Source: Microbulbifer sp. MI-G
Lineage (GTDB): Bacteria > Pseudomonadota > Gammaproteobacteria > Pseudomonadales > Cellvibrionaceae
Direction of reading: 5' to 3'
Length of the DNA: 64,000 nucleotides
Assembly (NCBI RefSeq): GCF_030440425.1
Contig: NZ_CP098023.1
Span: forward strand, 1,167,501 to 1,231,500
Positions within the stretch are counted from its first letter, which is position 1. Each line of letters opens with the position of its first letter. The translations under genes were made by a program, and so were the position numbers. The notes below the pieces were generated by a model. The model was not told where the DNA came from. It ran no database searches and saw nothing but the letters and a program-made list of their open reading frames with translations. Shown piece after piece: positions 1 to 64,000 of the stretch.

Positions 1-212
1 TATGTTTCGAGATATTCCGGGAGATTATCCGCGAGGCGAGAGCTTACGACAGCGAAAAGATCATGGTGCTGGCAAGCCAAGTGGTTATCGACCTGTTACT
101 GGATGAGGAATCGGCCAATGTCGCCGATCTGGAAGAATTTATCAGCCGCCCCATACAGTTTCAGGTTGAACCCATCTACAACCAGGAGCAGTACGATATT
201 GTGCTCGTCTAG
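1..212 (+). CDS. rng: Ribonuclease G, C-terminal end (partial)
   Basis: The window opens inside this gene; about 69 C-terminal codons are present, ending at TAG 210-212. The readable residues (CFEIFREIIREARAYDSEK, then a stretch ending NQEQYDIVLV) match the conserved tail of RNase G, which in the family ends with an N/S-QEQ-[FY]-D-[IV]-V motif. RNase G is an Mg-dependent endoribonuclease of the RNase E/G family that matures the 16S rRNA 5' end and degrades some mRNAs. The S1 and catalytic domains lie upstream of the window. The large AsmA-like gene follows on the same strand, an order also found in Pseudomonas (rng-yhdP), which supports the call. Confidence 0.9.
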   Translation, partial: CFEIFREIIREARAYDSEKIMVLASQVVIDLLLDEESANVADLEEFISRPIQFQVEPIYNQEQYDIVLV

Positions 213-293
213 CCTTCGTCTGCGCGTGCTTTCGTTGCGCTACACCAAGGGTGCAGGGGCTTGCCGCTGCCCGGTGCTGGGGAGGCATTGCTG

Positions 294-3200
294 ATGGTTG
301 TGGTGCGCTGGCTCGCGAGAAAGTTCTGGCTTCTGATAGTCAGCCTGGTAATCGTTCTGGCAATCACTGTGCAAACCGGACGTCTGTTGTCCCCCCAGGT
401 GGAGAACTACCGGCCGCAAATCAGTCACTGGCTTTCCAATCGTCTGGGTGTGCCGGTGCAGATGGAACGTATCTCTCTGCGCTGGGAGGCCCTGGAAGTC
501 GCATTGCAATTGGATGGGTTGCGCCTCGGCAGCAATGGAGAACTGCGTATGGAGCGCGGTCTCTTTCAATTGGATTTGCTTGCCACTTTGTGGAACCGGG
601 AGCTGGTATGGAAGGATCTGCAAATACATACTTTTGCGGCTGGTCTTATTCGCGATAAACAGGGGGAATGGCGACTCGACGGTTTCCCGGGCATTTCCCT
701 AAAGTCCGGTGGCGACCTCACAACAGGCCCGAGTGCCGCGGACCCTGCACGTATTTTTCAACTCAGCCCCAAAATCCAGATACGCGATGCGGCGATCACC
801 GTACAACTCCCGGACAGCCAATTGGCCGAGATCAGCCTGCCCCAGATCCAGCTGGAGCATCGGGGTGACTTCCGCCGCCTTATCGCCCGCGCCTTTATCT
901 CCCGCGAGGGCGAGCACAAGCGGGTTGATTCGGAGACATTGCGGTTGGTTCTTGAGGGGCGCGGTAATCCCCGAGAGAAAAGACATTTCTCTCTGCGCGG
1001 TTACTTGCAGTTGAATGAGCTGCTGATTGATGACGATATCGTCACACTTTTGCATGAACTCACACCATTGCCGGATCGCTTCCACTGGCGCGGCCGCAAG
1101 TGGGCGGACGGGCGCCTGTGGCTGCAGAAAGATGCTGATAATGGGTATCGTCTGTTGGGGCGCGTGGATCTTGCCCAGGTGGAGAACCTGGAAAAAGCCC
1201 TGGGAACGAAACAGGGTACTGCAACCGATAGCGACCGGATTATGGCTCCACTGCGGGCCTTTTCCGGGGATATATCCGGGCGCTGGCTGCCCGGCGAACT
1301 CTGGCAGTTGACCCTGCAGGATATACAGATCGGGTGGCAGAACCTGCAGATGCCGCCACTCAACCTGCAGGTGAGTAGTGACCGGCACGGGCTGGCCCTG
1401 GCGGCGGATGTGATTGAACTGGGAGGCTGGCGCGAAATCGTCAAGCGGTTGGAACTTCTGGATGGCGTGGCCGATGACTGGCTGCGTGCTCTGGAGCCCA
1501 GTGGCCAGCTGCACCGGGTGCAACTACTGCAGAATACGGAGGGGGGGGGTATCCGCCTGATCGCTAACCTGCGAGATATCAGCACCCGGGCATTCCGGGG
1601 TGCCCCCGCAGTGTCTGACCTGAGTGGCTATCTGGAACTCAATGGCGCTGATGGTCGGGTGGAGTTGGATGGTACCGCGCTGGGGGTCGATTTTCCCACT
1701 TTGTACGCCAAGGCTTTCTCTTTCGAGCGGGCCAGCGGTACCGTGGCTTGGGCCGTGGAAAAGGAAGCGAATGAGGTCAGCGTGCTTTCGGGGCCTCTGC
1801 AGCTGGACAGTGCCCTGGGTGAGGTCAAGGGGCAGTTTTTGCTGGCATTGCCTTTTCAGGCACAAAGTCGCGCAACGGATTTTGTCTTGGCTTTGTCGCT
1901 GCGCGATGCGCCGGCCTCGGCACAGAAACTGTTGGTGCCCAAGACGGTCAGTGGGGATCTGCGCAGCTGGTTAAATAAGGGCTTGGGTACGAACAATCCC
2001 GGACGCGTGGAGAGCGCCGCATTTATCTACCGCGGCAGCAGCTATTCAAAACAGGGCAAAAGTGATGCCCTGAGGGCACTGGGGGCCCATAACAAGCGCC
2101 AGACTGTGCAATTGGTGGCAGATTTTGCCGATGGCAGCCTGAAATATGCTGACGACTGGCCCTCTGCCAGGGACGTAGAGGGCCGCCTACTGGTCAATGA
2201 CGGTACTGTACTGGTCAATGCCAATCGGGCCGCACTGTGGGATATCGATGCCAGTGACATTCTTGTAGGGGTCACACCACTACCGGGCAAAGGTTCCCAG
2301 TTGGACGTGAAAGCCCAATTATCAGGCCCTGCTGCCGATGGTTTGCGCCTGCTGCAGGAATCGCCACTGCGCCAACAATTGGGCAGTGCCTTTGATGATT
2401 GGCAAATGAGGGGTGATATCCAGGGGGGGATCAGCCTGTCCCAGCCCCTTGGAGGTGGTGCCCTGTCTCCCAGCCAGCGGGTTGAACTGCAATTGCACCA
2501 TGGGGAGCTGCTGTTGCAAGACCTGCGATTGCACGCCAGAGCCTTGCACGGGGATATCGTCTACGACAGCGGTAACGGGCTTGCTGGAACACGGTTGGAC
2601 GGCAAACTCTGGGGGCGGCCGATCGCCGCGCATATCCGCCATTTTGGCGAGGGGAATTTACGCGATACCCAGATTGTTGTGGATGGTAGTGCTACCGCTG
2701 AGTCTATCGCCGCCTGGGGCAGGCGGCCGGAGCTTGATTGGCTGGATGGTGTTCTGGATTACCAGGCATTGGTCACTATTCCCGCTAAAGAAAAGGGAGC
2801 GCCCTATGCTGCGATTTTCGAGCTGACATCCAATTTGGCCGGTGTGGCGGTTAACCTGCCGCAGCCGCTGGGAAAAGCGGCCCAGAGCGAAACAAATTTC
2901 GTACTGCGCGCACCGATTGGCACGCAGGGCAGCCTGTTTCACCTGGATTATGGTGAGCACCTGCAGGGGCAGTTCTGGTTGGTAGAGGGTGTTCTGGACC
3001 GCGCGGCTATCGCTTTGAATGCCGAGGCAAAATTACCCGCGCAGCGGGGGCTGGCGATCACTGGAGACATATCCAGTATCGATTTGCCGCGCTGGCAAAA
3101 GCAGTTGGATGTCTATTTCAAGGAGGGGGATGCTCCATCTAGTCTAACTGGGGAAGTGAGTAAAAACTGTATATCTGACCAGAGCCCGGAATGTGCCGAT

Positions 3201-4478
3201 CGTGACGGTGGTTCCATTGTAAAAACTGCACCCACATCGCTGCCGGTTAGCCTTGATCTCAGCACCGACCGCCTGCAGCTGGGCGCGGTTGATATTGAAC
3301 ATATCCATATCACCGGGCAAAGTGTCGGCACCAAATGGCAGCTGGATTTTGACAGTGAAATGGCGGCGGGCAATATTGCCGGGGTGCTGGATAAGGAGGT
3401 GCCGCTGCGATTGCAGTTGGCCCATTTGCGTCTACCAGCCCCGAAGCAGGGAGAGGAATTGTCCAACAATACACCTGTCCCGCACCCCTTCCTTGAACAG
3501 AGAGAAGATCCCTGGGCAGATTTTGATTTTGAAAGTTTGCCCGCCATCGACTTCAGTGCAGAGAACCTGCAACTGGGTGACGAGGCGCTGGGGCGCTGGT
3601 CCTTTCGCGTGCGGCCCTCATCGGACCGCCTCGTATTGAGCGATATCCGCGGAGCAGTGCGCGGCTTGCGCCTGGAAGGACGTGGTACCGGGGAGGCACG
3701 CCTCGGGGCTCAGCTGATGTGGATGCGCGATGTCGAGGGCAACAGTGCCTCCCAGTTTATCGGTCGCCTGGTTGCCGATGACCTCGCCGATATCCAGCGC
3801 TCCATGGGACACCAGCCCCTGATTGAAAGTAAATCCGCCAGCTTCGATACCGCCTTGCGCTGGGATGGTTCACCGGTGCAGGTGAAGGGCAGTCTGCTCT
3901 CAGGGACTTTAAAAATTGACATCAGGGATGGCCGTTTCCTGCGTTCCACAGGCACAGCGGGCTCCACGGTGTTGCGTTTGTTATCCCTGTTTAACTTTGA
4001 CACCTGGGCGCGCCGTTTGCGACTGGATTTCTCCGATCTGTATAAAAGTGGCATGGCCTTTGACCGGGTTCGCGGTGAAGTGGTGTTCGAGGGAGATGGC
4101 CAACTGTTGATCGCAGTGCCGATTCAGGTGGAGGGACCCACCAGTGAACTGCAGATGGCGGGCAGGGTCAACTTGCTGAAAGAGGATCTGGATCTCACTC
4201 TGGTGGCAACGCTGCCAGTGGGCAACAATCTCGCCCTGGTCGCCGCGTTGGCCGGCAATCTTCCCGCCGCTGCGGGAGTTTACCTGATCAGTAAGGCTTT
4301 TAAGAAGCAGGTAAATAAAATGGCCAGTGTCAGTTATCGTATCAGCGGCGACTGGGCCGAGCCGCAAATCCGTTATGACAGGCTCTTTGATGGTGATGGT
4401 GCCAAGCGTGAGGGCGTGATCTCCGGGCAGCAGCAGAATCCACCACCAGGGGAGCAAGCGGGCACCGGCGGCCGGTAA
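294..4478 (+). CDS. yhdP: YhdP-type AsmA-like envelope protein (DUF3971)
   Basis: A protein of 1394 residues. One N-terminal membrane helix (roughly residues 8-30) precedes a very long beta-rich periplasmic region and a C-terminal AsmA_2-like part, followed by a Pro/Gly-rich tail. Length and plan fit YhdP (about 1270 residues in E. coli), one of the bridge-like proteins (with TamB and YdbH) implicated in moving phospholipid to the outer membrane. I chose ATG 294 because GGGGAGG lies about 10 bases upstream; ATG 261 in the same frame would add 11 residues. The coding sequence holds a run of nine G at 1541-1549. In Pseudomonas, a nitrilase gene and tldD follow; here neither does, and an msrB gene comes next after 276 bases. 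The family is secure; the role is known from E. coli only. Confidence 0.9.
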   Translation: MVVVRWLARKFWLLIVSLVIVLAITVQTGRLLSPQVENYRPQISHWLSNRLGVPVQMERISLRWEALEVALQLDGLRLGSNGELRMERGLFQLDLLATLWNRELVWKDLQIHTFAAGLIRDKQGEWRLDGFPGISLKSGGDLTTGPSAADPARIFQLSPKIQIRDAAITVQLPDSQLAEISLPQIQLEHRGDFRRLIARAFISREGEHKRVDSETLRLVLEGRGNPREKRHFSLRGYLQLNELLIDDDIVTLLHELTPLPDRFHWRGRKWADGRLWLQKDADNGYRLLGRVDLAQVENLEKALGTKQGTATDSDRIMAPLRAFSGDISGRWLPGELWQLTLQDIQIGWQNLQMPPLNLQVSSDRHGLALAADVIELGGWREIVKRLELLDGVADDWLRALEPSGQLHRVQLLQNTEGGGIRLIANLRDISTRAFRGAPAVSDLSGYLELNGADGRVELDGTALGVDFPTLYAKAFSFERASGTVAWAVEKEANEVSVLSGPLQLDSALGEVKGQFLLALPFQAQSRATDFVLALSLRDAPASAQKLLVPKTVSGDLRSWLNKGLGTNNPGRVESAAFIYRGSSYSKQGKSDALRALGAHNKRQTVQLVADFADGSLKYADDWPSARDVEGRLLVNDGTVLVNANRAALWDIDASDILVGVTPLPGKGSQLDVKAQLSGPAADGLRLLQESPLRQQLGSAFDDWQMRGDIQGGISLSQPLGGGALSPSQRVELQLHHGELLLQDLRLHARALHGDIVYDSGNGLAGTRLDGKLWGRPIAAHIRHFGEGNLRDTQIVVDGSATAESIAAWGRRPELDWLDGVLDYQALVTIPAKEKGAPYAAIFELTSNLAGVAVNLPQPLGKAAQSETNFVLRAPIGTQGSLFHLDYGEHLQGQFWLVEGVLDRAAIALNAEAKLPAQRGLAITGDISSIDLPRWQKQLDVYFKEGDAPSSLTGEVSKNCISDQSPECADRDGGSIVKTAPTSLPVSLDLSTDRLQLGAVDIEHIHITGQSVGTKWQLDFDSEMAAGNIAGVLDKEVPLRLQLAHLRLPAPKQGEELSNNTPVPHPFLEQREDPWADFDFESLPAIDFSAENLQLGDEALGRWSFRVRPSSDRLVLSDIRGAVRGLRLEGRGTGEARLGAQLMWMRDVEGNSASQFIGRLVADDLADIQRSMGHQPLIESKSASFDTALRWDGSPVQVKGSLLSGTLKIDIRDGRFLRSTGTAGSTVLRLLSLFNFDTWARRLRLDFSDLYKSGMAFDRVRGEVVFEGDGQLLIAVPIQVEGPTSELQMAGRVNLLKEDLDLTLVATLPVGNNLALVAALAGNLPAAAGVYLISKAFKKQVNKMASVSYRISGDWAEPQIRYDRLFDGDGAKREGVISGQQQNPPPGEQAGTGGR

Positions 4479-4754
4479 TTGCACCAAGACGGTTAACCCG
4501 GTAATCCGTTGCGTTTTCCATAACTGGGCGCATAGCTGCTCTTGCATGCCTGGCGCGGTTGGCTGGGGTTTTTATACTTTCAACGGGTTGCCCCAACCTG
4601 CAGTCAACAGGGACACTGCCGTATGCCTCCACTGGGGGTACAGCCAGGGAAATCCCCGCCGATATGGGCTGCCAGTATTTTCACTGAACTGGCACCATCT
4701 GCCACACTCTAACTCTAGGGTAATGGCTAAACACTGAAGAGAGGAGTTTCCACG

Positions 4755-5288
4755 ATGGAGAAGTCCCGTGTACTTGGTCCGCTGCTGGTTGCAGTTCTGG
4801 CGGTTTCAGCCTGTTCCGAGGCTGATGAGCGGCAAACCCAGACCATGACAGTGGATGAAGCCAAGGTGCGTATCAGCGAGGGCAAAGACTTGGAGCAGAT
4901 ACCAAAATCGGTCTGGAAGCAACTTTTGCCGGAAGACCGGTACAAGGTGCTTTGGGAGAAGGATACAGAGCGGGCTTATAGTGGCAAGTTACTTTACAAC
5001 AATGAAGAGGGGGTGTATGTCACTGCAGGTTGTCGCCTGCCGGTGTTCAGTTCGGCGCAAAAGTATAAATCCGGTACAGGCTGGCCCAGTTTCTGGGATG
5101 TGGCCTACCCGGAAAATATTGTCCTGAAAGATGATTTTAGCTGGGGCTTGAGGCGTACCGAAGTGTTGTCCAAATGTGGTGAGCACCTGGGACATGTCTT
5201 TAAGGATGGACCCGCACCGACCAATCTGCGTTACTGCCTGAACTCCCTGGCACTGGATTTCGAGCCGGCCATGGAAAAAAAGCCGTAG
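4755..5288 (+). CDS. msrB: Methionine-R-sulfoxide reductase, predicted lipoprotein
   Basis: 177 residues. The N-terminus is a lipoprotein signal: a basic start, a hydrophobic core and a VSAC lipobox with Cys20, so the enzyme should be anchored in the envelope rather than cytosolic. The MsrB domain covers about 55-172, with the SGTGWPSFW motif near 107-114 and the catalytic Cys161 in RYCLNSLAL. MsrB reduces methionine-R-sulfoxide in proteins. Each of the two Cys-x-x-Cys pairs that bind zinc in classical MsrB keeps only its second Cys (Cys93 in TAGC, Cys141 in LSKC), so zinc binding is probably lost. GAGAGGAG precedes the ATG at good spacing. The gene stands alone, convergent with darP. Confidence 0.88.
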   Translation: MEKSRVLGPLLVAVLAVSACSEADERQTQTMTVDEAKVRISEGKDLEQIPKSVWKQLLPEDRYKVLWEKDTERAYSGKLLYNNEEGVYVTAGCRLPVFSSAQKYKSGTGWPSFWDVAYPENIVLKDDFSWGLRRTEVLSKCGEHLGHVFKDGPAPTNLRYCLNSLALDFEPAMEKKP

Positions 5289-5371
5289 TGTCGATTGTCT
5301 GTGGGACTGGTCGGCAGGCGTTGCCTGGTTCGACCTAATGTCGTCTACTTTCCGTAAAAGCCAGTGTCGAC

Positions 5372-5911
5372 TTAGTCCCGATTATCCCGTTGACCCTGCC
5401 CCGACTTGTCCTGGGCTTTTCGCGAAAAGAAATCCCGCAGATAGCGAAACAACTTGCGCTGGTTGGAGGGGGGCAGGCTGTTTTTCATTTCCCGACTGGC
5501 GTTGCGCACCAGTTGGCGCAATTGCTGGTGGTTTACTTCTGGGTACTGATTAAAAAAGTCCCCCTGAGCATCGGTGCTCTCTTTCAGGAGGCGATTGCGC
5601 CAGTCCTCGGCCATTGTATCGAAGGGCAGGTGCCGACGGTCAAGCTCCTTGAACCTCTCCAAAGCAGCACTTATGGCCTCGTGATCAACACTGCGCATTA
5701 ATTTTCCGATGTATTGCATCTGGCGGCGGCGGGCTTCATTGGATTTGATGCGAGCACAGGTCATGATTGCTTCCCGCAGAGTGTTACTCATCGGCACTTC
5801 GGCCAGGCGGGCTTTGGAGAGTTCAGTCAACTGTTGTCCCAGCTGCTGCAGCTCGTGCATTTCCTTTTTGAGCTGGGTTTTGCTCTTCGACAGGTCGTTG
5901 TACCCGGTCAT
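5372..5911 (-). CDS. darP: DarP/YjgA ribosome-associated protein
   Basis: 179 residues from ATG 5911, which has GGAG seven bases upstream; a longer frame reaching to 5974 lacks conserved sequence in its first 21 residues. The protein is highly charged and helical, with the family pattern SKSKTQLKKEMHELQQLG near the start, an RRRQMQYIGKLMR segment in the middle and QRKLFRYLRDFF near the end. DarP (formerly DUF615/YjgA) binds late 50S assembly intermediates and promotes peptidyl-transferase centre folding in E. coli. It lies 80 bases downstream of mgtE on the same strand, so co-transcription is possible. Confidence 0.9.
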   Translation of the reverse strand: MTGYNDLSKSKTQLKKEMHELQQLGQQLTELSKARLAEVPMSNTLREAIMTCARIKSNEARRRQMQYIGKLMRSVDHEAISAALERFKELDRRHLPFDTMAEDWRNRLLKESTDAQGDFFNQYPEVNHQQLRQLVRNASREMKNSLPPSNQRKLFRYLRDFFSRKAQDKSGQGQRDNRD

Positions 5912-5991
5912 TGTGGACTCCGTGTGTTGGAAGGCTATCCCGACTCTGCTAGGCCTGTAGCGGTGCTCCGTCACAGGCTGTTTTTGCCCAT

Positions 5992-7359
5992 TTAGCCAAA
6001 GTACCAGGTGGCGAGCCCGAGGAAGGACATAAAACCCACAACGTCTGTCACCGTTGTGAGTGCCACGCCACCGGCCAGGGCGGGGTCAATATGTATGGCG
6101 CGCAATACTACTGGAAGTATGGCTCCGGCCAGAGCCGCTGTGATCAGATTGATCACCATCGCCGCGACAATGATCAGGGCGATGTGTAGGTCGCCAAACC
6201 ACAGAGCGGCGATCAGTCCAATCACCAGAGACCAGAGAAGGGCATTCAGGGCAGCCGAACCCAATTCCCGGGAGAGCAGCCAGTTCAAGTTGCTTTTTCC
6301 GATTTGCCCAAGTGCCATGCCCCGGATGACCACGGTGAGCGTCTGGCTGCCGGCCACGCCGCCCATACTGGCGACAATGGGCATCAGTACAGCCAGGGCC
6401 ACTACCTTCTCCAGGGTATTCTGAAACAGGCTGATCACCCAGGAGGCGAGGAGGGCAGTAAGCAGATTGATACCCAGCCACAGTGCGCGCCTGCGCGCGG
6501 TGCGCCGTACGGGCGCAAAGGTGTCCTCCTCCTCATCTAGACCGGCGAGACTCATCAGCGAGTGATCGGCGTCCTCGCGAATCACATCCACCACGTCATC
6601 AATGGTGATGCGTCCCAGCAGGCGGTTCTCTTCATCCACCACCGGAGCCGTGATCCAGTCGTATTTCTCAAACAGTCGGGCAACTTCGGTATCGGGCATA
6701 TCCGCGGGGATGGGTTCCACATCGGTATTGACCACCTCGCGCACCGTGACCGAAGGATCTGTAGTAAGCAGTTTTGACAGGGGTAGCAGGCCGATATATT
6801 CCCCTTTGCGGTTTACGACGAACAGGCTGTCAGTGGATTCCGGGAGTTGTTCGTGGCGGCGCAGGTAGCGCAGGACGACATCCAGACTCAGGTTGGGGCG
6901 CACCGAGATGGTGTTGGTGTCCATCAGGCCGCCGGCGGTATTCTCATCGTAGGCGAGTACACTCTCCACCCGCAGGCGGTCCGTCTCGCTCATGGATGAG
7001 AGCACTTCTGCGACGATGCGCTCGGGGAGTTGCTGGAGGATGTCAGCGATATCGTCCGCATCCAACCCCTCCATGATCTCCACCATTTCCTCCGTATCCA
7101 TGGTGTTGAGGATCTGGCTGCGCACCTCGTCGCTGAGCTCCTGCAGTACCTCACCTTCGATATCCCGGTCGATAAGGCCCCACAGAACCTGGCGGATACG
7201 GGGGGGGGAACTTTCCAGCAGTTGTGCGATGCTCTGGGGTGTCAGAGTTTTGAGCATGCGCCGGACTTCCTGCCCTGTGCCGCTATCGAGCGCGGCAAAC
7301 AGCGCGCTCAACTGGTTTTGGGCGCGGAACTTGATTTCGGCTTGGGGTGGGCTGGACAC
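5992..7359 (-). CDS. mgtE: MgtE magnesium channel
   Basis: 455 residues, the usual MgtE length. The order is a soluble N domain (about 10-130), two CBS domains (about 130-260, with the AGGLMDTNTISVRPN entry) and a C-terminal membrane domain of about five helices from residue 290 on. MgtE is an Mg2+-gated Mg2+ channel of the inner membrane in which the N and CBS domains sense cytosolic Mg. A run of nine C on the coding strand (plus-strand G run at 7200-7208) lies within codons for SSPPR. The gene is downstream of the pts block on the same strand, an arrangement also seen in Pseudomonas. Confidence 0.95.
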   Translation of the reverse strand: MSSPPQAEIKFRAQNQLSALFAALDSGTGQEVRRMLKTLTPQSIAQLLESSPPRIRQVLWGLIDRDIEGEVLQELSDEVRSQILNTMDTEEMVEIMEGLDADDIADILQQLPERIVAEVLSSMSETDRLRVESVLAYDENTAGGLMDTNTISVRPNLSLDVVLRYLRRHEQLPESTDSLFVVNRKGEYIGLLPLSKLLTTDPSVTVREVVNTDVEPIPADMPDTEVARLFEKYDWITAPVVDEENRLLGRITIDDVVDVIREDADHSLMSLAGLDEEEDTFAPVRRTARRRALWLGINLLTALLASWVISLFQNTLEKVVALAVLMPIVASMGGVAGSQTLTVVIRGMALGQIGKSNLNWLLSRELGSAALNALLWSLVIGLIAALWFGDLHIALIIVAAMVINLITAALAGAILPVVLRAIHIDPALAGGVALTTVTDVVGFMSFLGLATWYFG

Positions 7360-7466
7360 AACGAATCCTTACTGCAGTGGTTGGAAAGGCGGCAGCCGCC
7401 GGGATAAAGCTGCGGCGATTTTATGTGCTTCGAGGGGCGCAAGCCAGTGGTGCCTGTCTTTGCAGT

Positions 7467-7736
7467 CTACTCGGCTTCTCCAAAGCGATCCGAGATCAGG
7501 TTGCAGATGGCGCTGAGTGCTTCGTCTTCATCGGGACCGTTAATTTCCAATGTCAACTCGGTGCCCTTGCCCGCTGCCAGTAGCATCAGCGCCATGACAC
7601 TTTTGGCATTGACGGATTTGCCTTGGCAATGCACCTGGATATCGGAGGAAAAGCGCGCTGAAGTTTGTGCGAGTTTGCTGGCTGCGCGAGCGTGTAAGCC
7701 GAGCTTGTTGATAATGGTGAGTTGCTGTTTATGCAT
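7467..7736 (-). CDS. ptsO: NPr, HPr-like phosphocarrier of the nitrogen PTS
   Basis: 89 residues from ATG 7736; an open frame runs further upstream inside rapZ, but family length and the 25-base gap to rapZ favour this start. The phosphorylated histidine lies in NKLGLHARAASKL (His16), and the KSVMALMLLAAGKG segment carries the conserved Ser region. NPr passes phosphate from EI-Ntr to EIIA-Ntr (PtsN, encoded three genes upstream in the same cluster), a regulatory chain affecting potassium and nitrogen balance. EI-Ntr (ptsP) is not in the window. Confidence 0.93.
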   Translation of the reverse strand: MHKQQLTIINKLGLHARAASKLAQTSARFSSDIQVHCQGKSVNAKSVMALMLLAAGKGTELTLEINGPDEDEALSAICNLISDRFGEAE

Positions 7737-7761
7737 AGGGGGCTTTCGCGCAATGGAATGG

Positions 7762-8622
7762 CTATCTCCGTTGCTCGCGATGGCGGATCTGCAAGCTGTC
7801 GAATTGCGGTGAGAAGGTTTTGGCCAATTGTTCCACCATGTACACCGAGCGGTGGCGTCCGCCGGTACAGCCAATGGAGATGCAGGTGTAGCTTCGATTG
7901 CTTTTTTGGTAGGAAGGCAGCCATCGCTGCAGGAACTGGGTGATGTCGGCCTCCATCTTATCGGTTTCTGGGTGGGCGCGCAGAAACTGTATCACCTCGG
8001 GGTCCCTGCCGGTTTTCTTTCTCAGGGCCGGCTCCCAATAGGGATTGGGAAGACAGCGCAGATCGAATACCAAGTCCGCGTCTACCGGTACACCGTACTT
8101 GAAGCCAAATGACTGGAATAGAATGGCCATGCCATTGGAGTGTTTGCCCACCACCCGGTTTTTAACCAGTTCACGCAGTTCGTGCAGGCTCAGGCTGCTT
8201 GTGTCGATCACCATATCTGCCATGGCTGCGATAGGGGAGAGCAGTTCCCTCTCCTGATTGAGGGCTTCGAGCAGATGAGTGCAGTTATTGCTAAGGGGAT
8301 GTTTGCGGCGGGTTTCACTGAAACGTTGCACCAGTATCGGCTCGCGCGCATCCAGATAGATCACATCGCATTGCACTTCATTTGCTCGCAGGGATTCAAT
8401 CACCTGAGGTGCCTGTTTGATATCCTGCCACAGGTTACGGGCATCAATGCCCAGGCCCAAACGGGTATTTTCCTGTGGCGGCTGGTCTCCAGCCCATTTG
8501 ACCAGTTGGGGCAGCAGGCTGGTCGGCAGATTATCAATGCAGTTAAATCCCACATCCTCCAGCAACTGGAGAGCGGAGCTTTTACCGGAGCCGGAACGGC
8601 CGCTGATGATCACCAAGCGCAT
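7762..8622 (-). CDS. rapZ: RapZ RNA-binding adapter / P-loop protein
   Basis: 286 residues. The N-terminal Walker A is GRSGSGKSSALQLLED (residues 8-23), and the C-terminal half has the conserved GCTGGRHRSVYMVEQLA motif. In E. coli, RapZ senses glucosamine-6-phosphate and directs RNase E to the small RNA GlmZ. The position between ptsN and ptsO is standard for the gammaproteobacterial rpoN cluster. The gap to ptsN is about 140 bases and to ptsO 25 bases. Confidence 0.95.
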   Translation of the reverse strand: MRLVIISGRSGSGKSSALQLLEDVGFNCIDNLPTSLLPQLVKWAGDQPPQENTRLGLGIDARNLWQDIKQAPQVIESLRANEVQCDVIYLDAREPILVQRFSETRRKHPLSNNCTHLLEALNQERELLSPIAAMADMVIDTSSLSLHELRELVKNRVVGKHSNGMAILFQSFGFKYGVPVDADLVFDLRCLPNPYWEPALRKKTGRDPEVIQFLRAHPETDKMEADITQFLQRWLPSYQKSNRSYTCISIGCTGGRHRSVYMVEQLAKTFSPQFDSLQIRHREQRR

Positions 8623-8761
8623 AGAGAGTCCCTTTGTGAGGTCGGCACACTGGCGTTGTAAACTGGAAACAATGTATCACTGTTTACTTGCGGTTTGTGG
8701 TGCACACATACCGCCGTTTCCACCGGGCATGGGTTGCTTGGGCTGAAGTTTAGCGTTCAGT

Positions 8762-9223
8762 TCAGGCGGCTGCGGCGCTGTCTATGGCCAGTGCGTAGAG
8801 TTCATCACTGGTTTTCGCCTGCCTTAACTTATCCCTTATCCGGTTATCGGAAAACAGGGCGGCAATTTGTGCAAGTGTCTCAAGGTGTTGTTGCTCTGCA
8901 TCTTCAGGTACCAGCAGGGCAAACAGTAAATCCACAGGTTGGCGATCTGTAGCGTCAAAATCTACTGCAGGCTTGATGGTGCAGAGCACGCCAATTGGCT
9001 GGCTGCAACCAGGCAGGCGACAGTGTGGTATGGCAACACCCTCCCCGATGCCGGTGGAGCCGAGGCGCTCGCGGGCAATCAACTGATTGAAGATGGTATC
9101 GGCATCATGTTGGGAATATTGCTCGGCGATCGCCTGGGCAATATTGAGCAGTAACTTCTTTTTGCTGCTCCCTGCCAGATGGCAAAAGCTGAGTTGGGGG
9201 GAAAGTAATGCTTCGAGTGTCAT
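8762..9223 (-). CDS. ptsN: EIIA-Ntr phosphotransfer regulator
   Basis: 153 residues with a PTS EIIA type 2 domain. The active-site histidine is in GVAIPHCRLPG (His68), preceded by the RERLGSTGIGEG motif. PtsN receives phosphate from NPr and, in its unphosphorylated form, controls potassium transport and other targets in related species. The start codon lies three bases after the hpf stop, so translation is probably coupled. Confidence 0.95.
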   Translation of the reverse strand: MTLEALLSPQLSFCHLAGSSKKKLLLNIAQAIAEQYSQHDADTIFNQLIARERLGSTGIGEGVAIPHCRLPGCSQPIGVLCTIKPAVDFDATDRQPVDLLFALLVPEDAEQQHLETLAQIAALFSDNRIRDKLRQAKTSDELYALAIDSAAAA

Positions 9224-9226
9224 AAT

Positions 9227-9517
9227 TCAGCGGTGGCTTTGCAACTTCTCTTTGTGCTTTTTGAGTTGGCGGTCCAGTTTGTCCGCGAGCGCATCAATGG
9301 CCGCGTACATATCACTATCCTCAGAGCCTGCACAGAGGTCATGGCCATTGATGTGTACCCGGGCTTCGGCTTTCTGGATCAGTTTTTCAACGGATAGGAT
9401 GACTTGGGCGTTAGTAATGTTGCCGTAATGCCGAGACAGCTTTTCCAATTTGTTTTCGCAGTAACTGCGCATGGGAGGGGTGATATCGACGTGGTGACCA
9501 CTAATGTTGATCTGCAT
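9227..9517 (-). CDS. hpf: Ribosome hibernation promoting factor (short form)
   Basis: 96 residues, the short HPF type, starting MQINISGHHVDITPPMR and ending in a basic tail. The protein binds the 30S decoding region in stationary phase and promotes 100S dimers. It sits in the conserved rpoN-hpf-ptsN order. About 250 bases separate it from rpoN, long enough for a separate promoter, though I see no strong box there. AAGGAG precedes the start codon. Confidence 0.95.
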   Translation of the reverse strand: MQINISGHHVDITPPMRSYCENKLEKLSRHYGNITNAQVILSVEKLIQKAEARVHINGHDLCAGSEDSDMYAAIDALADKLDRQLKKHKEKLQSHR

Positions 9518-9768
9518 GGATTTCTCCTTACCGAGTGCACCGCATACCGGCTAACGGCTTCCTTTCGGGCCGCAACCCTACTAGGAAGTGGGCCAGAATG
9601 GAAGCATATACTCAAAGTTTGGGTTTTGGTTGGGGATTGAACCTTCAGGGCGCCAGTCAGTTTGTGACTGCATGTGAAGCTTGGGTCGAGTAGTCAGCCA
9701 GTGCCGGCTGGGGGGTAATGAAACCGAGCGCTGGGCAGCATTGCCGTGTAAGAGTGGATAGTGGCGGG

Positions 9769-11229
9769 TCAGGCTAAGCGTTTGCGCTCACTGGAAGAGG
9801 GGATTCCCATGGACTCCCGGTATTTTGCTACTGTGCGGCGTGCTACCTTGATTCCCTGCCTGTCGAGTTCCTGGGCGATTTTATTGTCCGAAAGGGGCTT
9901 GCGTGGGGCTTCGGTATCAATCAGCTTGCGAATCATTGCGCGAATGGCGGTTGACGAGGCGTCCTCGCCGGAATCGGTGCTGACATGGCTGGAGAAAAAA
10001 TATTTGAGCTCGTAAACGCCCCGGGGAGTCAGCATGTACTTCTGGGTGGTGACTCTGGAGATAGTGGATTCATGCATGCCAATGGCTTGGGCAATATCTG
10101 CCAGTACCATCGGTCTCATGGCCTCGGGACCCTCTTCGAGGAATCCCTGCTGTTTCTCAACAATACAGGTCGCCACCTTGAGCAGGGTATCGTGGCGGCT
10201 CTGCAGGCTTTTCAAAAACCAGCGCGCCTCCTGGAGGTGGTCCCGCAGGAAGCTGTTTTCTCTGGAGTTATCTGCGCGCCTGACCAAGGCGGCATAGTGA
10301 TTATTAATACGGATTTTCGGGGTGATTTCCCCATTCAGATCCACCTGCCAGCGCAACCCTTTGCGGGAAACGAGGATGTCAGGAATGACGTAGGCGGTCT
10401 CCTCTCTGCCATAGCGCTCCCCGGGGGTGGGGTTTAGGGTCTGGATCAGGCGAATTACCGCGCCTAACTGGGCCTCATTCAGGTTTGTGCGCCGGCTCAG
10501 TTGGCGGAAGTCCCGTTTGCCGAGCAGACCGAGATGGCGTTCAATAATGTCCTTGGCCTGTTTAAGCCAGGGTGTGCTGTCTGGCAGCTGCTGCAACTGC
10601 AACAGCAGACACTCCTGCAGGTCCCGCGCGCCACAGCCAGTGGGCTCGAACTGCTGGATCGCTTTGAGCACGGCGAGGACCTCATCCTCTTCAACATGGA
10701 GGGACGCTGTGATCTGAGCAATGGGGGTTCCCAGCAGTCCGCAGGGCTTGATCGCATCAATCAGGTTTTCACCGATCCACTTGTCATGCGCAGATAGTGT
10801 GGTGAGGTTGAGTTGCCAGTGCAGGTGATCCTGCAGACTGTCTCCGGGAGCACTGTGCTCAAACTCTAATTTGTCACCATCGAACCCACTGCTGTAGTTG
10901 CCGTAGATTTCGTCCCAGCGGGAGTCCAGCGGCAACTCGTCGGGAATATTCTGGCTCCAGCTGTCTTCACTGAGTTCGTGCTCACCACTGGAGGAGGCGA
11001 TTGCACTTTCTGAGCCAGCTGTCGGCTCCTGCTGGGCGTTGCTCTCTGCGATATTGGCTGTAGAGAGAACCTCGTCAGTCTCAACTTCCAGCATGGGGTT
11101 GCCGTCCAGAGCGGCCTGGATCTCCTGTTGTAAATCCATTGTCGACAGTTGCAACAGGCGTATTGCCTGCTGCAACTGCGGGGTCATGGTCAACTGGGTG
11201 CCGAGCTTAAGCTGAAGAGACTGCTTCAT
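9769..11229 (-). CDS. rpoN: RNA polymerase sigma-54 factor
   Basis: 486 residues. Region I is Gln/Leu-rich (MKQSLQLKLGTQLTMTPQL start), region II is acidic (about 55-120), the core-binding and helix-turn-helix domains follow, and the RpoN box ARRTVAKYRE lies near residue 465 with its flanking GIPSSSERKR tail. Sigma-54 recognises -24/-12 promoters and needs AAA+ activators. One such activator with an FHA-like domain is encoded in this window at 43671-45212. Gene order lptB-rpoN-hpf is the usual one. Confidence 0.97.
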   Translation of the reverse strand: MKQSLQLKLGTQLTMTPQLQQAIRLLQLSTMDLQQEIQAALDGNPMLEVETDEVLSTANIAESNAQQEPTAGSESAIASSSGEHELSEDSWSQNIPDELPLDSRWDEIYGNYSSGFDGDKLEFEHSAPGDSLQDHLHWQLNLTTLSAHDKWIGENLIDAIKPCGLLGTPIAQITASLHVEEDEVLAVLKAIQQFEPTGCGARDLQECLLLQLQQLPDSTPWLKQAKDIIERHLGLLGKRDFRQLSRRTNLNEAQLGAVIRLIQTLNPTPGERYGREETAYVIPDILVSRKGLRWQVDLNGEITPKIRINNHYAALVRRADNSRENSFLRDHLQEARWFLKSLQSRHDTLLKVATCIVEKQQGFLEEGPEAMRPMVLADIAQAIGMHESTISRVTTQKYMLTPRGVYELKYFFSSHVSTDSGEDASSTAIRAMIRKLIDTEAPRKPLSDNKIAQELDRQGIKVARRTVAKYRESMGIPSSSERKRLA

Positions 11230-11381
11230 AGTGGGGCGCTACAAACCGAGGTGGCCGGTATTCACCAAAAGTTACCCATAATGGCGCAGACTACCCCGCT
11301 TGTCGGGATAACACAAGCAATAAACGTGCCTATAAATCTTGCCCAGTGCGGAATTTGAGCGCAAAAATGGCAGCTTTTCCT

Positions 11382-12107
11382 CTAGATGGTAAATTCGTGC
11401 CCCAGATAGACCTCGCGCACCTGCTGGTTCACGAGCACTTCTTCCGGAGTGCCGGCGGCGATAATATGGCCTTCACTGACGATATAGGCGGTTTCACAGA
11501 TATCGAGGGTTTCGCGCACATTGTGGTCGGTAATCAGGACACCAATACCCCTGTTGCGCAGGTGGCGGACAATGTCCTTGATATCGTTGACCGAGATCGG
11601 GTCTACCCCAGCAAAAGGTTCGTCCAGCAATACAAACCTGGGATTTGTGGCGAGTGCGCGGGCGATTTCCACCCGGCGGCGTTCTCCCCCGGAGAGGGCC
11701 ATCCCCAGACTGTGCTCGATATGGGTAATATTGAACTCACTGAGCAGTGCCTTGGCCTGCTGCTGGCGTGCAGGGCGGGACAGGTCCTTACGGGTCTCAA
11801 GGATGGCGAGAATATTGTCGCGCACCGACAGGCGACGGAATACCGAGGCCTCCTGGGGCAGATAGCCGATCCCTTTGCGTGCACGACCATGCATGGGAAG
11901 GCCGGTGATGTCTTCATCATCGATTAATACCCGCCCGGTATCGGCCCGGACCAGGCCGGCGATCATGTAAAAGCAGGTGGTTTTCCCGGCACCATTGGGG
12001 CCCAGAAGGCCAACTATCTGACCACTGGTGACGCTGACGGAGACATCCTGAACGACTTTTCTTTTCTTGTACTGCTTGGCGAGGTGTAACGCTTTGAGCG
12101 TTGGCAT
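11382..12107 (-). CDS. lptB: LPS export ABC ATPase
   Basis: 241 residues with all ABC ATPase motifs: Walker [10 protein letters not shown] (about 36-44), signature [15 protein letters not shown], Walker [14 protein letters not shown] and the H-loop in LITDHNVRE. LptB powers LptFG to extract LPS from the inner membrane and push it along the LptC-LptA-LptD bridge. It lies about 100 bases downstream of lptA, and its C-terminus YLGHEFTI is typical of LptB. Confidence 0.97.
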
Positions 12108-12203
12108 AGTGTGTTCCGAAATCTTTCCCTGCCGTGGGCACAGAGTGCCTTCCGGTAAAGGTTTGACAGTGAATTAGTACTGTATACGGGCTCGGGTAGG
12201 GAC

Positions 12204-12749
12204 CTATTGGCCCCCTCTCCCGTTGTCGGGGGATTCTTTCTTTTCCGGCTTCCAGATCATCTCTACGCGACCTTTCCCGGTCTGTCCCCGGGCACTCATT
12301 TGTTCGGTGGTGAGGTCATAGTTGATCTTTTCTGCTGCCAGGGTATTGCCATCCCGGTCCACTAGGGCCTCGCCGGTAAGGAGAAGTTCTTCCGAGCTGA
12401 CAGAGTATTCTATGCGCTGGGCGCGCGCCTTGACGGGGTTTTCCCCTGCGAGGATCTTCTGCTCGAAGTGAGCGGGTTTTCCCTCAGCGATGACGCGCCG
12501 GACCTCCTTGTCGGTTGTGAAGTAGACCTCGACACGATCCGCGCGTATTTTCAGGGAGCCTTGGGTAATGACAACGTTATTGCTGTAAACGACCAGGTTA
12601 CTGCTCAGAGCGGCATTCATCGCATCAGATCTGATATTCACGCGCTGTTCGCGGTCTTCAGGTAATGCATCTACCCCCGCGGTGAAGAATAACAGGGCTG
12701 CAGCGGTGGAAACCTTGCACAGGTGACGGAATAGGTTAGTCGGTGTCAT
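12204..12749 (-). CDS. lptA: Periplasmic LPS bridge protein
   Basis: 181 residues from ATG 12749, which overlaps the end of lptC by 14 bases; an upstream in-frame start at 12791 would put the signal sequence too far in. A signal peptide (hydrophobic AAALLFFTAG, likely cleavage after VDA) precedes an OstA/LptA beta-jellyroll starting REQRVNIRSDAMNA. LptA polymerises head to tail to carry LPS across the periplasm. Its partners lptC and lptB flank it in the same transcription unit. Confidence 0.93.
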   Translation of the reverse strand: MTPTNLFRHLCKVSTAAALLFFTAGVDALPEDREQRVNIRSDAMNAALSSNLVVYSNNVVITQGSLKIRADRVEVYFTTDKEVRRVIAEGKPAHFEQKILAGENPVKARAQRIEYSVSSEELLLTGEALVDRDGNTLAAEKINYDLTTEQMSARGQTGKGRVEMIWKPEKKESPDNGRGGQ

Positions 12750-13308
12750 AGCTGCTCTTAACGTCCGATAGGATTTCCACCCGGTCTTCACTCAGATAGG
12801 CGCGCATGCCCTTGCCGGTGGTACGGTTGGGGCCGGAGGTGATAGTAACAACTTTGTCGGTTTCGGCGAACTCCCTGTCTGGCAGGAGAGTAATGCTGGG
12901 TGTTTCCAATTTGATACCACCTGTGGCGGGTAGTTCATCAATCACCGCTTCTCCTTCCAGGACTACCCGTTCACCGCGATTGTAGACGGTACCCCACCTG
13001 GATTCAGCGCGCCATTTAGGCTGGTCATCCTCGTAGAAGAGCAGGCGTGGCTCTGTTAGATCGGCCCGGTCACGGCGTTTGAACTGGTAGTAGGTAATCT
13101 GCTGGGCATCCACCCGGTAGGCCAGGTTACCCTCTTGATCAAAGTGCCGGGTTTTGGCGTTGCGAATGATCAGTTCGGCGGCGCGGTCCTGCTGTTGGGG
13201 CGTTGGGCGGATGCTCAGCAACTGCTCCGGCGGGCTTTCGGAGAACCAGAGCCCCACACTGATCAGCAGTATAACCAGTAGTAACGGCAGCCAAGTGCGG
13301 CGCATCAA
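12736..13308 (-). CDS. lptC: LPS export protein LptC
   Basis: 190 residues with a single N-terminal membrane anchor (LPLLLVILLISVGLWF) followed by a periplasmic jellyroll; EGEAVIDELPATGGIKLETPSI is typical of the family. LptC links the LptB2FG transporter to LptA. The start overlaps the kdsC stop by four bases (ATGA type) and its end overlaps lptA, so kdsC-lptC-lptA are translationally coupled. Confidence 0.95.
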   Translation of the reverse strand: MMRRTWLPLLLVILLISVGLWFSESPPEQLLSIRPTPQQQDRAAELIIRNAKTRHFDQEGNLAYRVDAQQITYYQFKRRDRADLTEPRLLFYEDDQPKWRAESRWGTVYNRGERVVLEGEAVIDELPATGGIKLETPSITLLPDREFAETDKVVTITSGPNRTTGKGMRAYLSEDRVEILSDVKSSYDTD

Positions 13309-13844
13309 CCTTCTCCAAGGTAGGGGGCAAGCGCCATATCAAATGTCCCCTGAGCCCGCATGATGTGATCACAGACTTCGCGCACAGCACCCTCACCGCC
13401 GCAGGCATCCGTGATCCATATAGCATGCTCGCGCACGGGTTGGGCTGCATTGGGCGGTGCAATTGGACAACCAATGCGCGTCATGACCAGAAGATCGGGA
13501 TAGTCATCGCCGATATAGGCGATCTCCTCAAGCCGACAGGGCTCATCGGCCAAAAGCTCCTGCAAGGCGTGGAATTTATCTTCTCGACCCTGGATCAACT
13601 TGCTGATGCCGAGTTCGTGTGCGCGGCGCTCGACCACACTGCTGCGCCGGCCGGTAATAATGGCCACATGCACACCGGATTTCTGCAGCATTTTTATGCC
13701 ATGCCCATCCAGAGTGCTGAATGTTTTGAGTTCGTTACCACCGTTGTCGAAGTAGAGTTTGCCGTCGGTGAGGACGCCGTCTACATCCAGTACCAACCAG
13801 CGAATGCTCTTCAATGCACTGTTTAACCGTTCTTCTGGGATCAC
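13305..13844 (-). CDS. kdsC: Kdo-8-phosphate phosphatase
   Basis: 179 residues from a GTG at 13844. AAGGAT lies six bases upstream of it, and the resulting length fits the family, whereas an ATG at 13985 would add 47 unrelated residues and run into kdsD. The HAD motif I is LVLDVDGVLTDG (nucleophile and general acid Asp), motif II IITGR and motif IV IGDDYPDL. KdsC hydrolyses Kdo-8-P to Kdo, which is needed for LPS inner core. The gene sits between kdsD and lptC, the usual order. Confidence 0.93.
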   Translation of the reverse strand: MIPEERLNSALKSIRWLVLDVDGVLTDGKLYFDNGGNELKTFSTLDGHGIKMLQKSGVHVAIITGRRSSVVERRAHELGISKLIQGREDKFHALQELLADEPCRLEEIAYIGDDYPDLLVMTRIGCPIAPPNAAQPVREHAIWITDACGGEGAVREVCDHIMRAQGTFDMALAPYLGEG

Positions 13845-13908
13845 TGGAGTATCCTTGTAGGTTAGCGACGGCTGCGGCACTTTTCCGCTCCGTACAGGAT
13901 TGTTTATT

Positions 13909-14883
13909 TCAGATGACGCCGGCGCGCAGTATATCGTGCATATGTAGTATGCCGATCGGAATATGTGTTGCATCTTCCACGACAAGAGCGGTGATCTTGT
14001 AATCTTCCATAATTCTCAGCGCTTCCGCGGCCAGGGTTTCGGCGGAAACCGTCTTCGGACTGCGGCTCATCACTTGCGTCATGGTCGCCTGGTCAAATGC
14101 CACTTTCTGATCGATTACGCGGCGCAGGTCGCCATCGGTAAATACACCCAGTAATTTCCCACTGTGGTCGATAACCGTAGTCATGCCAAAACCCTTGCTG
14201 GTCATTTCCAGAAGAGCTTTGGACAACAGGGTTTCCGGGTGCACTCGGGGCAATTCTTTCCCGGCGTGCATCACATCTTTAACTTTGAGTAGCAAGCGTC
14301 GCCCCAGGGCTCCGCCGGGATGCGAAAAAGCGAAATCCTCGGCGGTAAATCCCCTGGCCTCAAGCAGGGACACTGCCAATGCATCACCCATCACGAGGGT
14401 GACGGTGGTAGAGGAAGTAGGGGCCAGGTTGAGCGGGCAGGCCTCTGTTTGTACCGAGATGTCCAGATTGACCTCGGCAGCCTGAGCCAGGGACGAGTCT
14501 GCTTTGCCGGTCATACTGATCATTGGGATGCCAAGCCGTTTCAGCAATGGCAGCAGGGTGAGTACTTCCGTCGAGGAGCCCGAGTTGGAAATCGCGACTA
14601 CCAGGTCGTCGCGGGTAATCATTCCCAGGTCCCCGTGACTGGCCTCGCCCGGGTGAACGAAGAAACTCGGTGTACCAGTGCTGGCCAGGGTTGCGGCTAT
14701 CTTGCGTCCAATATGCCCGGATTTTCCCATTCCGGTCACGATGGTGCGGCCAGAGCACTGCAAAATCATCCTGCAAGCCTGTTGAAAGTCGCCATTAATT
14801 CTTTTTTCCAGTCCGGCGACAGCCTCTGCCTCCATGCGAACGGTGCGTCGTCCTGCCTGCAATATCAGATCCTGAGTCATCAA
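13909..14883 (-). CDS. kdsD: Arabinose-5-phosphate isomerase
   Basis: 324 residues. A SIS domain (about 40-175, GMGKSGHIGRKIAATLASTG and SNSGSSTEV) is followed by two CBS domains (about 205-324). The enzyme interconverts ribulose-5-phosphate and arabinose-5-phosphate, the first step to Kdo. It is the first gene of the long minus-strand LPS/rpoN cluster; in many relatives a yrbG-type exchanger and mlaFEDCB lie upstream, but here only mlaC is found on the other side. Confidence 0.95.
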   Translation of the reverse strand: MMTQDLILQAGRRTVRMEAEAVAGLEKRINGDFQQACRMILQCSGRTIVTGMGKSGHIGRKIAATLASTGTPSFFVHPGEASHGDLGMITRDDLVVAISNSGSSTEVLTLLPLLKRLGIPMISMTGKADSSLAQAAEVNLDISVQTEACPLNLAPTSSTTVTLVMGDALAVSLLEARGFTAEDFAFSHPGGALGRRLLLKVKDVMHAGKELPRVHPETLLSKALLEMTSKGFGMTTVIDHSGKLLGVFTDGDLRRVIDQKVAFDQATMTQVMSRSPKTVSAETLAAEALRIMEDYKITALVVEDATHIPIGILHMHDILRAGVI

Positions 14884-15475
14884 ATGCCTCTGGTTTGCTA
14901 ACGTCTATCTACGTAAGGTTTGTACAAATAGTAATCTTCCCCAGCCAGGATAAGCTGCGGGAACGATTTGACACAGGGACGTGTCGCCCCTGGTCCGGAA
15001 CCAGTGAAAGCGCTGGAAACACCTGCATCAGCGCATATTTGCGGTAGTTTTTCAATAAAGCGGTGATCCAATCGATGCTGGAAGACTGGTTGGACTGCCA
15101 GAATTAAGTGGCCAACTTGTGATAGTGCTGCCAGTCTCTGCCAGCGGCATCGCGCAATCTTTGAAATACGCTGTCCGATCGGGCCGGTTTTCCTCCCCCT
15201 CCTGCTCTTCTACTGTCGTGCTAATCTATATTATTAGCGGGCTACTGGCGCGGGAACCCGCCGAACAACCGGGAGGGGTGATCAAATGACATTCCAGTAC
15301 ACCCCCCACATCTTCAGGCGCGGTCATGGTATAGTCTGCCGCCGCTGCTGTCAGCTTTGTCATTCAATGGATGAACGGCAAAGCCCTTCTTCTCAGGCAT
15401 CGGGCGGCATGATCGATATGGCACTTATTTACGCTGTTTGCGTCCAAGGAAAAATTGGATAACAGGAGACTCTTT
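14884..15475. other. Divergent kdsD-mlaC intergenic region
   Basis: 592 bases without a recognised gene, at the place where Pseudomonas carries mlaF, mlaE and mlaD. Two short plus-strand reading frames are chained here: GTG 15119 to TGA 15289, and ATG 15286 to TAA 15462. They overlap by ATGA, and the second has GGGAGG upstream and ends 13 bases before mlaC. Neither resembles a protein I know; the second holds a CRRCCQLC cluster. TATAGT at 15330-15335 could be a -10 box for mlaC. No convincing remnant of mlaFED is readable. Confidence 0.5.
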
Positions 15476-16129
15476 GTGAACACATCATTTTGGATTGATC
15501 GGCAAGGTTTGTCACAGTGGCTAAAGTGTGTGCTCTGCGCATTCCTGGTATCTGCGGCAAGCTCTGCAGCGAATGCCGCTCAAAATCCCTATGTGGTGAT
15601 CGAAGGGGTATCCCAACAATTGTTGAGTGTGATTCGCTCGAATGCGCCATATGCCAATAGTGACCCGCAGAGATATTACAGCGCCGTAGAGAACGTGCTG
15701 ATACCGATTGTGGATTTTGATTTTATTGCGATCGGTGTAATGGGGCGCTACGCCAAACAGGCTACAGCGAGCCAACGCTCGCGTTTTACCAATACGTTCC
15801 GTCGGGATCTGGTAGCAACCTTTGCCCGCGGAGTGGCGAATTTTGGTGATCTGGATGTGAAAGTGGTGAATCCGGGAACGGTTCCCATCGGAAATCGGGT
15901 CAATGTCCTGCAGGAGGTGCGCAGTAAAGAGGGAATTACCAAGGTGTCCTATACCTTGGTACGCAATCGCGCGGGGCAGTGGAAGTTGATCAATGTGATT
16001 CTCAACGGGGTCAATCTGGGTAAAACGTTCCGCAGTCAGTTTGCCCAGTCAATGCGGACCCATGGCGATATCGACAAGGTAATTTCCAATTGGTCCGCAG
16101 CACAGGATGTTGCTGATCAAGTGAGCTAA
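15476..16129 (+). CDS. mlaC: MlaC periplasmic phospholipid-binding protein
   Basis: 217 residues from GTG 15476, which has AGGAG seven bases upstream. A signal peptide (CVLCAFLVSAASSAANA) is followed by the MlaC/Ttg2D fold; RYYSAVENVLIPIVDFDFIAIGVMGRYA and KEGITKVSYTLVRN are family-typical. MlaC shuttles phospholipid between the outer-membrane MlaA and the inner-membrane MlaFEDB. None of mlaF, mlaE, mlaD or mlaB is adjacent, which is unusual. The following genes ibaG-murA-hisG-hisD keep the standard order. Confidence 0.9.
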   Translation: MNTSFWIDRQGLSQWLKCVLCAFLVSAASSAANAAQNPYVVIEGVSQQLLSVIRSNAPYANSDPQRYYSAVENVLIPIVDFDFIAIGVMGRYAKQATASQRSRFTNTFRRDLVATFARGVANFGDLDVKVVNPGTVPIGNRVNVLQEVRSKEGITKVSYTLVRNRAGQWKLINVILNGVNLGKTFRSQFAQSMRTHGDIDKVISNWSAAQDVADQVS

Positions 16130-16216
16130 TTGGCGGACGTTGGGGCGTTCTGCTGCGTGTCCTGCGCGAATCGGGTACACTTGCGTACCGTTTTTACATC
16201 AACCCAAATCCCGCCT

Positions 16217-16450
16217 ATGCAACCTGATGAAATCAAAGCCCTGATTGAGGGACAAATCCCAGAGAGTAATGTGAATGTTGCCTTTGAGGGCAGCCACCTT
16301 GTGGTGACTGTAGTGAGCAGTGCCTTCGAAGGCCTGACCCGTTTAAAGAAACAGCAACTGGTTTATGCAGCGCTCAGCGAAAAGATTGCCGATGGCACTT
16401 TACACGCCGTCCAGATGCAGACTCTGACCCCGGAAGAAGCCGGTCGTTAA
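16217..16450 (+). CDS. ibaG: BolA-family protein IbaG
   Basis: 77 residues from ATG 16217 (MQPDEIKALIEGQIPES). The BolA fold is indicated by the AFEGLTRLKKQQLVYAAL core; the candidate cluster-ligand His found in IbaG proteins lies within GSHLVV or LHAV. IbaG forms a [2Fe-2S]-bridged complex with monothiol glutaredoxin and affects envelope stress and acid responses. It precedes murA by 42 bases, as in E. coli and Pseudomonas. A second, clearly different BolA gene is at 41556. Confidence 0.92.
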   Translation: MQPDEIKALIEGQIPESNVNVAFEGSHLVVTVVSSAFEGLTRLKKQQLVYAALSEKIADGTLHAVQMQTLTPEEAGR

Positions 16451-16486
16451 CCTGCCCCATGAGTACTGGTGGCACCCCAACTATGA

Positions 16487-17755
<1,269 letters not shown>

Positions 17756-17824
17756 AGATAGAGCAGTGCCAGCCTTCATATTGCAGAGGTGGCAATCAAT
17801 CGGGAAGCTGCGCAAACAACACCA

Positions 17825-18466
17825 ATGACTATGCCAATCACCATCGCCTTAACCAAGGGAAGAATCCTGCGGGAAACCCTGCCAATACTCACCTCTGCTG
17901 GACTGGCGCCCTTGGAGGATCTTTCAAAGAGTCGCAAGCTGACGTTTCCCACGGAATGCGCGGGGGTGCGCCTGCTTCTCCTGCGTGGTGTGGATGTGCC
18001 TACCTATGTCCAACATGGTGCGGCGGATATGGGGGTAGCGGGCAAGGACACCTTGTTGGAGCACAGTTCCGATGGCCTCTATGAGCCCCTGGATCTCGGG
18101 GTCGCCCGCTGCCGCCTGATGACAGCCGGTATCAAAGGGACGGAACTGCCCCATGGCCGGATCCGGGTGGCGACCAAGTTTGTCGAAAGTGCCAAACGCT
18201 ATTACGCCGCCAAGGGGCGCCAGGTCGATATCATCAAATTATACGGTGCTATGGAGCTGGCGCCGCTGATGGGGTTGGCCGATGAAATCGTCGATATTGT
18301 GGACAGTGGCAACACGCTGAAAGCCAACGGCCTTGAGGCGAGAGAAACCATTGCACACATCAGCAGCCGTCTGATCGTTAACAGGGCCGCCATGAAAATG
18401 AAATATCACCTGATTGGCGATCTGATTGAAAAGCTGGCAGCGGCGACCACCCGCACCCAGGGTTAG
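17825..18466 (+). CDS. hisG: ATP phosphoribosyltransferase, short form
   Basis: 213 residues from ATG 17825 (ATG 17831 is the next candidate and starts [13 protein letters not shown], closer to the family start). Motifs include [11 protein letters not shown] and the PRPP-loop segment [15 protein letters not shown]. It is the short HisG lacking the C-terminal regulatory domain, so the first step of histidine synthesis should need HisZ, which is not in the window. hisD follows after 16 bases. Confidence 0.95.
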
Positions 18467-18482
18467 AAATTTTCCAGATACT

Positions 18483-19805
18483 ATGACAAGTCAGTGCATT
18501 CGCCGGCTGAATACAGCGGAAAAAAACTTTGATACGCAGCTGGACCAATTGCTGGCCTGGGAAGCGGTTACCAGCGATGCAGTAGCGTCCGTGGTTGCAG
18601 AAATACTGCAACAGGTGCGCAGTCGGGGCGATGCCGCAGTCATCGAGTATACCAATCGCTTCGATCGCCGCGAGTTGGTTCGGGCAGGTGACTTTATTGT
18701 GGCATCCGCCGATCTGAACGCGGCCCTGCAGCGTATCAGCCCCGAGGACCGTGAAGCGCTTGAAGTTGCCGCCCAGCGGGTGCGGGACTACCACTACCAC
18801 CAGGTGCAGGAATCCTGGCACTACATTGAAGCTGATGGCACAGTGCTGGGGCAGCAGATTACCCCGATGGCGCGGGTGGGGATTTACGTCCCCGGCGGCA
18901 AGGCTTCATATCCCTCCTCGGTTTTGATGAATGCCATTCCAGCCAAGGTTGCCGGCGTTGATTGTGTGAATATGGTGGTGCCAGCGCCGGATGGGAAATT
19001 GAATGATCTGGTTCTGGCGGCTGCGGGGATTGCGGGTGTCAATCAGGTGTATACCATCGGTGGTGCCCAGGCGGTGGCGGCACTGGCATATGGTACCGAG
19101 ACCATTGCTGCAGTGGATAAAATTGTCGGTCCTGGCAATGTTTATGTGGCTGCTGCCAAGCGCGCGGTGTTTGGCCGTGTGGCCATCGATATGATTGCGG
19201 GGCCATCGGAGATACTGGTGATCTGTGACGGCGGCACCGATCCAGACTGGATTGCCATGGACCTGCTTTCCCAGGCCGAGCACGATGAGATGGCGCAGTC
19301 AATTTTGCTGTGCCCGGATGCACAATTCCTCGATAAGGTGGCGGTTTCTCTGCAACAGCTGCTGACCGATCTGCCCAGGGCGCCGGTCGCACGAAAATCC
19401 CTGGCCAAACGGGGGGCCTTGATTCAGGTTGGTTCGCTGGAGGAGGCAATAAGGCTTTCCAATCGCATAGCCCCTGAACACCTGGAGGTTTCTGTCGCCG
19501 ATCCCGAGCGTTTTCTGCCGCAAATATGCAATGCCGGCGCTATCTTCCTTGGTCGCTACACCGCGGAAGCATTGGGGGATTACTGCGCAGGTCCCAACCA
19601 TGTGCTACCCACCAGTGGTACTGCCCGATTCTCATCGCCGCTGGGGGTGTATGATTTCCAGAAGCGCAGTTCCGTTATCTATTGTTCCGCCGAGGGCGCT
19701 GACAAACTGGGCCGTGTTGCCGGGACGCTCGCCCGCGGCGAGGGATTGGAGGCCCACGCCCGCTCCGCCGCGTTTCGCATCAAGGGTGATACCCCCGGCC
19801 AATAA
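18483..19805 (+). CDS. hisD: Histidinol dehydrogenase
   Basis: 440 residues from ATG 18483; an upstream in-frame ATG at 18426 would overlap hisG by 41 bases. The family stretch [17 protein letters not shown], the zinc-ligand region [12 protein letters not shown] and the catalytic APEHLEV motif are present. HisD oxidises histidinol to histidine in two NAD-dependent steps. In Pseudomonas hisC follows; here the next gene is convergent and hisC is not nearby. Confidence 0.97.
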
Positions 19806-20002
19806 ACCGCTCCTCAATGGCCCGGCGGTGGATATTTAACGTCGTTTTTGAGTGGCTGGCGTAGTAATGGTGAGACATTCCCAGTGCTTTTCAAGGTTGC
19901 GTAGCGGTTATACTTTGAGCACCCATAGTGCAAAACTACAGAGATTGCCGAGTCAACAGCGCTTTTTTCCCTGTATGGGTATTACATTGAGCCCGGGCTG
20001 AC

Positions 20003-20434
20003 TCAGTCAATGTGCGGAATTTTTGTCGCCTGCCAGGCAAGTGCGCGCCACTCGCCTTGTTGTTTGACAAAGGTTCCGGTGTTGAAATAGTGATTGGCTT
20101 CCCCGCTGGTACTGTCATCAGCCAGCAACTTGAATGCCACAATGGCGGTATCTCCCAGCAGTCGGATATCAATGTCTTCAGCGGTGTAACGCACGGATGC
20201 CGGCTCACTGCCTGGGTTTTCCAATCCCTGCATAATCTGGTGCTTACCGAATCGCTTGCCAGCTGAGCTGGTATAGATCAGGTCTTTGGCCCAAAAGCGG
20301 CGGTGGACTTCCGCATTGCTGGCGGCATTATTGAGAAAGTGAATAAGAAGCTGCTTCAGTTTCTCCTGATCGCCAGCTTGGGTCGGAGCGGTGGCCAGTA
20401 CCAGAAGCAAGGCCAGGGATAGTGCGCGCATCAT
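20003..20434 (-). CDS. Secreted NTF2-like (DUF4440) protein
   Basis: 143 residues with a clear signal peptide (MRALSLALLLVLATAPTQAG). The mature part has the SnoaL/DUF4440 pattern: HRRFWAKDLIYTSSAGKRFGKHQIMQGL, a central IRLLGDTAIVAFKL strand and GTFVKQQGEWRALAWQATKIP at the end. Such cone-fold proteins bind small ligands or are enzymes; no function can be assigned. Its start lies 13 bases after the end of the degS-like gene on the same strand, so the two are probably co-transcribed. Confidence 0.8.
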   Translation of the reverse strand: MMRALSLALLLVLATAPTQAGDQEKLKQLLIHFLNNAASNAEVHRRFWAKDLIYTSSAGKRFGKHQIMQGLENPGSEPASVRYTAEDIDIRLLGDTAIVAFKLLADDSTSGEANHYFNTGTFVKQQGEWRALAWQATKIPHID

Positions 20435-20447
20435 AAAATCTCAGTGG

Positions 20448-21590
20448 TTAATCTGTGGCGGTGGATGGCTTGGGTTTGACTGAGACTGTTGCTTCCACGG
20501 TATGCGCGGAACCGTCGCGGACAAAGGTGATGGATACGGTATCGCCAGGCCGCAAGGTTGCCATTGTCGCCTCGCCCTGCTTGCCATCGCCGATTGGGAG
20601 GCCATCAATATGTGTAATGACATCCCCCGGCTTGAGCCCTGCAGTGTGGGCGGGGCCTTCATTGTAGATGGCCGTGACCATGACCCCCCCCGCTGAGCTC
20701 AGGTTGAACTCCCTGGCCATCTGCGGGCTGATGGCACTGGCCTCTATGCCAAGCCAACCGGGCACCACCCGACCGTAAGCAATAATGTCCTGCATCACCT
20801 TAAAGGCGATGTTGGCGGGGATGGCGAAACTGATGCCTCCTGAGTACCCGGATTGGTTGAGAATTGAGGTATTGATCCCCAGCAGGCGTCCCTGTGAGTC
20901 AACCAGGGCGCCGCCGGAGTTGCCGGGGTTTACCGCGGCATCCGTTTGTAGGAAATTCTGCAAATACCCACCTCTGCCAGAGTTCTCCAGATGGCGTCCC
21001 TTGGCGCTGATGATCCCCTGAGTCACTGTCTGGCCAACTCCAAAGGGATTGCCTATCGCCAGAACGATATCCCCCACCTGAGCGGCTTCGGGTTTCCCGA
21101 CGGCGATTGAGGTGAGATCGGTGAGTTCAATCTTCAAGACCGCCAGGTCGAAATCTGCGTCGCTGCCCACTAGCCGCGCCTGTGCCTCCCGGCCATCTGC
21201 CAGCAGGATTACAATGGCGTCGGCCTGGTCGACCACATGGTGATTGGTGAGGATATAGCCTGTATCGCTGACAATGACACCAGAGCCCAGGTTGGATTGC
21301 ATCCGCTCCCGCTGGGGTACATTCATATTATCGAACAGCCGGCGGAACAGGGGATCGCTAAAAAGGGGATGCCGCCGCTGTGGCACGGCTGTACGGGTAT
21401 AGATATTGACGACGGCGGGGCCGGCGAGATTCACTGCGCGGGCGTAAGATACGGGGCCTTGCCTGTCTTCCATTGCAGGGGAGGGCGCGCTGCCGCGCAA
21501 TTGCGGAAAGACAACCAGTAGCAGGGCTGCTATGGCAACGCCTACCAGCGCGGGTAGGGCCCAGTCCCATATAAAGCGATTTTGCGACAC
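20448..21590 (-). CDS. algW: DegS/AlgW-type periplasmic serine protease
   Basis: 380 residues from GTG 21590, with AAGGAGG eight bases upstream. An N-terminal membrane anchor (LPALVGVAIAALLLVVFP) is followed by a trypsin-like domain with the catalytic His in TNHHVVD, Asp in DADFDLAVL and Ser in GNSGGALVD, then a single PDZ domain. One PDZ plus an anchor marks the DegS/AlgW group, which cleaves anti-sigma RseA/MucA when PDZ binds outer-membrane protein C-termini. In Pseudomonas algW also lies between the his genes and the sulfate-activation genes. Confidence 0.9.
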   Translation of the reverse strand: MSQNRFIWDWALPALVGVAIAALLLVVFPQLRGSAPSPAMEDRQGPVSYARAVNLAGPAVVNIYTRTAVPQRRHPLFSDPLFRRLFDNMNVPQRERMQSNLGSGVIVSDTGYILTNHHVVDQADAIVILLADGREAQARLVGSDADFDLAVLKIELTDLTSIAVGKPEAAQVGDIVLAIGNPFGVGQTVTQGIISAKGRHLENSGRGGYLQNFLQTDAAVNPGNSGGALVDSQGRLLGINTSILNQSGYSGGISFAIPANIAFKVMQDIIAYGRVVPGWLGIEASAISPQMAREFNLSSAGGVMVTAIYNEGPAHTAGLKPGDVITHIDGLPIGDGKQGEATMATLRPGDTVSITFVRDGSAHTVEATVSVKPKPSTATD

Positions 21591-21810
21591 TCTCGACTCC
21601 TCCTTGCGCCGATTATACACACGTCTTCATGAGGATTCGCAGGGAATCGGACGCGGTTGTTCCGGGGAAGCCGTTCGGCGACAGGCGGTACACGATGGCC
21701 TGGCATACCATTCTTGGAATTTGGTGCCGCGGAAATTCTGTTCTGTTGCTCATCTACAGCACAGTGTTGCTCACCCTGTAGTGTGCGGAAATTTTTGTAT
21801 GTGTGTGGCA

Positions 21811-21838
21811 TTGGTGTGCCTGAATGGATGCGTATAAT
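21811..21838 (+). promoter_or_regulatory. Sigma-70 type promoter of sat
   Basis: TTGGTG (21811-21816), 16 bases, then TATAAT (21833-21838). Transcription would start near 21845, giving a leader of about 45 bases with GGAG before the sat ATG. The rest of the 301-base divergent algW-sat gap shows no gene. Confidence 0.55.
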
Positions 21839-21891
21839 GGCCGGTCGAAAATTTGAGATTAACCGGTAACTTTTGTTTTTGGAGACCAGAC

Positions 21892-23082
21892 ATGTCCCTA
21901 GTTCGTCCCCACGGCAGTGTTGAGCTGCAGCCGCGTTTTGTCTATGACAGTGAGCGGCATCACCGGTTAATGCATGAAGCGGAATCTTTGCCCTCTATCG
22001 TGGTGAGTTCTGCTGCCGCCGCCAATGCCGTGATGCTGGGCGCGGGTTACTTTAATCCTCTGCACGGCTATATGAATCTCGCAGATGCCCTGAGTGTGGC
22101 GGAGACACTGCGCACGGTGGATGGCCTGTTCTGGCCGGTGCCCATATTAAATCTCGTAGAGGATATCAGCGCGATTGAAGGGGCCTCCCGCATTGCATTG
22201 CGCGACCCGAATGTCGAAGGAAACCCGGTGTTGGCAGTGATGGATGTGGAGGCCATTGAAACCCTATCCAGCGAGCAAGTGAGCCTTATGGCCAAACAAG
22301 TTTTTGGTACCCTGGATAAGCAGCATCCCGGCGTAGCGACTTTTCAGTCAACGGGCCGCAAGCTGGTTTCCGGCCCCATTGAGGTGCTCAACTTCAGCTA
22401 TTTCCAAAATGATTTTCCGGATACTTTTCGAACCGCGGTTGAAATCCGCAATGAATTTACTGAGCGTGGCTGGAACCGGGTTGTCGCTTTCCAGACCCGC
22501 AATCCCATGCATCGCGCCCACGAGGAACTGTGCAAAATGGCTCTGGAGGGTGTGGGAGCAGATGGTGTCCTGATTCACATGCTGCTGGGGCAGTTAAAAC
22601 CGGGGGATATTCCCGCACCAGTGCGCGATGCCTCTATCCGCAAGATGGTGGAATTATACTTCCCGGCCAATACGGTGATGGTGACTGGTTACGGCTTTGA
22701 TATGCTCTATGCGGGCCCGCGCGAGGCAGTACTGCATGCAGTATTTCGTCAGAACTGCGGCTGCAGCCACCTGATTGTCGGTCGTGATCACGCAGGTGTA
22801 GGTGACTACTACGGGGCCTTTGATGCACAGACTATCTTTGATGAGCAAGTACCCGATGGTGCCCTTGAGATCGAGATTTTCCGAGCTGACCATACAGCCT
22901 ACTCAAAGAAGTTGAATAAAGTTGTAATGATGCGCGATGTGCCGGATCATACCAGAGAGGATTTTATTCTTCTGTCCGGCACAAAAGTACGCGAAATGCT
23001 TGGTGGCGGTATTGCGCCTCCGCCGGAATTCTCCCGCCCGGAAGTGGCTAAAATCCTGATGGATTACTACCAAAGCCTGTAA
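21892..23082 (+). CDS. sat: ATP sulfurylase, homo-oligomeric Sat type
   Basis: 396 residues from ATG 21892 with GGAG upstream. A PUA-like N-terminal domain is followed by the nucleotidyltransferase domain with QTRNPMHRAHE (ATP/sulfate site) and GRDHAGVGDYYG. Sat forms adenosine-5'-phosphosulfate from ATP and sulfate. There is no fused APS kinase domain. Pseudomonas has the unrelated GTPase-coupled CysDN enzyme beside algW, so this looks like replacement by a non-homologous enzyme at the same locus. No APS reductase or kinase is adjacent. Confidence 0.95.
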   Translation: MSLVRPHGSVELQPRFVYDSERHHRLMHEAESLPSIVVSSAAAANAVMLGAGYFNPLHGYMNLADALSVAETLRTVDGLFWPVPILNLVEDISAIEGASRIALRDPNVEGNPVLAVMDVEAIETLSSEQVSLMAKQVFGTLDKQHPGVATFQSTGRKLVSGPIEVLNFSYFQNDFPDTFRTAVEIRNEFTERGWNRVVAFQTRNPMHRAHEELCKMALEGVGADGVLIHMLLGQLKPGDIPAPVRDASIRKMVELYFPANTVMVTGYGFDMLYAGPREAVLHAVFRQNCGCSHLIVGRDHAGVGDYYGAFDAQTIFDEQVPDGALEIEIFRADHTAYSKKLNKVVMMRDVPDHTREDFILLSGTKVREMLGGGIAPPPEFSRPEVAKILMDYYQSL

Positions 23083-23092
23083 GGGCAGAAAC

Positions 23093-23124
23093 AAAAAAGG
23101 CGGATCGTCCCCGCCTTTTTTGTT
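23093..23124. terminator. Bidirectional intrinsic terminator between sat and zapG
   Basis: An A-run, the stem GGCGG/CCGCC, and a T-run make a terminator that works in both directions: AAAAAAGGCGG pairs with CCGCCTTTTTT around a short ATCGTC loop. It ends the convergent sat and zapG genes. Confidence 0.9.
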
Positions 23125-23167
23125 TGCAGTTCAGGCCACTCCACTCCTGTTCCTGGCGTGGGAACTC

Positions 23168-23608
23168 TCAGCTTCCGGCATGGGCCTCTTTGTCCAGGCC
23201 GTAGTCCTCGGCCAGGGTCCCTTTGGTGCCCGGTTCTTTCGGCGCCCAATCCCGGGGTGGCTCCATATCCTTCAGTTGACTATCGTCATTTTGCAGCTTG
23301 CCGCTGCCGGCTTCGAGCATTTGCCGCCCGATATCCTGATTGGAGAGGCGCAGGGCGCTATTGGCCAGGTATTCGTGAACGTCCCTGTAGCTCTCAGTGA
23401 GGTTGTGAACCAGTTGGGCGGTCTGGTCAAAGTGCTCGTTGACCTGGAGTTGGAAATCCCGCAATTTGTCGTTGGCTTCTTGCAGGCGCTGCTCCAGTTC
23501 CTGAGAGCGCTCTCCACTGGTACGCCCGCGGACTGTCAGGAATGCCAGAAAGGCGCCCAGTATCAAGCCGAGGATGCCAACTAGAATTAATACCGATGTA
23601 GAGTGCAC
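23168..23608 (-). CDS. zapG: ZapG/YhcB (DUF1043) inner-membrane coiled-coil protein
   Basis: 146 residues. One N-terminal membrane helix (VLILVGILGLILGAFLAFL) is followed by a coiled coil (about 30-75) and the DUF1043 signature YRDVHEYLANSALRL. The E. coli homologue links elongation and division machineries and affects envelope growth. It lies on the opposite strand from zapE, with which it is a frequent neighbour. Confidence 0.88.
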   Translation of the reverse strand: MHSTSVLILVGILGLILGAFLAFLTVRGRTSGERSQELEQRLQEANDKLRDFQLQVNEHFDQTAQLVHNLTESYRDVHEYLANSALRLSNQDIGRQMLEAGSGKLQNDDSQLKDMEPPRDWAPKEPGTKGTLAEDYGLDKEAHAGS

Positions 23609-23989
23609 TGACTACCTCCTCAACTTTCCGTATAGGCACCGGCGATCCGAGTTTGATATTGCAACGGTCGCCATCGGGTTGGTACTTCGCTCCATGACTT
23701 GGGCGATGTTCCCAAAGGCAACCCCCAACTCCATGTGAACGGGTCCAGTATACGTGATTATTCACCCGACAATTAGACTGCTTGGCCAAAGTCGGCACAA
23801 AGGTCAGCCGCCACTCCCGGATTACTGCCAATTTCTGCCCAAGTGGGTGGGGTAGGGGATTGGGCAGCTGCTATTGAACTGGGGAGAGCCGGTATCATTC
23901 CGGCTTGTGGGTGTCGGTACCTAGGCGGTTTCGCAGGGTATTTGTTAGAGTGCGCGCCGATAAACCCGTTGTTGAAGACCTTTTTCCCT

Positions 23990-25114
23990 ATGTTGTCTGC
24001 CAGACCATCTTTAGCTTCCCCTATTGAGCGTTACGAAAGTGATTTGCAGCGCCCGGATTTTACCCTGGATCTATCCCAGCGGGCCGCGGTGCAGGCGTTG
24101 CAGGATTTGTACCTGCGCTTGGTTGCCCGGGCCGAGCGGGGTGCTATTGCCCGCCTGGTGTCGCGCCTGAGCGGAAATGCGGCGGTGCCGGAAACGGGGC
24201 TCTACCTCTGGGGCGGGGTCGGTCGGGGCAAGACGTATTTGATGGATGCTTTTTTTGAATCTCTGCCATTTGCACAGAAACAGCGTACGCACTTCCACCG
24301 CTTTATGCGCCAGGTGCACAGAGAGTTGAAAGAGTATACAGGGGAGAAGAACCCCCTGGACAAGGTGGCTGACAAGATTGCCCGCCGGGTGCGGGTGTTA
24401 TGCTTTGACGAATTCTTTGTGTCCGATATTGCCGATGCCATGATCCTGGCGGGTTTGCTAGAGGCGCTGTTTAGTCGGGGAGTGTCTCTGGTAGCCACTT
24501 CCAATATTGAGCCTGAAGGGCTTTACAAGGATGGCTTGCAAAGAGTGCGGTTTTTGCCGGCCATCGATTTGCTTCAGTGCAACACCAAGGTGGTCAATGT
24601 TGATGGCGGTATCGACTACCGCTTGCGCACCCTGGAAATACTGGAACTCTACCACACACCTTTGGGCAGGGCGGCAGAGGACAGCCTGGCCTATAGCTTT
24701 GCGCAGTTGAGTGTGGATGGCTGTGAAGTGCGCAGCAATGTGCAATTGCAGGTGGAGGGGCGGCCCATTCTGGCCCTGAAAGTGGCGGATGATGTCGCTT
24801 GGTTTAACTTTGCCGACTTGTGTGATGGCCCCCGCTCCCAGAATGACTATATAGAACTGGCGCGGGAGTTTCAGACCATACTGCTGGCGGCGGTTCCCAG
24901 GTTTGATGCGCGAATGGATGCCCAGGCAAGGCGTTTTATTCACTTGATCGATGAACTCTATGATCGCTGCGTCAAGCTGGTGGTCTCTGCCGAGGTGCCG
25001 GCTGAGCAGCTATACGGTGGACATCACCTGTGCTTTGAGTTTGAACGCGCGGTCAGCCGGTTGCTCGAAATGCGCTCCCGCGAATACCTGGAGCGTGCAC
25101 ACAGACCTGGATAA
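23990..25114 (+). CDS. zapE: ZapE/AFG1-type ATPase
   Basis: 374 residues from ATG 23990; an open frame upstream to 23843 shows no family sequence. Walker A is GGVGRGKTYLMDAF, and the Walker B region VLCFDEFFVSDIADAMIL is typical of the AFG1 family. ZapE is a cell-division ATPase that affects Z-ring stability under stress. The order zapE-rplM-rpsI-petA matches Pseudomonas. Confidence 0.93.
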   Translation: MLSARPSLASPIERYESDLQRPDFTLDLSQRAAVQALQDLYLRLVARAERGAIARLVSRLSGNAAVPETGLYLWGGVGRGKTYLMDAFFESLPFAQKQRTHFHRFMRQVHRELKEYTGEKNPLDKVADKIARRVRVLCFDEFFVSDIADAMILAGLLEALFSRGVSLVATSNIEPEGLYKDGLQRVRFLPAIDLLQCNTKVVNVDGGIDYRLRTLEILELYHTPLGRAAEDSLAYSFAQLSVDGCEVRSNVQLQVEGRPILALKVADDVAWFNFADLCDGPRSQNDYIELAREFQTILLAAVPRFDARMDAQARRFIHLIDELYDRCVKLVVSAEVPAEQLYGGHHLCFEFERAVSRLLEMRSREYLERAHRPG

Positions 25115-25235
25115 GGCCGGTGAGGGCGGTTGGCTCAGGATGAAAATGGCTTGAAATGCCAACACGCCTTTTGTACTATCCGCGCTCTTTTGTGGGACGG
25201 CCCCCAATCCAGGGGCACATACAGGTGTTTATAAC

Positions 25236-25664
25236 ATGAAGACTTACAGTGCCAAGCCAGAAGCGGTAAAGCGCGACTGGTACATTGTTGACGCTGCGGA
25301 CAAGACTCTCGGCCGTATTTCTGCCGAGATCGCCCACCGCCTGCGCGGCAAGCACAAGCCTGAATATACGCCCCACGTGGACACTGGCGATTACATCATC
25401 GTGATCAACGCCGAAAAGGTCCGCGTGACCGGCAACAAGGCCATAGACAAGATCTACCATAGTCATTCCGGCTACCCTGGTGGCCTCAAGTCCATCAGCT
25501 TTGAGAAGTTGATTGAGAAGGCCCCTGAGCGCACGATTCAAAGCGCCGTTAAAGGCATGCTGCCGAAGGGCCCGCTGGGCCGCGCCATGTTCAGGAAGTT
25601 GAAAGTGTACAGTGGCAGTGTACATCCACATGCGGCTCAACAGCCGATTGAACTGGCGATCTAA
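25236..25664 (+). CDS. rplM: 50S ribosomal protein L13
   Basis: 142 residues, standard length. [20 protein letters not shown] at the start, [20 protein letters not shown] and the [20 protein letters not shown] motif identify L13, an early 50S assembly protein. rpsI follows after 15 bases. The 121-base leader after zapE is a likely place for the promoter. Confidence 0.99.
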
Positions 25665-25679
25665 ACGGGAATAATTCTG

Positions 25680-26072
25680 ATGGCAACTACTCAATACTAT
25701 GGTACCGGTCGCCGCAAGACCTCCACCGCCCGCGTGTTTGTCGTGCCTGGAGAGGGAAAGATCACCGTGAATGGTCGGGCCCTGGACGAATATTTCGGTC
25801 GTGAAGTGGCTCGTATGATCGTGCGCCAACCGCTGGAAAAAGTCGATATGGCAGAAAAATTTGACATCAATGTCACGGTAAAAGGCGGTGGTTCCTTTGG
25901 CCAGGCGGGTGCTATCCGCCACGGCCTGACCCGTGCTCTGATGCAGTACGACGAGGCGCTGCGCCAGCCGCTGCGCAGCGCAGGCTACGTGACCCGTGAC
26001 GCCCGCGAAGTAGAGCGTAAAAAGGTGGGTCTGCGCAAAGCGCGCAAGAAGCCACAGTTCTCCAAGCGTTAA
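25680..26072 (+). CDS. rpsI: 30S ribosomal protein S9
   Basis: 130 residues. The start contains [15 protein letters not shown], and the tail [12 protein letters not shown] ends in the Ser-Lys-Arg that reaches the ribosomal P site. Co-transcribed with rplM, and followed by a strong terminator. Confidence 0.99.
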
Positions 26073-26080
26073 TTTTTGGG

Positions 26081-26104
26081 CCCGGCATCTGCCGGGCTTT
26101 TTTT
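26081..26104 (+). terminator. Intrinsic terminator after rpsI
   Basis: CCCGGC (26081-26086), loop ATCT, GCCGGG (26091-26096), then a T-run to 26104. It lies nine bases after the rpsI stop. Confidence 0.92.
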
Positions 26105-26368
26105 ATTCCGCAGTTTGCCTGTCGCGCGTATCTTGACGGATTTTGCTTGGCTTGTCGCAGTTTCACTGCGCGATTTCCGGTGCCTCCATGTCTTTGCCTT
26201 GTATCAAAATGGCATTTTCTTTAACATTGCGCGGATTTGTATCCGCTTGATTTGTGGGGTTTATTCGCGCAGGCAATAAGCCGGGGCGGGACTGCTTTCA
26301 AGACTTTTTGAGTTTGGGCCAGCGCTTCCCCTGTGTATCCGGGATCGCTGTGATGGGAGAATTAGGTC

Positions 26369-26968
26369 ATGAGTGATGACGGTGTAAATGCAGGACGGCG
26401 CCGTTTTTTGACCGCTGCCACCTCAGTTGTCGGTGGTGCGGGTGTGGTTGGGGTCGCTGTCCCTTTTGTCGCCTCCTGGAATCCGAGTGCCAAGGCAAAA
26501 GCTGCGGGTGCTCCAGTTAAATACAATATCAACAAGCTGGAACCGGGCCAGATGGTGACTGTTGAGTGGCGGGGCCAGCCGGTATTTGTGGTGCGCAGAA
26601 CCACCGAGGCACTGCAGAACCTGGAAAAAGTGGTGCCGCTGCTGCGTGACCCGGACTCAGAAGAATCCATCCAACCGGCGTATGTCAATCCGGAAAACCG
26701 CGCTATCAAGCCGCATTTGCTGGTTTTGGTTGGCCTGTGTACCCATTTGGGCTGTGCCCCCATTTACCGGCCTGAAGTTGGTGCCACTGATCTCGGTGGC
26801 AGCGAGTGGCTCGGTGGCTTCTTTTGCCCCTGCCACGGTTCCAAGTACGATATGGCCGGCCGTGTGTATAAGGGTGTGCCCGCACCGACCAACCTGGTGG
26901 TACCAGCGTATTCCTATGAGAGCGATGACGTCATCGTAATCGGCGTAGACCAGGAGGATGCCGCATGA
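26369..26968 (+). CDS. petA: Rieske iron-sulfur subunit of cytochrome bc1
   Basis: 199 residues. A Tat-like N-terminus (RRRFLTAAT followed by a Gly/Val-rich membrane helix) anchors the protein. The [2Fe-2S] ligands are in CTHLGCAP and CPCHGSKYD. The protein passes electrons from quinol to cytochrome c1 at the inner membrane. Its stop overlaps the start of the cytochrome b-c1 gene by four bases (ATGA). Confidence 0.97.
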   Translation: MSDDGVNAGRRRFLTAATSVVGGAGVVGVAVPFVASWNPSAKAKAAGAPVKYNINKLEPGQMVTVEWRGQPVFVVRRTTEALQNLEKVVPLLRDPDSEESIQPAYVNPENRAIKPHLLVLVGLCTHLGCAPIYRPEVGATDLGGSEWLGGFFCPCHGSKYDMAGRVYKGVPAPTNLVVPAYSYESDDVIVIGVDQEDAA

Positions 26969-29166
26969 AATGGCTGGCAAATTTCGGTGACTGGGTGGAT
27001 CAGCGCCTGCCGATTTACCAAGCGTGGGACAGGCATATGGGCAAGTACTACGCGCCCAAAAATTTTAACCTGTGGTATTTCTTTGGGGTTTTTTCCCTAA
27101 TCGTACTGGTCAATCAGTTACTGACCGGTATCTGGCTGGTCATGAGCTACAACCCCTCTGCTGAGGGCGCCTTCGCCTCCGTCGAGTACATTATGCGTGA
27201 TGTGGACTGGGGTTGGCTGATCCGATATCTGCACTCCACCGGTGCCTCTGCATTCTTTGTGGTGGTGTATCTGCATATGTTTCGCGGTTTGATGTATGGT
27301 TCCTACAAGCCACCGCGGGAACTGGTGTGGATCTTCGGGATGTGTATCTATCTGGTGCTGATGGCTGAGGCATTTATGGGCTATGTATTGCCCTGGGGCC
27401 AGATGTCCTACTGGGGAGCCCAGGTGATCGTATCCCTGTTTGGTGCGATACCGGGTATTGGTGAGAGTCTGGTAGAGTGGATCCGGGGGGATTACCTGAT
27501 CTCCGGTATTACCCTGACCCGCTTTTTCTCCCTGCATGTGATTGCACTGCCGTTAGTGCTGGTACTGTTGGTTGTGCTGCACATCCTTGCGCTGCACGAA
27601 GTGGGTTCCAATAACCCCGATGGGATTGAGATCAAGAAAAACAAGGACGAGCGGGGCATTCCCAAAGATGGTATCCCCTTCCACCCTTACTACTCTGTTC
27701 ACGACCTAGTGGGTATCGCGGTCTTTCTGTTTATCTTTGCTACCGTGGTGTTCTTCTTCCCGGAGATGGGAGGCTTCTTTCTAGAGCATGCCAACTTTGA
27801 GGAAGCCAACCCGCTGAAGACACCACCGCATATCGCGCCAGTCTGGTACTTTACCCCTTTCTACGCTGTACTGCGGGCAGTGACCATGGATATCGGGCCG
27901 CTGACGGCAAAGTTCCTTGGTCTAGTGGCAATGGGTGCTGCGATTGCCGTCCTGTTTGTACTGCCGTGGCTGGATAAAAGCCCGGTGCGCTCGATCCGTT
28001 ACAAGGGCTGGCTGCCGAAAGCGCTGTTGCTGGTATTTGTTGCCGTATTTATTATCCTCGGCTACCTGGGTGTTAAGTCCCCGACACCTGCACGCAACTT
28101 TCTGGCGCAAGTGGGTACCCTGTTCTATTTTGCCTTCTTCCTGACCATGCCGGTTTGGACCAATCCCAAAGTGCGCAAAGGCATGGGTTCCTGGATTGTG
28201 AGTATTGTTTTTGGTGTGCTGTTCCTTTGGATGGCCGTTGAAAACTATACCGCGAGTACCTTTGTCGCTATTGTGACTGTACTGCTTGCTCTGTTCTTCG
28301 CTGCATTGCCCTGGATTGCCAGTCGCGATGAGGTGTATCCGGAGCCGGAGCGTGTCACCAGCCCCTCTGGTGGCAAGACATTCGCAATCCTGTTTATGGG
28401 TTTGATCGTGGTGGGCCTGTTGACGGTGGTTCCCATCAAGGCAGTGGGTGCCGAATCAAACATTGAATTGGACCCTATCAACATCGACTTGCAGGACAAG
28501 CCGTCGCTGCAGCGCGGTGCCAAGTACTTTGTCAACTACTGCATGGGCTGCCACAGTGCCGATTACTCTCGCTGGGAACGGGTGGGCACCGATCTGGATA
28601 TCCCCACTGAGCTGATGTTGCAGAACCTGGTTCTGGGTAATGATAAGATCGGTAGCCTGATGCAGATTGCCATGCGTCCGGATGACTCCAAGGTATGGTT
28701 TGGTGCCACACCGCCCGATCTGACACTGGTAGCCCGCTCCCGCTCCCCGGAATGGCTCTACACTTACCTCCGCAGTTTCTACCGGGATGACAGTCGTGCA
28801 ACCGGAGTGAATAACAAGGTCTTCCCCAGCGTGGCCATGCCCCACGTATTGCTTGAGCTGCAGGGGCTTCAGGAGTGTGCCCCCGGGCCAAAGCGCGACC
28901 ACGGCAAGATCGTGCGCGATGAGCTGGGCAATCCGATAATGGATGCCGATTGTGGTAGCCTACAGGTGGGCAAGATCAAGGGTTCCATGAGCCCTGAAGA
29001 GTTTGACCAGGCCATGTATGACCTGGTGAACTTTATGGAATACATTGCCGAGCCGATGGCAGAGGAGCGCAAGCGAATCGGTTTTTACGTGTTGGCGTTT
29101 ATTGTTGTCTTTTTTGTGTTCGCCTGGTTGCTGAACCGGGAATACTGGAAAGACGTACACCACTGA
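26965..29166 (+). CDS. petBC: Fused cytochrome b-cytochrome c1 precursor
   Basis: 733 residues in one uninterrupted frame. Residues 1-400 are cytochrome b, with heme-b histidines at about 90, 104, 191 and 206 and the Qo motif region PVWYFTPFYAVLRA. Two further hydrophobic segments (about 409-427 and 433-450) follow, then a signal-like helix (472-492, AVGAES) and cytochrome c1 with the heme-c site CMGCH (526-530), a Met in VAMPHVLLE and a C-terminal anchor near 710-725. Bradyrhizobium FbcH is a similar polyprotein, cut by signal peptidase. Pseudomonas encodes petB and petC separately. Cleavage here is inferred from the internal signal-like helix. Confidence 0.95.
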   Translation: MKWLANFGDWVDQRLPIYQAWDRHMGKYYAPKNFNLWYFFGVFSLIVLVNQLLTGIWLVMSYNPSAEGAFASVEYIMRDVDWGWLIRYLHSTGASAFFVVVYLHMFRGLMYGSYKPPRELVWIFGMCIYLVLMAEAFMGYVLPWGQMSYWGAQVIVSLFGAIPGIGESLVEWIRGDYLISGITLTRFFSLHVIALPLVLVLLVVLHILALHEVGSNNPDGIEIKKNKDERGIPKDGIPFHPYYSVHDLVGIAVFLFIFATVVFFFPEMGGFFLEHANFEEANPLKTPPHIAPVWYFTPFYAVLRAVTMDIGPLTAKFLGLVAMGAAIAVLFVLPWLDKSPVRSIRYKGWLPKALLLVFVAVFIILGYLGVKSPTPARNFLAQVGTLFYFAFFLTMPVWTNPKVRKGMGSWIVSIVFGVLFLWMAVENYTASTFVAIVTVLLALFFAALPWIASRDEVYPEPERVTSPSGGKTFAILFMGLIVVGLLTVVPIKAVGAESNIELDPINIDLQDKPSLQRGAKYFVNYCMGCHSADYSRWERVGTDLDIPTELMLQNLVLGNDKIGSLMQIAMRPDDSKVWFGATPPDLTLVARSRSPEWLYTYLRSFYRDDSRATGVNNKVFPSVAMPHVLLELQGLQECAPGPKRDHGKIVRDELGNPIMDADCGSLQVGKIKGSMSPEEFDQAMYDLVNFMEYIAEPMAEERKRIGFYVLAFIVVFFVFAWLLNREYWKDVHH

Positions 29167-29272
29167 GGTTCGCCAGTAACTGTTTGACGGGTGGTGGAAT
29201 TGCTGCGCTGCCCTTTTATCTTTTGATTACAGGCCGGCGCTCGCTGGCCGACAAGTTTGAGGTAGTTTGACT

Positions 29273-29899
29273 ATGGGTGTGCCTACCAACAAGCGCTCCT
29301 CTATGACCTTCTTTTCCGACGGCCAGAGCCATTACAGCCACCGGGTACGCATTGTGCTTGCCGAAAAAGGGGTGTCTGTGGATATCATAGATGTGAGTGC
29401 AGACGATAAACCTGCCGAACTCGCTGACCTCAACCCCTACAACTCCCTGCCCACTCTGGTGGATCGGGATCTGGTGCTGTTTGAAACCAAGGTGATGATG
29501 GAGTATCTGGACGAGCGTTTCCCGCACCCGCCGCTGCTGCCGGTTTACCCGGTTGCCCGCGCACAGAGCCGCCAGATTATGTATCGCATCGAACGCGACT
29601 GGTGTCCGCTGGTTGACAAGGTTCTCGCCGGTGGGAAAGATGCCCCTGCGGCACGCAAAGAACTGCGCGACAGCCTGGCTGGTATAGCGCCGATGTTTGA
29701 CGACTTGCCGTATTTCTTCAATGAGGAGTTTTCACTGGTGGACTGCTGCATGGCACCGCTGCTGTGGCGCTTGGAACAATTTGAAATCAGTCTGCCCAAC
29801 ACCAAGCAGGTAAAACCGCTGCTGGACTATATGGACCGTCTGTTTGCCCGTGATGCCTTCCAGCAGAGTCTCACCGAATACGAACGGGAAATGCGCTGA
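29273..29899 (+). CDS. sspA: Stringent starvation protein A
   Basis: 208 residues from ATG 29273. A glutathione-transferase fold with the SspA start [20 protein letters not shown] and the N/C-domain linker [13 protein letters not shown]. SspA binds RNA polymerase and affects stationary-phase transcription; it has no GST activity in E. coli. sspB follows after 12 bases, and the petABC-sspAB order is conserved. Confidence 0.95.
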
Positions 29900-29911
29900 G
29901 GACAGTTTGGT

Positions 29912-30322
29912 GTGAGTAAGTCGGCTATGACATCCAACCGCCCCTATATTCTGCGGGCATTCTATCAGTGGATAACCGATAACCGCTGCACACCCTATAT
30001 CCTAGTTGACACCCACCTGGCTGGCGTGCTGGTGCCCCAGCAACATGTCAATGACGATGGTCAGATTGTGCTGAATATTTCTGAGAGCGCGGCTGCCAGC
30101 CTGACTATGGATAACTATGCCATCCGCTTCAGTGCCCGTTTCAGCGGTGTACCCACCGATATACAAGTACCGGTAGGAGCGGTAGTTGGTATTTATGCCC
30201 GCGAGAACGGTCAGGGGATGGTGTTTGAGGCAGAGGAAACTCCCGAGCCACCTGAACCCACACCACCCACCAGCCTGGGGAAAAAATCGATGAAGAAACC
30301 GGCCCTGCGGGTTGTGAAATAA
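29912..30322 (+). CDS. sspB: ClpXP protease adaptor SspB
   Basis: 136 residues from GTG 29912 (GAGGAC eight bases upstream); ATG 29927 is a second candidate. The SspB fold covers about 10-105 (RPYILRAFYQWITDNRCTPY start). A Pro/Glu-rich linker then leads to the C-terminal KPALRVVK, the ClpX-binding tail. SspB delivers ssrA-tagged proteins to ClpXP. Confidence 0.97.
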   Translation: MSKSAMTSNRPYILRAFYQWITDNRCTPYILVDTHLAGVLVPQQHVNDDGQIVLNISESAAASLTMDNYAIRFSARFSGVPTDIQVPVGAVVGIYARENGQGMVFEAEETPEPPEPTPPTSLGKKSMKKPALRVVK

Positions 30323-30460
30323 CAGAATCACGGGTTCAAAGTGCCGCATAAGCGCTCCTTTTATTGATAACAATGTGTTCTTCTTTTGTGCGGTGAGTCC
30401 GTGCATACGCTGCTGCAAGCTGCGTATAATGGCCTGTTATTTTTCCAACGCTGACTTGTC

Positions 30461-31681
30461 ATGCCGTCGTATCTGCAGTGGCTGCGTTTTTTCTGGCTGC
30501 CCGGGCTGATTCTGATACTGCCCTTCGCACACTATCTTCCCTGGCTGGATCTCGGACCTCTGTACAATAAACAGTTGCCATTTTTTCTGTTGGGCGCTGC
30601 GCTGGTACTCAGTGTTCTATACCGTTCCAGCCGGGTTGCACTCGCCGCCGGGCTTTTCTTGCTCTTGTATGCTGCCACCAGCCTTGGGCTTCTACCGGAG
30701 GGAGCGCAAGGATTGCCTCTGTATCTGGCGTTGATGGCACTCAACCTGATGCTGATTGCCTGTGCCCGGGATCGCGGTGCCCTGAGCCTTATTGCGCTTG
30801 CTTGGTTGTTAGTACTGATTGCGCAGGGAATGGCTCTCTTTTTATTACAGGAGTGTTGCGGCCCCCTTTCCCGTCAGTTTGTGCTGGAAAACCTGCCTGT
30901 CTGGGTATCTGAGGACAGGGATGCGTCTGTGATATTACCACTGCTGGTCTGTGTCGCGGCAGCTGTGGGCGCGTCTCTTTTGTTCATCCTGTTCCCCGGC
31001 CCCACAGTGGCGGGACTGTTTAGTTGTACCCTGCTTCTGGGCTACGGAATTTGGACCGGGTTGCCACTGGTGCCTATTGCATCTGCGGCCGGTTTGCTCC
31101 TGATCCTCTCTTTACTGGGAGCCGGATATGAATTTGCTTTTCGCGATGCGCTGACCGGGCTGTTGTCGCGTCGTGCCTTTTACTACCATATGCTGGCGCC
31201 GGGTCGCCACTACAGCCTGGCGATGATTGATATTGACCATTTTAAAAAGCTCAATGACCGGTTTGGCCACCAGACCGGAGACCAGGTGCTGCGCATGGTG
31301 GCAGGCCTGATCAACCGACACACCACCGGGCGGACATTCCGTTTTGGCGGTGAAGAGTTCGCGGTGGTGATACCCGGCCGGGACCGCATGGGCGCCGAAA
31401 AAGCATTGGGGCACTTGTGTGGGAAAATCGCTGCTTACCCCATGCGGTTACGAGCCGCTGGCCGCCTTCGGGATCGCATGATTCCAGGCCGAAGCGGCCA
31501 ACGGATCAAGGTCACGGTCAGTATTGGTCTGGCCCATCGCGAAAAATCCTTGAAGAAGCCAGATGCGGTCTTGAAAGCAGCAGATCTGGCCCTGTACAAG
31601 GCCAAGCGCAGCGGTCGCAATCGCCTGTGCGTTCACGTTGAGGCGAGAGATCAATCAACAAAGTGTAAAAGTGGCACTTAA
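30461..31681 (+). CDS. Membrane diguanylate cyclase (GGDEF)
   Basis: 406 residues. About seven hydrophobic segments fill residues 8-225 without a recognised sensor domain, then a GGDEF domain (about 230-395). The active motif is FGGEEF, preceded by AMIDIDHFKKLNDRFGHQTGD, so synthesis of cyclic di-GMP is likely. An insertion of about 15 residues rich in Arg (RLRAAGRLRDRMIPGRSGQR) separates GGEEF from the IKVTVSIGLA strand. TATAAT at 30425-30430 is a possible -10 box, with a poor -35 sequence. Confidence 0.88.
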   Translation: MPSYLQWLRFFWLPGLILILPFAHYLPWLDLGPLYNKQLPFFLLGAALVLSVLYRSSRVALAAGLFLLLYAATSLGLLPEGAQGLPLYLALMALNLMLIACARDRGALSLIALAWLLVLIAQGMALFLLQECCGPLSRQFVLENLPVWVSEDRDASVILPLLVCVAAAVGASLLFILFPGPTVAGLFSCTLLLGYGIWTGLPLVPIASAAGLLLILSLLGAGYEFAFRDALTGLLSRRAFYYHMLAPGRHYSLAMIDIDHFKKLNDRFGHQTGDQVLRMVAGLINRHTTGRTFRFGGEEFAVVIPGRDRMGAEKALGHLCGKIAAYPMRLRAAGRLRDRMIPGRSGQRIKVTVSIGLAHREKSLKKPDAVLKAADLALYKAKRSGRNRLCVHVEARDQSTKCKSGT

Positions 31682-31754
31682 TTTCTTGTTTGTATTGGTG
31701 AATACGCTGGCCCCCCCCGATACTGCAAAACAGGATAAAGCAGGGAGATTCGAC

Positions 31755-32378
31755 GTGCGATTACTCAGTCACACAATCGGAATCCTCACCAATCCGGAAA
31801 AGGCCTGGAAAGCCATCCGAGCGGATCGACATTCATTCTTTCTGGTATTCGTGACCCATGTACCCTTCCTCGCCCTGATACCTACGGTTGCCGGTTATTT
31901 CGGTGTCACCCGAGTGGGATTCCAGGTGGGAGGGCACTTGGCCAGACTGACGCCGGAGAGCGCTGCAGTATTGTCTGTGGTCACCTATTTTGCCCTGCTG
32001 GCCGGGGTTTATTGTCTGGGAGAGTTTATTAATTGGATGGCCAGATCCTATGGTGTTGAAGGGGATGAGCCCACCCGGCACTATGAAGGGACGGCACTTG
32101 CGGTATTTATCACAACGCCAATTTTTTTCGCCAGTATTGTGGTGCTTTACCCGCACCCGTGGCTGACTATGGCTGCAGTGGGCATCGCCGGTGTCTATTC
32201 CATCTACCTGGTTTTTGCCGGGATTCCGATTTTGATGAATATGAATAAGGAGCGGGCCTTCCTCTACGCCTGTGCCGTGCTGACTGTGGCCCTGGTCATG
32301 ATGGTGACCGTGCTGATCACTTCGGTAATTTTATGGAGCATAGGTATTGGTCCTGTTTACCAGCATCATACCCCGTGA
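31755..32378 (+). CDS. Yip1-family membrane protein
   Basis: 207 residues from GTG 31755, with GGGAG seven bases upstream; an open frame reaches further back to 31638 inside the GGDEF gene, but the coding there looks spurious. The protein starts VRLLSHTIGILTNPEKAWKAI, the usual entry of bacterial Yip1 proteins, and has five hydrophobic segments. Function unknown. A run of eight C at 31711-31718 lies in the gap before it. Confidence 0.75.
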   Translation: MRLLSHTIGILTNPEKAWKAIRADRHSFFLVFVTHVPFLALIPTVAGYFGVTRVGFQVGGHLARLTPESAAVLSVVTYFALLAGVYCLGEFINWMARSYGVEGDEPTRHYEGTALAVFITTPIFFASIVVLYPHPWLTMAAVGIAGVYSIYLVFAGIPILMNMNKERAFLYACAVLTVALVMMVTVLITSVILWSIGIGPVYQHHTP

Positions 32379-32410
32379 CGGGAAAACCAGTTGGGCATAT
32401 GCCGGTTTGT

Positions 32411-34330
32411 TTATCGGGAAGAGGCTCTCTCCGGGTTGCTAGACAACAGTGGAGGAATTGGACAGTCCAGGCTGTCGGCTACCGCACGCAGCAGCTCAAT
32501 CTCCTCGGCTTTAACCACCCCGTTATGGTTCAGGGTACACACCATCGCCTTGAGCAGCGTAGGCTTTTCCAGCGGCTTCATTTGCCCCGCAATAGCGATG
32601 GCCTTATCCAGGCGTGGTAGATTGATGTCCTTTTTGCTTGGCAGTGGCGTAACTTCCAGCGCCATTGCCTTGAGCCCTTGTTCGTAGGCGCGTTTCGCCG
32701 GTAAATACTGATTGTTGCCAGAATGGGCAATGGCCGCGAGAAGAAAGCGGGCCGCATCCTGACTGGCTCCCTTTTTCCTGGAGCGGCGCTGTAGGTCGGG
32801 GGTATCCTCCAGGGCGTGTACCAGCACCCGATACAGTGCCCATTCCCAGACTTCGATTTTTCCGTCACTGTGCAGCAGTTTGATCAGATTTCTCTTGAAA
32901 ATTTGATATTGCTGAGGAACCAAAGCCCTCAGGGCAGGGACGCAGAGGTCCAGCAGCGCCAGGCGCACCGTATTGGGCAGGGGCTGCAGTTGTGGTTCCA
33001 GTTGTTGCATTTCTCGCACAACAGCGGGGTGGGCGATTTTTTTCAGCAGCTGACGTTGAGCCTGCTGTTCGTCAGCATCCTCGTGTAGCAACAGGAGGTA
33101 GACCAGAGCCCGCGCAGCAAAAGGGTCGTGGGCTGCCTGCTGGATACCGGCGGAAATGGTCTGCAGCAGCCGCTGGCCGAACTGCACCTGCTGTTGGTTA
33201 GGGTTGGCAATACTGTTGTTCACGGCCTCCAAGGTGACCTGAAACGGTGCCGATTGAACATTGCCCGATCGCTGTGCGGGGTTTGGTGTGGGTGTGAGTG
33301 ATGATAAAGCGGCACTACCTGTACTTGAATTGGTGTAAAGGCCGTTCCAGTCGGGATCGAGGCGCAAGATACGATCTACCAGCGGTGGATGGGTGGCGAA
33401 GAGGGTGAACAGCGAAGGCTTCATACCGCTGGCAAAAAACAAATGGCTGTACTCGGCTGCCTTGCCATTACTCAGTGCAGAGCCGGCGCTGGACCCACCG
33501 ATTTTTTTCAGGGCGCTGGCAAGGCCGGAATTGTCGCGGGTAAATTGCACCGCCGAGGCATCTGCGAGGAATTCCCGCTGGCGGCTGAGTGCGGATTTGA
33601 TCAGGTTCCCCAAAAAGGTTCCGGTATAACCCGCGATCATCAGAGTGGCACCGAACCCAGCCAGGACGGCGCGACCGCGATTGCCTCTACTGCTGGGGTA
33701 AATGCCGCGTACAAGCCAAAAACCGAGCAAACCAATGACCAGAATACCGTTCAAAAGGCCCACGATACGGATATTCAGACGCATATCACCGTTGAGAATA
33801 TGGCTGAACTCGTGTGCAGCAACGCCCTGTAGTTCATCCCGGTTGAGTTTTTCTATACAGCCGCGGGTGAGGCCGATCACCGCGTCTGTGGGGTTATAAC
33901 CTGCGGCAAAGGCGTTAATGGCATCCTCTTCGATCAGATAGACATCCGGCACCGGAGTGCCCGAGGCAATGGCCATCTCCTCCACCACATTCAGGGCGCG
34001 TCGTTCACAGGCATTTTGTGGAGCAATATTGAGCTTGCGACCACCCAGTGATTCCGCCACCGCACTGCCGCCGGCACTGAGTTGGCGCAGCTTGTACAGG
34101 CTGCCGAGGGCCACAATGGCAGCAATGGTCAGGGCGATGCCAAGAATGGTCTGCCACCCCAGCACCTGTTCGATATCTGCCAGTGAGAAAGCCTGGCCGC
34201 GGGACAGTGATACCGCCGCCGCGGTGGCGAGTGTGGTAAGGCCGACCAGCAGGGCCACTGCCAGGGTGAATAATCCAACCAGCAAGCCACTGTTACGCCT
34301 GGCGCGATTTTGGTACTCGAAGAAGTTCAT
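32411..34330 (-). CDS. M48 metalloprotease with long C-terminal domain
   Basis: 639 residues. Two N-terminal membrane helices (about 15-38 and 60-78) precede an HtpX-like M48 domain with the zinc motif HEFSH (173-177) and the third-ligand region REFLADASAVQFTR; two more helices lie at about 190-245. About 300 residues of helical, Leu/Gln-rich C-terminal sequence from about 340 on have no match I recognise; they resemble the tail of other LemA-linked M48 proteins. LemA is encoded directly upstream, three bases away, so the two are an operon. Confidence 0.88.
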   Translation of the reverse strand: MNFFEYQNRARRNSGLLVGLFTLAVALLVGLTTLATAAAVSLSRGQAFSLADIEQVLGWQTILGIALTIAAIVALGSLYKLRQLSAGGSAVAESLGGRKLNIAPQNACERRALNVVEEMAIASGTPVPDVYLIEEDAINAFAAGYNPTDAVIGLTRGCIEKLNRDELQGVAAHEFSHILNGDMRLNIRIVGLLNGILVIGLLGFWLVRGIYPSSRGNRGRAVLAGFGATLMIAGYTGTFLGNLIKSALSRQREFLADASAVQFTRDNSGLASALKKIGGSSAGSALSNGKAAEYSHLFFASGMKPSLFTLFATHPPLVDRILRLDPDWNGLYTNSSTGSAALSSLTPTPNPAQRSGNVQSAPFQVTLEAVNNSIANPNQQQVQFGQRLLQTISAGIQQAAHDPFAARALVYLLLLHEDADEQQAQRQLLKKIAHPAVVREMQQLEPQLQPLPNTVRLALLDLCVPALRALVPQQYQIFKRNLIKLLHSDGKIEVWEWALYRVLVHALEDTPDLQRRSRKKGASQDAARFLLAAIAHSGNNQYLPAKRAYEQGLKAMALEVTPLPSKKDINLPRLDKAIAIAGQMKPLEKPTLLKAMVCTLNHNGVVKAEEIELLRAVADSLDCPIPPLLSSNPERASSR

Positions 34331-34333
34331 TGC

Positions 34334-34930
34334 TCAAAATTCAATGCGGGGCGCTGTCTGAATGACCTCGGTATCGGCAAATTCCAACAGGCGGCCGTCG
34401 GCGCGATGGCCAAAGAATGCGGCCAGCAAAACCGGGGGAAAGTGCTGCTTGTAGATGTTGTAACTGGTTACGCAATCGTTGAAAGCCTGGCGGGCGAACG
34501 CAACCTTGTTTTCGGTACTGCCCAGTTCCTCGGTAAGCGCCATCATATTGTGGTTGGCTTTCAGATCGGGGTAGGCCTCCATGACTGCGCTGAAACGCCC
34601 CAGGGCGTCAGTCAGGGTGCTCTCGGCTCGGCCAAGGTTGTCGATGGCACTGGCACTCGACGGGTTGGACGCCGCTGTTTTGAGATCATTGATGGCAGAA
34701 TTGCGTGCGCTGGTTACGGCGTCGAGAGTTTCCCGCTCATGTTTCAGATAACCTCTGGCGGTTTCCACAAGGTTGGGAATCAGGTCGTGGCGCCGTTTCA
34801 GTTGTACCTCAATCTGGGCAAAGGCGTTCTCATTGCGGTTTTTGAGGGAAACCAGCCTGTTGTAGATGCCGACAATATAAAACAACAGTGCGGCAGCGAT
34901 GACCAGCGTGATGAAGCCTGTTATTTCCAT
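34334..34930 (-). CDS. lemA: LemA family protein
   Basis: 198 residues from ATG 34930; ATG 34945 is also possible. An N-terminal membrane helix (ITLVIAAALLFYIVGIYN) precedes the LemA helical bundle, with NRNENAFAQIEVQLKRRHDLIPNLVE. LemA proteins of this group occur beside M48 proteases, and a role in membrane protein quality control is suspected but not shown. Divergent from the thiolase gene. Confidence 0.92.
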   Translation of the reverse strand: MEITGFITLVIAAALLFYIVGIYNRLVSLKNRNENAFAQIEVQLKRRHDLIPNLVETARGYLKHERETLDAVTSARNSAINDLKTAASNPSSASAIDNLGRAESTLTDALGRFSAVMEAYPDLKANHNMMALTEELGSTENKVAFARQAFNDCVTSYNIYKQHFPPVLLAAFFGHRADGRLLEFADTEVIQTAPRIEF

Positions 34931-35114
34931 GGGCCCTACCACCATTTTTCTTCTCTGTATGGCGCCGATAATAGCATGCCCCTCAGCTTCGGGCAGGGAG
35001 GGTTGTTGCCCACTTTCTGGCAAAGCAGCCCACTGCTTCGGCTATAATGCCGCGACATTAGCAACCCGTGCCGCCACAAACAGGGGTGTCGGCACAGAAT
35101 GTGGAGCAGACAGA

Positions 35115-36305
35115 ATGAGTGACATAACTTCAGACCCCGTAGTGATCGCCGGGATGGCGCGCACACCAATGGGCACCATGCAAGGTAGCCTGTCGGCACT
35201 GAGTGCCCCGCAATTGGGTGCAGCTGCCATTCGCGCAGCCCTCGAGGATGCAGGTGTGGCGCCCGCGGATGTGGATGAGGTTCTGATGGGTTGCGTGCTT
35301 CCGGCGGGTGTCGGGCAGGCGCCGGCGCGCCAGGCTTCGTTGGGCGCGGGAATTCCTGACAGCACGCCCTGTACCACCGTCAATAAGGTCTGTGGTTCCG
35401 GTATGAAGACCGTGATGATGGCGCGAGATGCCTTACTGCTGGGTGAGGGCAAGGTCATTGTTGCCGGTGGTATGGAAAGCATGAGCAATGCACCCTATCT
35501 GCTGGCAAAGGCCCGCGCCGGCATGCGCCTGGGGCACGGAGAAGTGAAGGACTCCATGTTTCTCGACGGCCTGGAAAATGCCGAGGATGGGAAGCTGATG
35601 GGCACCTTCGCCGAGAGTACCGCCGACAAGTACGGTTTTACCCGTGAGGAGCAGGATGCCTTTGCCATGGAATCCCTGGCGCGCGCCCAGGCGGCGATAG
35701 AAAAGGGGGACTTCACTCGTGAAATTGCCCCTGTGACGATTACCACGCGCCGTACGGAGGTGAAGGTGGGCGTGGATGAAGCTCCAGGCAGTGCCCGTCC
35801 CGACAAGATTCCCCAATTGAAGCCCGCTTTTCGCAAAGATGGCACAGTCACAGCAGCCAACGCCAGCTCTATCTCCGATGGCGCTGCGGCCCTGGTACTG
35901 ATGCGCAGGAGTGAAGCGGACAGGCGTGGTCTCAAGGTACTGGCGATTTTGAAAGGCCAGGCCCAGTTTGCCCGCGAGCCGGAGTGGTTTACCACCGCCC
36001 CTGTGGGCGCTCTGCACAAACTGCTGGAAAACACGGGCTGGTCAGCAGTCGATGTTGACCTGTTTGAGATCAATGAGGCTTTTGCGGTGGTGACCATGGC
36101 GGCCATGCGGGAATTGGACCTGCCCTGGGAAAAGGTCAACGTGAATGGTGGTGCCTGCGCCCTGGGCCATCCACTGGGTGCCAGCGGTGCCCGTATCCTG
36201 ATCACCCTCTTGGCAGCAATGGAAAAGCGCGATGCCAAGAAGGGCATTGCCAGCCTGTGCATCGGCGGCGGCGAGGCCACCGCAGTGGCCATTGAGCGGG
36301 TCTAA
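35115..36305 (+). CDS. Acetyl-CoA acetyltransferase (thiolase)
   Basis: 396 residues from ATG 35115, with GGAG upstream. The nucleophilic Cys is in NKVCGSGMKTVMMA (about residue 90), the His in INEAFAV and GGACALGHPLGASGARI regions, and the second Cys in CIGGGEA. Biosynthetic-type thiolase condensing or cleaving acetyl-CoA units; an atoB/phaA-like role is likely but there are no pathway partners nearby. TATAAT at 35043-35048 is a possible -10 box. A perfect hairpin follows the gene. Confidence 0.93.
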   Translation: MSDITSDPVVIAGMARTPMGTMQGSLSALSAPQLGAAAIRAALEDAGVAPADVDEVLMGCVLPAGVGQAPARQASLGAGIPDSTPCTTVNKVCGSGMKTVMMARDALLLGEGKVIVAGGMESMSNAPYLLAKARAGMRLGHGEVKDSMFLDGLENAEDGKLMGTFAESTADKYGFTREEQDAFAMESLARAQAAIEKGDFTREIAPVTITTRRTEVKVGVDEAPGSARPDKIPQLKPAFRKDGTVTAANASSISDGAAALVLMRRSEADRRGLKVLAILKGQAQFAREPEWFTTAPVGALHKLLENTGWSAVDVDLFEINEAFAVVTMAAMRELDLPWEKVNVNGGACALGHPLGASGARILITLLAAMEKRDAKKGIASLCIGGGEATAVAIERV

Positions 36306-36329
36306 TCTGCACCGCTGATGCTATCTTGC

Positions 36330-36364
36330 CGATCAAAACGGAAGCTGGGGCTTCCGTTTTGATC
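36330..36364. terminator. Terminator-like perfect hairpin after the thiolase gene
   Basis: A 14-base arm (36331-36344) pairs perfectly with 36351-36364 around a CTGGGG loop. Arms contain AAAAC and GTTTT, so the structure can act in both directions, between the thiolase and the convergent dolP gene. Confidence 0.75.
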
Positions 36365-36412
36365 CGATGCCAATACCCGGTGAATTTTTTTCTGTCCGGG
36401 ACCGATGCGGAG

Positions 36413-37003
36413 CTAGTTGATGTACTCTACCGCTTTCACCACTTTTTGCACCCCACCGATCGAACGGGTCACATCTGCCGCGCGCTCGGCTTCCGCCTGG
36501 GTCAACAGTCCCATCAGGTAAACCACCCCATTTTCTGTAACCACCTTGATGCGCCCGCTGTCAATTTCCTTATTGGTGAGCAGGTTGGTTTTCACTTTGG
36601 TCGTTAACCAGGCATCGTTGGTGGTGGCGAGCAGGCTGACTTTGCCGCGGACCTGGGTTTCATTGTACACCTGGCGCACATTCTGTACCTGCCCCGCAGT
36701 ACGCCCAGCGAGCAGGCGCAACTCCTGATCGGGAATTTGCCCGGTAAGTAGTACCACCCCATTGAAAGAAGTGACACCAATATCTGCGGCTTTCAGGTCC
36801 GGATGTGCCTTATTGATATTCACCTTGACGATCGTCTCGATTCTCTGGTCATCAATATAGGTGCCCAGTGAGCGCTTGCCGGGGTCCTGTTGGATAGGGC
36901 CGTCATGTGTGGCCTCCAGCACGGTACTGCACCCGGCAAGTAGAAAAAGTGCAGAAACCATCACTAAAAGGCGTTTTTGCAAGGATCGCTGTCTATTTTT
37001 CAT
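36413..37003 (-). CDS. dolP: DolP-type BON-domain lipoprotein
   Basis: 196 residues. A lipoprotein signal with LLAGC box (Cys25) is followed by two BON domains (about 50-118 and 125-196; VTSFNGVVLLTGQ and VTENGVVYLMGLL). DolP is an outer-membrane lipoprotein that binds anionic phospholipid at division sites and supports BAM. It lies three bases downstream of diaA, in the conserved yraN-diaA-dolP order. Confidence 0.92.
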   Translation of the reverse strand: MKNRQRSLQKRLLVMVSALFLLAGCSTVLEATHDGPIQQDPGKRSLGTYIDDQRIETIVKVNINKAHPDLKAADIGVTSFNGVVLLTGQIPDQELRLLAGRTAGQVQNVRQVYNETQVRGKVSLLATTNDAWLTTKVKTNLLTNKEIDSGRIKVVTENGVVYLMGLLTQAEAERAADVTRSIGGVQKVVKAVEYIN

Positions 37004-37006
37004 GGT

Positions 37007-37642
37007 TTAGTCCTCATAGCCACCGAACAGGCTGCTGTCGATTAAGTCGGAGAGGCAAAATATCGTCAGCAGGTGTACTTGATGTACCTCAGCCGAGACC
37101 TCAGAAGGCACGCGCAGTTCAATATCGTGTGTATTCAACAGGCTTGCGCAGTCGCCACCATCACCACCGGTAAGGGCCAGTATACCCATATCGCGGTCCT
37201 GCGCAGCGCGCATGGCCTGTACCAGGTTGGGATCGCGGCCGTGGCTGGTGATAATGACGAGCAGGTCACCTGGCTGGCCCAGGGCACGCACGGGGCGGGC
37301 AAAGGTATCGGCAGGGCCATGGTTTTCCGCGACAGCACCCATAGAGACTCCATCGCTGTTCAGGGCCATTGCCGGTAGGCCGGGGCGTTCGCGCTGGAAG
37401 CCCCCGGTAAGCTGCGAACTGAAACTCTGCGCAAGGGCACCGCTGACACCATTGCCACAGAGCAGCACTTTGCTCTCAGCCAGCAGTGTGTGTACTACCA
37501 TCTGGCTGGCTTCCGCGATCAGCGGTGCCAGTATTTCACCGGCGTTCATGGTGGCTTCCAGGCTGTGGTGAAAAAGGGTTACGACTCGCTGTTCCATTGT
37601 GTCCTTAATTCGGGCGAAGTGTTGTTCGCCACTTTCTGTCAC
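37007..37642 (-). CDS. diaA: SIS-domain DnaA-binding protein DiaA
   Basis: 211 residues with a SIS domain (LLCGNGVSGALAQSFSSQLTGGF, ITSHGRDPNLVQAM, ALTGGDGG). E. coli DiaA is a tetramer that stimulates DnaA loading at oriC; the fold is shared with GmhA phosphoheptose isomerase. The position between yraN and dolP favours DiaA. A start at ATG 37597 would also be possible. Confidence 0.88.
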   Translation of the reverse strand: MTESGEQHFARIKDTMEQRVVTLFHHSLEATMNAGEILAPLIAEASQMVVHTLLAESKVLLCGNGVSGALAQSFSSQLTGGFQRERPGLPAMALNSDGVSMGAVAENHGPADTFARPVRALGQPGDLLVIITSHGRDPNLVQAMRAAQDRDMGILALTGGDGGDCASLLNTHDIELRVPSEVSAEVHQVHLLTIFCLSDLIDSSLFGGYED

Positions 37643-37660
37643 GGTAACTCTCGGTGCTGC

Positions 37661-37981
37661 TCAGGCTTCAAAGGCATTCTTGATCCACTGGATGTTTTGC
37701 GCATTGCCGTCTATGGCAAGGACATCAAAGCGACAGGGACAGTCCAGTTTGTGTTCTTGTAGAAAGCCGCAGGCGGTGGCAAGCAGCTTCTGCTGCTTGC
37801 GCGCATCCACGCTGGCACCCGCACCACCGAAGTGATCACTGCGGCGAAAGCGGACTTCTACAAACACTACAGTATCACTGTCCCGGGCGATAAGGTCTAT
37901 TTCTCCGAAGCGGCTGCGGTAGTTGCGCTCGATGACAGCCAATCCCGCGCGCTGCAAGTAGCGTGTGGCTTTGTCTTCCAT
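37661..37981 (-). CDS. yraN: UPF0102 YraN endonuclease-like protein
   Basis: 106 residues. The restriction-like core RSRFGEIDLIARDSDTVVFVEVRFRR holds the nuclease-type E-x-D and E-V-x residues. The ATG at 37981 starts a few residues inside the conserved N-terminus: the codons before it (reading TSDTVGTR) continue the family pattern, yet no ATG, GTG or TTG lies between this ATG and the end of lpoA. The true start may be a rare codon such as ATT. Function unknown. Confidence 0.87.
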   Translation of the reverse strand: MEDKATRYLQRAGLAVIERNYRSRFGEIDLIARDSDTVVFVEVRFRRSDHFGGAGASVDARKQQKLLATACGFLQEHKLDCPCRFDVLAIDGNAQNIQWIKNAFEA

Positions 37982-38031
37982 CCGTGTGCCGACAGTGTCA
38001 CTGGTGTGCTTACAAATTTCGCTGTCCTCGT

Positions 38032-39909
38032 CTATTGGCCGCTTTCCCGCAATGCGGGAAGCGATTCCACAGTGGTAATCGGCACCGGCACTCCCTTTTC
38101 AACCTGCGCCCAGGTCTGCTCGCGCAGGATACGGCCATCTGCGCTCAGGCTGAGGGCGCCGGTGAGGCCATACAGCTTGTACCGGGGAAACTGGCGCAGT
38201 AGGGGGAGGCGTGGGTAGAGGCGGAAAGCATCGGCGCCAAGGGCGTAGAGGCGGGCAAAGGCCGGTGCCGGATCAGTCTGCAGTTCGATATCCCGCTTGG
38301 TCTGGTTGTTTTCAAACAGCCAGGGCAGAGCGGTAAAGCGAATGCCGTTGATGTCTCTATCGGGGTGGTTGTTGCCCACAAACACCTGGGAGGTGGCATA
38401 CACCGGCAGATCCCCAGCGTAATAGTAAGTCAGCATGGGGTTGATCTGGCGCGCCTGTTGGGGGAGCGCCGCCAGAAATACCATGTCCACATCGTCGCGG
38501 CGGCGTGGAGTGAATGCCAGAGGTGCAGACAGGCGGCCTTGCAGTGCTTTCTTGCGCGCCTCACTGGCGGGGATTAATAGGGCATCACTGACCAGGTTGG
38601 AGAATTTGCTGTTGGGGGAGAACGTTTTACTGACGGCGACAGTTCCGCCGAGTTGCTGCCACTCTTCCTGAAAGGCCTGCGCACCGCGCTGCCCCCAGCT
38701 GCTGTCTGCCGCGAGTACCATCGCCTGGCGGTGCCCTTGGTGATAGGTGTGTCGGGCGATTTGGCGTGCCTCGTCCTCCACAGCCAAGCCGAACTGTACC
38801 AGGTCTTCGCTGATGCGCCCCCGATCGCCATAGTTCAGGGCCAGGGTGGGTACCGGCAGCTTCTCTGTGGCCAGCAGGTTGGCTACCTTACTTTTGTCCA
38901 GGGGGCCGATAATCACTTTGGCTCCGGCGTTCACGGCGTTCTGGTAGATTTCTTCGAAAGGCTGCTCACTTCCGGTGTCGTACACCATTACGCTGGGGGT
39001 AGCAGCACCGGCATTCAGAGCGGTGTAGTGTGCCGCCATAAAGCCGTCCCGGATAGCGCGCCCGGCGCTGCCGAGGGGGCCTGAGAGCGGAAGCAGCAAA
39101 GCAATGCTGTCCACTCGCTGGCCTGCCAGGCGCTCCAGCAGCTGCAGGGCTTCTGGGGGGTGGATACTCGCAGGATGTGTCGGCCAGCGTTCGCGCCAAC
39201 GCTTGAGGGCAACCAGTTGTGAACTGATGTCGGTCTGGGTATCGCGGCCCAACAGAGCGAGCTGGTACCAGCCGCGCATCTGGGGATCGCTGCTACCAGC
39301 GGCGCGCGTCTGCAGTTCGCTGGAGGGCAGTTGAGTCAGTAGCTGCCAAAGGCCGTTGTTGTTCTGCGTGATTGCCTCGTCGGTTTGCGCCAGAAAAGCA
39401 ATCTCCCTGCGCTCAATGATGGCGTTGTCCAGATTGCCCAAAAGACCCCACAGGTCTGCGCGCAAGCTGCGTAGGGGCAGTGCCGTCGATTGCGGCAATC
39501 GGGGCCAAACTGTGTCCAGGCGCGGCGAGGTTGCCAGTGTGAGAGCCTCAAAGAAATCGTCACTGTCGACGAGCAGATTGCCGTAAACCTGTGCATAGCT
39601 GGCATAGAGAGTGTCATCCAGTTGCGCGGGAATAATGCCGACCACAGCTTCCCTGGCTGTCTCATTATCCCCCAACTCGCGTAGAATGGCGGCCGCTTGC
39701 AGGCGCTGCTGGTCCCTTGCGGGAGCGGGCAATGCCTCCGCACTGTGCAACAGATGCACGGCATCATTGTGGCTGATTGAGTGGCTCGGGGGGTAGGACG
39801 GCCGGTATACCCCCGATCGCGGGGCTGGGGTCTGGCAAGCAGCCAGCACCAGTGCGACAGCTGCCATACTGGCGATCACAGTAGAGGTGCGCCTGGAAGA
39901 GGCGGACAT
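38032..39909 (-). CDS. lpoA: LpoA activator of penicillin-binding protein PBP1a
   Basis: 625 residues from ATG 39909, with GGGAGA six bases upstream. A lipoprotein signal with LAAC box (Cys25 or so) leads to a TPR-like N-terminal domain and a C-terminal domain with a periplasmic-binding-protein fold (VDSIALLLPLSGPLGSAGRAIRDGF). LpoA reaches from the outer membrane through the peptidoglycan and stimulates PBP1a. Divergent from rsmI with 39 bases between them, as in many gammaproteobacteria. Confidence 0.93.
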   Translation of the reverse strand: MSASSRRTSTVIASMAAVALVLAACQTPAPRSGVYRPSYPPSHSISHNDAVHLLHSAEALPAPARDQQRLQAAAILRELGDNETAREAVVGIIPAQLDDTLYASYAQVYGNLLVDSDDFFEALTLATSPRLDTVWPRLPQSTALPLRSLRADLWGLLGNLDNAIIERREIAFLAQTDEAITQNNNGLWQLLTQLPSSELQTRAAGSSDPQMRGWYQLALLGRDTQTDISSQLVALKRWRERWPTHPASIHPPEALQLLERLAGQRVDSIALLLPLSGPLGSAGRAIRDGFMAAHYTALNAGAATPSVMVYDTGSEQPFEEIYQNAVNAGAKVIIGPLDKSKVANLLATEKLPVPTLALNYGDRGRISEDLVQFGLAVEDEARQIARHTYHQGHRQAMVLAADSSWGQRGAQAFQEEWQQLGGTVAVSKTFSPNSKFSNLVSDALLIPASEARKKALQGRLSAPLAFTPRRRDDVDMVFLAALPQQARQINPMLTYYYAGDLPVYATSQVFVGNNHPDRDINGIRFTALPWLFENNQTKRDIELQTDPAPAFARLYALGADAFRLYPRLPLLRQFPRYKLYGLTGALSLSADGRILREQTWAQVEKGVPVPITTVESLPALRESGQ

Positions 39910-39948
39910 AATCTTCTCCCGCAATAATGATATTTGGAGTGAACACCT

Positions 39949-40803
39949 ATGGGGCCTGAATTGGGGCTGCTTTATATTGTCGCTACACCCATTGGCAATT
40001 TGGCCGATATGGTACCGCGAGCTGTCGAAGTTCTACAATGTGCCGATCTGGTTGCCGCTGAGGACACACGTCACAGTCAGAAACTCTTATCCCATTTCAA
40101 TATCGATTCTCCGCTGTTGGCATATCATGAACATACCGATGCCAGGCGCACTGGGCAGATACTACAGCGCTTGGAGCAGGGGCTGACGGTGGCGCTGATC
40201 TCGGATGCAGGTACCCCGCTGATTTCCGATCCGGGCTATCGATTGGTGCGCACAGCGCGCGAGCGAGGCATTCGCGTGGTACCAATTCCCGGTGCCTGCG
40301 CTTTCATTGCGGCCCTGAGTGCCGCTGGCCTGCCCAGCGACCGCTTCAGTTTCGAGGGGTTTTTACCCGCTAAGGGTGGTGCGCGGGAACGGGCGCTGCG
40401 GGAGTTGGCACGGGATACCCGCACCCTGATTTTCTACGAGGCGCCCCATCGGGTGGCCGATACCCTCGAGGCTATGGCTGCGGTTTTTGGGGGAGAGCGC
40501 GAGGCGGTGATTGCCCGCGAGGTCAGCAAAGCCTTTGAGACCTTCCAATTGATGCCACTGCGCCAATTGGCCAGTTGGGTGCGTGCAGACAGCAATCAGC
40601 AGCGCGGAGAGATAGTAGTACTGGTGCGTGGTAACGAGCGTCGTTGTGAGAGCGCGCTTGATGATGAAGCACAACGGGTCATGTCCCTTCTGCTGGCTGA
40701 ATTACCCCCGAAAAAAGCCGCCGCTGTGGCAGCGGAAATCACCGGGGTGCCCAAAAAGGTACTGTACAACTGGAGCCTGTTGCGAAAAAAAGAGGGCGAT
40801 TGA
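39949..40803 (+). CDS. rsmI: 16S rRNA 2'-O-ribose C1402 methyltransferase
   Basis: 284 residues. Tetrapyrrole methylase-type fold with YIVATPIGNLADM, EDTRHSQKLLSHF, LISDPGYRLV and FEGFLPAKGGAR. RsmI adds the 2'-O methyl of m4Cm1402 in the 30S P site. Divergent from lpoA and followed by rnpB, as in Pseudomonas. Confidence 0.97.
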   Translation: MGPELGLLYIVATPIGNLADMVPRAVEVLQCADLVAAEDTRHSQKLLSHFNIDSPLLAYHEHTDARRTGQILQRLEQGLTVALISDAGTPLISDPGYRLVRTARERGIRVVPIPGACAFIAALSAAGLPSDRFSFEGFLPAKGGARERALRELARDTRTLIFYEAPHRVADTLEAMAAVFGGEREAVIAREVSKAFETFQLMPLRQLASWVRADSNQQRGEIVVLVRGNERRCESALDDEAQRVMSLLLAELPPKKAAAVAAEITGVPKKVLYNWSLLRKKEGD

Positions 40804-40861
40804 TAGTCCCCTGCGGGATAAGCCTGTTGCAATCTGCCAGACGTCTCATTACTCTTCACGG

Positions 40862-41216
<355 letters not shown>

Positions 41217-41555
41217 CCTATCGCTTGCCTACCGCGGTAGCTTGTTGGCGCGCTGCGGCCCGGTTGGGGCGTGTATCATTTAACCACTGTTGCACACATA
41301 CACTTTTGCCATAGTCCATCATCGGTACTCGTGTATCCCTCTAATGCTCTGATCTGATACGAAACAGAGATAGATGTATGTCGGGTCATCCCATGATGGT
41401 GAATAATCGCTGTGCAGCCCCTGGTATGAGTGCGAATTCAACTCCTTCTATTAGGTGGCCACGCGTGAGTTGGTGATAGGGGTTGCTTAATACGAGATTT
41501 CGGCCAAACAACCATAGGTACCTTGTCACAATAGAGTAACCGGTTGAGAGTTTCT
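41217..41555. other. Intergenic region rnpB-bolA
   Basis: 339 bases without a gene. It holds a perfect 12-base palindrome CTACCGCGGTAG just after rnpB, possibly part of rnpB transcript 3'-end processing or termination, and otherwise nothing I can name. The conserved rnpB-mraZ linkage ends here. Confidence 0.5.
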
Positions 41556-41873
41556 ATGTCCCTTGCGAAACAGATCGAAGAAAAACTTACGGCGAGTTTT
41601 GCCCCAGAATACATTGACGTCCAGTGCGAAAGCCATATGCACAATGTGCCGGAGGGATCGGAAATGCACTTTCGAGTGGTCCTGGTCAGTGAGGCTTTTC
41701 ACTCACTGGGAAAAGTGCAGCGGCACCAGGCAGTCTATTCTGTCCTTGGCGAGGAAATGGCTGGTCCTATCCATGCACTTGCCTTGCATGTCTATGCGCC
41801 GGATGAATGGGAAGGTGAAGCCCCTGTAAGCCCCGAATGCCAGGGGGGCGGAAAAAATAAAGGGCAAATGTAG
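41556..41873 (+). CDS. bolA: BolA transcription/iron-sulfur regulator
   Basis: 105 residues from ATG 41556. The BolA core has HMHNVPEGSEMHFRVVLVSEAF and RHQAVYSVLGEEM, typical of E. coli-type BolA (not IbaG). BolA proteins act with monothiol glutaredoxins in iron-sulfur handling and alter cell shape and biofilm formation. The C-terminal tail after residue 90 is low-complexity. No partner gene is adjacent. Confidence 0.92.
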   Translation: MSLAKQIEEKLTASFAPEYIDVQCESHMHNVPEGSEMHFRVVLVSEAFHSLGKVQRHQAVYSVLGEEMAGPIHALALHVYAPDEWEGEAPVSPECQGGGKNKGQM

Positions 41874-41979
41874 CCCCGTACACTGCAGGCAATGCCACAC
41901 ACTATTGCATCAATATCTAAGCGCGATTGTTATACCGCGCTTGGCACTTTCGCGTCAGGCAGGAAGTCGGAGGATTTGG

Positions 41980-42717
41980 CTACAAATGCAGGTTGAGGCC
42001 AATATAGGGACCTTTGATGTCAATATCGCTCTGCAGATCGTCCAGTTCTTCCAGGTCCAGGCTCATTACCCGGTAGCCGGCCTCGAAAGCCAGGTCCAAT
42101 ACCGGTACAAAATTCCAACGTACCTTGGCGGTCAAGTCGGTGTGGGTGTCGCCGCGATAGGCGGTGCCGTTACCCTGGGCAATCAAAGACCAGCCGGTAA
42201 ATGGCAGATCGAAGCGCGCCATGGCATAGACCATGGGCAGATAACCGGTAAGATCGACGGTTTCTGACTGGGTTTCACTGACAGCAGTAAATTCACCACT
42301 GTACCTGCGCGCAGTCAGGCCCAGGTCCAGATTGACCCAATTGTCCAGCACCTCGTAGTAAAAGGTGGCATCGGTGTGGCTGAGATTTAGATTGGTGTTG
42401 ATTTCGGAGCCCACTGCGAAGGTTTCGTCATCAAAAGTGACAGCGCTTATCAGATGGGCGCTGCCATCGGTGTCAATGTTGCTGTGGGCGAGCAGCACAT
42501 TGGGTACCAGTGGAATTGGGTGTTCCAGGGCGGCCTGAAAGGTGGTGATGTTGTCCTCACTAAGGGAGAGGTTGTCCAGATCATAGTTATCGCTACCGAT
42601 AGCACCGGTATACCCCGGTAGCCAAACGCCGGCGGTGGCATCAATGCCGAGAATCGTATCTGCGCTGGCGGCGTTAAAGGCGAATAGGGCGCACAGGGTA
42701 ATGGCGGATTTGTTCAT
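41980..42717 (-). CDS. Outer-membrane beta-barrel protein (TIGR04219-like)
   Basis: 245 residues. A signal peptide (ALFAFNAASA) precedes alternating amphipathic strands ending in a C-terminal aromatic/hydrophobic strand (YIGLNLHL), as in outer-membrane barrels. The start ILGIDATAGVWLPGYTGAIG fits the family of small barrels I know as TIGR04219. Function unknown. Transcribed towards bolA. Confidence 0.75.
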   Translation of the reverse strand: MNKSAITLCALFAFNAASADTILGIDATAGVWLPGYTGAIGSDNYDLDNLSLSEDNITTFQAALEHPIPLVPNVLLAHSNIDTDGSAHLISAVTFDDETFAVGSEINTNLNLSHTDATFYYEVLDNWVNLDLGLTARRYSGEFTAVSETQSETVDLTGYLPMVYAMARFDLPFTGWSLIAQGNGTAYRGDTHTDLTAKVRWNFVPVLDLAFEAGYRVMSLDLEELDDLQSDIDIKGPYIGLNLHL

Positions 42718-43670
42718 GGATTTTCTCTGTGATGAATTCGCCGAGGAGTGTACAGATAAACCGCTTCATTGCCATTATAGGCCGCACATTTTTTTACATT
42801 TCTTTTTGCGTGGATTAGCATAGAAAGCGATTTGGGCCAGTGACATCTCCGTCGACAGTCTGTTCGGGCTTTACTCTCCTCCAGGTCCGGGCAGTTCCGG
42901 AAATAGTTCCGCTAAGTCTATCCAAGTGAATTTCAATGCCTTTGATGTGTAGTATTACAATTGATGCTGTGCATACTCCTGAACGGTTATACAGAGTGTC
43001 TGGTAGACAGTATTGATCACACCCAATGGATGCTGATGATACTCTCTACTCCAAATTTGAAACCCCCAAATGTAATAAGGATGCAACTTTCAAATCCTGC
43101 CAACAGTGTGCGGGCCATCTGGTTCCAAAACAAAAGTACGAGCGCACTGGGCAAAGGGCTGCGGCTTGATGGATGGATATTGGGTGGTGTTACCATATAA
43201 CTGCAACAACTATTTCCTTTGGTAGAGAGAGGGAGCGAGCTGGAATCCCATCAGGTTTTTTTCACTGTATGCAAGATATATTGTGTATTTTTTTATTAAG
43301 TGCCAACGTGACAGGCCAAAATCCAACACTCTGGCACACCCGGTCAAAGCAAGTATCCTGTGCGAAGGTTCGAGAGCAGTGTGCATCGCAGATCCACTGC
43401 TTGAGTAGTGCACTTCTATAGGGAGGCATGAATCGAGGTACGAAAGTACTATATTGCAATCATATATTTTGTGGCGAGTACGATAGGACAACACTCAGCC
43501 CCACAATCCGCATTTTGCATGATTCATGAACCAGCAATATTCTTTGGGTTGAATGCCTAGCTATGGCTATTTTTACACCATCAAATAGTATTTGGAATGA
43601 TGCTGCTTGGAAGGCTATGGCAATTCCATCATAATCCCCTGGCAATGATTCTACGCAAGAGCCCAGAAAC
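42718..43670. other. AT-rich accessory spacer with kinase relic
   Basis: About 950 bases without an intact gene. The only recognisable content is the decayed kinase fragment at 43249-43425 on the minus strand. A 47-codon plus-strand frame at 43026-43169 holds CNKDATFKSCQQC but has no ribosome-binding site. The base composition is more AT-rich than the flanking conserved blocks, which suggests acquired and eroding DNA. Confidence 0.6.
43249..43425 (-). pseudogene. Decayed Ser/Thr kinase fragment
   Basis: An open stretch on the minus strand reads CARVLDFGLSRWHL, to be compared with RARILDFGLSRWRL of the intact kinase at 45684. Upstream, VHYSSSGSAMHTALEPS aligns without gaps to LHYAHRSGVVHADLKPS, and the catalytic Asp has become Ala. 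Downstream, YLAYSEKNL corresponds to VSYSGKHL. The DNA across the DFG region is also closely similar. No glycine-rich loop or APE region remains in frame, so this is a remnant of a second kinase copy in opposite orientation. Confidence 0.85.
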
Positions 43671-45212
43671 ATGTCGTGTGAGGAGGGAAAAAGTGATCTA
43701 TTGGAGGACACCCTGAATGCCTCCAATCACTTCCAGTTTGAAGATGCGCTACGGCTTGCCACTTTCACCATTATTTGGCATCCAAAGCGTCATCGTATTG
43801 GTGCCAGTGCCCACTTGCTGTGGGATCAGGCCGGTAAATTTGAATTATCTCGCTGGACTCCCCGGTTTCAACATGGCGATAACTGCGAGTATCCCCTGGA
43901 TGATCGCCGTATTTCTCGCAGTCCGGTATTATTCAGGAAAGTGTCGCAAGGAATTGTGATTCACCCTCCCAACACCGACATGCCTGTACAAATCGGTGCG
44001 ATGCAAATTGAGAATCCCATTACCCTGGAAGAGGAAGCGCTGGAAGAAGGCGTTGTTTTCTGCTTGGGGCGTCGGATCACCCTCTGTCTCCACTGGGCCC
44101 CACCCCGATGTCCAGAATCGCACAAGCTTGGACTGGTCGGAAGTGGTCACCAGTTGCAGCGGATAGGAAAGCAAATTCGCAAAGCGGCGCAAATCAATGC
44201 CAGCGTACTCATTCGCGGTGAAAGTGGAACCGGTAAGGAACTGGTGGCACACGCAATTCATGATCTGAGCAGCCGGTGTGGGCGATCAATGGTCTGTGTG
44301 AATATGGCTACGCTGGGTGGTGAACTGGCAGTGGCAGAGCTTTTCGGTGTGCGTCAGGGCGCCTACACCGGTGCTCGTGCGAATCGACCGGGCCTGATTG
44401 GTGAGGCGCATGGATCAACATTATTTATGGACGAAATTGGTGATGCCCAGCCACCCGTACAGGCAATGCTGCTGCGGGTTTTAGAGAGTGGTACACTGCG
44501 GGCTTTGGGTGACAGCCGTGAACGCAATGTCGACGTGCGCTTTATCGCTGCCACTGACCGGCCCCTTGAGGCTGGCTCTGCGCCGTCTTTTAGCCAGCCA
44601 CTTCGGCGGCGCCTGGAGGCAGTGTGTATCCAACTTCCACCTCTGCGTCGGCGGCGCGAAGACTTCGGAGAATTGTTACTCAAATTTCTTGTTGAGGCCG
44701 AATGTGAACTGGAGCAGGTTATTCACCTCCCTGCGGATCTCGTTTGCATTCTCGCAACCCGGTCCTGGCCCGGTAATGTGCGTGAGTTAAAAAACTTCGT
44801 CACCCGATTGACTTTATATATACAGCCAGATGGAACTCTTCTCTTGGGAGAGGACCTGGCCGAATATTTGCAGCAGGAGGTTACGACTGAAATTAAGCCC
44901 GCCATTGCAGCTACTCGCTTTCCCGCCCGCTACCGTGACCCTGCCACGGTATCGGAGTCCGATCTTTTGCAAGCGCTCAACACCAGTGGCTGGCGGATTA
45001 TGCCTGCCGCCCGTACCTTGGGCATTTCACGTACCTCCATGTATGCACTACTCAAACACAGTACAGAAATTAGATTCGCAGATGCAATAGCCAAGGAAGA
45101 AATTCAGCAGGTTATGCAGGAGGGTTCGGATCTGGATGCTTGGGCTGAACAATTGAAAACTCCACGGGAGGGGCTGAAAAGACGCCTGAACGCCCTGGCT
45201 CTAAAAAGGTGA
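43671..45212 (+). CDS. Sigma-54 activator with FHA-like N-terminal domain
   Basis: 513 residues. Residues 28-140 resemble a degenerate FHA domain (DDRRISRSPVLFRK at the phosphothreonine-loop position, then GVVFCLGRRITLCL). The AAA+ domain has Walker A GESGTGKE (183-190), the sigma-54 loop as GAYTGA (230-235; usual form GAFTGA), Walker B LFMDEIGD (251-258) and WPGNVRELKNF. A Fis-type helix-turn-helix follows (SGWRIMPAARTLGISRTSMYALL, about 430-455), then a charged tail. FHA domains bind phosphothreonine, so the kinase encoded next is a natural partner. Targets unknown. No strong ribosome-binding site precedes ATG 43671. Confidence 0.88.
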   Translation: MSCEEGKSDLLEDTLNASNHFQFEDALRLATFTIIWHPKRHRIGASAHLLWDQAGKFELSRWTPRFQHGDNCEYPLDDRRISRSPVLFRKVSQGIVIHPPNTDMPVQIGAMQIENPITLEEEALEEGVVFCLGRRITLCLHWAPPRCPESHKLGLVGSGHQLQRIGKQIRKAAQINASVLIRGESGTGKELVAHAIHDLSSRCGRSMVCVNMATLGGELAVAELFGVRQGAYTGARANRPGLIGEAHGSTLFMDEIGDAQPPVQAMLLRVLESGTLRALGDSRERNVDVRFIAATDRPLEAGSAPSFSQPLRRRLEAVCIQLPPLRRRREDFGELLLKFLVEAECELEQVIHLPADLVCILATRSWPGNVRELKNFVTRLTLYIQPDGTLLLGEDLAEYLQQEVTTEIKPAIAATRFPARYRDPATVSESDLLQALNTSGWRIMPAARTLGISRTSMYALLKHSTEIRFADAIAKEEIQQVMQEGSDLDAWAEQLKTPREGLKRRLNALALKR

Positions 45213-45683
45213 CAAGCTGAAGAACCTGGCTTGGCGTGCCTGCCTGATTCAATGCTGTCACAATAATGCGAAGCTATTATAAGATTACATAAAGTCTAGA
45301 TGATGTCAGCCATTGACCATCCAAAAAATATATAAAGTGTTACTGATCAGTGATGAGAAGAATCCTAATGTTGCATTAAAGTCCTTGATGAATCTGTTTG
45401 GTCTCCCCTTCCATACACTTTATGTATGATCACTTCATAAATTTGAAGGGGTTTAATTTTTTCAGAAAATAAGGTCTAAGGGTTTTTACACGTAAAATGG
45501 TTGAGAGCCGAATGCGGTAGGAATTTTACTTGGTGCCCTGCGGAATATTTCTTTTTTCACGTCAAGTGAGATTTTTCCTGAGATCTTGAGAAGATTGGTT
45601 GCCGGTGAGTTGTGATGGAATTGCCACCAATCTCCAGACGGTGATATGTAAATAGTAATTAAGAAAATAATCGGAGGATAGTA
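45213..45683. other. Spacer between activator and kinase genes
   Basis: 471 bases, AT-rich, no gene. It contains the branched hairpin and T-run described at 45405-45462, after which about 220 bases remain for a kinase promoter. I find no clear -24/-12 (GG-N10-GC) match in it. Confidence 0.5.
45405..45462 (+). terminator. Branched terminator-like structure
   Basis: The outer arms CCCCTTC (45405-45411) and GAAGGGG (45445-45451) enclose a smaller hairpin CATACA/TGTATG (45412-45428) and are followed by a T-rich run (45452-45462). It probably ends the activator transcript; the two-level fold is unusual. Confidence 0.55.
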
Positions 45684-48164
45684 TTGGACCCGAAGAGTAT
45701 TGCTGGTTATCGGATCCTGGAAAAGGTCGGTTGTGGGGGGATGGGAGTTGTCTATCGTGCTCGCGATGCGGTACTTGATCGCGATGTCGCACTGAAGTAT
45801 ATCAATTCGCCTTCATCTTGCACAGATGAACTTGTAGAAGGATTGATTCGGGAAGCAAAAATTGCTTCATCCCTGAAGCATCCAGGCATCGTTGCCATCT
45901 ATGGGTTTTTCCGCGAAGGACCCTGTATTGCCATGGAATACATCTGTGGAGACCCTCTTTCAACTCTTGTGACCGATGGCGGTATCAATTTAAATCAAAT
46001 CGTAAATCTTGCCTTGCAAGTTTCCGAGGCGCTTCACTATGCCCACCGGTCGGGAGTGGTGCACGCAGATCTCAAGCCTTCCAACATTATGCTTGATTCC
46101 AATGGGCGTGCCAGAATATTGGATTTTGGCTTGTCACGCTGGCGCTTGACAGAGGAATTACGCACGGTTTCCTACAGTGGAAAGCACCTCCAACGCCTTA
46201 CTGGCACTATTCCTTATATGTCGCCAGAGCTGGCACTGGGACAGCCTATCGATTACCGCAATGATATTTTTTCTCTCGGCTGCATATTATTTGAAATGAT
46301 GACCGGACAACGACCCTTTGATGGCAGTAACCCGGCGGCGATTCTAAACAATCTGCTCAATAATATGCCTCAGGGGATAGATATTCTAAGACAAAATGTT
46401 CCGGAAGCGCTGGCCAGCTTGGTTCTAAATATGCTGGAAAAGAATCCTGATCGGCGTCTTTCCTCCCTGGCTGACGCTATTGTGGTATTGAAAAAATTTT
46501 CTATTGCTTCATCCCAGACCCGAGAAAAAGTGAAACGCCGGAGATATTGTCGAAAGTGGACGAGAAAGGGTTTGCCGTTAGCGCTTGCGTTTTCTGTTAT
46601 TTTGGCATTGTATTGGATCTTTCATCCGGCTGATGCCAAGCACCAAGTGCGTGTTTTTCTGGCTCAGCCTGAAAATTATCAAGATGGCGGAGGAGTGCCT
46701 CTGGATGGGGTAATCTGGAGCAGTGTAGTCAACGGGTTGCATACGCTGGGATCGGTGCAACCTCTGCTTCGCTATCAGCCTTCTTCAAAAAGTGAGAATC
46801 TTGCTGAGTTGGCAAAAGATGCCGGATCTGATGAATGGATTTTTATCCGCTATCAGCCCAATACTTCACTAAACAATATACATTTACAGCGGATACGTAC
46901 CGAAGATAGCGCTTTACTAAGGCAAGTATATTTTACATTGCCGTATTCCTCCAAACAACAAAGTGCTCAGGCGGTATTTTCTCAGGTTCTGGCACTTTAC
47001 AACGATATAGAGGTATCGGGATCAAAGAGTTTCGCCAATTTATCTTATGGAACCTACCAGCAATTTGCGAATATTTACTCCAGCTTACATCGAGGCGTCG
47101 GGAATAGAGAAACGCTATTCGAGGACTTGCTCTCTTTGATCAATCAATCAAAGGCATTTCCGGCAGCAGAGTTTCTGGCCGTGGATTTGGCCTATGATTT
47201 GTATATGGATAGCGGAGTTTCAGACTATCTGTTACGCGCCGAGAAATTGCTGAGCGATTTGCGTGCTTATCATCCAAACTCAATTCTTCTTTTGCAGAGA
47301 GAAGCTTGGCTGGCAATTGGTAAAAGGGATATCCTGCGTGTTGAGGAGATAATAGAAGAATTGTCAGAACTTTCTCCTGGAGACCCGGAAATACTGTTTT
47401 TGCGATCTAGATTAGCTGAGTTGGAAGGGAAATTAGATCTTGCTAATATTTTACTTTTGCAGGCTTCCGAAATCATCACTCTACCTATTAGTGAACTATA
47501 TCGGGCGGCGACATTGGCGATACGTGTTGGAGATGTGCATGCTGCAAGGACATACCTCACCCAGATTCTGCAATTGACTCCAGGAAATACCATAACTATG
47601 GGCAGGTTAGGCTTGCTGGAACTTCTCTATGGAGATGTAAATCGTGCCATAGCTATTTATAATGAATTGTTACAGCACAAACAACATAGAAGCTACTTGG
47701 TCAATATCGGCTTGGCCCTTATGCTACAAAAAAAATACCACGAGGCGCGTCAAAGATTTATACATGCTCTGGAGTTGCAGCCAGGAAGCCGTGTCGTCAA
47801 GATAAATCTTGTGGATGTCGAATTAGTATTGGGAAATCGAAAAGAGGCTGAGACATTGTGTGAAAGTCTACTCAGGGACTACCAAGCCATGAAAGATATT
47901 GGCGCTAGTGATAAAATGATACAAGCCCAGTGCCTTGCACATCTGGGTCGTTACAAAAAGGCGATTGCGATTACTCAGAAAGTTCTTGCCGAGCTGCCGA
48001 GTGATGCCGAAATTGCCTATCAGGCTGCAGTAGTTTACATTTTGTCCGGCGAGAAAAAATCTGCCCTGATGAATGCTCGTAGAGCCTTGAGAAAAGGCAT
48101 GGATCGGCGTTGGTTTGATTTGCCGGTATTTGCAAATACGCCAGTGGCCGGTCTAAGATCATAA
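45684..48164 (+). CDS. Membrane Ser/Thr protein kinase with TPR sensor region
   Basis: 826 residues from TTG 45684, with GGAGG six bases upstream. The kinase domain (about 8-272) has the Gly loop GCGGMG, Lys38 in VALKYI, Glu57, catalytic loop HADLKPSN with Asp129 (Ala in place of the usual Arg, a non-RD kinase), DFG 147-149 and MSPE 179-182. A membrane helix (296-313) is followed by an extracytoplasmic region of about 500 residues with TPR-like repeats. PknB-like architecture, with the sensor part likely in the periplasm. The FHA activator gene is 471 bases upstream on the same strand. Confidence 0.93.
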   Translation: MDPKSIAGYRILEKVGCGGMGVVYRARDAVLDRDVALKYINSPSSCTDELVEGLIREAKIASSLKHPGIVAIYGFFREGPCIAMEYICGDPLSTLVTDGGINLNQIVNLALQVSEALHYAHRSGVVHADLKPSNIMLDSNGRARILDFGLSRWRLTEELRTVSYSGKHLQRLTGTIPYMSPELALGQPIDYRNDIFSLGCILFEMMTGQRPFDGSNPAAILNNLLNNMPQGIDILRQNVPEALASLVLNMLEKNPDRRLSSLADAIVVLKKFSIASSQTREKVKRRRYCRKWTRKGLPLALAFSVILALYWIFHPADAKHQVRVFLAQPENYQDGGGVPLDGVIWSSVVNGLHTLGSVQPLLRYQPSSKSENLAELAKDAGSDEWIFIRYQPNTSLNNIHLQRIRTEDSALLRQVYFTLPYSSKQQSAQAVFSQVLALYNDIEVSGSKSFANLSYGTYQQFANIYSSLHRGVGNRETLFEDLLSLINQSKAFPAAEFLAVDLAYDLYMDSGVSDYLLRAEKLLSDLRAYHPNSILLLQREAWLAIGKRDILRVEEIIEELSELSPGDPEILFLRSRLAELEGKLDLANILLLQASEIITLPISELYRAATLAIRVGDVHAARTYLTQILQLTPGNTITMGRLGLLELLYGDVNRAIAIYNELLQHKQHRSYLVNIGLALMLQKKYHEARQRFIHALELQPGSRVVKINLVDVELVLGNRKEAETLCESLLRDYQAMKDIGASDKMIQAQCLAHLGRYKKAIAITQKVLAELPSDAEIAYQAAVVYILSGEKKSALMNARRALRKGMDRRWFDLPVFANTPVAGLRS

Positions 48165-48525
48165 ATGACCTTTTCATCACTGAATTCTGGGGTTTAACTC
48201 TCTATTCAGGTTGCCGGGAGCAGAGAGATTCGGGCTTGTCAGTAGGTATTCAAATAGCTGTCCGATTGTTTAAAATGAGTGTTTTTATTTTCAACGTGCT
48301 TATCCAAAAAATAGTCTTTAATCACCTATTGAACGCCGAGTTATTAAATCAGTCCTCCGTAACTGCTATGATTATTGTTCTTGAAGAGTTAGTATAGTTG
48401 CGTAAAGTTGATTGAGCCTCAAATACCCATGTTGATTTACAGCTAATCAACAGGAATTACCTCCCCCCCTTCCCCCAATATTATCGCCATATGGTACAGC
48501 CCCATTGGTATGGCTCGACGATGCT
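48165..48525. other. Convergent spacer after the kinase gene
   Basis: 361 bases, AT-rich, between the convergent kinase gene and the 255-residue unknown gene. Pyrimidine-rich CCTCCCCCCCTTCCCCC lies near 48460-48476. No gene or clear terminator is visible. Confidence 0.5.
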
Positions 48526-49293
48526 TCAGTTGGAACTTCTTATCTCACCTTCATTATCAGTCTGGGGATCTCCGCTCGATCTCACACTGATAGCTCGGGT
48601 ACGAATGTCGATCAGATAGACTCCGTAGCGATAGATGCCCTTGGTTCCATTGTTACCGTTACCCTCAACCTGGGTGTTACCGCGATAGACAAAACTCTCG
48701 TGGGGACCAAAGAACTCCTGAGAGTCGATAGGTGGTTGCTCCAATAGTGGCCGTCCGTAGACTACCAATGGCTGGTGGTACTCTTTCGCGACTTCACTGA
48801 AATCCCAGATAACCCGCATGCCGCCCTCTATCGTAATTTGCAACGGCTCGACCCTGAGATTTTCTCCATCTGGAAGCACTTTTACCTCGACCAGGCGCTC
48901 TTGCTCGGATTTCCTCTTCAGGGCAAAGGGAAGCCAATGGGAAAAAATAACGGCGGCATTATGATCGCTGTACTCGCCAAATCCTCGCTGGATCAGTGTG
49001 CGGAAATGAAATTGTGAGGTGTCGGATTGTGCATTGACAGCCAGTACCTGATTGCGCCCCACCACAACCTGTTCAAAGGGGCCATTGGCAATGATGGTGT
49101 GACCGTCGTTGTTGCTGAACTCCACCATGGGAGACCAGCCTGCAGGCAGATTTTGAAAGCGCAGCAACAGATTACTGCCGGTGAGGATCGAGAGCGCTTG
49201 CACAGACATACTTAATTCGAGTGTCTCAGAATCGAACTCCACATCGACAATGTAATCCGGTGCGGCAGTATCGAGCGTTTTGATAGTAGACAT
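48526..49293 (-). CDS. Unrecognised beta-rich protein, 255 residues
   Basis: The ATG at 49293 has a near-perfect AGGAGGACAA in front; an open frame upstream (to 49452) is built partly from the tandem repeat and is not credible. No signal peptide or membrane helix, so cytosolic. Two halves look like beta-sandwiches: residues 15-125 (LLLRFQNLPAGWSPMVEFSN) and 140-245 (LRVEPLQITIEGGMRVIWDF, then GIYRYGVYLIDIRT and a DPQTDNEG end). The second half recalls cupredoxin-like folds, but has no copper-ligand pattern. I do not recognise the family. Divergent from the 206-residue unknown gene. Confidence 0.75.
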   Translation of the reverse strand: MSTIKTLDTAAPDYIVDVEFDSETLELSMSVQALSILTGSNLLLRFQNLPAGWSPMVEFSNNDGHTIIANGPFEQVVVGRNQVLAVNAQSDTSQFHFRTLIQRGFGEYSDHNAAVIFSHWLPFALKRKSEQERLVEVKVLPDGENLRVEPLQITIEGGMRVIWDFSEVAKEYHQPLVVYGRPLLEQPPIDSQEFFGPHESFVYRGNTQVEGNGNNGTKGIYRYGVYLIDIRTRAISVRSSGDPQTDNEGEIRSSN

Positions 49294-49365
49294 TTGTCCT
49301 CCTTTTTGACAATCGCCACTTGGTTTGGCTTGTTTATTTTTTCCAGTCATTTTGCCGGCCCCAAG

Positions 49366-49393
49366 ATTATACCCACTGGCCATATTGCCACAA
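49366..49393 (-). promoter_or_regulatory. Sigma-70 type promoter for the 255-residue unknown gene
   Basis: Reading the minus strand, TTGTGG (49388-49393), 16 bases, TATAAT (49366-49371). It gives a leader of about 65 bases before the strong ribosome-binding site at 49293. Confidence 0.6.
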
Positions 49394-49407
49394 GGCTTTG
49401 CTGCCGG

Positions 49408-49454
49408 CAGTGTCGGCAGTGTCGGCAGTGTCGGCACTGACACTGCCGACACTG
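49408..49454. repeat. Nine-base tandem repeat folding into a 16-bp hairpin
   Basis: The unit CAGTGTCGG occurs three times in a row from 49408, the last copy running into a partial unit, and an inverted copy follows. The 16-base arm 49417-49432 pairs perfectly with 49439-49454 around the loop GGCACT. It lies between the divergent promoters of two unknown genes; either a terminator, a binding site or an unstable repeat. Confidence 0.85.
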
Positions 49455-49609
49455 GTTCGAATCACCTGATAAGAGCTTAACTTATTGTTTTTAATGGTTT
49501 TTAAAATTGGCATAAGTTTTGATTCCCATGCTACTGCCATGCGGCGTGCGGCGTGTGTCCTCAGGAACAGGCTGCAACAATTTATTTTATTCAAACAGGA
49601 GTCTTACCA

Positions 49610-50230
49610 ATGCCTACCTATACTCTCAATATCGACTTTTGCAAACAGGACCTGGACACACTGTACAAGGCTGGAGAAAAGGTCACCCTGATCAAGCAGT
49701 CTTCCAACGGACAACCCGTTGCCTGGGTGGCCTTCTACCCTTTTGAAAACAACACCGTCATCTGGGAGCAGGAGTATGCCCTCTATGCTTCCACCACCCA
49801 GATTGAAGGCGGAGCCACAATTCACAAAATGTCAGATGATATGGCTCAGGAGCAGATGATGTACGCTTTTCAAAACGGTAATTTTGGGACACCGCATGCG
49901 TCTAGTCAGTTGTCCGAGGGCCAATATGGTGTCGCCAATCAGACACCTATTGATCAAGCCGCAGGTCTTACCTTCGGCCTGGCGCAGAGCGTGCAGGTGA
50001 ATGGCAGCGCCTATCCAAACAAGCCGATTAATGCGGACTGGGTACCCAGCAAGCACGTGGCGACTTTTACGCCATACGAGAATATCATGCTGTTTATGAA
50101 TAATAATATTCAAGACGGTATGGTGGTGACGGAAATTTTCAGCCCAAGCCTCACCTTGACCTTTGGCGGCGCCACTACGGAACTCACTGCCAACTACAAC
50201 GCTGCTACCGGCAGGTTTGCGCAGGCGTAA
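49610..50230 (+). CDS. Unrecognised beta-rich protein, 206 residues
   Basis: The ATG at 49610 has AGGAG eight bases upstream; earlier in-frame codons from 49553 lack a site. The protein starts MPTYTLNIDFCKQDLDTLYK, has no signal peptide, and is rich in Thr, Asn, Gln and aromatic residues, with strands such as GQPVAWVAFYPF and TLTFGGATTELTANYNAATG. A soluble beta protein of the kind seen in lectins or inclusion proteins is possible, but I cannot name the family. TTGGCAT-N5-TTTGATT at 49507-49524 is a weak match to a sigma-54 promoter (GA instead of GC at -12). Confidence 0.75.
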   Translation: MPTYTLNIDFCKQDLDTLYKAGEKVTLIKQSSNGQPVAWVAFYPFENNTVIWEQEYALYASTTQIEGGATIHKMSDDMAQEQMMYAFQNGNFGTPHASSQLSEGQYGVANQTPIDQAAGLTFGLAQSVQVNGSAYPNKPINADWVPSKHVATFTPYENIMLFMNNNIQDGMVVTEIFSPSLTLTFGGATTELTANYNAATGRFAQA

Positions 50231-50559
50231 TATTCTTGCCCTGGAGGGCCTCCGTAACGGGGCCCTATTCAAAGAAGAGTGCAAACGAATTTTGCAGACA
50301 GTAGTACAATCGTACTGACAAAGGTATTGTTGATCTGCGAGAGTAAGGTTTCTCTAATAGGTGCATGAAGGTATGAGCCAATAATTTAGAGAAGTTACCG
50401 AACTCAAAAATACCCATGCGAAACAGGCGTTGTCGATTTGAATCATGATCGGCTATCGACCGAGTGTGACCGTCGTTACCCATAAGACGTTGTATCAAGC
50501 TCTGCGCTGAAGCTATAACGGTTACAAATGCGGGTAAGTTTGATATTGAGTGAATTTAT
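50231..50559. other. Spacer between unknown gene and LysR gene
   Basis: 329 bases without a credible gene. An AGGGCC/GGCCCT hairpin near 50246-50267 follows the 206-residue gene and may be a weak terminator, though no T-run follows. It marks the right edge of the accessory stretch. Confidence 0.45.
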
Positions 50560-51432
50560 TCAATTTGCTGCGTCGAACAGCATCTGCTGCAGTGCACTGG
50601 CGGCGTTACTCAGGGTGCGGCCGCGGTGGCTGATCACGCCGAGGTTGCGCAGGATCTGTAATTTTTGCACGGGTAAAATTGCAAGGCTGTTATCCACCAG
50701 GGTGTGCGGAAGCACGCTCCAGCCAAGCCCCACACAGGCCATCATCTTGATGGTCTCCAGGAAGTTGGTGGCCAGCTTGGTTGAAAGCTTCAATCCGCGG
50801 GCATCAAACTCCCGCTTGATCAGGCGCCCGGTGTAGGTATTGAGATCCGGCAGTATGGCGGGGTAGTTGGCCAGATCGGCCAGCGCCAAATCGGCAATCT
50901 CTGTCAGGGGATGGTCCGGCGCCGCCACCACGACACAGGGGTCGGGCCAGATAACCTGTGCATTGAGTTGTGGGTATTCCTTCTGGGCCAGTGTGACTAC
51001 AGCCAACTCGTATTGGGCTGCCATCAGCGCTTCATAAGCTTGTTCGGAATCCACGAAATCGATGTCCAGGGTTACCTGTGGATAGCGATTGCTGAATGCC
51101 CGGAGTACTGGCGGCAGGTGATGCAGGCCCACATGGTGACTGGTGGCGATACGCAGGCTGCCGTTCACGGAACTGCCGAGCGCGCGCAGTTCCCGCTCAG
51201 TATCGCTGATCTCATTGAGGATATGGCGGGCTCGGGGAAGCAGGGCCTGCCCGGCCTCGGTCAGTTGCAGGCGCCGTCCAATACGGTTGAACAGAGTAGT
51301 GCCAAGTTGCTGTTCGAGGGTCGCAAGACGCTTGCTCGCTGCGGGTTGCGTCAGGTGCAACTGAGCCGCTCCCTCTGAGACGGAGCCCCGCTCGGCAATT
51401 GCCAGGAAAGCCCTAAGCCATTGAATTTCCAA
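50560..51432 (-). CDS. LysR-type regulator next to leuC
   Basis: 290 residues from TTG 51432, with AGGGA eight bases upstream; this gives the normal LysR length, whereas ATG 51543 would add 37 residues and cover the operator region. N-terminal winged helix (FLAIAERGSVSEGAAQLHLTQPAASKRLATLE) and a substrate-binding domain. Divergent from leuC, where Pseudomonas also has a LysR gene; control of the leucine operon or of itself is likely. A T-N11-A box lies in the shared promoter region. Confidence 0.9.
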   Translation of the reverse strand: MEIQWLRAFLAIAERGSVSEGAAQLHLTQPAASKRLATLEQQLGTTLFNRIGRRLQLTEAGQALLPRARHILNEISDTERELRALGSSVNGSLRIATSHHVGLHHLPPVLRAFSNRYPQVTLDIDFVDSEQAYEALMAAQYELAVVTLAQKEYPQLNAQVIWPDPCVVVAAPDHPLTEIADLALADLANYPAILPDLNTYTGRLIKREFDARGLKLSTKLATNFLETIKMMACVGLGWSVLPHTLVDNSLAILPVQKLQILRNLGVISHRGRTLSNAASALQQMLFDAAN

Positions 51433-51524
51433 GCGCAGTATCCCTCTCGATGCTCTGCAGTGACAGAGTGGACTAGTGGTTGTTGAGTACCTGAGGATAC
51501 ATATTATCCCAAGTAGAATTTTAA

Positions 51525-51539
51525 ATTCCATTAGGGAAT
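51525..51539. promoter_or_regulatory. LysR-type operator
   Basis: ATTCC-N5-GGAAT, a perfect dyad with the T-N11-A spacing typical of LysR boxes, centred in the 188-base gap between the divergent LysR gene and leuC. Confidence 0.6.
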
Positions 51540-51593
51540 ACATTTAATAATAAATATAAATTGGTGTTATTTATTGCTGCTGGGTAGACTCAG

Positions 51594-51613
51594 CCTCTCA
51601 CCCAACTGAGAGG
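51594..51613 (+). promoter_or_regulatory. Hairpin covering the leuC ribosome-binding site
   Basis: CCTCTCA (51594-51600), loop CCCAAC, TGAGAGG (51607-51613). The second arm contains GAGAGG, the best Shine-Dalgarno for the GTG start at 51621, so the fold would block initiation. Confidence 0.5.
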
Positions 51614-51620
51614 ACAGGCT

Positions 51621-53069
51621 GTGGCTGGGCAGACACTCTACGATAAACTGTGGTGTGACCATCTGGTCAAGACCCTGAATGATGGCTCCGCACTGATCTA
51701 TATTGACCGTCACCTGATTCACGAGGTGACCTCACCCCAGGCTTTTGAGGGCCTGCGGCTGGCGGGGCGCCAACCCTGGCGCAAGGATTCGCTGGTGGCC
51801 ACACCGGATCACAATGTGCCTTCCGAGAGTGCCGAGCGCGCCGCCGGAGTGAGCGGTATTCGTGACGATATTTCCCGCATACAGGTACAGACCCTGGACG
51901 AAAACTGCCGGGATTTTGATGTGGTGCAGTTCGGCATCAATGAACCGGGGCAGGGTATTGTGCATGTTATCGGTCCGGAGACCGGGGCAACACTGCCCGG
52001 TATGACCGTGGTCTGCGGTGATTCCCATACCTCCACCCACGGTGCCCTGGGCGCATTGGCTCACGGCATCGGCACCTCCGAAGTAGAGCATGTGATGGCC
52101 ACCCAGTGCCTGATCCAGAAAAAAATGAAAAATATGCTGGTGCACGTAGACGGTGCCCTGTGTCCCGGTGTTACTGCCAAGGATGTCGTACTGGCGATTA
52201 TCGGCAGGATCGGCACTGCCGGTGGTACTGGCTATGCGATCGAATTCGGCGGTGAAGTGATCCGCAGCATGTCCATGGAAGGCCGTATGACCGTGTGCAA
52301 TATGGCCATTGAGGCCGGCGCACGTGCGGGCATGGTGGCAGTGGACCAGATCACCCTCGAGTACGTAAAGGGCAAGCCCTATGCCCCCAAAGGCAAGCAG
52401 TGGGACAGGGCCGTTGAGGCCTGGAAGCACCTGCACTCCGATGTCGGTGCCAACTTTGATATGGTGATCAAACTGCGCGGCGAGGATATCGAGCCCCAGG
52501 TCAGTTGGGGAACTTCACCGGAAATGGTAGCGCCGATCAGTGCCCGGGTACCGGATCCCGCTGCCGAGGGTGATGCCACCAAGCGCACCGGCATGGCGCG
52601 TGCCCTCGAATATATGGGACTCGAGGCGGGGCAGAAAATCAGTGATATCAAACTGGACCGGGTATTTATCGGCTCCTGTACCAACTCCCGAATCGAAGAT
52701 CTGCGTGTTGCTGCGGCACTTGCAAAAGGCCGGCGCAAGGCAGACAGCGTCAAGCAGGTGCTGATTGTGCCCGGTTCCCAAGCGGTGAAGGCCCAGGCCG
52801 AGCGGGAGGGGTTGCACGCAATTTTCACGCAAGCGGGCTTTGAATGGCGCGAACCTTCCTGCTCCATGTGTCTGGCCATGAATGCAGACAAGCTGGGGGC
52901 TGGTGAGCACTGTGCCTCAACCTCCAACCGCAATTTTGAAGGTCGCCAGGGATACGGTGGCCGCACTCATTTGGTGAGCCCGGGTATGGCAGCGGCGGCT
53001 GCCATTGCCGGGCACTTTGTGGATGTGCGCGAAATGGTGCCGGTGCAAGCGGAAGAGGAGACGGCCTGA
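51621..53069 (+). CDS. leuC: 3-isopropylmalate dehydratase large subunit
   Basis: 482 residues from GTG 51621. Aconitase-family [4Fe-4S] ligands lie in [14 protein letters not shown] and [38 protein letters not shown] is the substrate region. With LeuD it isomerises 2-isopropylmalate to 3-isopropylmalate. The stop overlaps the leuD start by one base (TGATG), so the subunits are coupled. leuA is not in the window. Confidence 0.98.
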
Positions 53070-53716
53070 TGAAAGCGTTTACCCTGCATGAAGGGCTTGT
53101 GGTGCCCATGGACCGCGCCAATGTGGATACGGACCTGATCATCCCCAAGCAATTCCTCAAATCCATCAAGCGCACCGGGTTTGGCCCCTACCTGTTTGAT
53201 GAACTGCGCTATCTCGATGAAGGCTATCCCGGGCAGGATTGCTCCTGCCGCCCGTGCAATCCGGATTTCCCCCTGAATTTCCGCCGCTACCAGGGCGGCT
53301 CTGTGTTGCTGGCGCGGGAAAATTTCGGTTGCGGTTCCAGCCGTGAGCACGCTCCCTGGGCGCTGGATGACTATGGTTTTCGCGTGATTATTGCCCCCAG
53401 TTTTGCCGATATCTTTTTCAACAATTGCTTTAAAAATGGCTTATTGCCAATTGTGCTGCCGGAAGAAGTCGTGCATTGCCTGTTCGAGGAAACCCATGCG
53501 CAGGAGGGGTACAGGCTCACTATTGATCTGGAGCGGCAGCACCTGCGCAAGCCCTGTGGTGAAGTGATCCCCTTCACAGTGGATGCATTCCACAGGCACT
53601 GCCTGCTCAACGGTCTGGACCATATCGGCCTGACCCTGGAGCACTCGGAAGACATTCGGGCTTTTGAAACGGCGCGGCGGGAAAAGGCCCCCTGGCTTTT
53701 CGATGCAGTTCAATAA
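53069..53716 (+). CDS. leuD: 3-isopropylmalate dehydratase small subunit
   Basis: 215 residues. Typical motifs are [22 protein letters not shown] and [16 protein letters not shown]. It forms the swivel domain that completes the LeuCD active site. It lies within leuCDB-asd, with 15 bases to leuB. Confidence 0.98.
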
Positions 53717-53731
53717 TTAAAGGAAATTGAC

Positions 53732-54805
53732 GTGACAAAGAAAGTAATGATTCTGCCCGGTGATGGCATTGGTCCGGAGATTGTTGAGCAGGCGATGACA
53801 GTACTGGAAGTCGCGTCTGGCAAATTGAATCTGGGGCTGCGTTTTGAGCAGGGCCTGATCGGTGGTGCCTCGATTGACGCCCACGGCGAGCCACTTACTG
53901 ATGCAACGCTCGAGGCTGCAGGCGACTGTGATGCGGTGCTGCTCGGCGCCGTGGGTGGCCCCCAGTGGGACACCCTGGCGCGGGAAATCCGCCCGGAGAA
54001 AGGCCTGTTGAAAATTCGCAGTGGTTTGGGGCTCTACGCCAATCTGCGCCCGGCGATACTCTACCCGCAGCTGGCCGGTGCTTCTTCATTGAAACCGGAA
54101 GTGGTTTCCGGACTGGATATCCTGATTGTGCGGGAGCTGACCGGAGGCATTTATTTCGGGGAACCGCGGGGTATCCGCACCCTGGAGAACGGTGAGCGCC
54201 AGGGTTTCAACACTTATGTATACAGCGAATCGGAAATCGAGCGTATCGCGCGCAGTGCGTTTGAGGCGGCACAAAAGCGCAACGGCAAACTCTGCTCCGT
54301 AGATAAGGCCAATGTGTTGGAAGTGACAGTGTTGTGGCGCGAGGTACTGGATCGCTTGGCACCGGAATATCCGGATGTGTCGCTGTCCCATATGTACGTG
54401 GACAATGCAGCCATGCAGTTGGTGCGCGCGCCGAAGCAGTTCGATGTCATGGTAACCGGCAATATGTTCGGGGACATTCTCTCCGACGCTGCCGCCATGC
54501 TCACCGGTTCCATCGGTATGCTGCCATCGGCATCCCTGAATGAAAGCGGTTTTGGCCTGTATGAGCCCTGCCACGGCTCTGCACCGGATATTGCCGGCCA
54601 GGGCGTTGCCAATCCGCTGGCCACCATCCTGTCCGCCGCCATGATGCTGCGCTACTCCCTGGATATGGGCCCAGCGGCGGATGTCATTGAGGCCGCGGTG
54701 CATACAGTGCTCGATCGTGGGCTGCGCACCGCCGATATTCATACCGAAGGGTGCCGGAGGGTTTCCACTGCTGAGATGGGCGCCGCTGTTGCTTCTGCCC
54801 TGTAA
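53732..54805 (+). CDS. leuB: 3-isopropylmalate dehydrogenase
   Basis: 357 residues from GTG 53732, with AAAGGAAA upstream. GDGIGPEIV at the start, [15 protein letters not shown] in the middle and the metal/substrate site [26 protein letters not shown] identify it. It oxidises and decarboxylates 3-isopropylmalate in leucine synthesis. asd follows after 39 bases. Confidence 0.98.
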
Positions 54806-54844
54806 CCGACGCGCCTGTTGATCACACCACGCAAGGACATCGCA

Positions 54845-55960
54845 ATGCAAAAAATTGGATTTATCGGCTGGCGCGGTATGGTCGGCTCGGTATTACTGGA
54901 ACGTATGTGTACAGAGGGCGACTTCGCCCACATCGCCGAACCAGTATTCTTCTCTACCTCCAATGCCGGTGGCAAGGCACCGGATATCGGCCGTGATTTG
55001 CCTGCCCTGAGAGATGCCTACGATATCACTGCACTGGCGCAGTTGGATGGGATTGTCAGCTGCCAGGGTGGCGAATACACCCGGGTGGTATGCTCCCGCT
55101 TGCGCGAAGCGGGATGGAATGGGTACTGGATTGATGCCGCCTCCAGCCTGCGCATGCAGGATGATGCGGTGATTGTGCTGGACCCTGTCAACCGGGAAGT
55201 GATCGACCGGGCAATTGATGCGGGGCAAAAGCGCTTTATTGGTGGCAACTGCACCGTGAGCCTGATGCTGATGGCCCTTGGGGGTCTGTTCAAGGCGGAG
55301 TTGGTAGAGTGGGTCAGCGCCATGACCTACCAGGCCGCCAGTGGTGCCGGTGCGCGCAATATGCGTGAGCTGATTGCACAGATGGGCACTATTCGCGATG
55401 GGGTTGCCACTAAGCTGGCGAATCCTGCCAGCGCCATTCTGGAGATTGACCGCAAGGTGGTCACTGATATGCGTTCGACCGAATTTCCCACAGAAGCATT
55501 CGGTGCCCCCCTGGCCGGAAGCCTGCTGCCCTGGATCGACACCCGGATGGGCAACGGTCAGAGCAGGGAGGAGTGGAAGGCCCAGGTAGAGGCGAACAAG
55601 ATCCTGCAAACCGCCAGTCCGGTTCCGGTGGATGGCACCTGTGTGCGGATTGGCGCAATGCGCTGCCACAGCCAGGCTTTTACCGTGAAGCTGAACAAGG
55701 ATCTGCCTCTGGCGGAGATCGAGCGCATTCTCAGCAGTGCCAACGATTGGGTCTGTGTGGTGCCCAATGATCCCGAGGCCACTCTGGCGGCACTGACGCC
55801 CACGGCGGTGACTGGCAAGCTGACTATTCCGGTGGGCCGTCTGCGCAAATTGCATATGGGGCCCGAATACCTGAACGCCTTTACGGTGGGTGATCAGTTA
55901 CTCTGGGGGGCAGCCGAGCCACTGCGCCGCATTCTGCTGATTTTACTGGGCAAGCTGTAA
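54845..55960 (+). CDS. asd: Aspartate-semialdehyde dehydrogenase
   Basis: 371 residues from ATG 54845 (AAGGAC upstream). The NADP loop is [17 protein letters not shown], and the catalytic Cys is in [16 protein letters not shown] (about residue 136). Typical of the gammaproteobacterial Asd group. It makes aspartate semialdehyde for lysine/DAP, threonine and methionine. A hairpin follows, then a non-catalytic paralogue. Confidence 0.97.
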
Positions 55961-55967
55961 CGGGCGT

Positions 55968-55984
55968 GGGCCTCGCAGAGGCCC
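55968..55984 (+). terminator. Possible terminator after asd
   Basis: GGGCCTC (55968-55974), loop GCA, GAGGCCC (55978-55984), a perfect stem eight bases after the asd stop. The only T-run (TTTT near 55997) is some way downstream, so it may be a pause or attenuation structure. Confidence 0.45.
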
Positions 55985-56146
55985 CGGAGGCCGCGCTTTT
56001 CGGTGTCTGTTAGTAGAGGGCTTTTTGCCAAGCTGTGAACTCCTTCGCGTTAAAAGCTGCAACGGGTTGTCATAGTGGCTTTTTCGACTTTTCCCCGCAG
56101 GTATAATCGCCCCTCGCTTTTTCCCAATCCAATCAAGTGAATCGTC

Positions 56147-57142
56147 ATGTCAGAAACCGCTCGCGAACTGGTCATTGTCGGTGTCGATAACGCGGCCTTT
56201 GCCCCTCTGCTGGAAATACTGGAAGAGCGGGAAATGATCTCCGCCGAGCAGCTGAGCCTGCTGGAGATACAGGACTGCGAAGTGGACCCGCAGGTATTTG
56301 CCAATCGCACGATTCCCGTACAGTCCTTGGGAAAATTTGTTTTTAACGAGGCGCAGGTGGTAATTCTGCTGAAGTCAGGTGACGCTGCCGACGCCGCCAT
56401 GTCTGCTGCTGAACAAAATGGGGCCTGGGTACTGGATGCCGCAGCCATCACCCGTGGCGACGAAAGCGTGGTGTTGATCCATCCGGTGTTGAACAGTGCG
56501 GAATTGGCACATGTTGGGCGCCGGGTTGTGGCACTGCCCAGTGCCGGTGCTGCCATGGTGGCCGAGGCGCTGGCACCACTGAGAGACAGGCTGCGGTCTG
56601 TGTATGTGCAACTGAACCAACCGATATCTGCGTTGGGCAAGGCCGCCATCGATTCCATGGCCGCGCAAACAGCGCGTATGTTCAGCGGCCAGGATACTGA
56701 AGTTGATCCCGCCATTGGTCACCGTCTCGCATTCAACCAATTGAGTGCCAGCGAGGCTCCGCTTTCCAGTGGTCATACCCTAAGTGAGCTGACTCTGATC
56801 CACGATTTGCGCCACCTGCTGGGTGAAGAAGTGGCATTTGACGCTGGTATCAATACGGTTGCCGTATTCCACGGGCAACTGGCCAACATGGGCGTGGTGT
56901 TTACAGAGGATATCGATCTGCACAAAGTGCGCGCTTTGTTGGGCAATGGCGCGCGCCTGCAGTTGGCGGAGCAGCCCTCAACAGAAAATGCTGTGGGCAG
57001 CGAGGTGACACTCATTGGCCGTTTGCGCCAAAGTCTACTCGACAAGCGCCAGTTCAACCTCTGTGCGGTATCTGACAATCTGCGCAAGGATGTTGCGATA
57101 AACTGCGCACAAATTGCTCACTTGTTGCTAAAAAACTACTGA
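56147..57142 (+). CDS. Asd-like protein lacking the catalytic cysteine (Usg-1 type)
   Basis: 331 residues, related to aspartate-semialdehyde dehydrogenase across its length, e.g. LHKVRALLGNGARLQL. The nucleophile motif P-N-C-S is replaced by PSAGAAMVAEAL (Ala133), so it cannot work as a dehydrogenase. A TATAAT box at 56102-56107 precedes it. In Pseudomonas a gene of this type also lies between asd and fimV. Its real role is not known; a link with FimV or pilus function has been suggested by context only. Confidence 0.85.
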   Translation: MSETARELVIVGVDNAAFAPLLEILEEREMISAEQLSLLEIQDCEVDPQVFANRTIPVQSLGKFVFNEAQVVILLKSGDAADAAMSAAEQNGAWVLDAAAITRGDESVVLIHPVLNSAELAHVGRRVVALPSAGAAMVAEALAPLRDRLRSVYVQLNQPISALGKAAIDSMAAQTARMFSGQDTEVDPAIGHRLAFNQLSASEAPLSSGHTLSELTLIHDLRHLLGEEVAFDAGINTVAVFHGQLANMGVVFTEDIDLHKVRALLGNGARLQLAEQPSTENAVGSEVTLIGRLRQSLLDKRQFNLCAVSDNLRKDVAINCAQIAHLLLKNY

Positions 57143-57340
57143 TATTTAATACTTAGCCGCCATAGTGAAGGTGTAGTCTTAACTTGGGTGCGGCTGGGAA
57201 TGGCGAGCTATTCGTCGCAGTTGGCGGCTGCATGCACGGCGGTCAAGATAGTCGAACGATTACCGTTCAGTAATGGGGATGTTCTGAGGGTGCGCTTTTC
57301 GGAAGCCCTGGGCAGATTCTAACAATAAAGGGAATCGGAT

Positions 57341-60300
57341 ATGCGTGTGCGTAAGCTGGCACTTGCAGTTGGTTTAGTTGGTGCACTGGGAAGCAGCACG
57401 GCCCTGGCGCTCGGGCTGGGGGAGATCAAACTCAACTCCACCCTCAATCAGCCGCTCAATGCGGAAATCGGATTGCTGCAGACACGCGGTCTGGATGATA
57501 CGGAGATCATGGTGCGCCTCGCGGAGCCCGAGGAATTTGAACGTGCGGATGTGGAGCGTTCCTACCTGCTCACTTCGCTGCAATTCGATGTGGATTACTC
57601 GGGCAGCAGTCCGGTGATTCGCATATCCAGTCGCGAGCCGATCCGTGAACCCTATTTGAATTTCCTTGTTGAAACCCGCTGGCCCAGTGGACGTCTGTTG
57701 CGCGAGTACACCCTGTTGATGGATTTGCCAGCATTTTCGCCCACTACGGCCCAGCAGCCGGTGCGCGCTGCAGAGCGCGAGCGCCAGCAGGTGCGCCGCG
57801 ACACGCCCGCTCAGAGACCAGCACAACGCCCGGTAGAGTCAAAGCAGCAGCCGGCGATCCAGCCCGAGGTTGACCAGCCCCGTGAAACGCCGGCGGTGCA
57901 ACAAGCCGGGCCCGCGCGCCACCAGCCCCAGCGCAGCCCGGTAGAAAACACGCACAGTAGCAGTCAGGTCTACGGTCCTGTTTCCTCTTCGGATACGCTG
58001 TGGGAAATTGCCTTAAAGAATCGGGTTAGCCGGGCGTTTTCTGTGCAGCAGACCATGCTGGCCATTCAGCGCCTGAATCCCGAAGCCTTTATCAACAACA
58101 ACATCAATCTGTTGAAAAAAGGTGCCGTATTGCGCCTGCCCAATGCCGATGACCTGCGCGGCGTGAGCCTCACGGAGGCGATTTCACAGGTTGCCGAGCA
58201 GAATAATTCTTGGCGCCAGCGCAGTGGTGTGGAGGAAATAGCCACAGGGGCGCCACTGGACGCCCGCGCAGTACAGGAAGAGGATGACGCCAGCGGTGGA
58301 GTTGAAGGCCGTGTCAGTCTGGCTGCACCGATGAATAATGAATCTGTTATCTCCGGTTCCGGCAGTGGCGCTGGGGATCATGAGGCATTGGAAGGCAACC
58401 TGACCCTGGCCGAGGAAGAGCTGGATAAATCCCAACTGGAAAATACGGAGTTGCGCGAGCGCATTTCAGAGCTTGACGAGCAGATAGATACCATGGAGGC
58501 CCTGGTCGAAGTCTCCAATGAGGAGATGCAAGCACTACAAACCGCCGCCGAGCAGTCTGATCTCCTGCTTGATCCCACTGACATGGATGTCGCAGAGGGT
58601 GAATCCTCCACGGATGGCACGCTTGCCGCCGATGCAAGCAAATCGCTGAGTGCCTCCACAGAGCAGCTCGGGGTGGAAACTGCAGCCGCGGCGCCTGAAA
58701 CGCGCAATCGCGTAGTCTCCGTACAGACCAAGCCCGAGCCCACCCTGGTGGAAAGGTTCGGTGGCAATATGCAGCTGATTGGTATTGGTGCCGCAGGCCT
58801 CCTAGTAGTGATATTCGGCCTCTTTACCTGGCGCCGTCGCAAAGCTGAGCAGGAGGCGGTTGAACAGCCACTGGAACCATACAGGGTCCCTGAACAGGAA
58901 CCGGTGGGGGCTACCGAAGAGATGCTCGAGCCGGATCAAACCCTGGCCACTGTGGAGAGTATGGAAGCGGATGATACCTTCGATCTCGCTGACCTTGAGG
59001 ATGTAGGCACCGATGATCCGGTTTCGGAAGCGGAAATTCACCTGTCCCTGGGCCAGTATGAAGAGGCGGAAAGCAAGTTGCTGCTGGGACTGGAAAAAGA
59101 CCCACAGGTGGTGGATGCGCGCCTGATGCTGATGGAAGTGTACGCCCACAACCAGGATGTGGAGAAATTCGACGAACACTACCGCCAGCTGCTGGCAATC
59201 AGCGACGGCCCGGCCACCGACCGCGCTGCCCGTTTGCGCGAAACCATCACGGGAGCACCGGATTTTGAAGCGCCCGCTGGAGATTTTTCCAGCGAATCTC
59301 TGGAAGCCGCGCAATTGGATGCAATTGGTGCTGATCGGGATCAGGACCAATCCTGCGAAACGCTGGTTCTGGATGCCAGTGCCGAACCGGTGGCCGCAGA
59401 CCCGGGCGATGCGCTTGAGGAAGATACCGCACTGCTCGATGAACTGACCATGGACTTGGCCCTGGATGATGGCAAAGGCGCTGGCAACACTGCCGGGCAG
59501 GCTTTATCCCTGGACCTGGAGTTGGATCTGGATACAACGCCCGAGGAGCAGGTCGGGACCGCCGGAGAAGTGGGCGCATCCCCGGATATTGCGTTCAATT
59601 TGGATGAATTGGACCTGGACAGTGCCCTTGCTGACAATACCATTCAGCCTGGTGTTGAGACTCAGGGGGAAGCGGATCACGAGTTGAACCTTGATGATCT
59701 GGAGCTGGATTCCCTGGAACTGGATACGGTGACTTTGGAAGCCGGGGCCGATGTCACCGATAGAATTGAGGTCACAGAGGGCGATGCCGGGCAGCCGACG
59801 ACCGGCGCTTCAAGTAGCGGTCTGGATTTTGAACTGGACCTGTCCCTGGTGGAGGATCAAACGGGGACTAAGGAAGAAGAAAGCCCCCTCCTCACCGCTG
59901 ATCTTGCCGACTCCCTTGTTCTTGAAAACACCCTGGCAGTGGAATCTACTGATGAGGGTAATTCCGGGTTGGAAAACAAGGTTGCGGGTGATGAGGAAAG
60001 CCTGCCTCTGGAAGCGGTTTCCGAAGACGATCTGGCAATGATCGGTGGTGAACTGGAATCGGAACTGGATCTTGACAGTATCGACCTGGACGATATCGCC
60101 AAGGATTTGTCCTCCATGGAGGTGTTGTCAGAGCAAACGGATATAATTTCTGACAGACCAGCCAGCGGTGGTGAGGAGTCTTCAAGTGGGGATTCCATCG
60201 GAGAGCCTCCCCCCCTCAAAGATGCATTAGCACCGATAGATGCATCCAGCGCTGGCGGTCTCGCCCTGGAAGAAGAGCAGGAACCCTCGGCTGGAGCCGC

Positions 60301-60577
60301 GGCTAATACCTCACCGCAGCTTGAGACTGTTGCTGAGAAAGAGCTGGGTGTGGAATCTGATTTTGACGATCTGGATTTCAACCTGGAAAGTGATCTCAAT
60401 CCCGAACTGAGCCTGCTGGAAGGGGGGGATGAGATGGAAACCAAGTTGGAACTGGCGCAGGCCTATCTGGATATGGGCGATGAGGATGGTGCCAAGGATA
60501 TTCTCAAGGAGGTGGCCCAGGATGGTGGTGGTGAACACAAAAGCCGGGCCGAGAAAATGCTGGAGCATATGGTGTAA
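57341..60577 (+). CDS. fimV: FimV/HubP polar landmark protein
   Basis: 1078 residues. Signal peptide (LVGALGSSTALALG), periplasmic FimV domain (about 24-130), a Pro/Gln-rich linker, LysM at about 205-262, a coiled coil (about 350-400), a membrane helix near 476-495 (LIGIGAAGLLVVIFGLFTWRRR), then a cytoplasmic TPR region and a long acidic stretch with repeated LDLELDLD-type segments. The C-terminal domain (LELAQAYLDMGDEDGAKDIL) closes it. FimV assembles at cell poles and organises type IV pili and chemotaxis. Standard neighbours asd and truA. Confidence 0.95.
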   Translation: MRVRKLALAVGLVGALGSSTALALGLGEIKLNSTLNQPLNAEIGLLQTRGLDDTEIMVRLAEPEEFERADVERSYLLTSLQFDVDYSGSSPVIRISSREPIREPYLNFLVETRWPSGRLLREYTLLMDLPAFSPTTAQQPVRAAERERQQVRRDTPAQRPAQRPVESKQQPAIQPEVDQPRETPAVQQAGPARHQPQRSPVENTHSSSQVYGPVSSSDTLWEIALKNRVSRAFSVQQTMLAIQRLNPEAFINNNINLLKKGAVLRLPNADDLRGVSLTEAISQVAEQNNSWRQRSGVEEIATGAPLDARAVQEEDDASGGVEGRVSLAAPMNNESVISGSGSGAGDHEALEGNLTLAEEELDKSQLENTELRERISELDEQIDTMEALVEVSNEEMQALQTAAEQSDLLLDPTDMDVAEGESSTDGTLAADASKSLSASTEQLGVETAAAAPETRNRVVSVQTKPEPTLVERFGGNMQLIGIGAAGLLVVIFGLFTWRRRKAEQEAVEQPLEPYRVPEQEPVGATEEMLEPDQTLATVESMEADDTFDLADLEDVGTDDPVSEAEIHLSLGQYEEAESKLLLGLEKDPQVVDARLMLMEVYAHNQDVEKFDEHYRQLLAISDGPATDRAARLRETITGAPDFEAPAGDFSSESLEAAQLDAIGADRDQDQSCETLVLDASAEPVAADPGDALEEDTALLDELTMDLALDDGKGAGNTAGQALSLDLELDLDTTPEEQVGTAGEVGASPDIAFNLDELDLDSALADNTIQPGVETQGEADHELNLDDLELDSLELDTVTLEAGADVTDRIEVTEGDAGQPTTGASSSGLDFELDLSLVEDQTGTKEEESPLLTADLADSLVLENTLAVESTDEGNSGLENKVAGDEESLPLEAVSEDDLAMIGGELESELDLDSIDLDDIAKDLSSMEVLSEQTDIISDRPASGGEESSSGDSIGEPPPLKDALAPIDASSAGGLALEEEQEPSAGAAANTSPQLETVAEKELGVESDFDDLDFNLESDLNPELSLLEGGDEMETKLELAQAYLDMGDEDGAKDILKEVAQDGGGEHKSRAEKMLEHMV

Positions 60578-60599
60578 ACGGCGACTGCACTTCATATTA

Positions 60600-60631
60600 A
60601 AAAAACCTCGCACTGGCTGCGAGGTTTTTTT
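60600..60631 (+). terminator. Intrinsic terminator after fimV
   Basis: Arms AAAAAACCTCGC and GCGAGGTTTTTT with a seven-base loop (ACTGGCT) and a T-run to 60631, about 22 bases after the fimV stop. Confidence 0.92.
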
Positions 60632-60710
60632 ATTGTGCCTTATGGGGTGCGTTTACAGATGGCAACACATCCCCTGAAGCTTGTCGGTATTGAAGAGTAA
60701 TTGAAGATAT

Positions 60711-61604
60711 ATGGGTCAGTCGATACAGCCTGAATACCGTTATAAGCCCAATGGCGAAGTGCCCCCCGGTGAGAAGCTGCCCCGGGGCCTGCATCGTATT
60801 GCCCTGGGCATTGAATATTGCGGTGCCCGGCTGCACGGTTTCCAGAAACAGAAATCTACCGTGGAAACCGTACAGGCCCATCTTGAGCGGGCCCTCTCCG
60901 TGATTGCCGCAGAGCCTGTAACCCTGGTCTGCGCCGGGCGCACCGATGCCGGTGTGCACGCCACACACCAGGTCATTCATTTTGACACCCGTGCCCGGCG
61001 CCCACAGCGGGCCTGGGTTCTGGGCGTGAATACCAAGTTGCCCGAAGCGGTACGGGTGCGCTGGGCCCAGGAGATGCCGGCACAGTTCCATGCCCGCTTT
61101 TCCGCCCTGGCGCGCAGTTACCGCTACCTGATCCACAGCGCGCCCACCCGCACTGCCCACAGTGCCGCAGAGGTCACCTGGACCCAACACCCCCTGGATC
61201 TCGCTGCCATGCGCGAGGGTGCAAGCCACCTGCTGGGCTGTCATGATTTCACCAGCTTCCGCGCCTCCCAGTGCCAGGCCAAAAGCCCCGTGCGAAAAAT
61301 CACCCGTTTGGATATTGCCCGCGTCGGGTACCTGGTTGTGTTGGAGGTCAGCGCCAATGCTTTCCTGCACCATATGGTGCGCAATATCACCGGAGTGCTG
61401 ATGTCGGTGGGACAAGGTGCAAATCCGCCGGAATGGGTGAAAATCGTGCTCGATCAACGTGATCGCTGTGCCGGCGGTGTTACCGCACCGCCGTTTGGCC
61501 TCTACCTGGTGGATGTGCAATACCCGCAAGCGTTTCAGCTGCCCCGGTGCGCGCCGGGACCGCTGCTGGTGCCTTTACCACTGGGGGAGTTATTACAAAC
61601 TTAA
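60711..61604 (+). CDS. truA: tRNA pseudouridine synthase A
   Basis: 297 residues, about 27 longer than E. coli TruA, due to an N-terminal extension before RIALGIEYCGARLHGF. The catalytic Asp lies in CAGRTDAGVHATHQVIHF. TruA makes pseudouridine at tRNA positions 38-40. In Pseudomonas truA is followed by trpF; here a small gene and an insertion sequence lie between them. Confidence 0.96.
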   Translation: MGQSIQPEYRYKPNGEVPPGEKLPRGLHRIALGIEYCGARLHGFQKQKSTVETVQAHLERALSVIAAEPVTLVCAGRTDAGVHATHQVIHFDTRARRPQRAWVLGVNTKLPEAVRVRWAQEMPAQFHARFSALARSYRYLIHSAPTRTAHSAAEVTWTQHPLDLAAMREGASHLLGCHDFTSFRASQCQAKSPVRKITRLDIARVGYLVVLEVSANAFLHHMVRNITGVLMSVGQGANPPEWVKIVLDQRDRCAGGVTAPPFGLYLVDVQYPQAFQLPRCAPGPLLVPLPLGELLQT

Positions 61605-61925
61605 TTTTGGGGTGTGTCCTTGCAACGTCGGATACGCGAACTGGGTTGTATTCTGGGCGGATCAATCAACTGTTTCGCCTTCGCAAAATAGTACCGCCCC
61701 TTATCATTGTGCGGTGAATGGGTTTTTAGGTGTCTGCGCATGTATTTTCTCAAGCAGTGGCACAAATTCCGAATGTGTGTCCGCAATCTGATCAAGCTGG
61801 AGGTACAGTTACGCCGGGGTCATATCTCCCGGATTGCGTTCCAGGGAGCTGTACCGCGTGTGTGCCCGCAACTGCGCTGGTGTTGGTAGAGCGGGCCAGA
61901 AACCCGCCTTTACCCGATGATACAT
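61605..61925. other. Gap between truA and the secreted-protein gene
   Basis: 321 bases, mixed composition, no recognised gene. A plus-strand open frame from 61730 runs through it and across the next gene, but without a ribosome-binding site. No terminator is obvious for truA. Confidence 0.45.
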
Positions 61926-62267
61926 TTAGTGCTTATATTCGATGGAATGAACTTCACATACGGTGTTACTGGAGTTTGACCAGCGACTATTTTCATTGGC
62001 AGAGATATAGATTGGAGTCTTGGCCTGATAAGCCGCCAGCAGCATGCTCAGTTGCCCCTCAAAGCCCTGGCTATTTTTATTAACGAAATACCCGTAATTG
62101 CATGTAGCTCCATTTGTTGACAACGAAATAAATACATCCCCATTTCCAACACTAGAATACGATACCAATCTATCTACCGTGCCAGGACCTGACTTTTCGA
62201 TTGCTTGCGCACCCAAACTATTTAACAAAACACTCAATAAAAGTAATACTGTTGATTTTCTTTTCAT
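61926..62267 (-). CDS. Small secreted protein of unknown function
   Basis: 113 residues. A signal peptide (STVLLLLSVLLNSLGAQA) precedes about 90 mature residues with two Cys (NGATCNYGYFV and NTVCEVHSI) likely to form a disulfide. It resembles a family of short secreted gammaproteobacterial proteins with the pattern V.S..G.GDVFI.L...... and a C-terminal C..H.I.Y, but I know no function. The ATG lies only 11 bases from the end of the insertion sequence, so the original promoter has been separated from the gene. Confidence 0.75.
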   Translation of the reverse strand: MKRKSTVLLLLSVLLNSLGAQAIEKSGPGTVDRLVSYSSVGNGDVFISLSTNGATCNYGYFVNKNSQGFEGQLSMLLAAYQAKTPIYISANENSRWSNSSNTVCEVHSIEYKH

Positions 62268-62275
62268 TTTTTTCT

Positions 62276-63051
62276 CTAGGGCCTGTTCACACTAATTAAA
62301 GTATCGACAATAAGCGCAAAGTGAATAAAAAACGTGAAAACGACATCCAGTTTGTCAAAACGAGAGAAAATTCTTCTGAAGCCCTTCAGGCGTCGAAACA
62401 GCCTCTCCACTTCATTTCGTTTTTTGTACGCCTCTACGTCGTATTTCCAGGTGCTCAATCGGTTACTCTTCGGTGGCACGACAGGTTCCATGCCCAGATC
62501 GAATACCAACTGCCGGGTTTCATTACCCTCGTAGGCCTTGTCCATGATCACTTTGGCACCATCCCAACCGCGGTTCTCAAGGCCTTTCAGCAGCTTTCGG
62601 CCCTCCGGAGCGTCTCCAGCCTGCCCCGGTGACAGAGAAAATACTACGGCGCGGTTGTGGCCGGCTGCAACCATATGAATCTTGGTGGTCCATCCTGCTC
62701 GTGATTTGCTGATAGATTGAGGACCGTTTTTTTTAACGCGCCAGCGCCATCTGGATGAACTTTAACAGCCGTAGAATCAAGAGAGATATGATCGACCTGG
62801 ATATTGATCACATTATTTTCCTGGAGGGCCAGAAAGACCCTATCCAGTACACCTTGCTTGGCCCAACGATTCGCTCGCATGTAGACGCTGTGCCAACGGC
62901 CGAATTTCTTCGGCAGACCTCGCCATTTGCAACCATGCTCGGCTATGTAAAGAATGGCGTTCAGTACCTGTAAGTTGGATATTTTCACGTTGCCGCGCTG
63001 AAGGGGCAGAAAATCTTCGATAATTTTGTATTGTTGCGCTGTAAGTTCCAT
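62276..63051 (-). CDS. IS5-family transposase made by -1 frameshifting
   Basis: Two overlapping frames. The first (62644-63051, 135 residues) has the N-terminal IS5 domain, with the first DDE Asp in VDHISLDSTAVKVH. The second (62276-62674) has IMDKAYEGNE (second Asp) and RNEVERLFRRLKGFRR (Glu region). At TTA AAA AAA ACG, where eight A lie at 62727-62734, a -1 slip joins the frames and gives a complete protein of about 258 residues, including the linking segment GPQSISKSRAGWTTKIHMV. This is a programmed frameshift, not decay. The stop lies in the three bases just beyond the IS end. Confidence 0.9.
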
Positions 63052-63086
63052 GAAGGGATTATACAGGATTTAGTGTGAACAGGCCC
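62279..63086 (-). mobile_element. IS5-type insertion sequence, 808 bp
   Basis: The ends are a perfect 17-base inverted repeat: 62279-62295 (GGGCCTGTTCACACTAA) and its complement at 63070-63086. TA flanks both sides (62277-62278 and 63087-63088), so the target was CTAG, as for the IS5 group that makes short TA duplications. It encodes a two-frame transposase on the minus strand. The precise ends and duplication suggest a recent insertion. Confidence 0.95.
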
Positions 63087-63088
63087 TA

Positions 63089-63749
63089 GTTCATTGAAAT
63101 TTAGTTGCCTGACTTTGGGACGGACTTGGAACTGCGAAGCAGCGGAAAGGGCTTGCCAGAGCCGAAGGGGCGACAACAGCCGTTTGTTAACAGTTTACGT
63201 AGAGCAGTAACCAACAATCTTTATTACTTAGTCCTTAAAAATAGTTTCGGGTCCCAGCCCCTTTCCTTCAGGGCTTACCCTATCCTCGCCGGGTGGTGTT
63301 CGCCCACCTGCGAGAGGGGGGAGTGACCACCGTAGACAGCCAAGGACTACCCCGCGCAAGCGGCTGCATTTTCCCTAGACTGGCGAATTTGGCAGAAAAT
63401 CGCAAAGTGTTTCTATTGGCGTGTTTCGGGTAAGGTATTTTTTGTATAAAAGTGGTCTACAAGGCAGTGGTCCAACCGATGCAGCTCACAGGCTATCGTG
63501 AATCAATATCATTGGCCCTGCGCAACTGGGGGTTGATATGCTCCCGCGCTGGAATGTCAAATCCCCATGTTCCGATTGTCATGAGCCGTGGGGGTCTATG
63601 ATCAGCAAAGGGTGAGACGTGGGGTACTGGAGATGGGGAGGGCAGAGTGAAAGCGTGTATCCAAGACCCCGTTTCAGGCCCTGTACCAATCTGCTAGTAT
63701 CCCGAATCCCCCATTTCTGTTGGCCGCCCGGATGGCTTCAGGTTAAACG
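63089..63749. other. Flank between the insertion sequence and trpF
   Basis: 661 bases without a gene. The first part is the former upstream region of the secreted-protein gene at 61926, and should contain its displaced promoter. The rest leads to trpF. I see no RNA gene or strong hairpin. Confidence 0.5.
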
Positions 63750-64000
63750 ATGCAAGTAAAGATTTGCGGCATAACCCGTGTTGAGGATGCCCTTGGGGCT
63801 GTTGATGCCGGTGCGGATGCGCTGGGTCTGGTGTTCTACAAGGCGAGCCCGCGCTATATTGGCTTTCAGACTGCTGCTGCTATTGCCGCTGCGGTGCCTC
63901 CCTTTGTTATCCTCACCGGCCTGTTTGTGGATGCTGCCCAGAGCGAGGTGGACCAGGCACTGGAGTGTGTACCGCTTAACCTCTTGCAGTTCCATGGCGA
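63750..64000 (+). CDS. trpF: Phosphoribosylanthranilate isomerase (partial, 3' end missing)
   Basis: The first 83 residues are in the window; the rest lies beyond it. [37 protein letters not shown] is the standard TrpF start, with the catalytic Cys at residue 6 (KICG) and the FVDA strand at about 60. The enzyme converts phosphoribosylanthranilate to CdRP in tryptophan synthesis. Pseudomonas has truA-trpF-accD in this order. Confidence 0.95.

Follow-up and report, generated by a model that had tools for sequence, protein, structure and literature searches.

How is a sigma-54 activator controlled when its gene is followed by that of a membrane-bound Ser/Thr kinase, and which genes would such a pair switch? 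Control of sigma-54 activators is best known for receiver, GAF, ACT and PAS domains. We analyzed a stretch of 64,000 nt (the window) of the marine bacterium Microbulbifer sp. MI-G (GCF_030440425.1, NZ_CP098023.1, 1,167,501-1,231,500, forward strand); all positions are given within this window, and the features are collected in Table 1. An earlier note on this DNA had supposed that the kinase phosphorylates the activator or a partner and thereby switches sigma-54 genes, without naming these genes.

Table 1. Features of the activator-kinase locus and its candidate target region.
Feature	Position	Strand	Description
Remnant of divergent kinase gene	43252..43550	-	pieces upstream of activator; catalytic Asp lost
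Sigma-70-type promoter-like TTGGAA-N17-CATAAT ahead of activator	43607..43635	+	aligned in 5 loci
Sigma-54 activator (predicted)	43671..45212	+	513 aa; from ORF, Pfam, AlphaFold model and alignment
Activator layout (residues)			low-confidence tail of ~27 residues with Thr14; FHA-like ~29-143; AAA+ 156-320; Fis-type HTH ~432-458
Codon of conserved tail Thr14	43710..43712	+	Thr in this column in 68/72 aligned homologues
Hanks-type Ser/Thr kinase, predicted transmembrane	45684..48164	+	826 aa; TTG start after GGAGG
Kinase layout (residues)			kinase domain 9-260; membrane helix ~296-314; TPR region ~552-803
hypA	48526..49293	-	255 aa; ATG at 49293; no known family
Conserved GATTATAC	49365..49372	-	minus-strand reading is a TATAAT-like -10 for hypA
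Candidate enhancer	49402..49454	.	three TGTCGGCAGTGTCGGC-type repeats, 9-bp spacing, plus inverted copy (16-nt perfect arms)
AT-rich block between repeats and promoter element	49479..49496	+	conserved
-24/-12-like element TTGGCAT-N4-TTTGA towards hypB	49507..49522	+	-12 is GA, not GC
hypB, candidate target	49610..50230	+	206 aa; ATG at 49610; behind sigma-54-like element

The ORF check and Pfam (Sigma54_activat, 1.8e-48; an AAA lid; HTH_8, E 2.8e-6) confirmed that the activator combines an AAA+ core with a Fis-type helix-turn-helix, as previously claimed, and the ORF coordinates likewise gave the gap of 471 bases by which it precedes the kinase. Its GAFTGA loop reads GAYTGA, Phe being replaced by Tyr; in an alignment of 72 sequences the first G, the A, the T and the second G never vary. 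The genome carries a single Sigma54_DBD gene, rpoN. By its predicted AAA+ domain, GAFTGA loop and helix-turn-helix, and with rpoN present, the protein is a bacterial sigma-54 enhancer-binding protein.

In the downstream protein, Pfam recognized a Pkinase domain (1.5e-51) and several TPR models. K38, D129, N134 and DFG147 are present, so that the Lys, HxD, Asn and DFG of Hanks-type kinases are all found, and the catalytic loop HADLKPSN is of the non-RD type. Judged by hydropathy, the only hydrophobic stretch (296-314, mean 1.84) is a predicted membrane helix between the kinase domain and the sensor, as in a receptor kinase. The description of a non-RD Ser/Thr kinase with a membrane helix and a TPR region is thus borne out by Pfam, motif residues and hydropathy. 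The catalytic Lys, Asp, Asn and DFG-Asp are intact in 28/28 paired kinases, and the sensor part varies while kinase and activator are retained, with TPR here and Peripla_BP_6 in two relatives scanned. A decayed second kinase, absent from the earlier note, is located upstream of the activator: one minus-strand piece (43413-43252) matches kinase residues 117-169 (E 2e-10), and another (43550-43500), which contains a stop, weakly matches residues 2-18 (E 0.11).

The pair is kept together in many relatives. A kinase-domain ORF (E up to 1e-6) was found near the activator in 25/31 family loci (L015-L020, L100-L124) and in none of 29 loci of other sigma-54 activators (L001-L005, L007, L021-L039, L125-L128), both sets comprising the match ±1.5 kb, and the pairing is therefore not due to chance. 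The corresponding Fisher p of 1.5e-11 overstates independence, since many loci are closely related. Moreover, the family matches are the longer ones (median locus 4521 vs 3729 bases), so that the control loci cover a little less sequence outside the gene; L008-L014 (weak PF00158 matches) and L040 (other search, other flanks) were excluded. Within the stretch examined, 28 of the 32 family loci hold a kinase, in agreement with the expectation that the two genes are retained as neighbors. The kinase adjoins the activator in all five activator-bearing genomes of the genus. Among 25 further genomes of the order, 19 have it directly behind the activator and on the same strand; it was missing from the stretch examined in four of these 25 order loci, one of them <1 kb from a contig end. 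In four relatives the two genes are divergent instead of tandem. That the pair is maintained in so many relatives suggests that the kinase controls the activator by phosphorylation.

The N-terminus of the activator, previously read as a degenerate FHA-like domain, gave no Pfam match to FHA (PF00498) at E up to 1. Likewise, FHA was found neither among the 25 commonest Pfam families of the 72 aligned homologues, nor in the precomputed domain annotation of the 120 listed homologues, which include proteins named from Massilia, Xanthomonas and Nitrospirillum, nor among the Pfam matches listed at E up to 0.5 for ten relatives, two of these lists being limited to 25 entries. Nevertheless, G44, R61, S82 and R83 are kept in 32/32 aligned activators, the last three corresponding to the phosphate-site Arg (GR) and the Ser-Arg (SRxH) of FHA domains; the residue before the Arg is Ser in the Microbulbifer protein and Gly, giving GR, in several relatives. 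The canonical His of SRxH and Asn of NGT are not kept in these 32 sequences, their columns holding P, A or G and M, T, S, C, H or Q, respectively. AlphaFold predicted a confident, beta-rich N-terminal domain, modelled within the whole protein, and AAA+ chains filled the matches listed by the structure searches. Profile A3 of the N-terminus matched PDB chain 3gqs (E 0.0016) and reached a probability of just 12% against five FHA domains. The broad profile A5 reached 57% (p 1e-4) against five FHA domains, and its top match in the PDB was a non-FHA chain, with FHA chains all at E 0.2 or worse. Judged from profile comparison, the AlphaFold model and the invariant Arg61, Ser82 and Arg83, the domain appears FHA-like, in a degenerate form only: this part of the earlier reading stood, the predicted domain being beta-rich and carrying FHA-like signature residues, but the Pfam cut-off for FHA was missed. 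Loss of the canonical His and Asn, together with the lack of FHA in Pfam for this activator and for the 120 homologues listed, would also suit a domain that no longer binds phosphopeptides. Such a domain would serve only to pack against the AAA+ ring or to bind a different ligand, and the kinase would target the AAA+ or the DNA-binding part directly, or a different substrate within the pathway; however, pure packing would not obviously need an Arg, Ser and Arg retained in all 32 activators, and we consider this explanation quite improbable.

Ahead of this domain lies a tail whose threonine, not mentioned in the earlier note, is conserved far better than the neighboring residues in the homologue alignment. 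The pattern [DE]x(0-2)T[LVIQ] occurs in 98 of 117 tails, whereas 500 shuffles gave 23 on average and at most 35, the 117 being the 120 proteins minus three without the WH landmark (for P0050 the 'tail' is nearly the whole protein). An upstream extension of the ORF explains why L129 does not match. New here is a tail with a conserved Thr, resembling those of proteins whose FHA domain binds their own phosphorylated N-terminus. The activators without a clear tail Thr (L146, L147, L148, L151, L152, L153) are paired with the six weakest kinases among 21 order pairs, which are not independent evidence because all six come from one family (f219), and whose clean separation depends on classes set by eye (L146 matches the loose pattern with DTM, L148 reads NTT). 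Pfam bits gave the same ranking in the twelve pairs scanned; the association of a missing tail Thr with a weak kinase is suggestive only.

Phosphorylation could also serve docking in trans, with the FHA-like domain binding a phosphothreonine of the autophosphorylated kinase or of a third protein, the kinase tethering or releasing the activator at the membrane, and the tail Thr being a second site or having another role. This would agree with the joint retention of kinase and activator, with the binding of phosphorylated partners such as TssL by T6SS Fha proteins (passages of PMC10482370), and with R61, S82 and R83 being kept even where the tail Thr column differs (L146, L147, L151, L152). Since it accounts poorly for a tail Thr kept so much better than its neighbors, and since the tailed FHA proteins GarA, OdhI and DgcB engage their tails within one molecule or across subunits (passages of PMC6733907), we regard such docking as clearly unlikely.

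With respect to target genes, hypA adjoins the kinase in 5/5 genus loci and hypB lies near it in four. The hypB product, mostly beta in its model, belongs to no known family; the gene was found in four of the 96 genomes searched (its own included), all four of which have the activator, and was not found in one genus genome that has the activator. In the five genus loci, no other 18-column block of the hypA-hypB gap is kept as well as the -24/-12-like element and the repeats, and both the inverted repeats and the sigma-54-like element are kept in all five. The GG at -24 is retained and -12 reads GA in 5/5 loci, which departs from the GC of sigma-54 promoters. The consensus score of the element alone is unremarkable (reached by 32 to 77 of 500 shuffles), and two of the five loci have a weaker inverted repeat, which 4/40 and 1/40 shuffles matched. 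A scan of the 25 order loci, blind to GA-type elements, found no consensus-like -24/-12 site with GC at the pair, so that the target arrangement may not be general. In relative G052/L045, a site with intact GG and GC follows two TGACATGTCA palindromes and stands before the first gene of a group that runs convergently to the kinase.

The repeats and the element might instead serve another regulator, the real targets of the activator lying elsewhere in the genome, a reading that concerns the target only and is compatible with either alternative above. Both the GA at -12 with its unremarkable score and the single-mismatch copies of the repeat 15-mer scattered through genomes would favor it, but inverted repeats some 50-105 bp ahead of a -24/-12-like element form the classical layout, and the proximity of hypA and hypB to the kinase as well as the G052/L045 site also speak against it, so that it seems somewhat unlikely to us. 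Judging from these conserved elements, the hypA-hypB intergenic region is a likely target, which partly fills the gap that the earlier note had left.

Taken together, we consider it moderately probable that activator and kinase form a one-step membrane signalling pair in which the kinase phosphorylates the activator at Thr14, the FHA-like domain captures the tail, and hypB is switched on through sigma-54. The TPR region, presumably outside the cytoplasm, would sense a cue and activate the cytoplasmic kinase domain, which would phosphorylate the activator, most likely at Thr14 in the flexible tail at its N-terminus. The phosphorylated tail would then be bound through Arg61, Ser82 and Arg83 by the FHA-like domain of the same or a neighboring subunit, and this binding would change the packing of the AAA+ domains such that the activator ring forms. 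Bound at the repeats, the ring would open the putative sigma-54 promoter and turn on hypB; in four relatives, a larger gene group behind the element would be switched on instead.

Sigma-54 activators of the FHA type are already known, as are ECF sigma factors under kinase control. Myxococcus xanthus is said to possess FHA-type enhancer-binding proteins, that is, sigma-54 activators with a forkhead-associated domain, reportedly described by Jelsbak, Givskov and Kaiser in 2005, a paper cited in PMC12288465. In the activator studied here, the domain is degenerate and a kinase gene lies next to it. According to passages of PMC6733907, the FHA domain of DgcB of Bdellovibrio, GarA and OdhI is bound by a flexible N-terminal tail bearing a Thr that can be phosphorylated. 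Their outputs are a diguanylate cyclase or protein binding, not sigma-54 transcription, and the FHA domain of DgcB is described there as consensus, whereas that of the activator is degenerate. Among sigma-54 activators of type VI secretion (VasH/Sfa), passages of PMC10482370 mention neither a kinase nor an FHA-like domain for VasH; in family f28, relatives of the activator have VgrG-type genes close by, and Hcp, VipB and a ClpV-like gene are also present in the f28 loci scanned, so that some T6SS gene clusters would be linked to such a kinase-activator pair.

Close parallels are PknS-EcfK of Xanthomonas citri and PknT-EcfP of Vibrio parahaemolyticus, in which, according to the abstract and passages of PMC13147305, a Hanks kinase phosphorylates an ECF43 sigma factor on Thr at sites contacting RNA polymerase, and promoters are thereby switched. 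As here, a Hanks kinase gene co-occurs with the gene of a transcription initiation factor, and PknS is transmembrane; the partner here, in contrast, is by its Pfam domains not an ECF sigma factor but an AAA+ sigma-54 activator, with an FHA-like domain and a tail Thr. It is quite possible, if somewhat short of probable, that several families of Gammaproteobacteria share an undescribed pair in which a dedicated subfamily of sigma-54 activators is controlled by membrane Hanks kinases whose sensors are exchangeable, via phosphorylation of a tail Thr captured by the activator's own degenerate FHA domain; if true, such a pair would be to Ser/Thr kinases what NtrB-NtrC is to two-component control. 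With the conserved pair and the predicted phospho-site, Hanks kinases would gain direct access to sigma-54 promoters, and FHA-type activators could be tested with a kinase, a residue and a promoter that are all defined.

The association of a sigma-54 activator gene with a kinase gene, which the earlier note had proposed to look for in other genomes, was assessed across 390 genomes of the order. This survey yielded 25 further activators that match the family profile including most of the N-terminus, while the weaker matches span the AAA+ and HTH part only. A kinase was present in the fetched stretch at 21 of these 25 loci and directly adjoined the activator gene on the same strand in 19, with a spacing from overlap to 34 bases. 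Adding the five genus loci, the genome G052 and a Duganella locus, whose two genes are separated by a 144-aa ORF, brings the count to 28 of 32 loci with a kinase. Within ±1.5 kb, 25 of 31 family loci but 0 of 29 other sigma-54 activators had a kinase (Fisher p 1.5e-11, calculated on loci that are not independent samples, as several genomes are close relatives). The kinase-activator pair is real and conserved, and it offers a specific testable mechanism as well as a candidate promoter.

The features of the pair were largely as first described from the sequence. The 513-aa activator has both a full AAA+ domain (GESGTGKE, GAYTGA, DEIGD) and a Fis-type HTH according to Pfam and the sequence, and the 826-aa kinase, put forward as a non-RD, TPR-rich membrane protein, shows the catalytic residues, a non-RD HAD loop, TPRs and one hydrophobic stretch. 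The closest other kinase in the same genome shares 26% identity across kinase residues 9-817. The closest named protein relatives of this genome are from Microbulbifer. Seven of its genes match Sigma54_activat strongly (E up to 1e-46), and its single Sigma54_DBD match, rpoN, lies ∼33 kb from the activator. For two other kinase genes of this genome, FHA matches exceeding the Pfam cut-off lie within 1.4-5.2 kb.

Positions of the features discussed (window coordinates unless a contig is named)
Feature	Position	Strand	Remark
rpoN	9778-10254	-	
Decayed second-kinase pieces	43252-43550	-	upstream of activator
Activator	43671-45212	+	513 aa
Kinase	45684-48164	+	826 aa
hypA	48526-49293	-	no known family
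Repeats (candidate enhancer)	49402-49454		
16-mer matches	49402-49451		
-24/-12-like element	49507-49522	+	points to hypB
hypB	49610-50230	+	no known family
Kinase genes with nearby FHA	G000:C1:755588-764820 and 1850409-1853214		L089, L048, L054, L056

Two families of the survey differ in their surroundings. In f28 (L129-L135), all seven activators lie near a VgrG-cluster gene with one small ORF between (assigned by BLAST cluster 15 and, for one member, by Pfam); Hcp, VipB and a ClpV-like gene are present among the loci scanned, both kinases scanned carry a Peripla_BP_6 sensor, and no kinase was seen within the fetched stretch at four of the seven loci. Short kinases are typical of f219. At its scanned locus, L137, amidase, AmpE-like and nadC-type genes neighbour the pair, and the clusters of these genes recur in most f219 loci. 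Exchange of the sensor with retention of kinase and activator is the behaviour that a signalling pair would be expected to show.

Within the genus, 5 of the 48 genomes examined, that of the window included, have the activator at nearly full length. In the four relatives (G034, G023, G042, G017), the activator and the kinase are divergent; hypA follows, with hypB next in three. Downstream in the same direction are genes for a protein of 168 aa (at three loci), one of 930-980 aa that belongs to no known family (all four; L084 181-4730, L085, L086, L087), a phage tail collar domain protein (the same four, assigned by Pfam at one locus and by BLAST cluster at the remainder) and a CI-type HTH protein (three of the four, counted by ORF call). 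A sigma-54-like element precedes the 930-980-aa/tail collar gene group in the four relatives. In the window, the activator is flipped onto the strand of the kinase, the group downstream of hypB is missing, and decayed, divergent kinase pieces (longer E 2e-10, shorter E 0.11) occupy the position of the relatives' intact kinase. Inverted duplication with subsequent loss would account for this arrangement.

The likely target of the activator is the hypA-hypB gap. When the gaps of the five genus loci were aligned and scored in 18-column blocks, the two best kept blocks, with 13 identical columns each (median 3), held TTGGCAT-N4-TTTGA and the TGTCGGCAGTGTCGG-type repeats; between them lies the third, an AT-rich block with 12 identical columns. 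In the window, the repeats make up an inverted repeat with perfect 16-nt arms, and the 16-mer has four matches at up to two mismatches, all at the gap, with 0.05 expected. Exact TGTCGGCAGTGTCGG is confined to the gap in G000 (the window's genome), G023, G034 and G042; no exact copy occurs in G017, whose one-mismatch copies among the matches listed sit elsewhere. Each of the five genomes has TTGGCAT-N4-TTTGA once at the gap and at most once in the rest of its sequence. Against this target stand the element's score, which is ordinary when taken alone, its -12 half, which reads GA instead of GC at all five loci, and the weakness of the inverted repeat in G017 and G042. Element and repeats are retained in G042, where another gene takes hypB's place. 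G052 carries a site that keeps both GG and GC, 111 bases before a small gene and after two TGACATGTCA palindromes. Of 96 genomes searched, four had hypB, and all four have the activator. Its homologues (∼206 aa) include proteins named from Flammeovirgaceae, Lachnospiraceae and Gordoniibacillus, and going by such names, distant ones are present in other phyla. Separately, G000:C1 has 16 matches to AGTCGGCAGTGTCGG, all of them at places beyond the window (L061, L064-L078) and identical in their first base (reversed control pattern, seven matches), as if the copies were part of a repeated element.

We class the N-terminal domain of the activator as FHA-like rather than FHA. The AlphaFold model has a confidently predicted beta-rich domain at ∼29-143 (model mean pLDDT 90.9), preceded by a tail mostly below pLDDT 50 (residues 1-5, 7-21). 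G44, R61, S82 and R83 are present in 32 of 32 activators, but the canonical-site His and Asn are not kept among them. The window activator has no Pfam FHA match at E up to 1, FHA is absent from the 25 commonest families of 72 homologues, and none is among the matches listed for ten relatives at E up to 0.5. The best PDB match of the N-terminal profile A3 was 3gqs (E 0.0016, register SR-S-P on SR-Q-H), whose identity as an FHA domain is supported by its match to the FHA profile A4 at 2.2e-7. 3gqs was absent from the seven PDB matches (E up to 10) of the broader profile A5, which were led by a xanthine dehydrogenase (E 0.17) and included five FHA chains, all of them at E 0.2 or worse. Comparison of the two profiles with five FHA domains of the same genome gave p 1e-4 (probability 57%) for A5 and p 0.0025 (probability 12%) for A3.

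The best kept position in the otherwise variable tail is Thr14, a threonine in 68 of 72 homologues, and an acidic-x(0-2)-T-[LVIQ] pattern occurs in 98 of 117 tails; 500 shuffles gave 23 on average and 35 at most. FHA-type sigma-54 activators have reportedly been described from Myxococcus. Our literature search, with most subscription journals outside its coverage, found no kinase gene adjoining an FHA-type sigma-54 activator, which is for this reason weak evidence of novelty. The same kind of N-terminal tail is known from DgcB, GarA and OdhI, in which, according to PMC6733907, the FHA domain is bound by a phosphothreonine of the tail. Thr14 is the site in DgcB as well, and R61, S75 and R76 are among the residues named for it; the shared residue numbers are coincidental, but the shared layout is not. 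DgcB's T96 and N97 have no clear counterpart in the activator. Of the kinase-controlled systems, PknS-EcfK and PknT-EcfP work in a similar way (PMC13147305), but the factors under kinase control are ECF sigma factors, another class than the sigma-54 activator.
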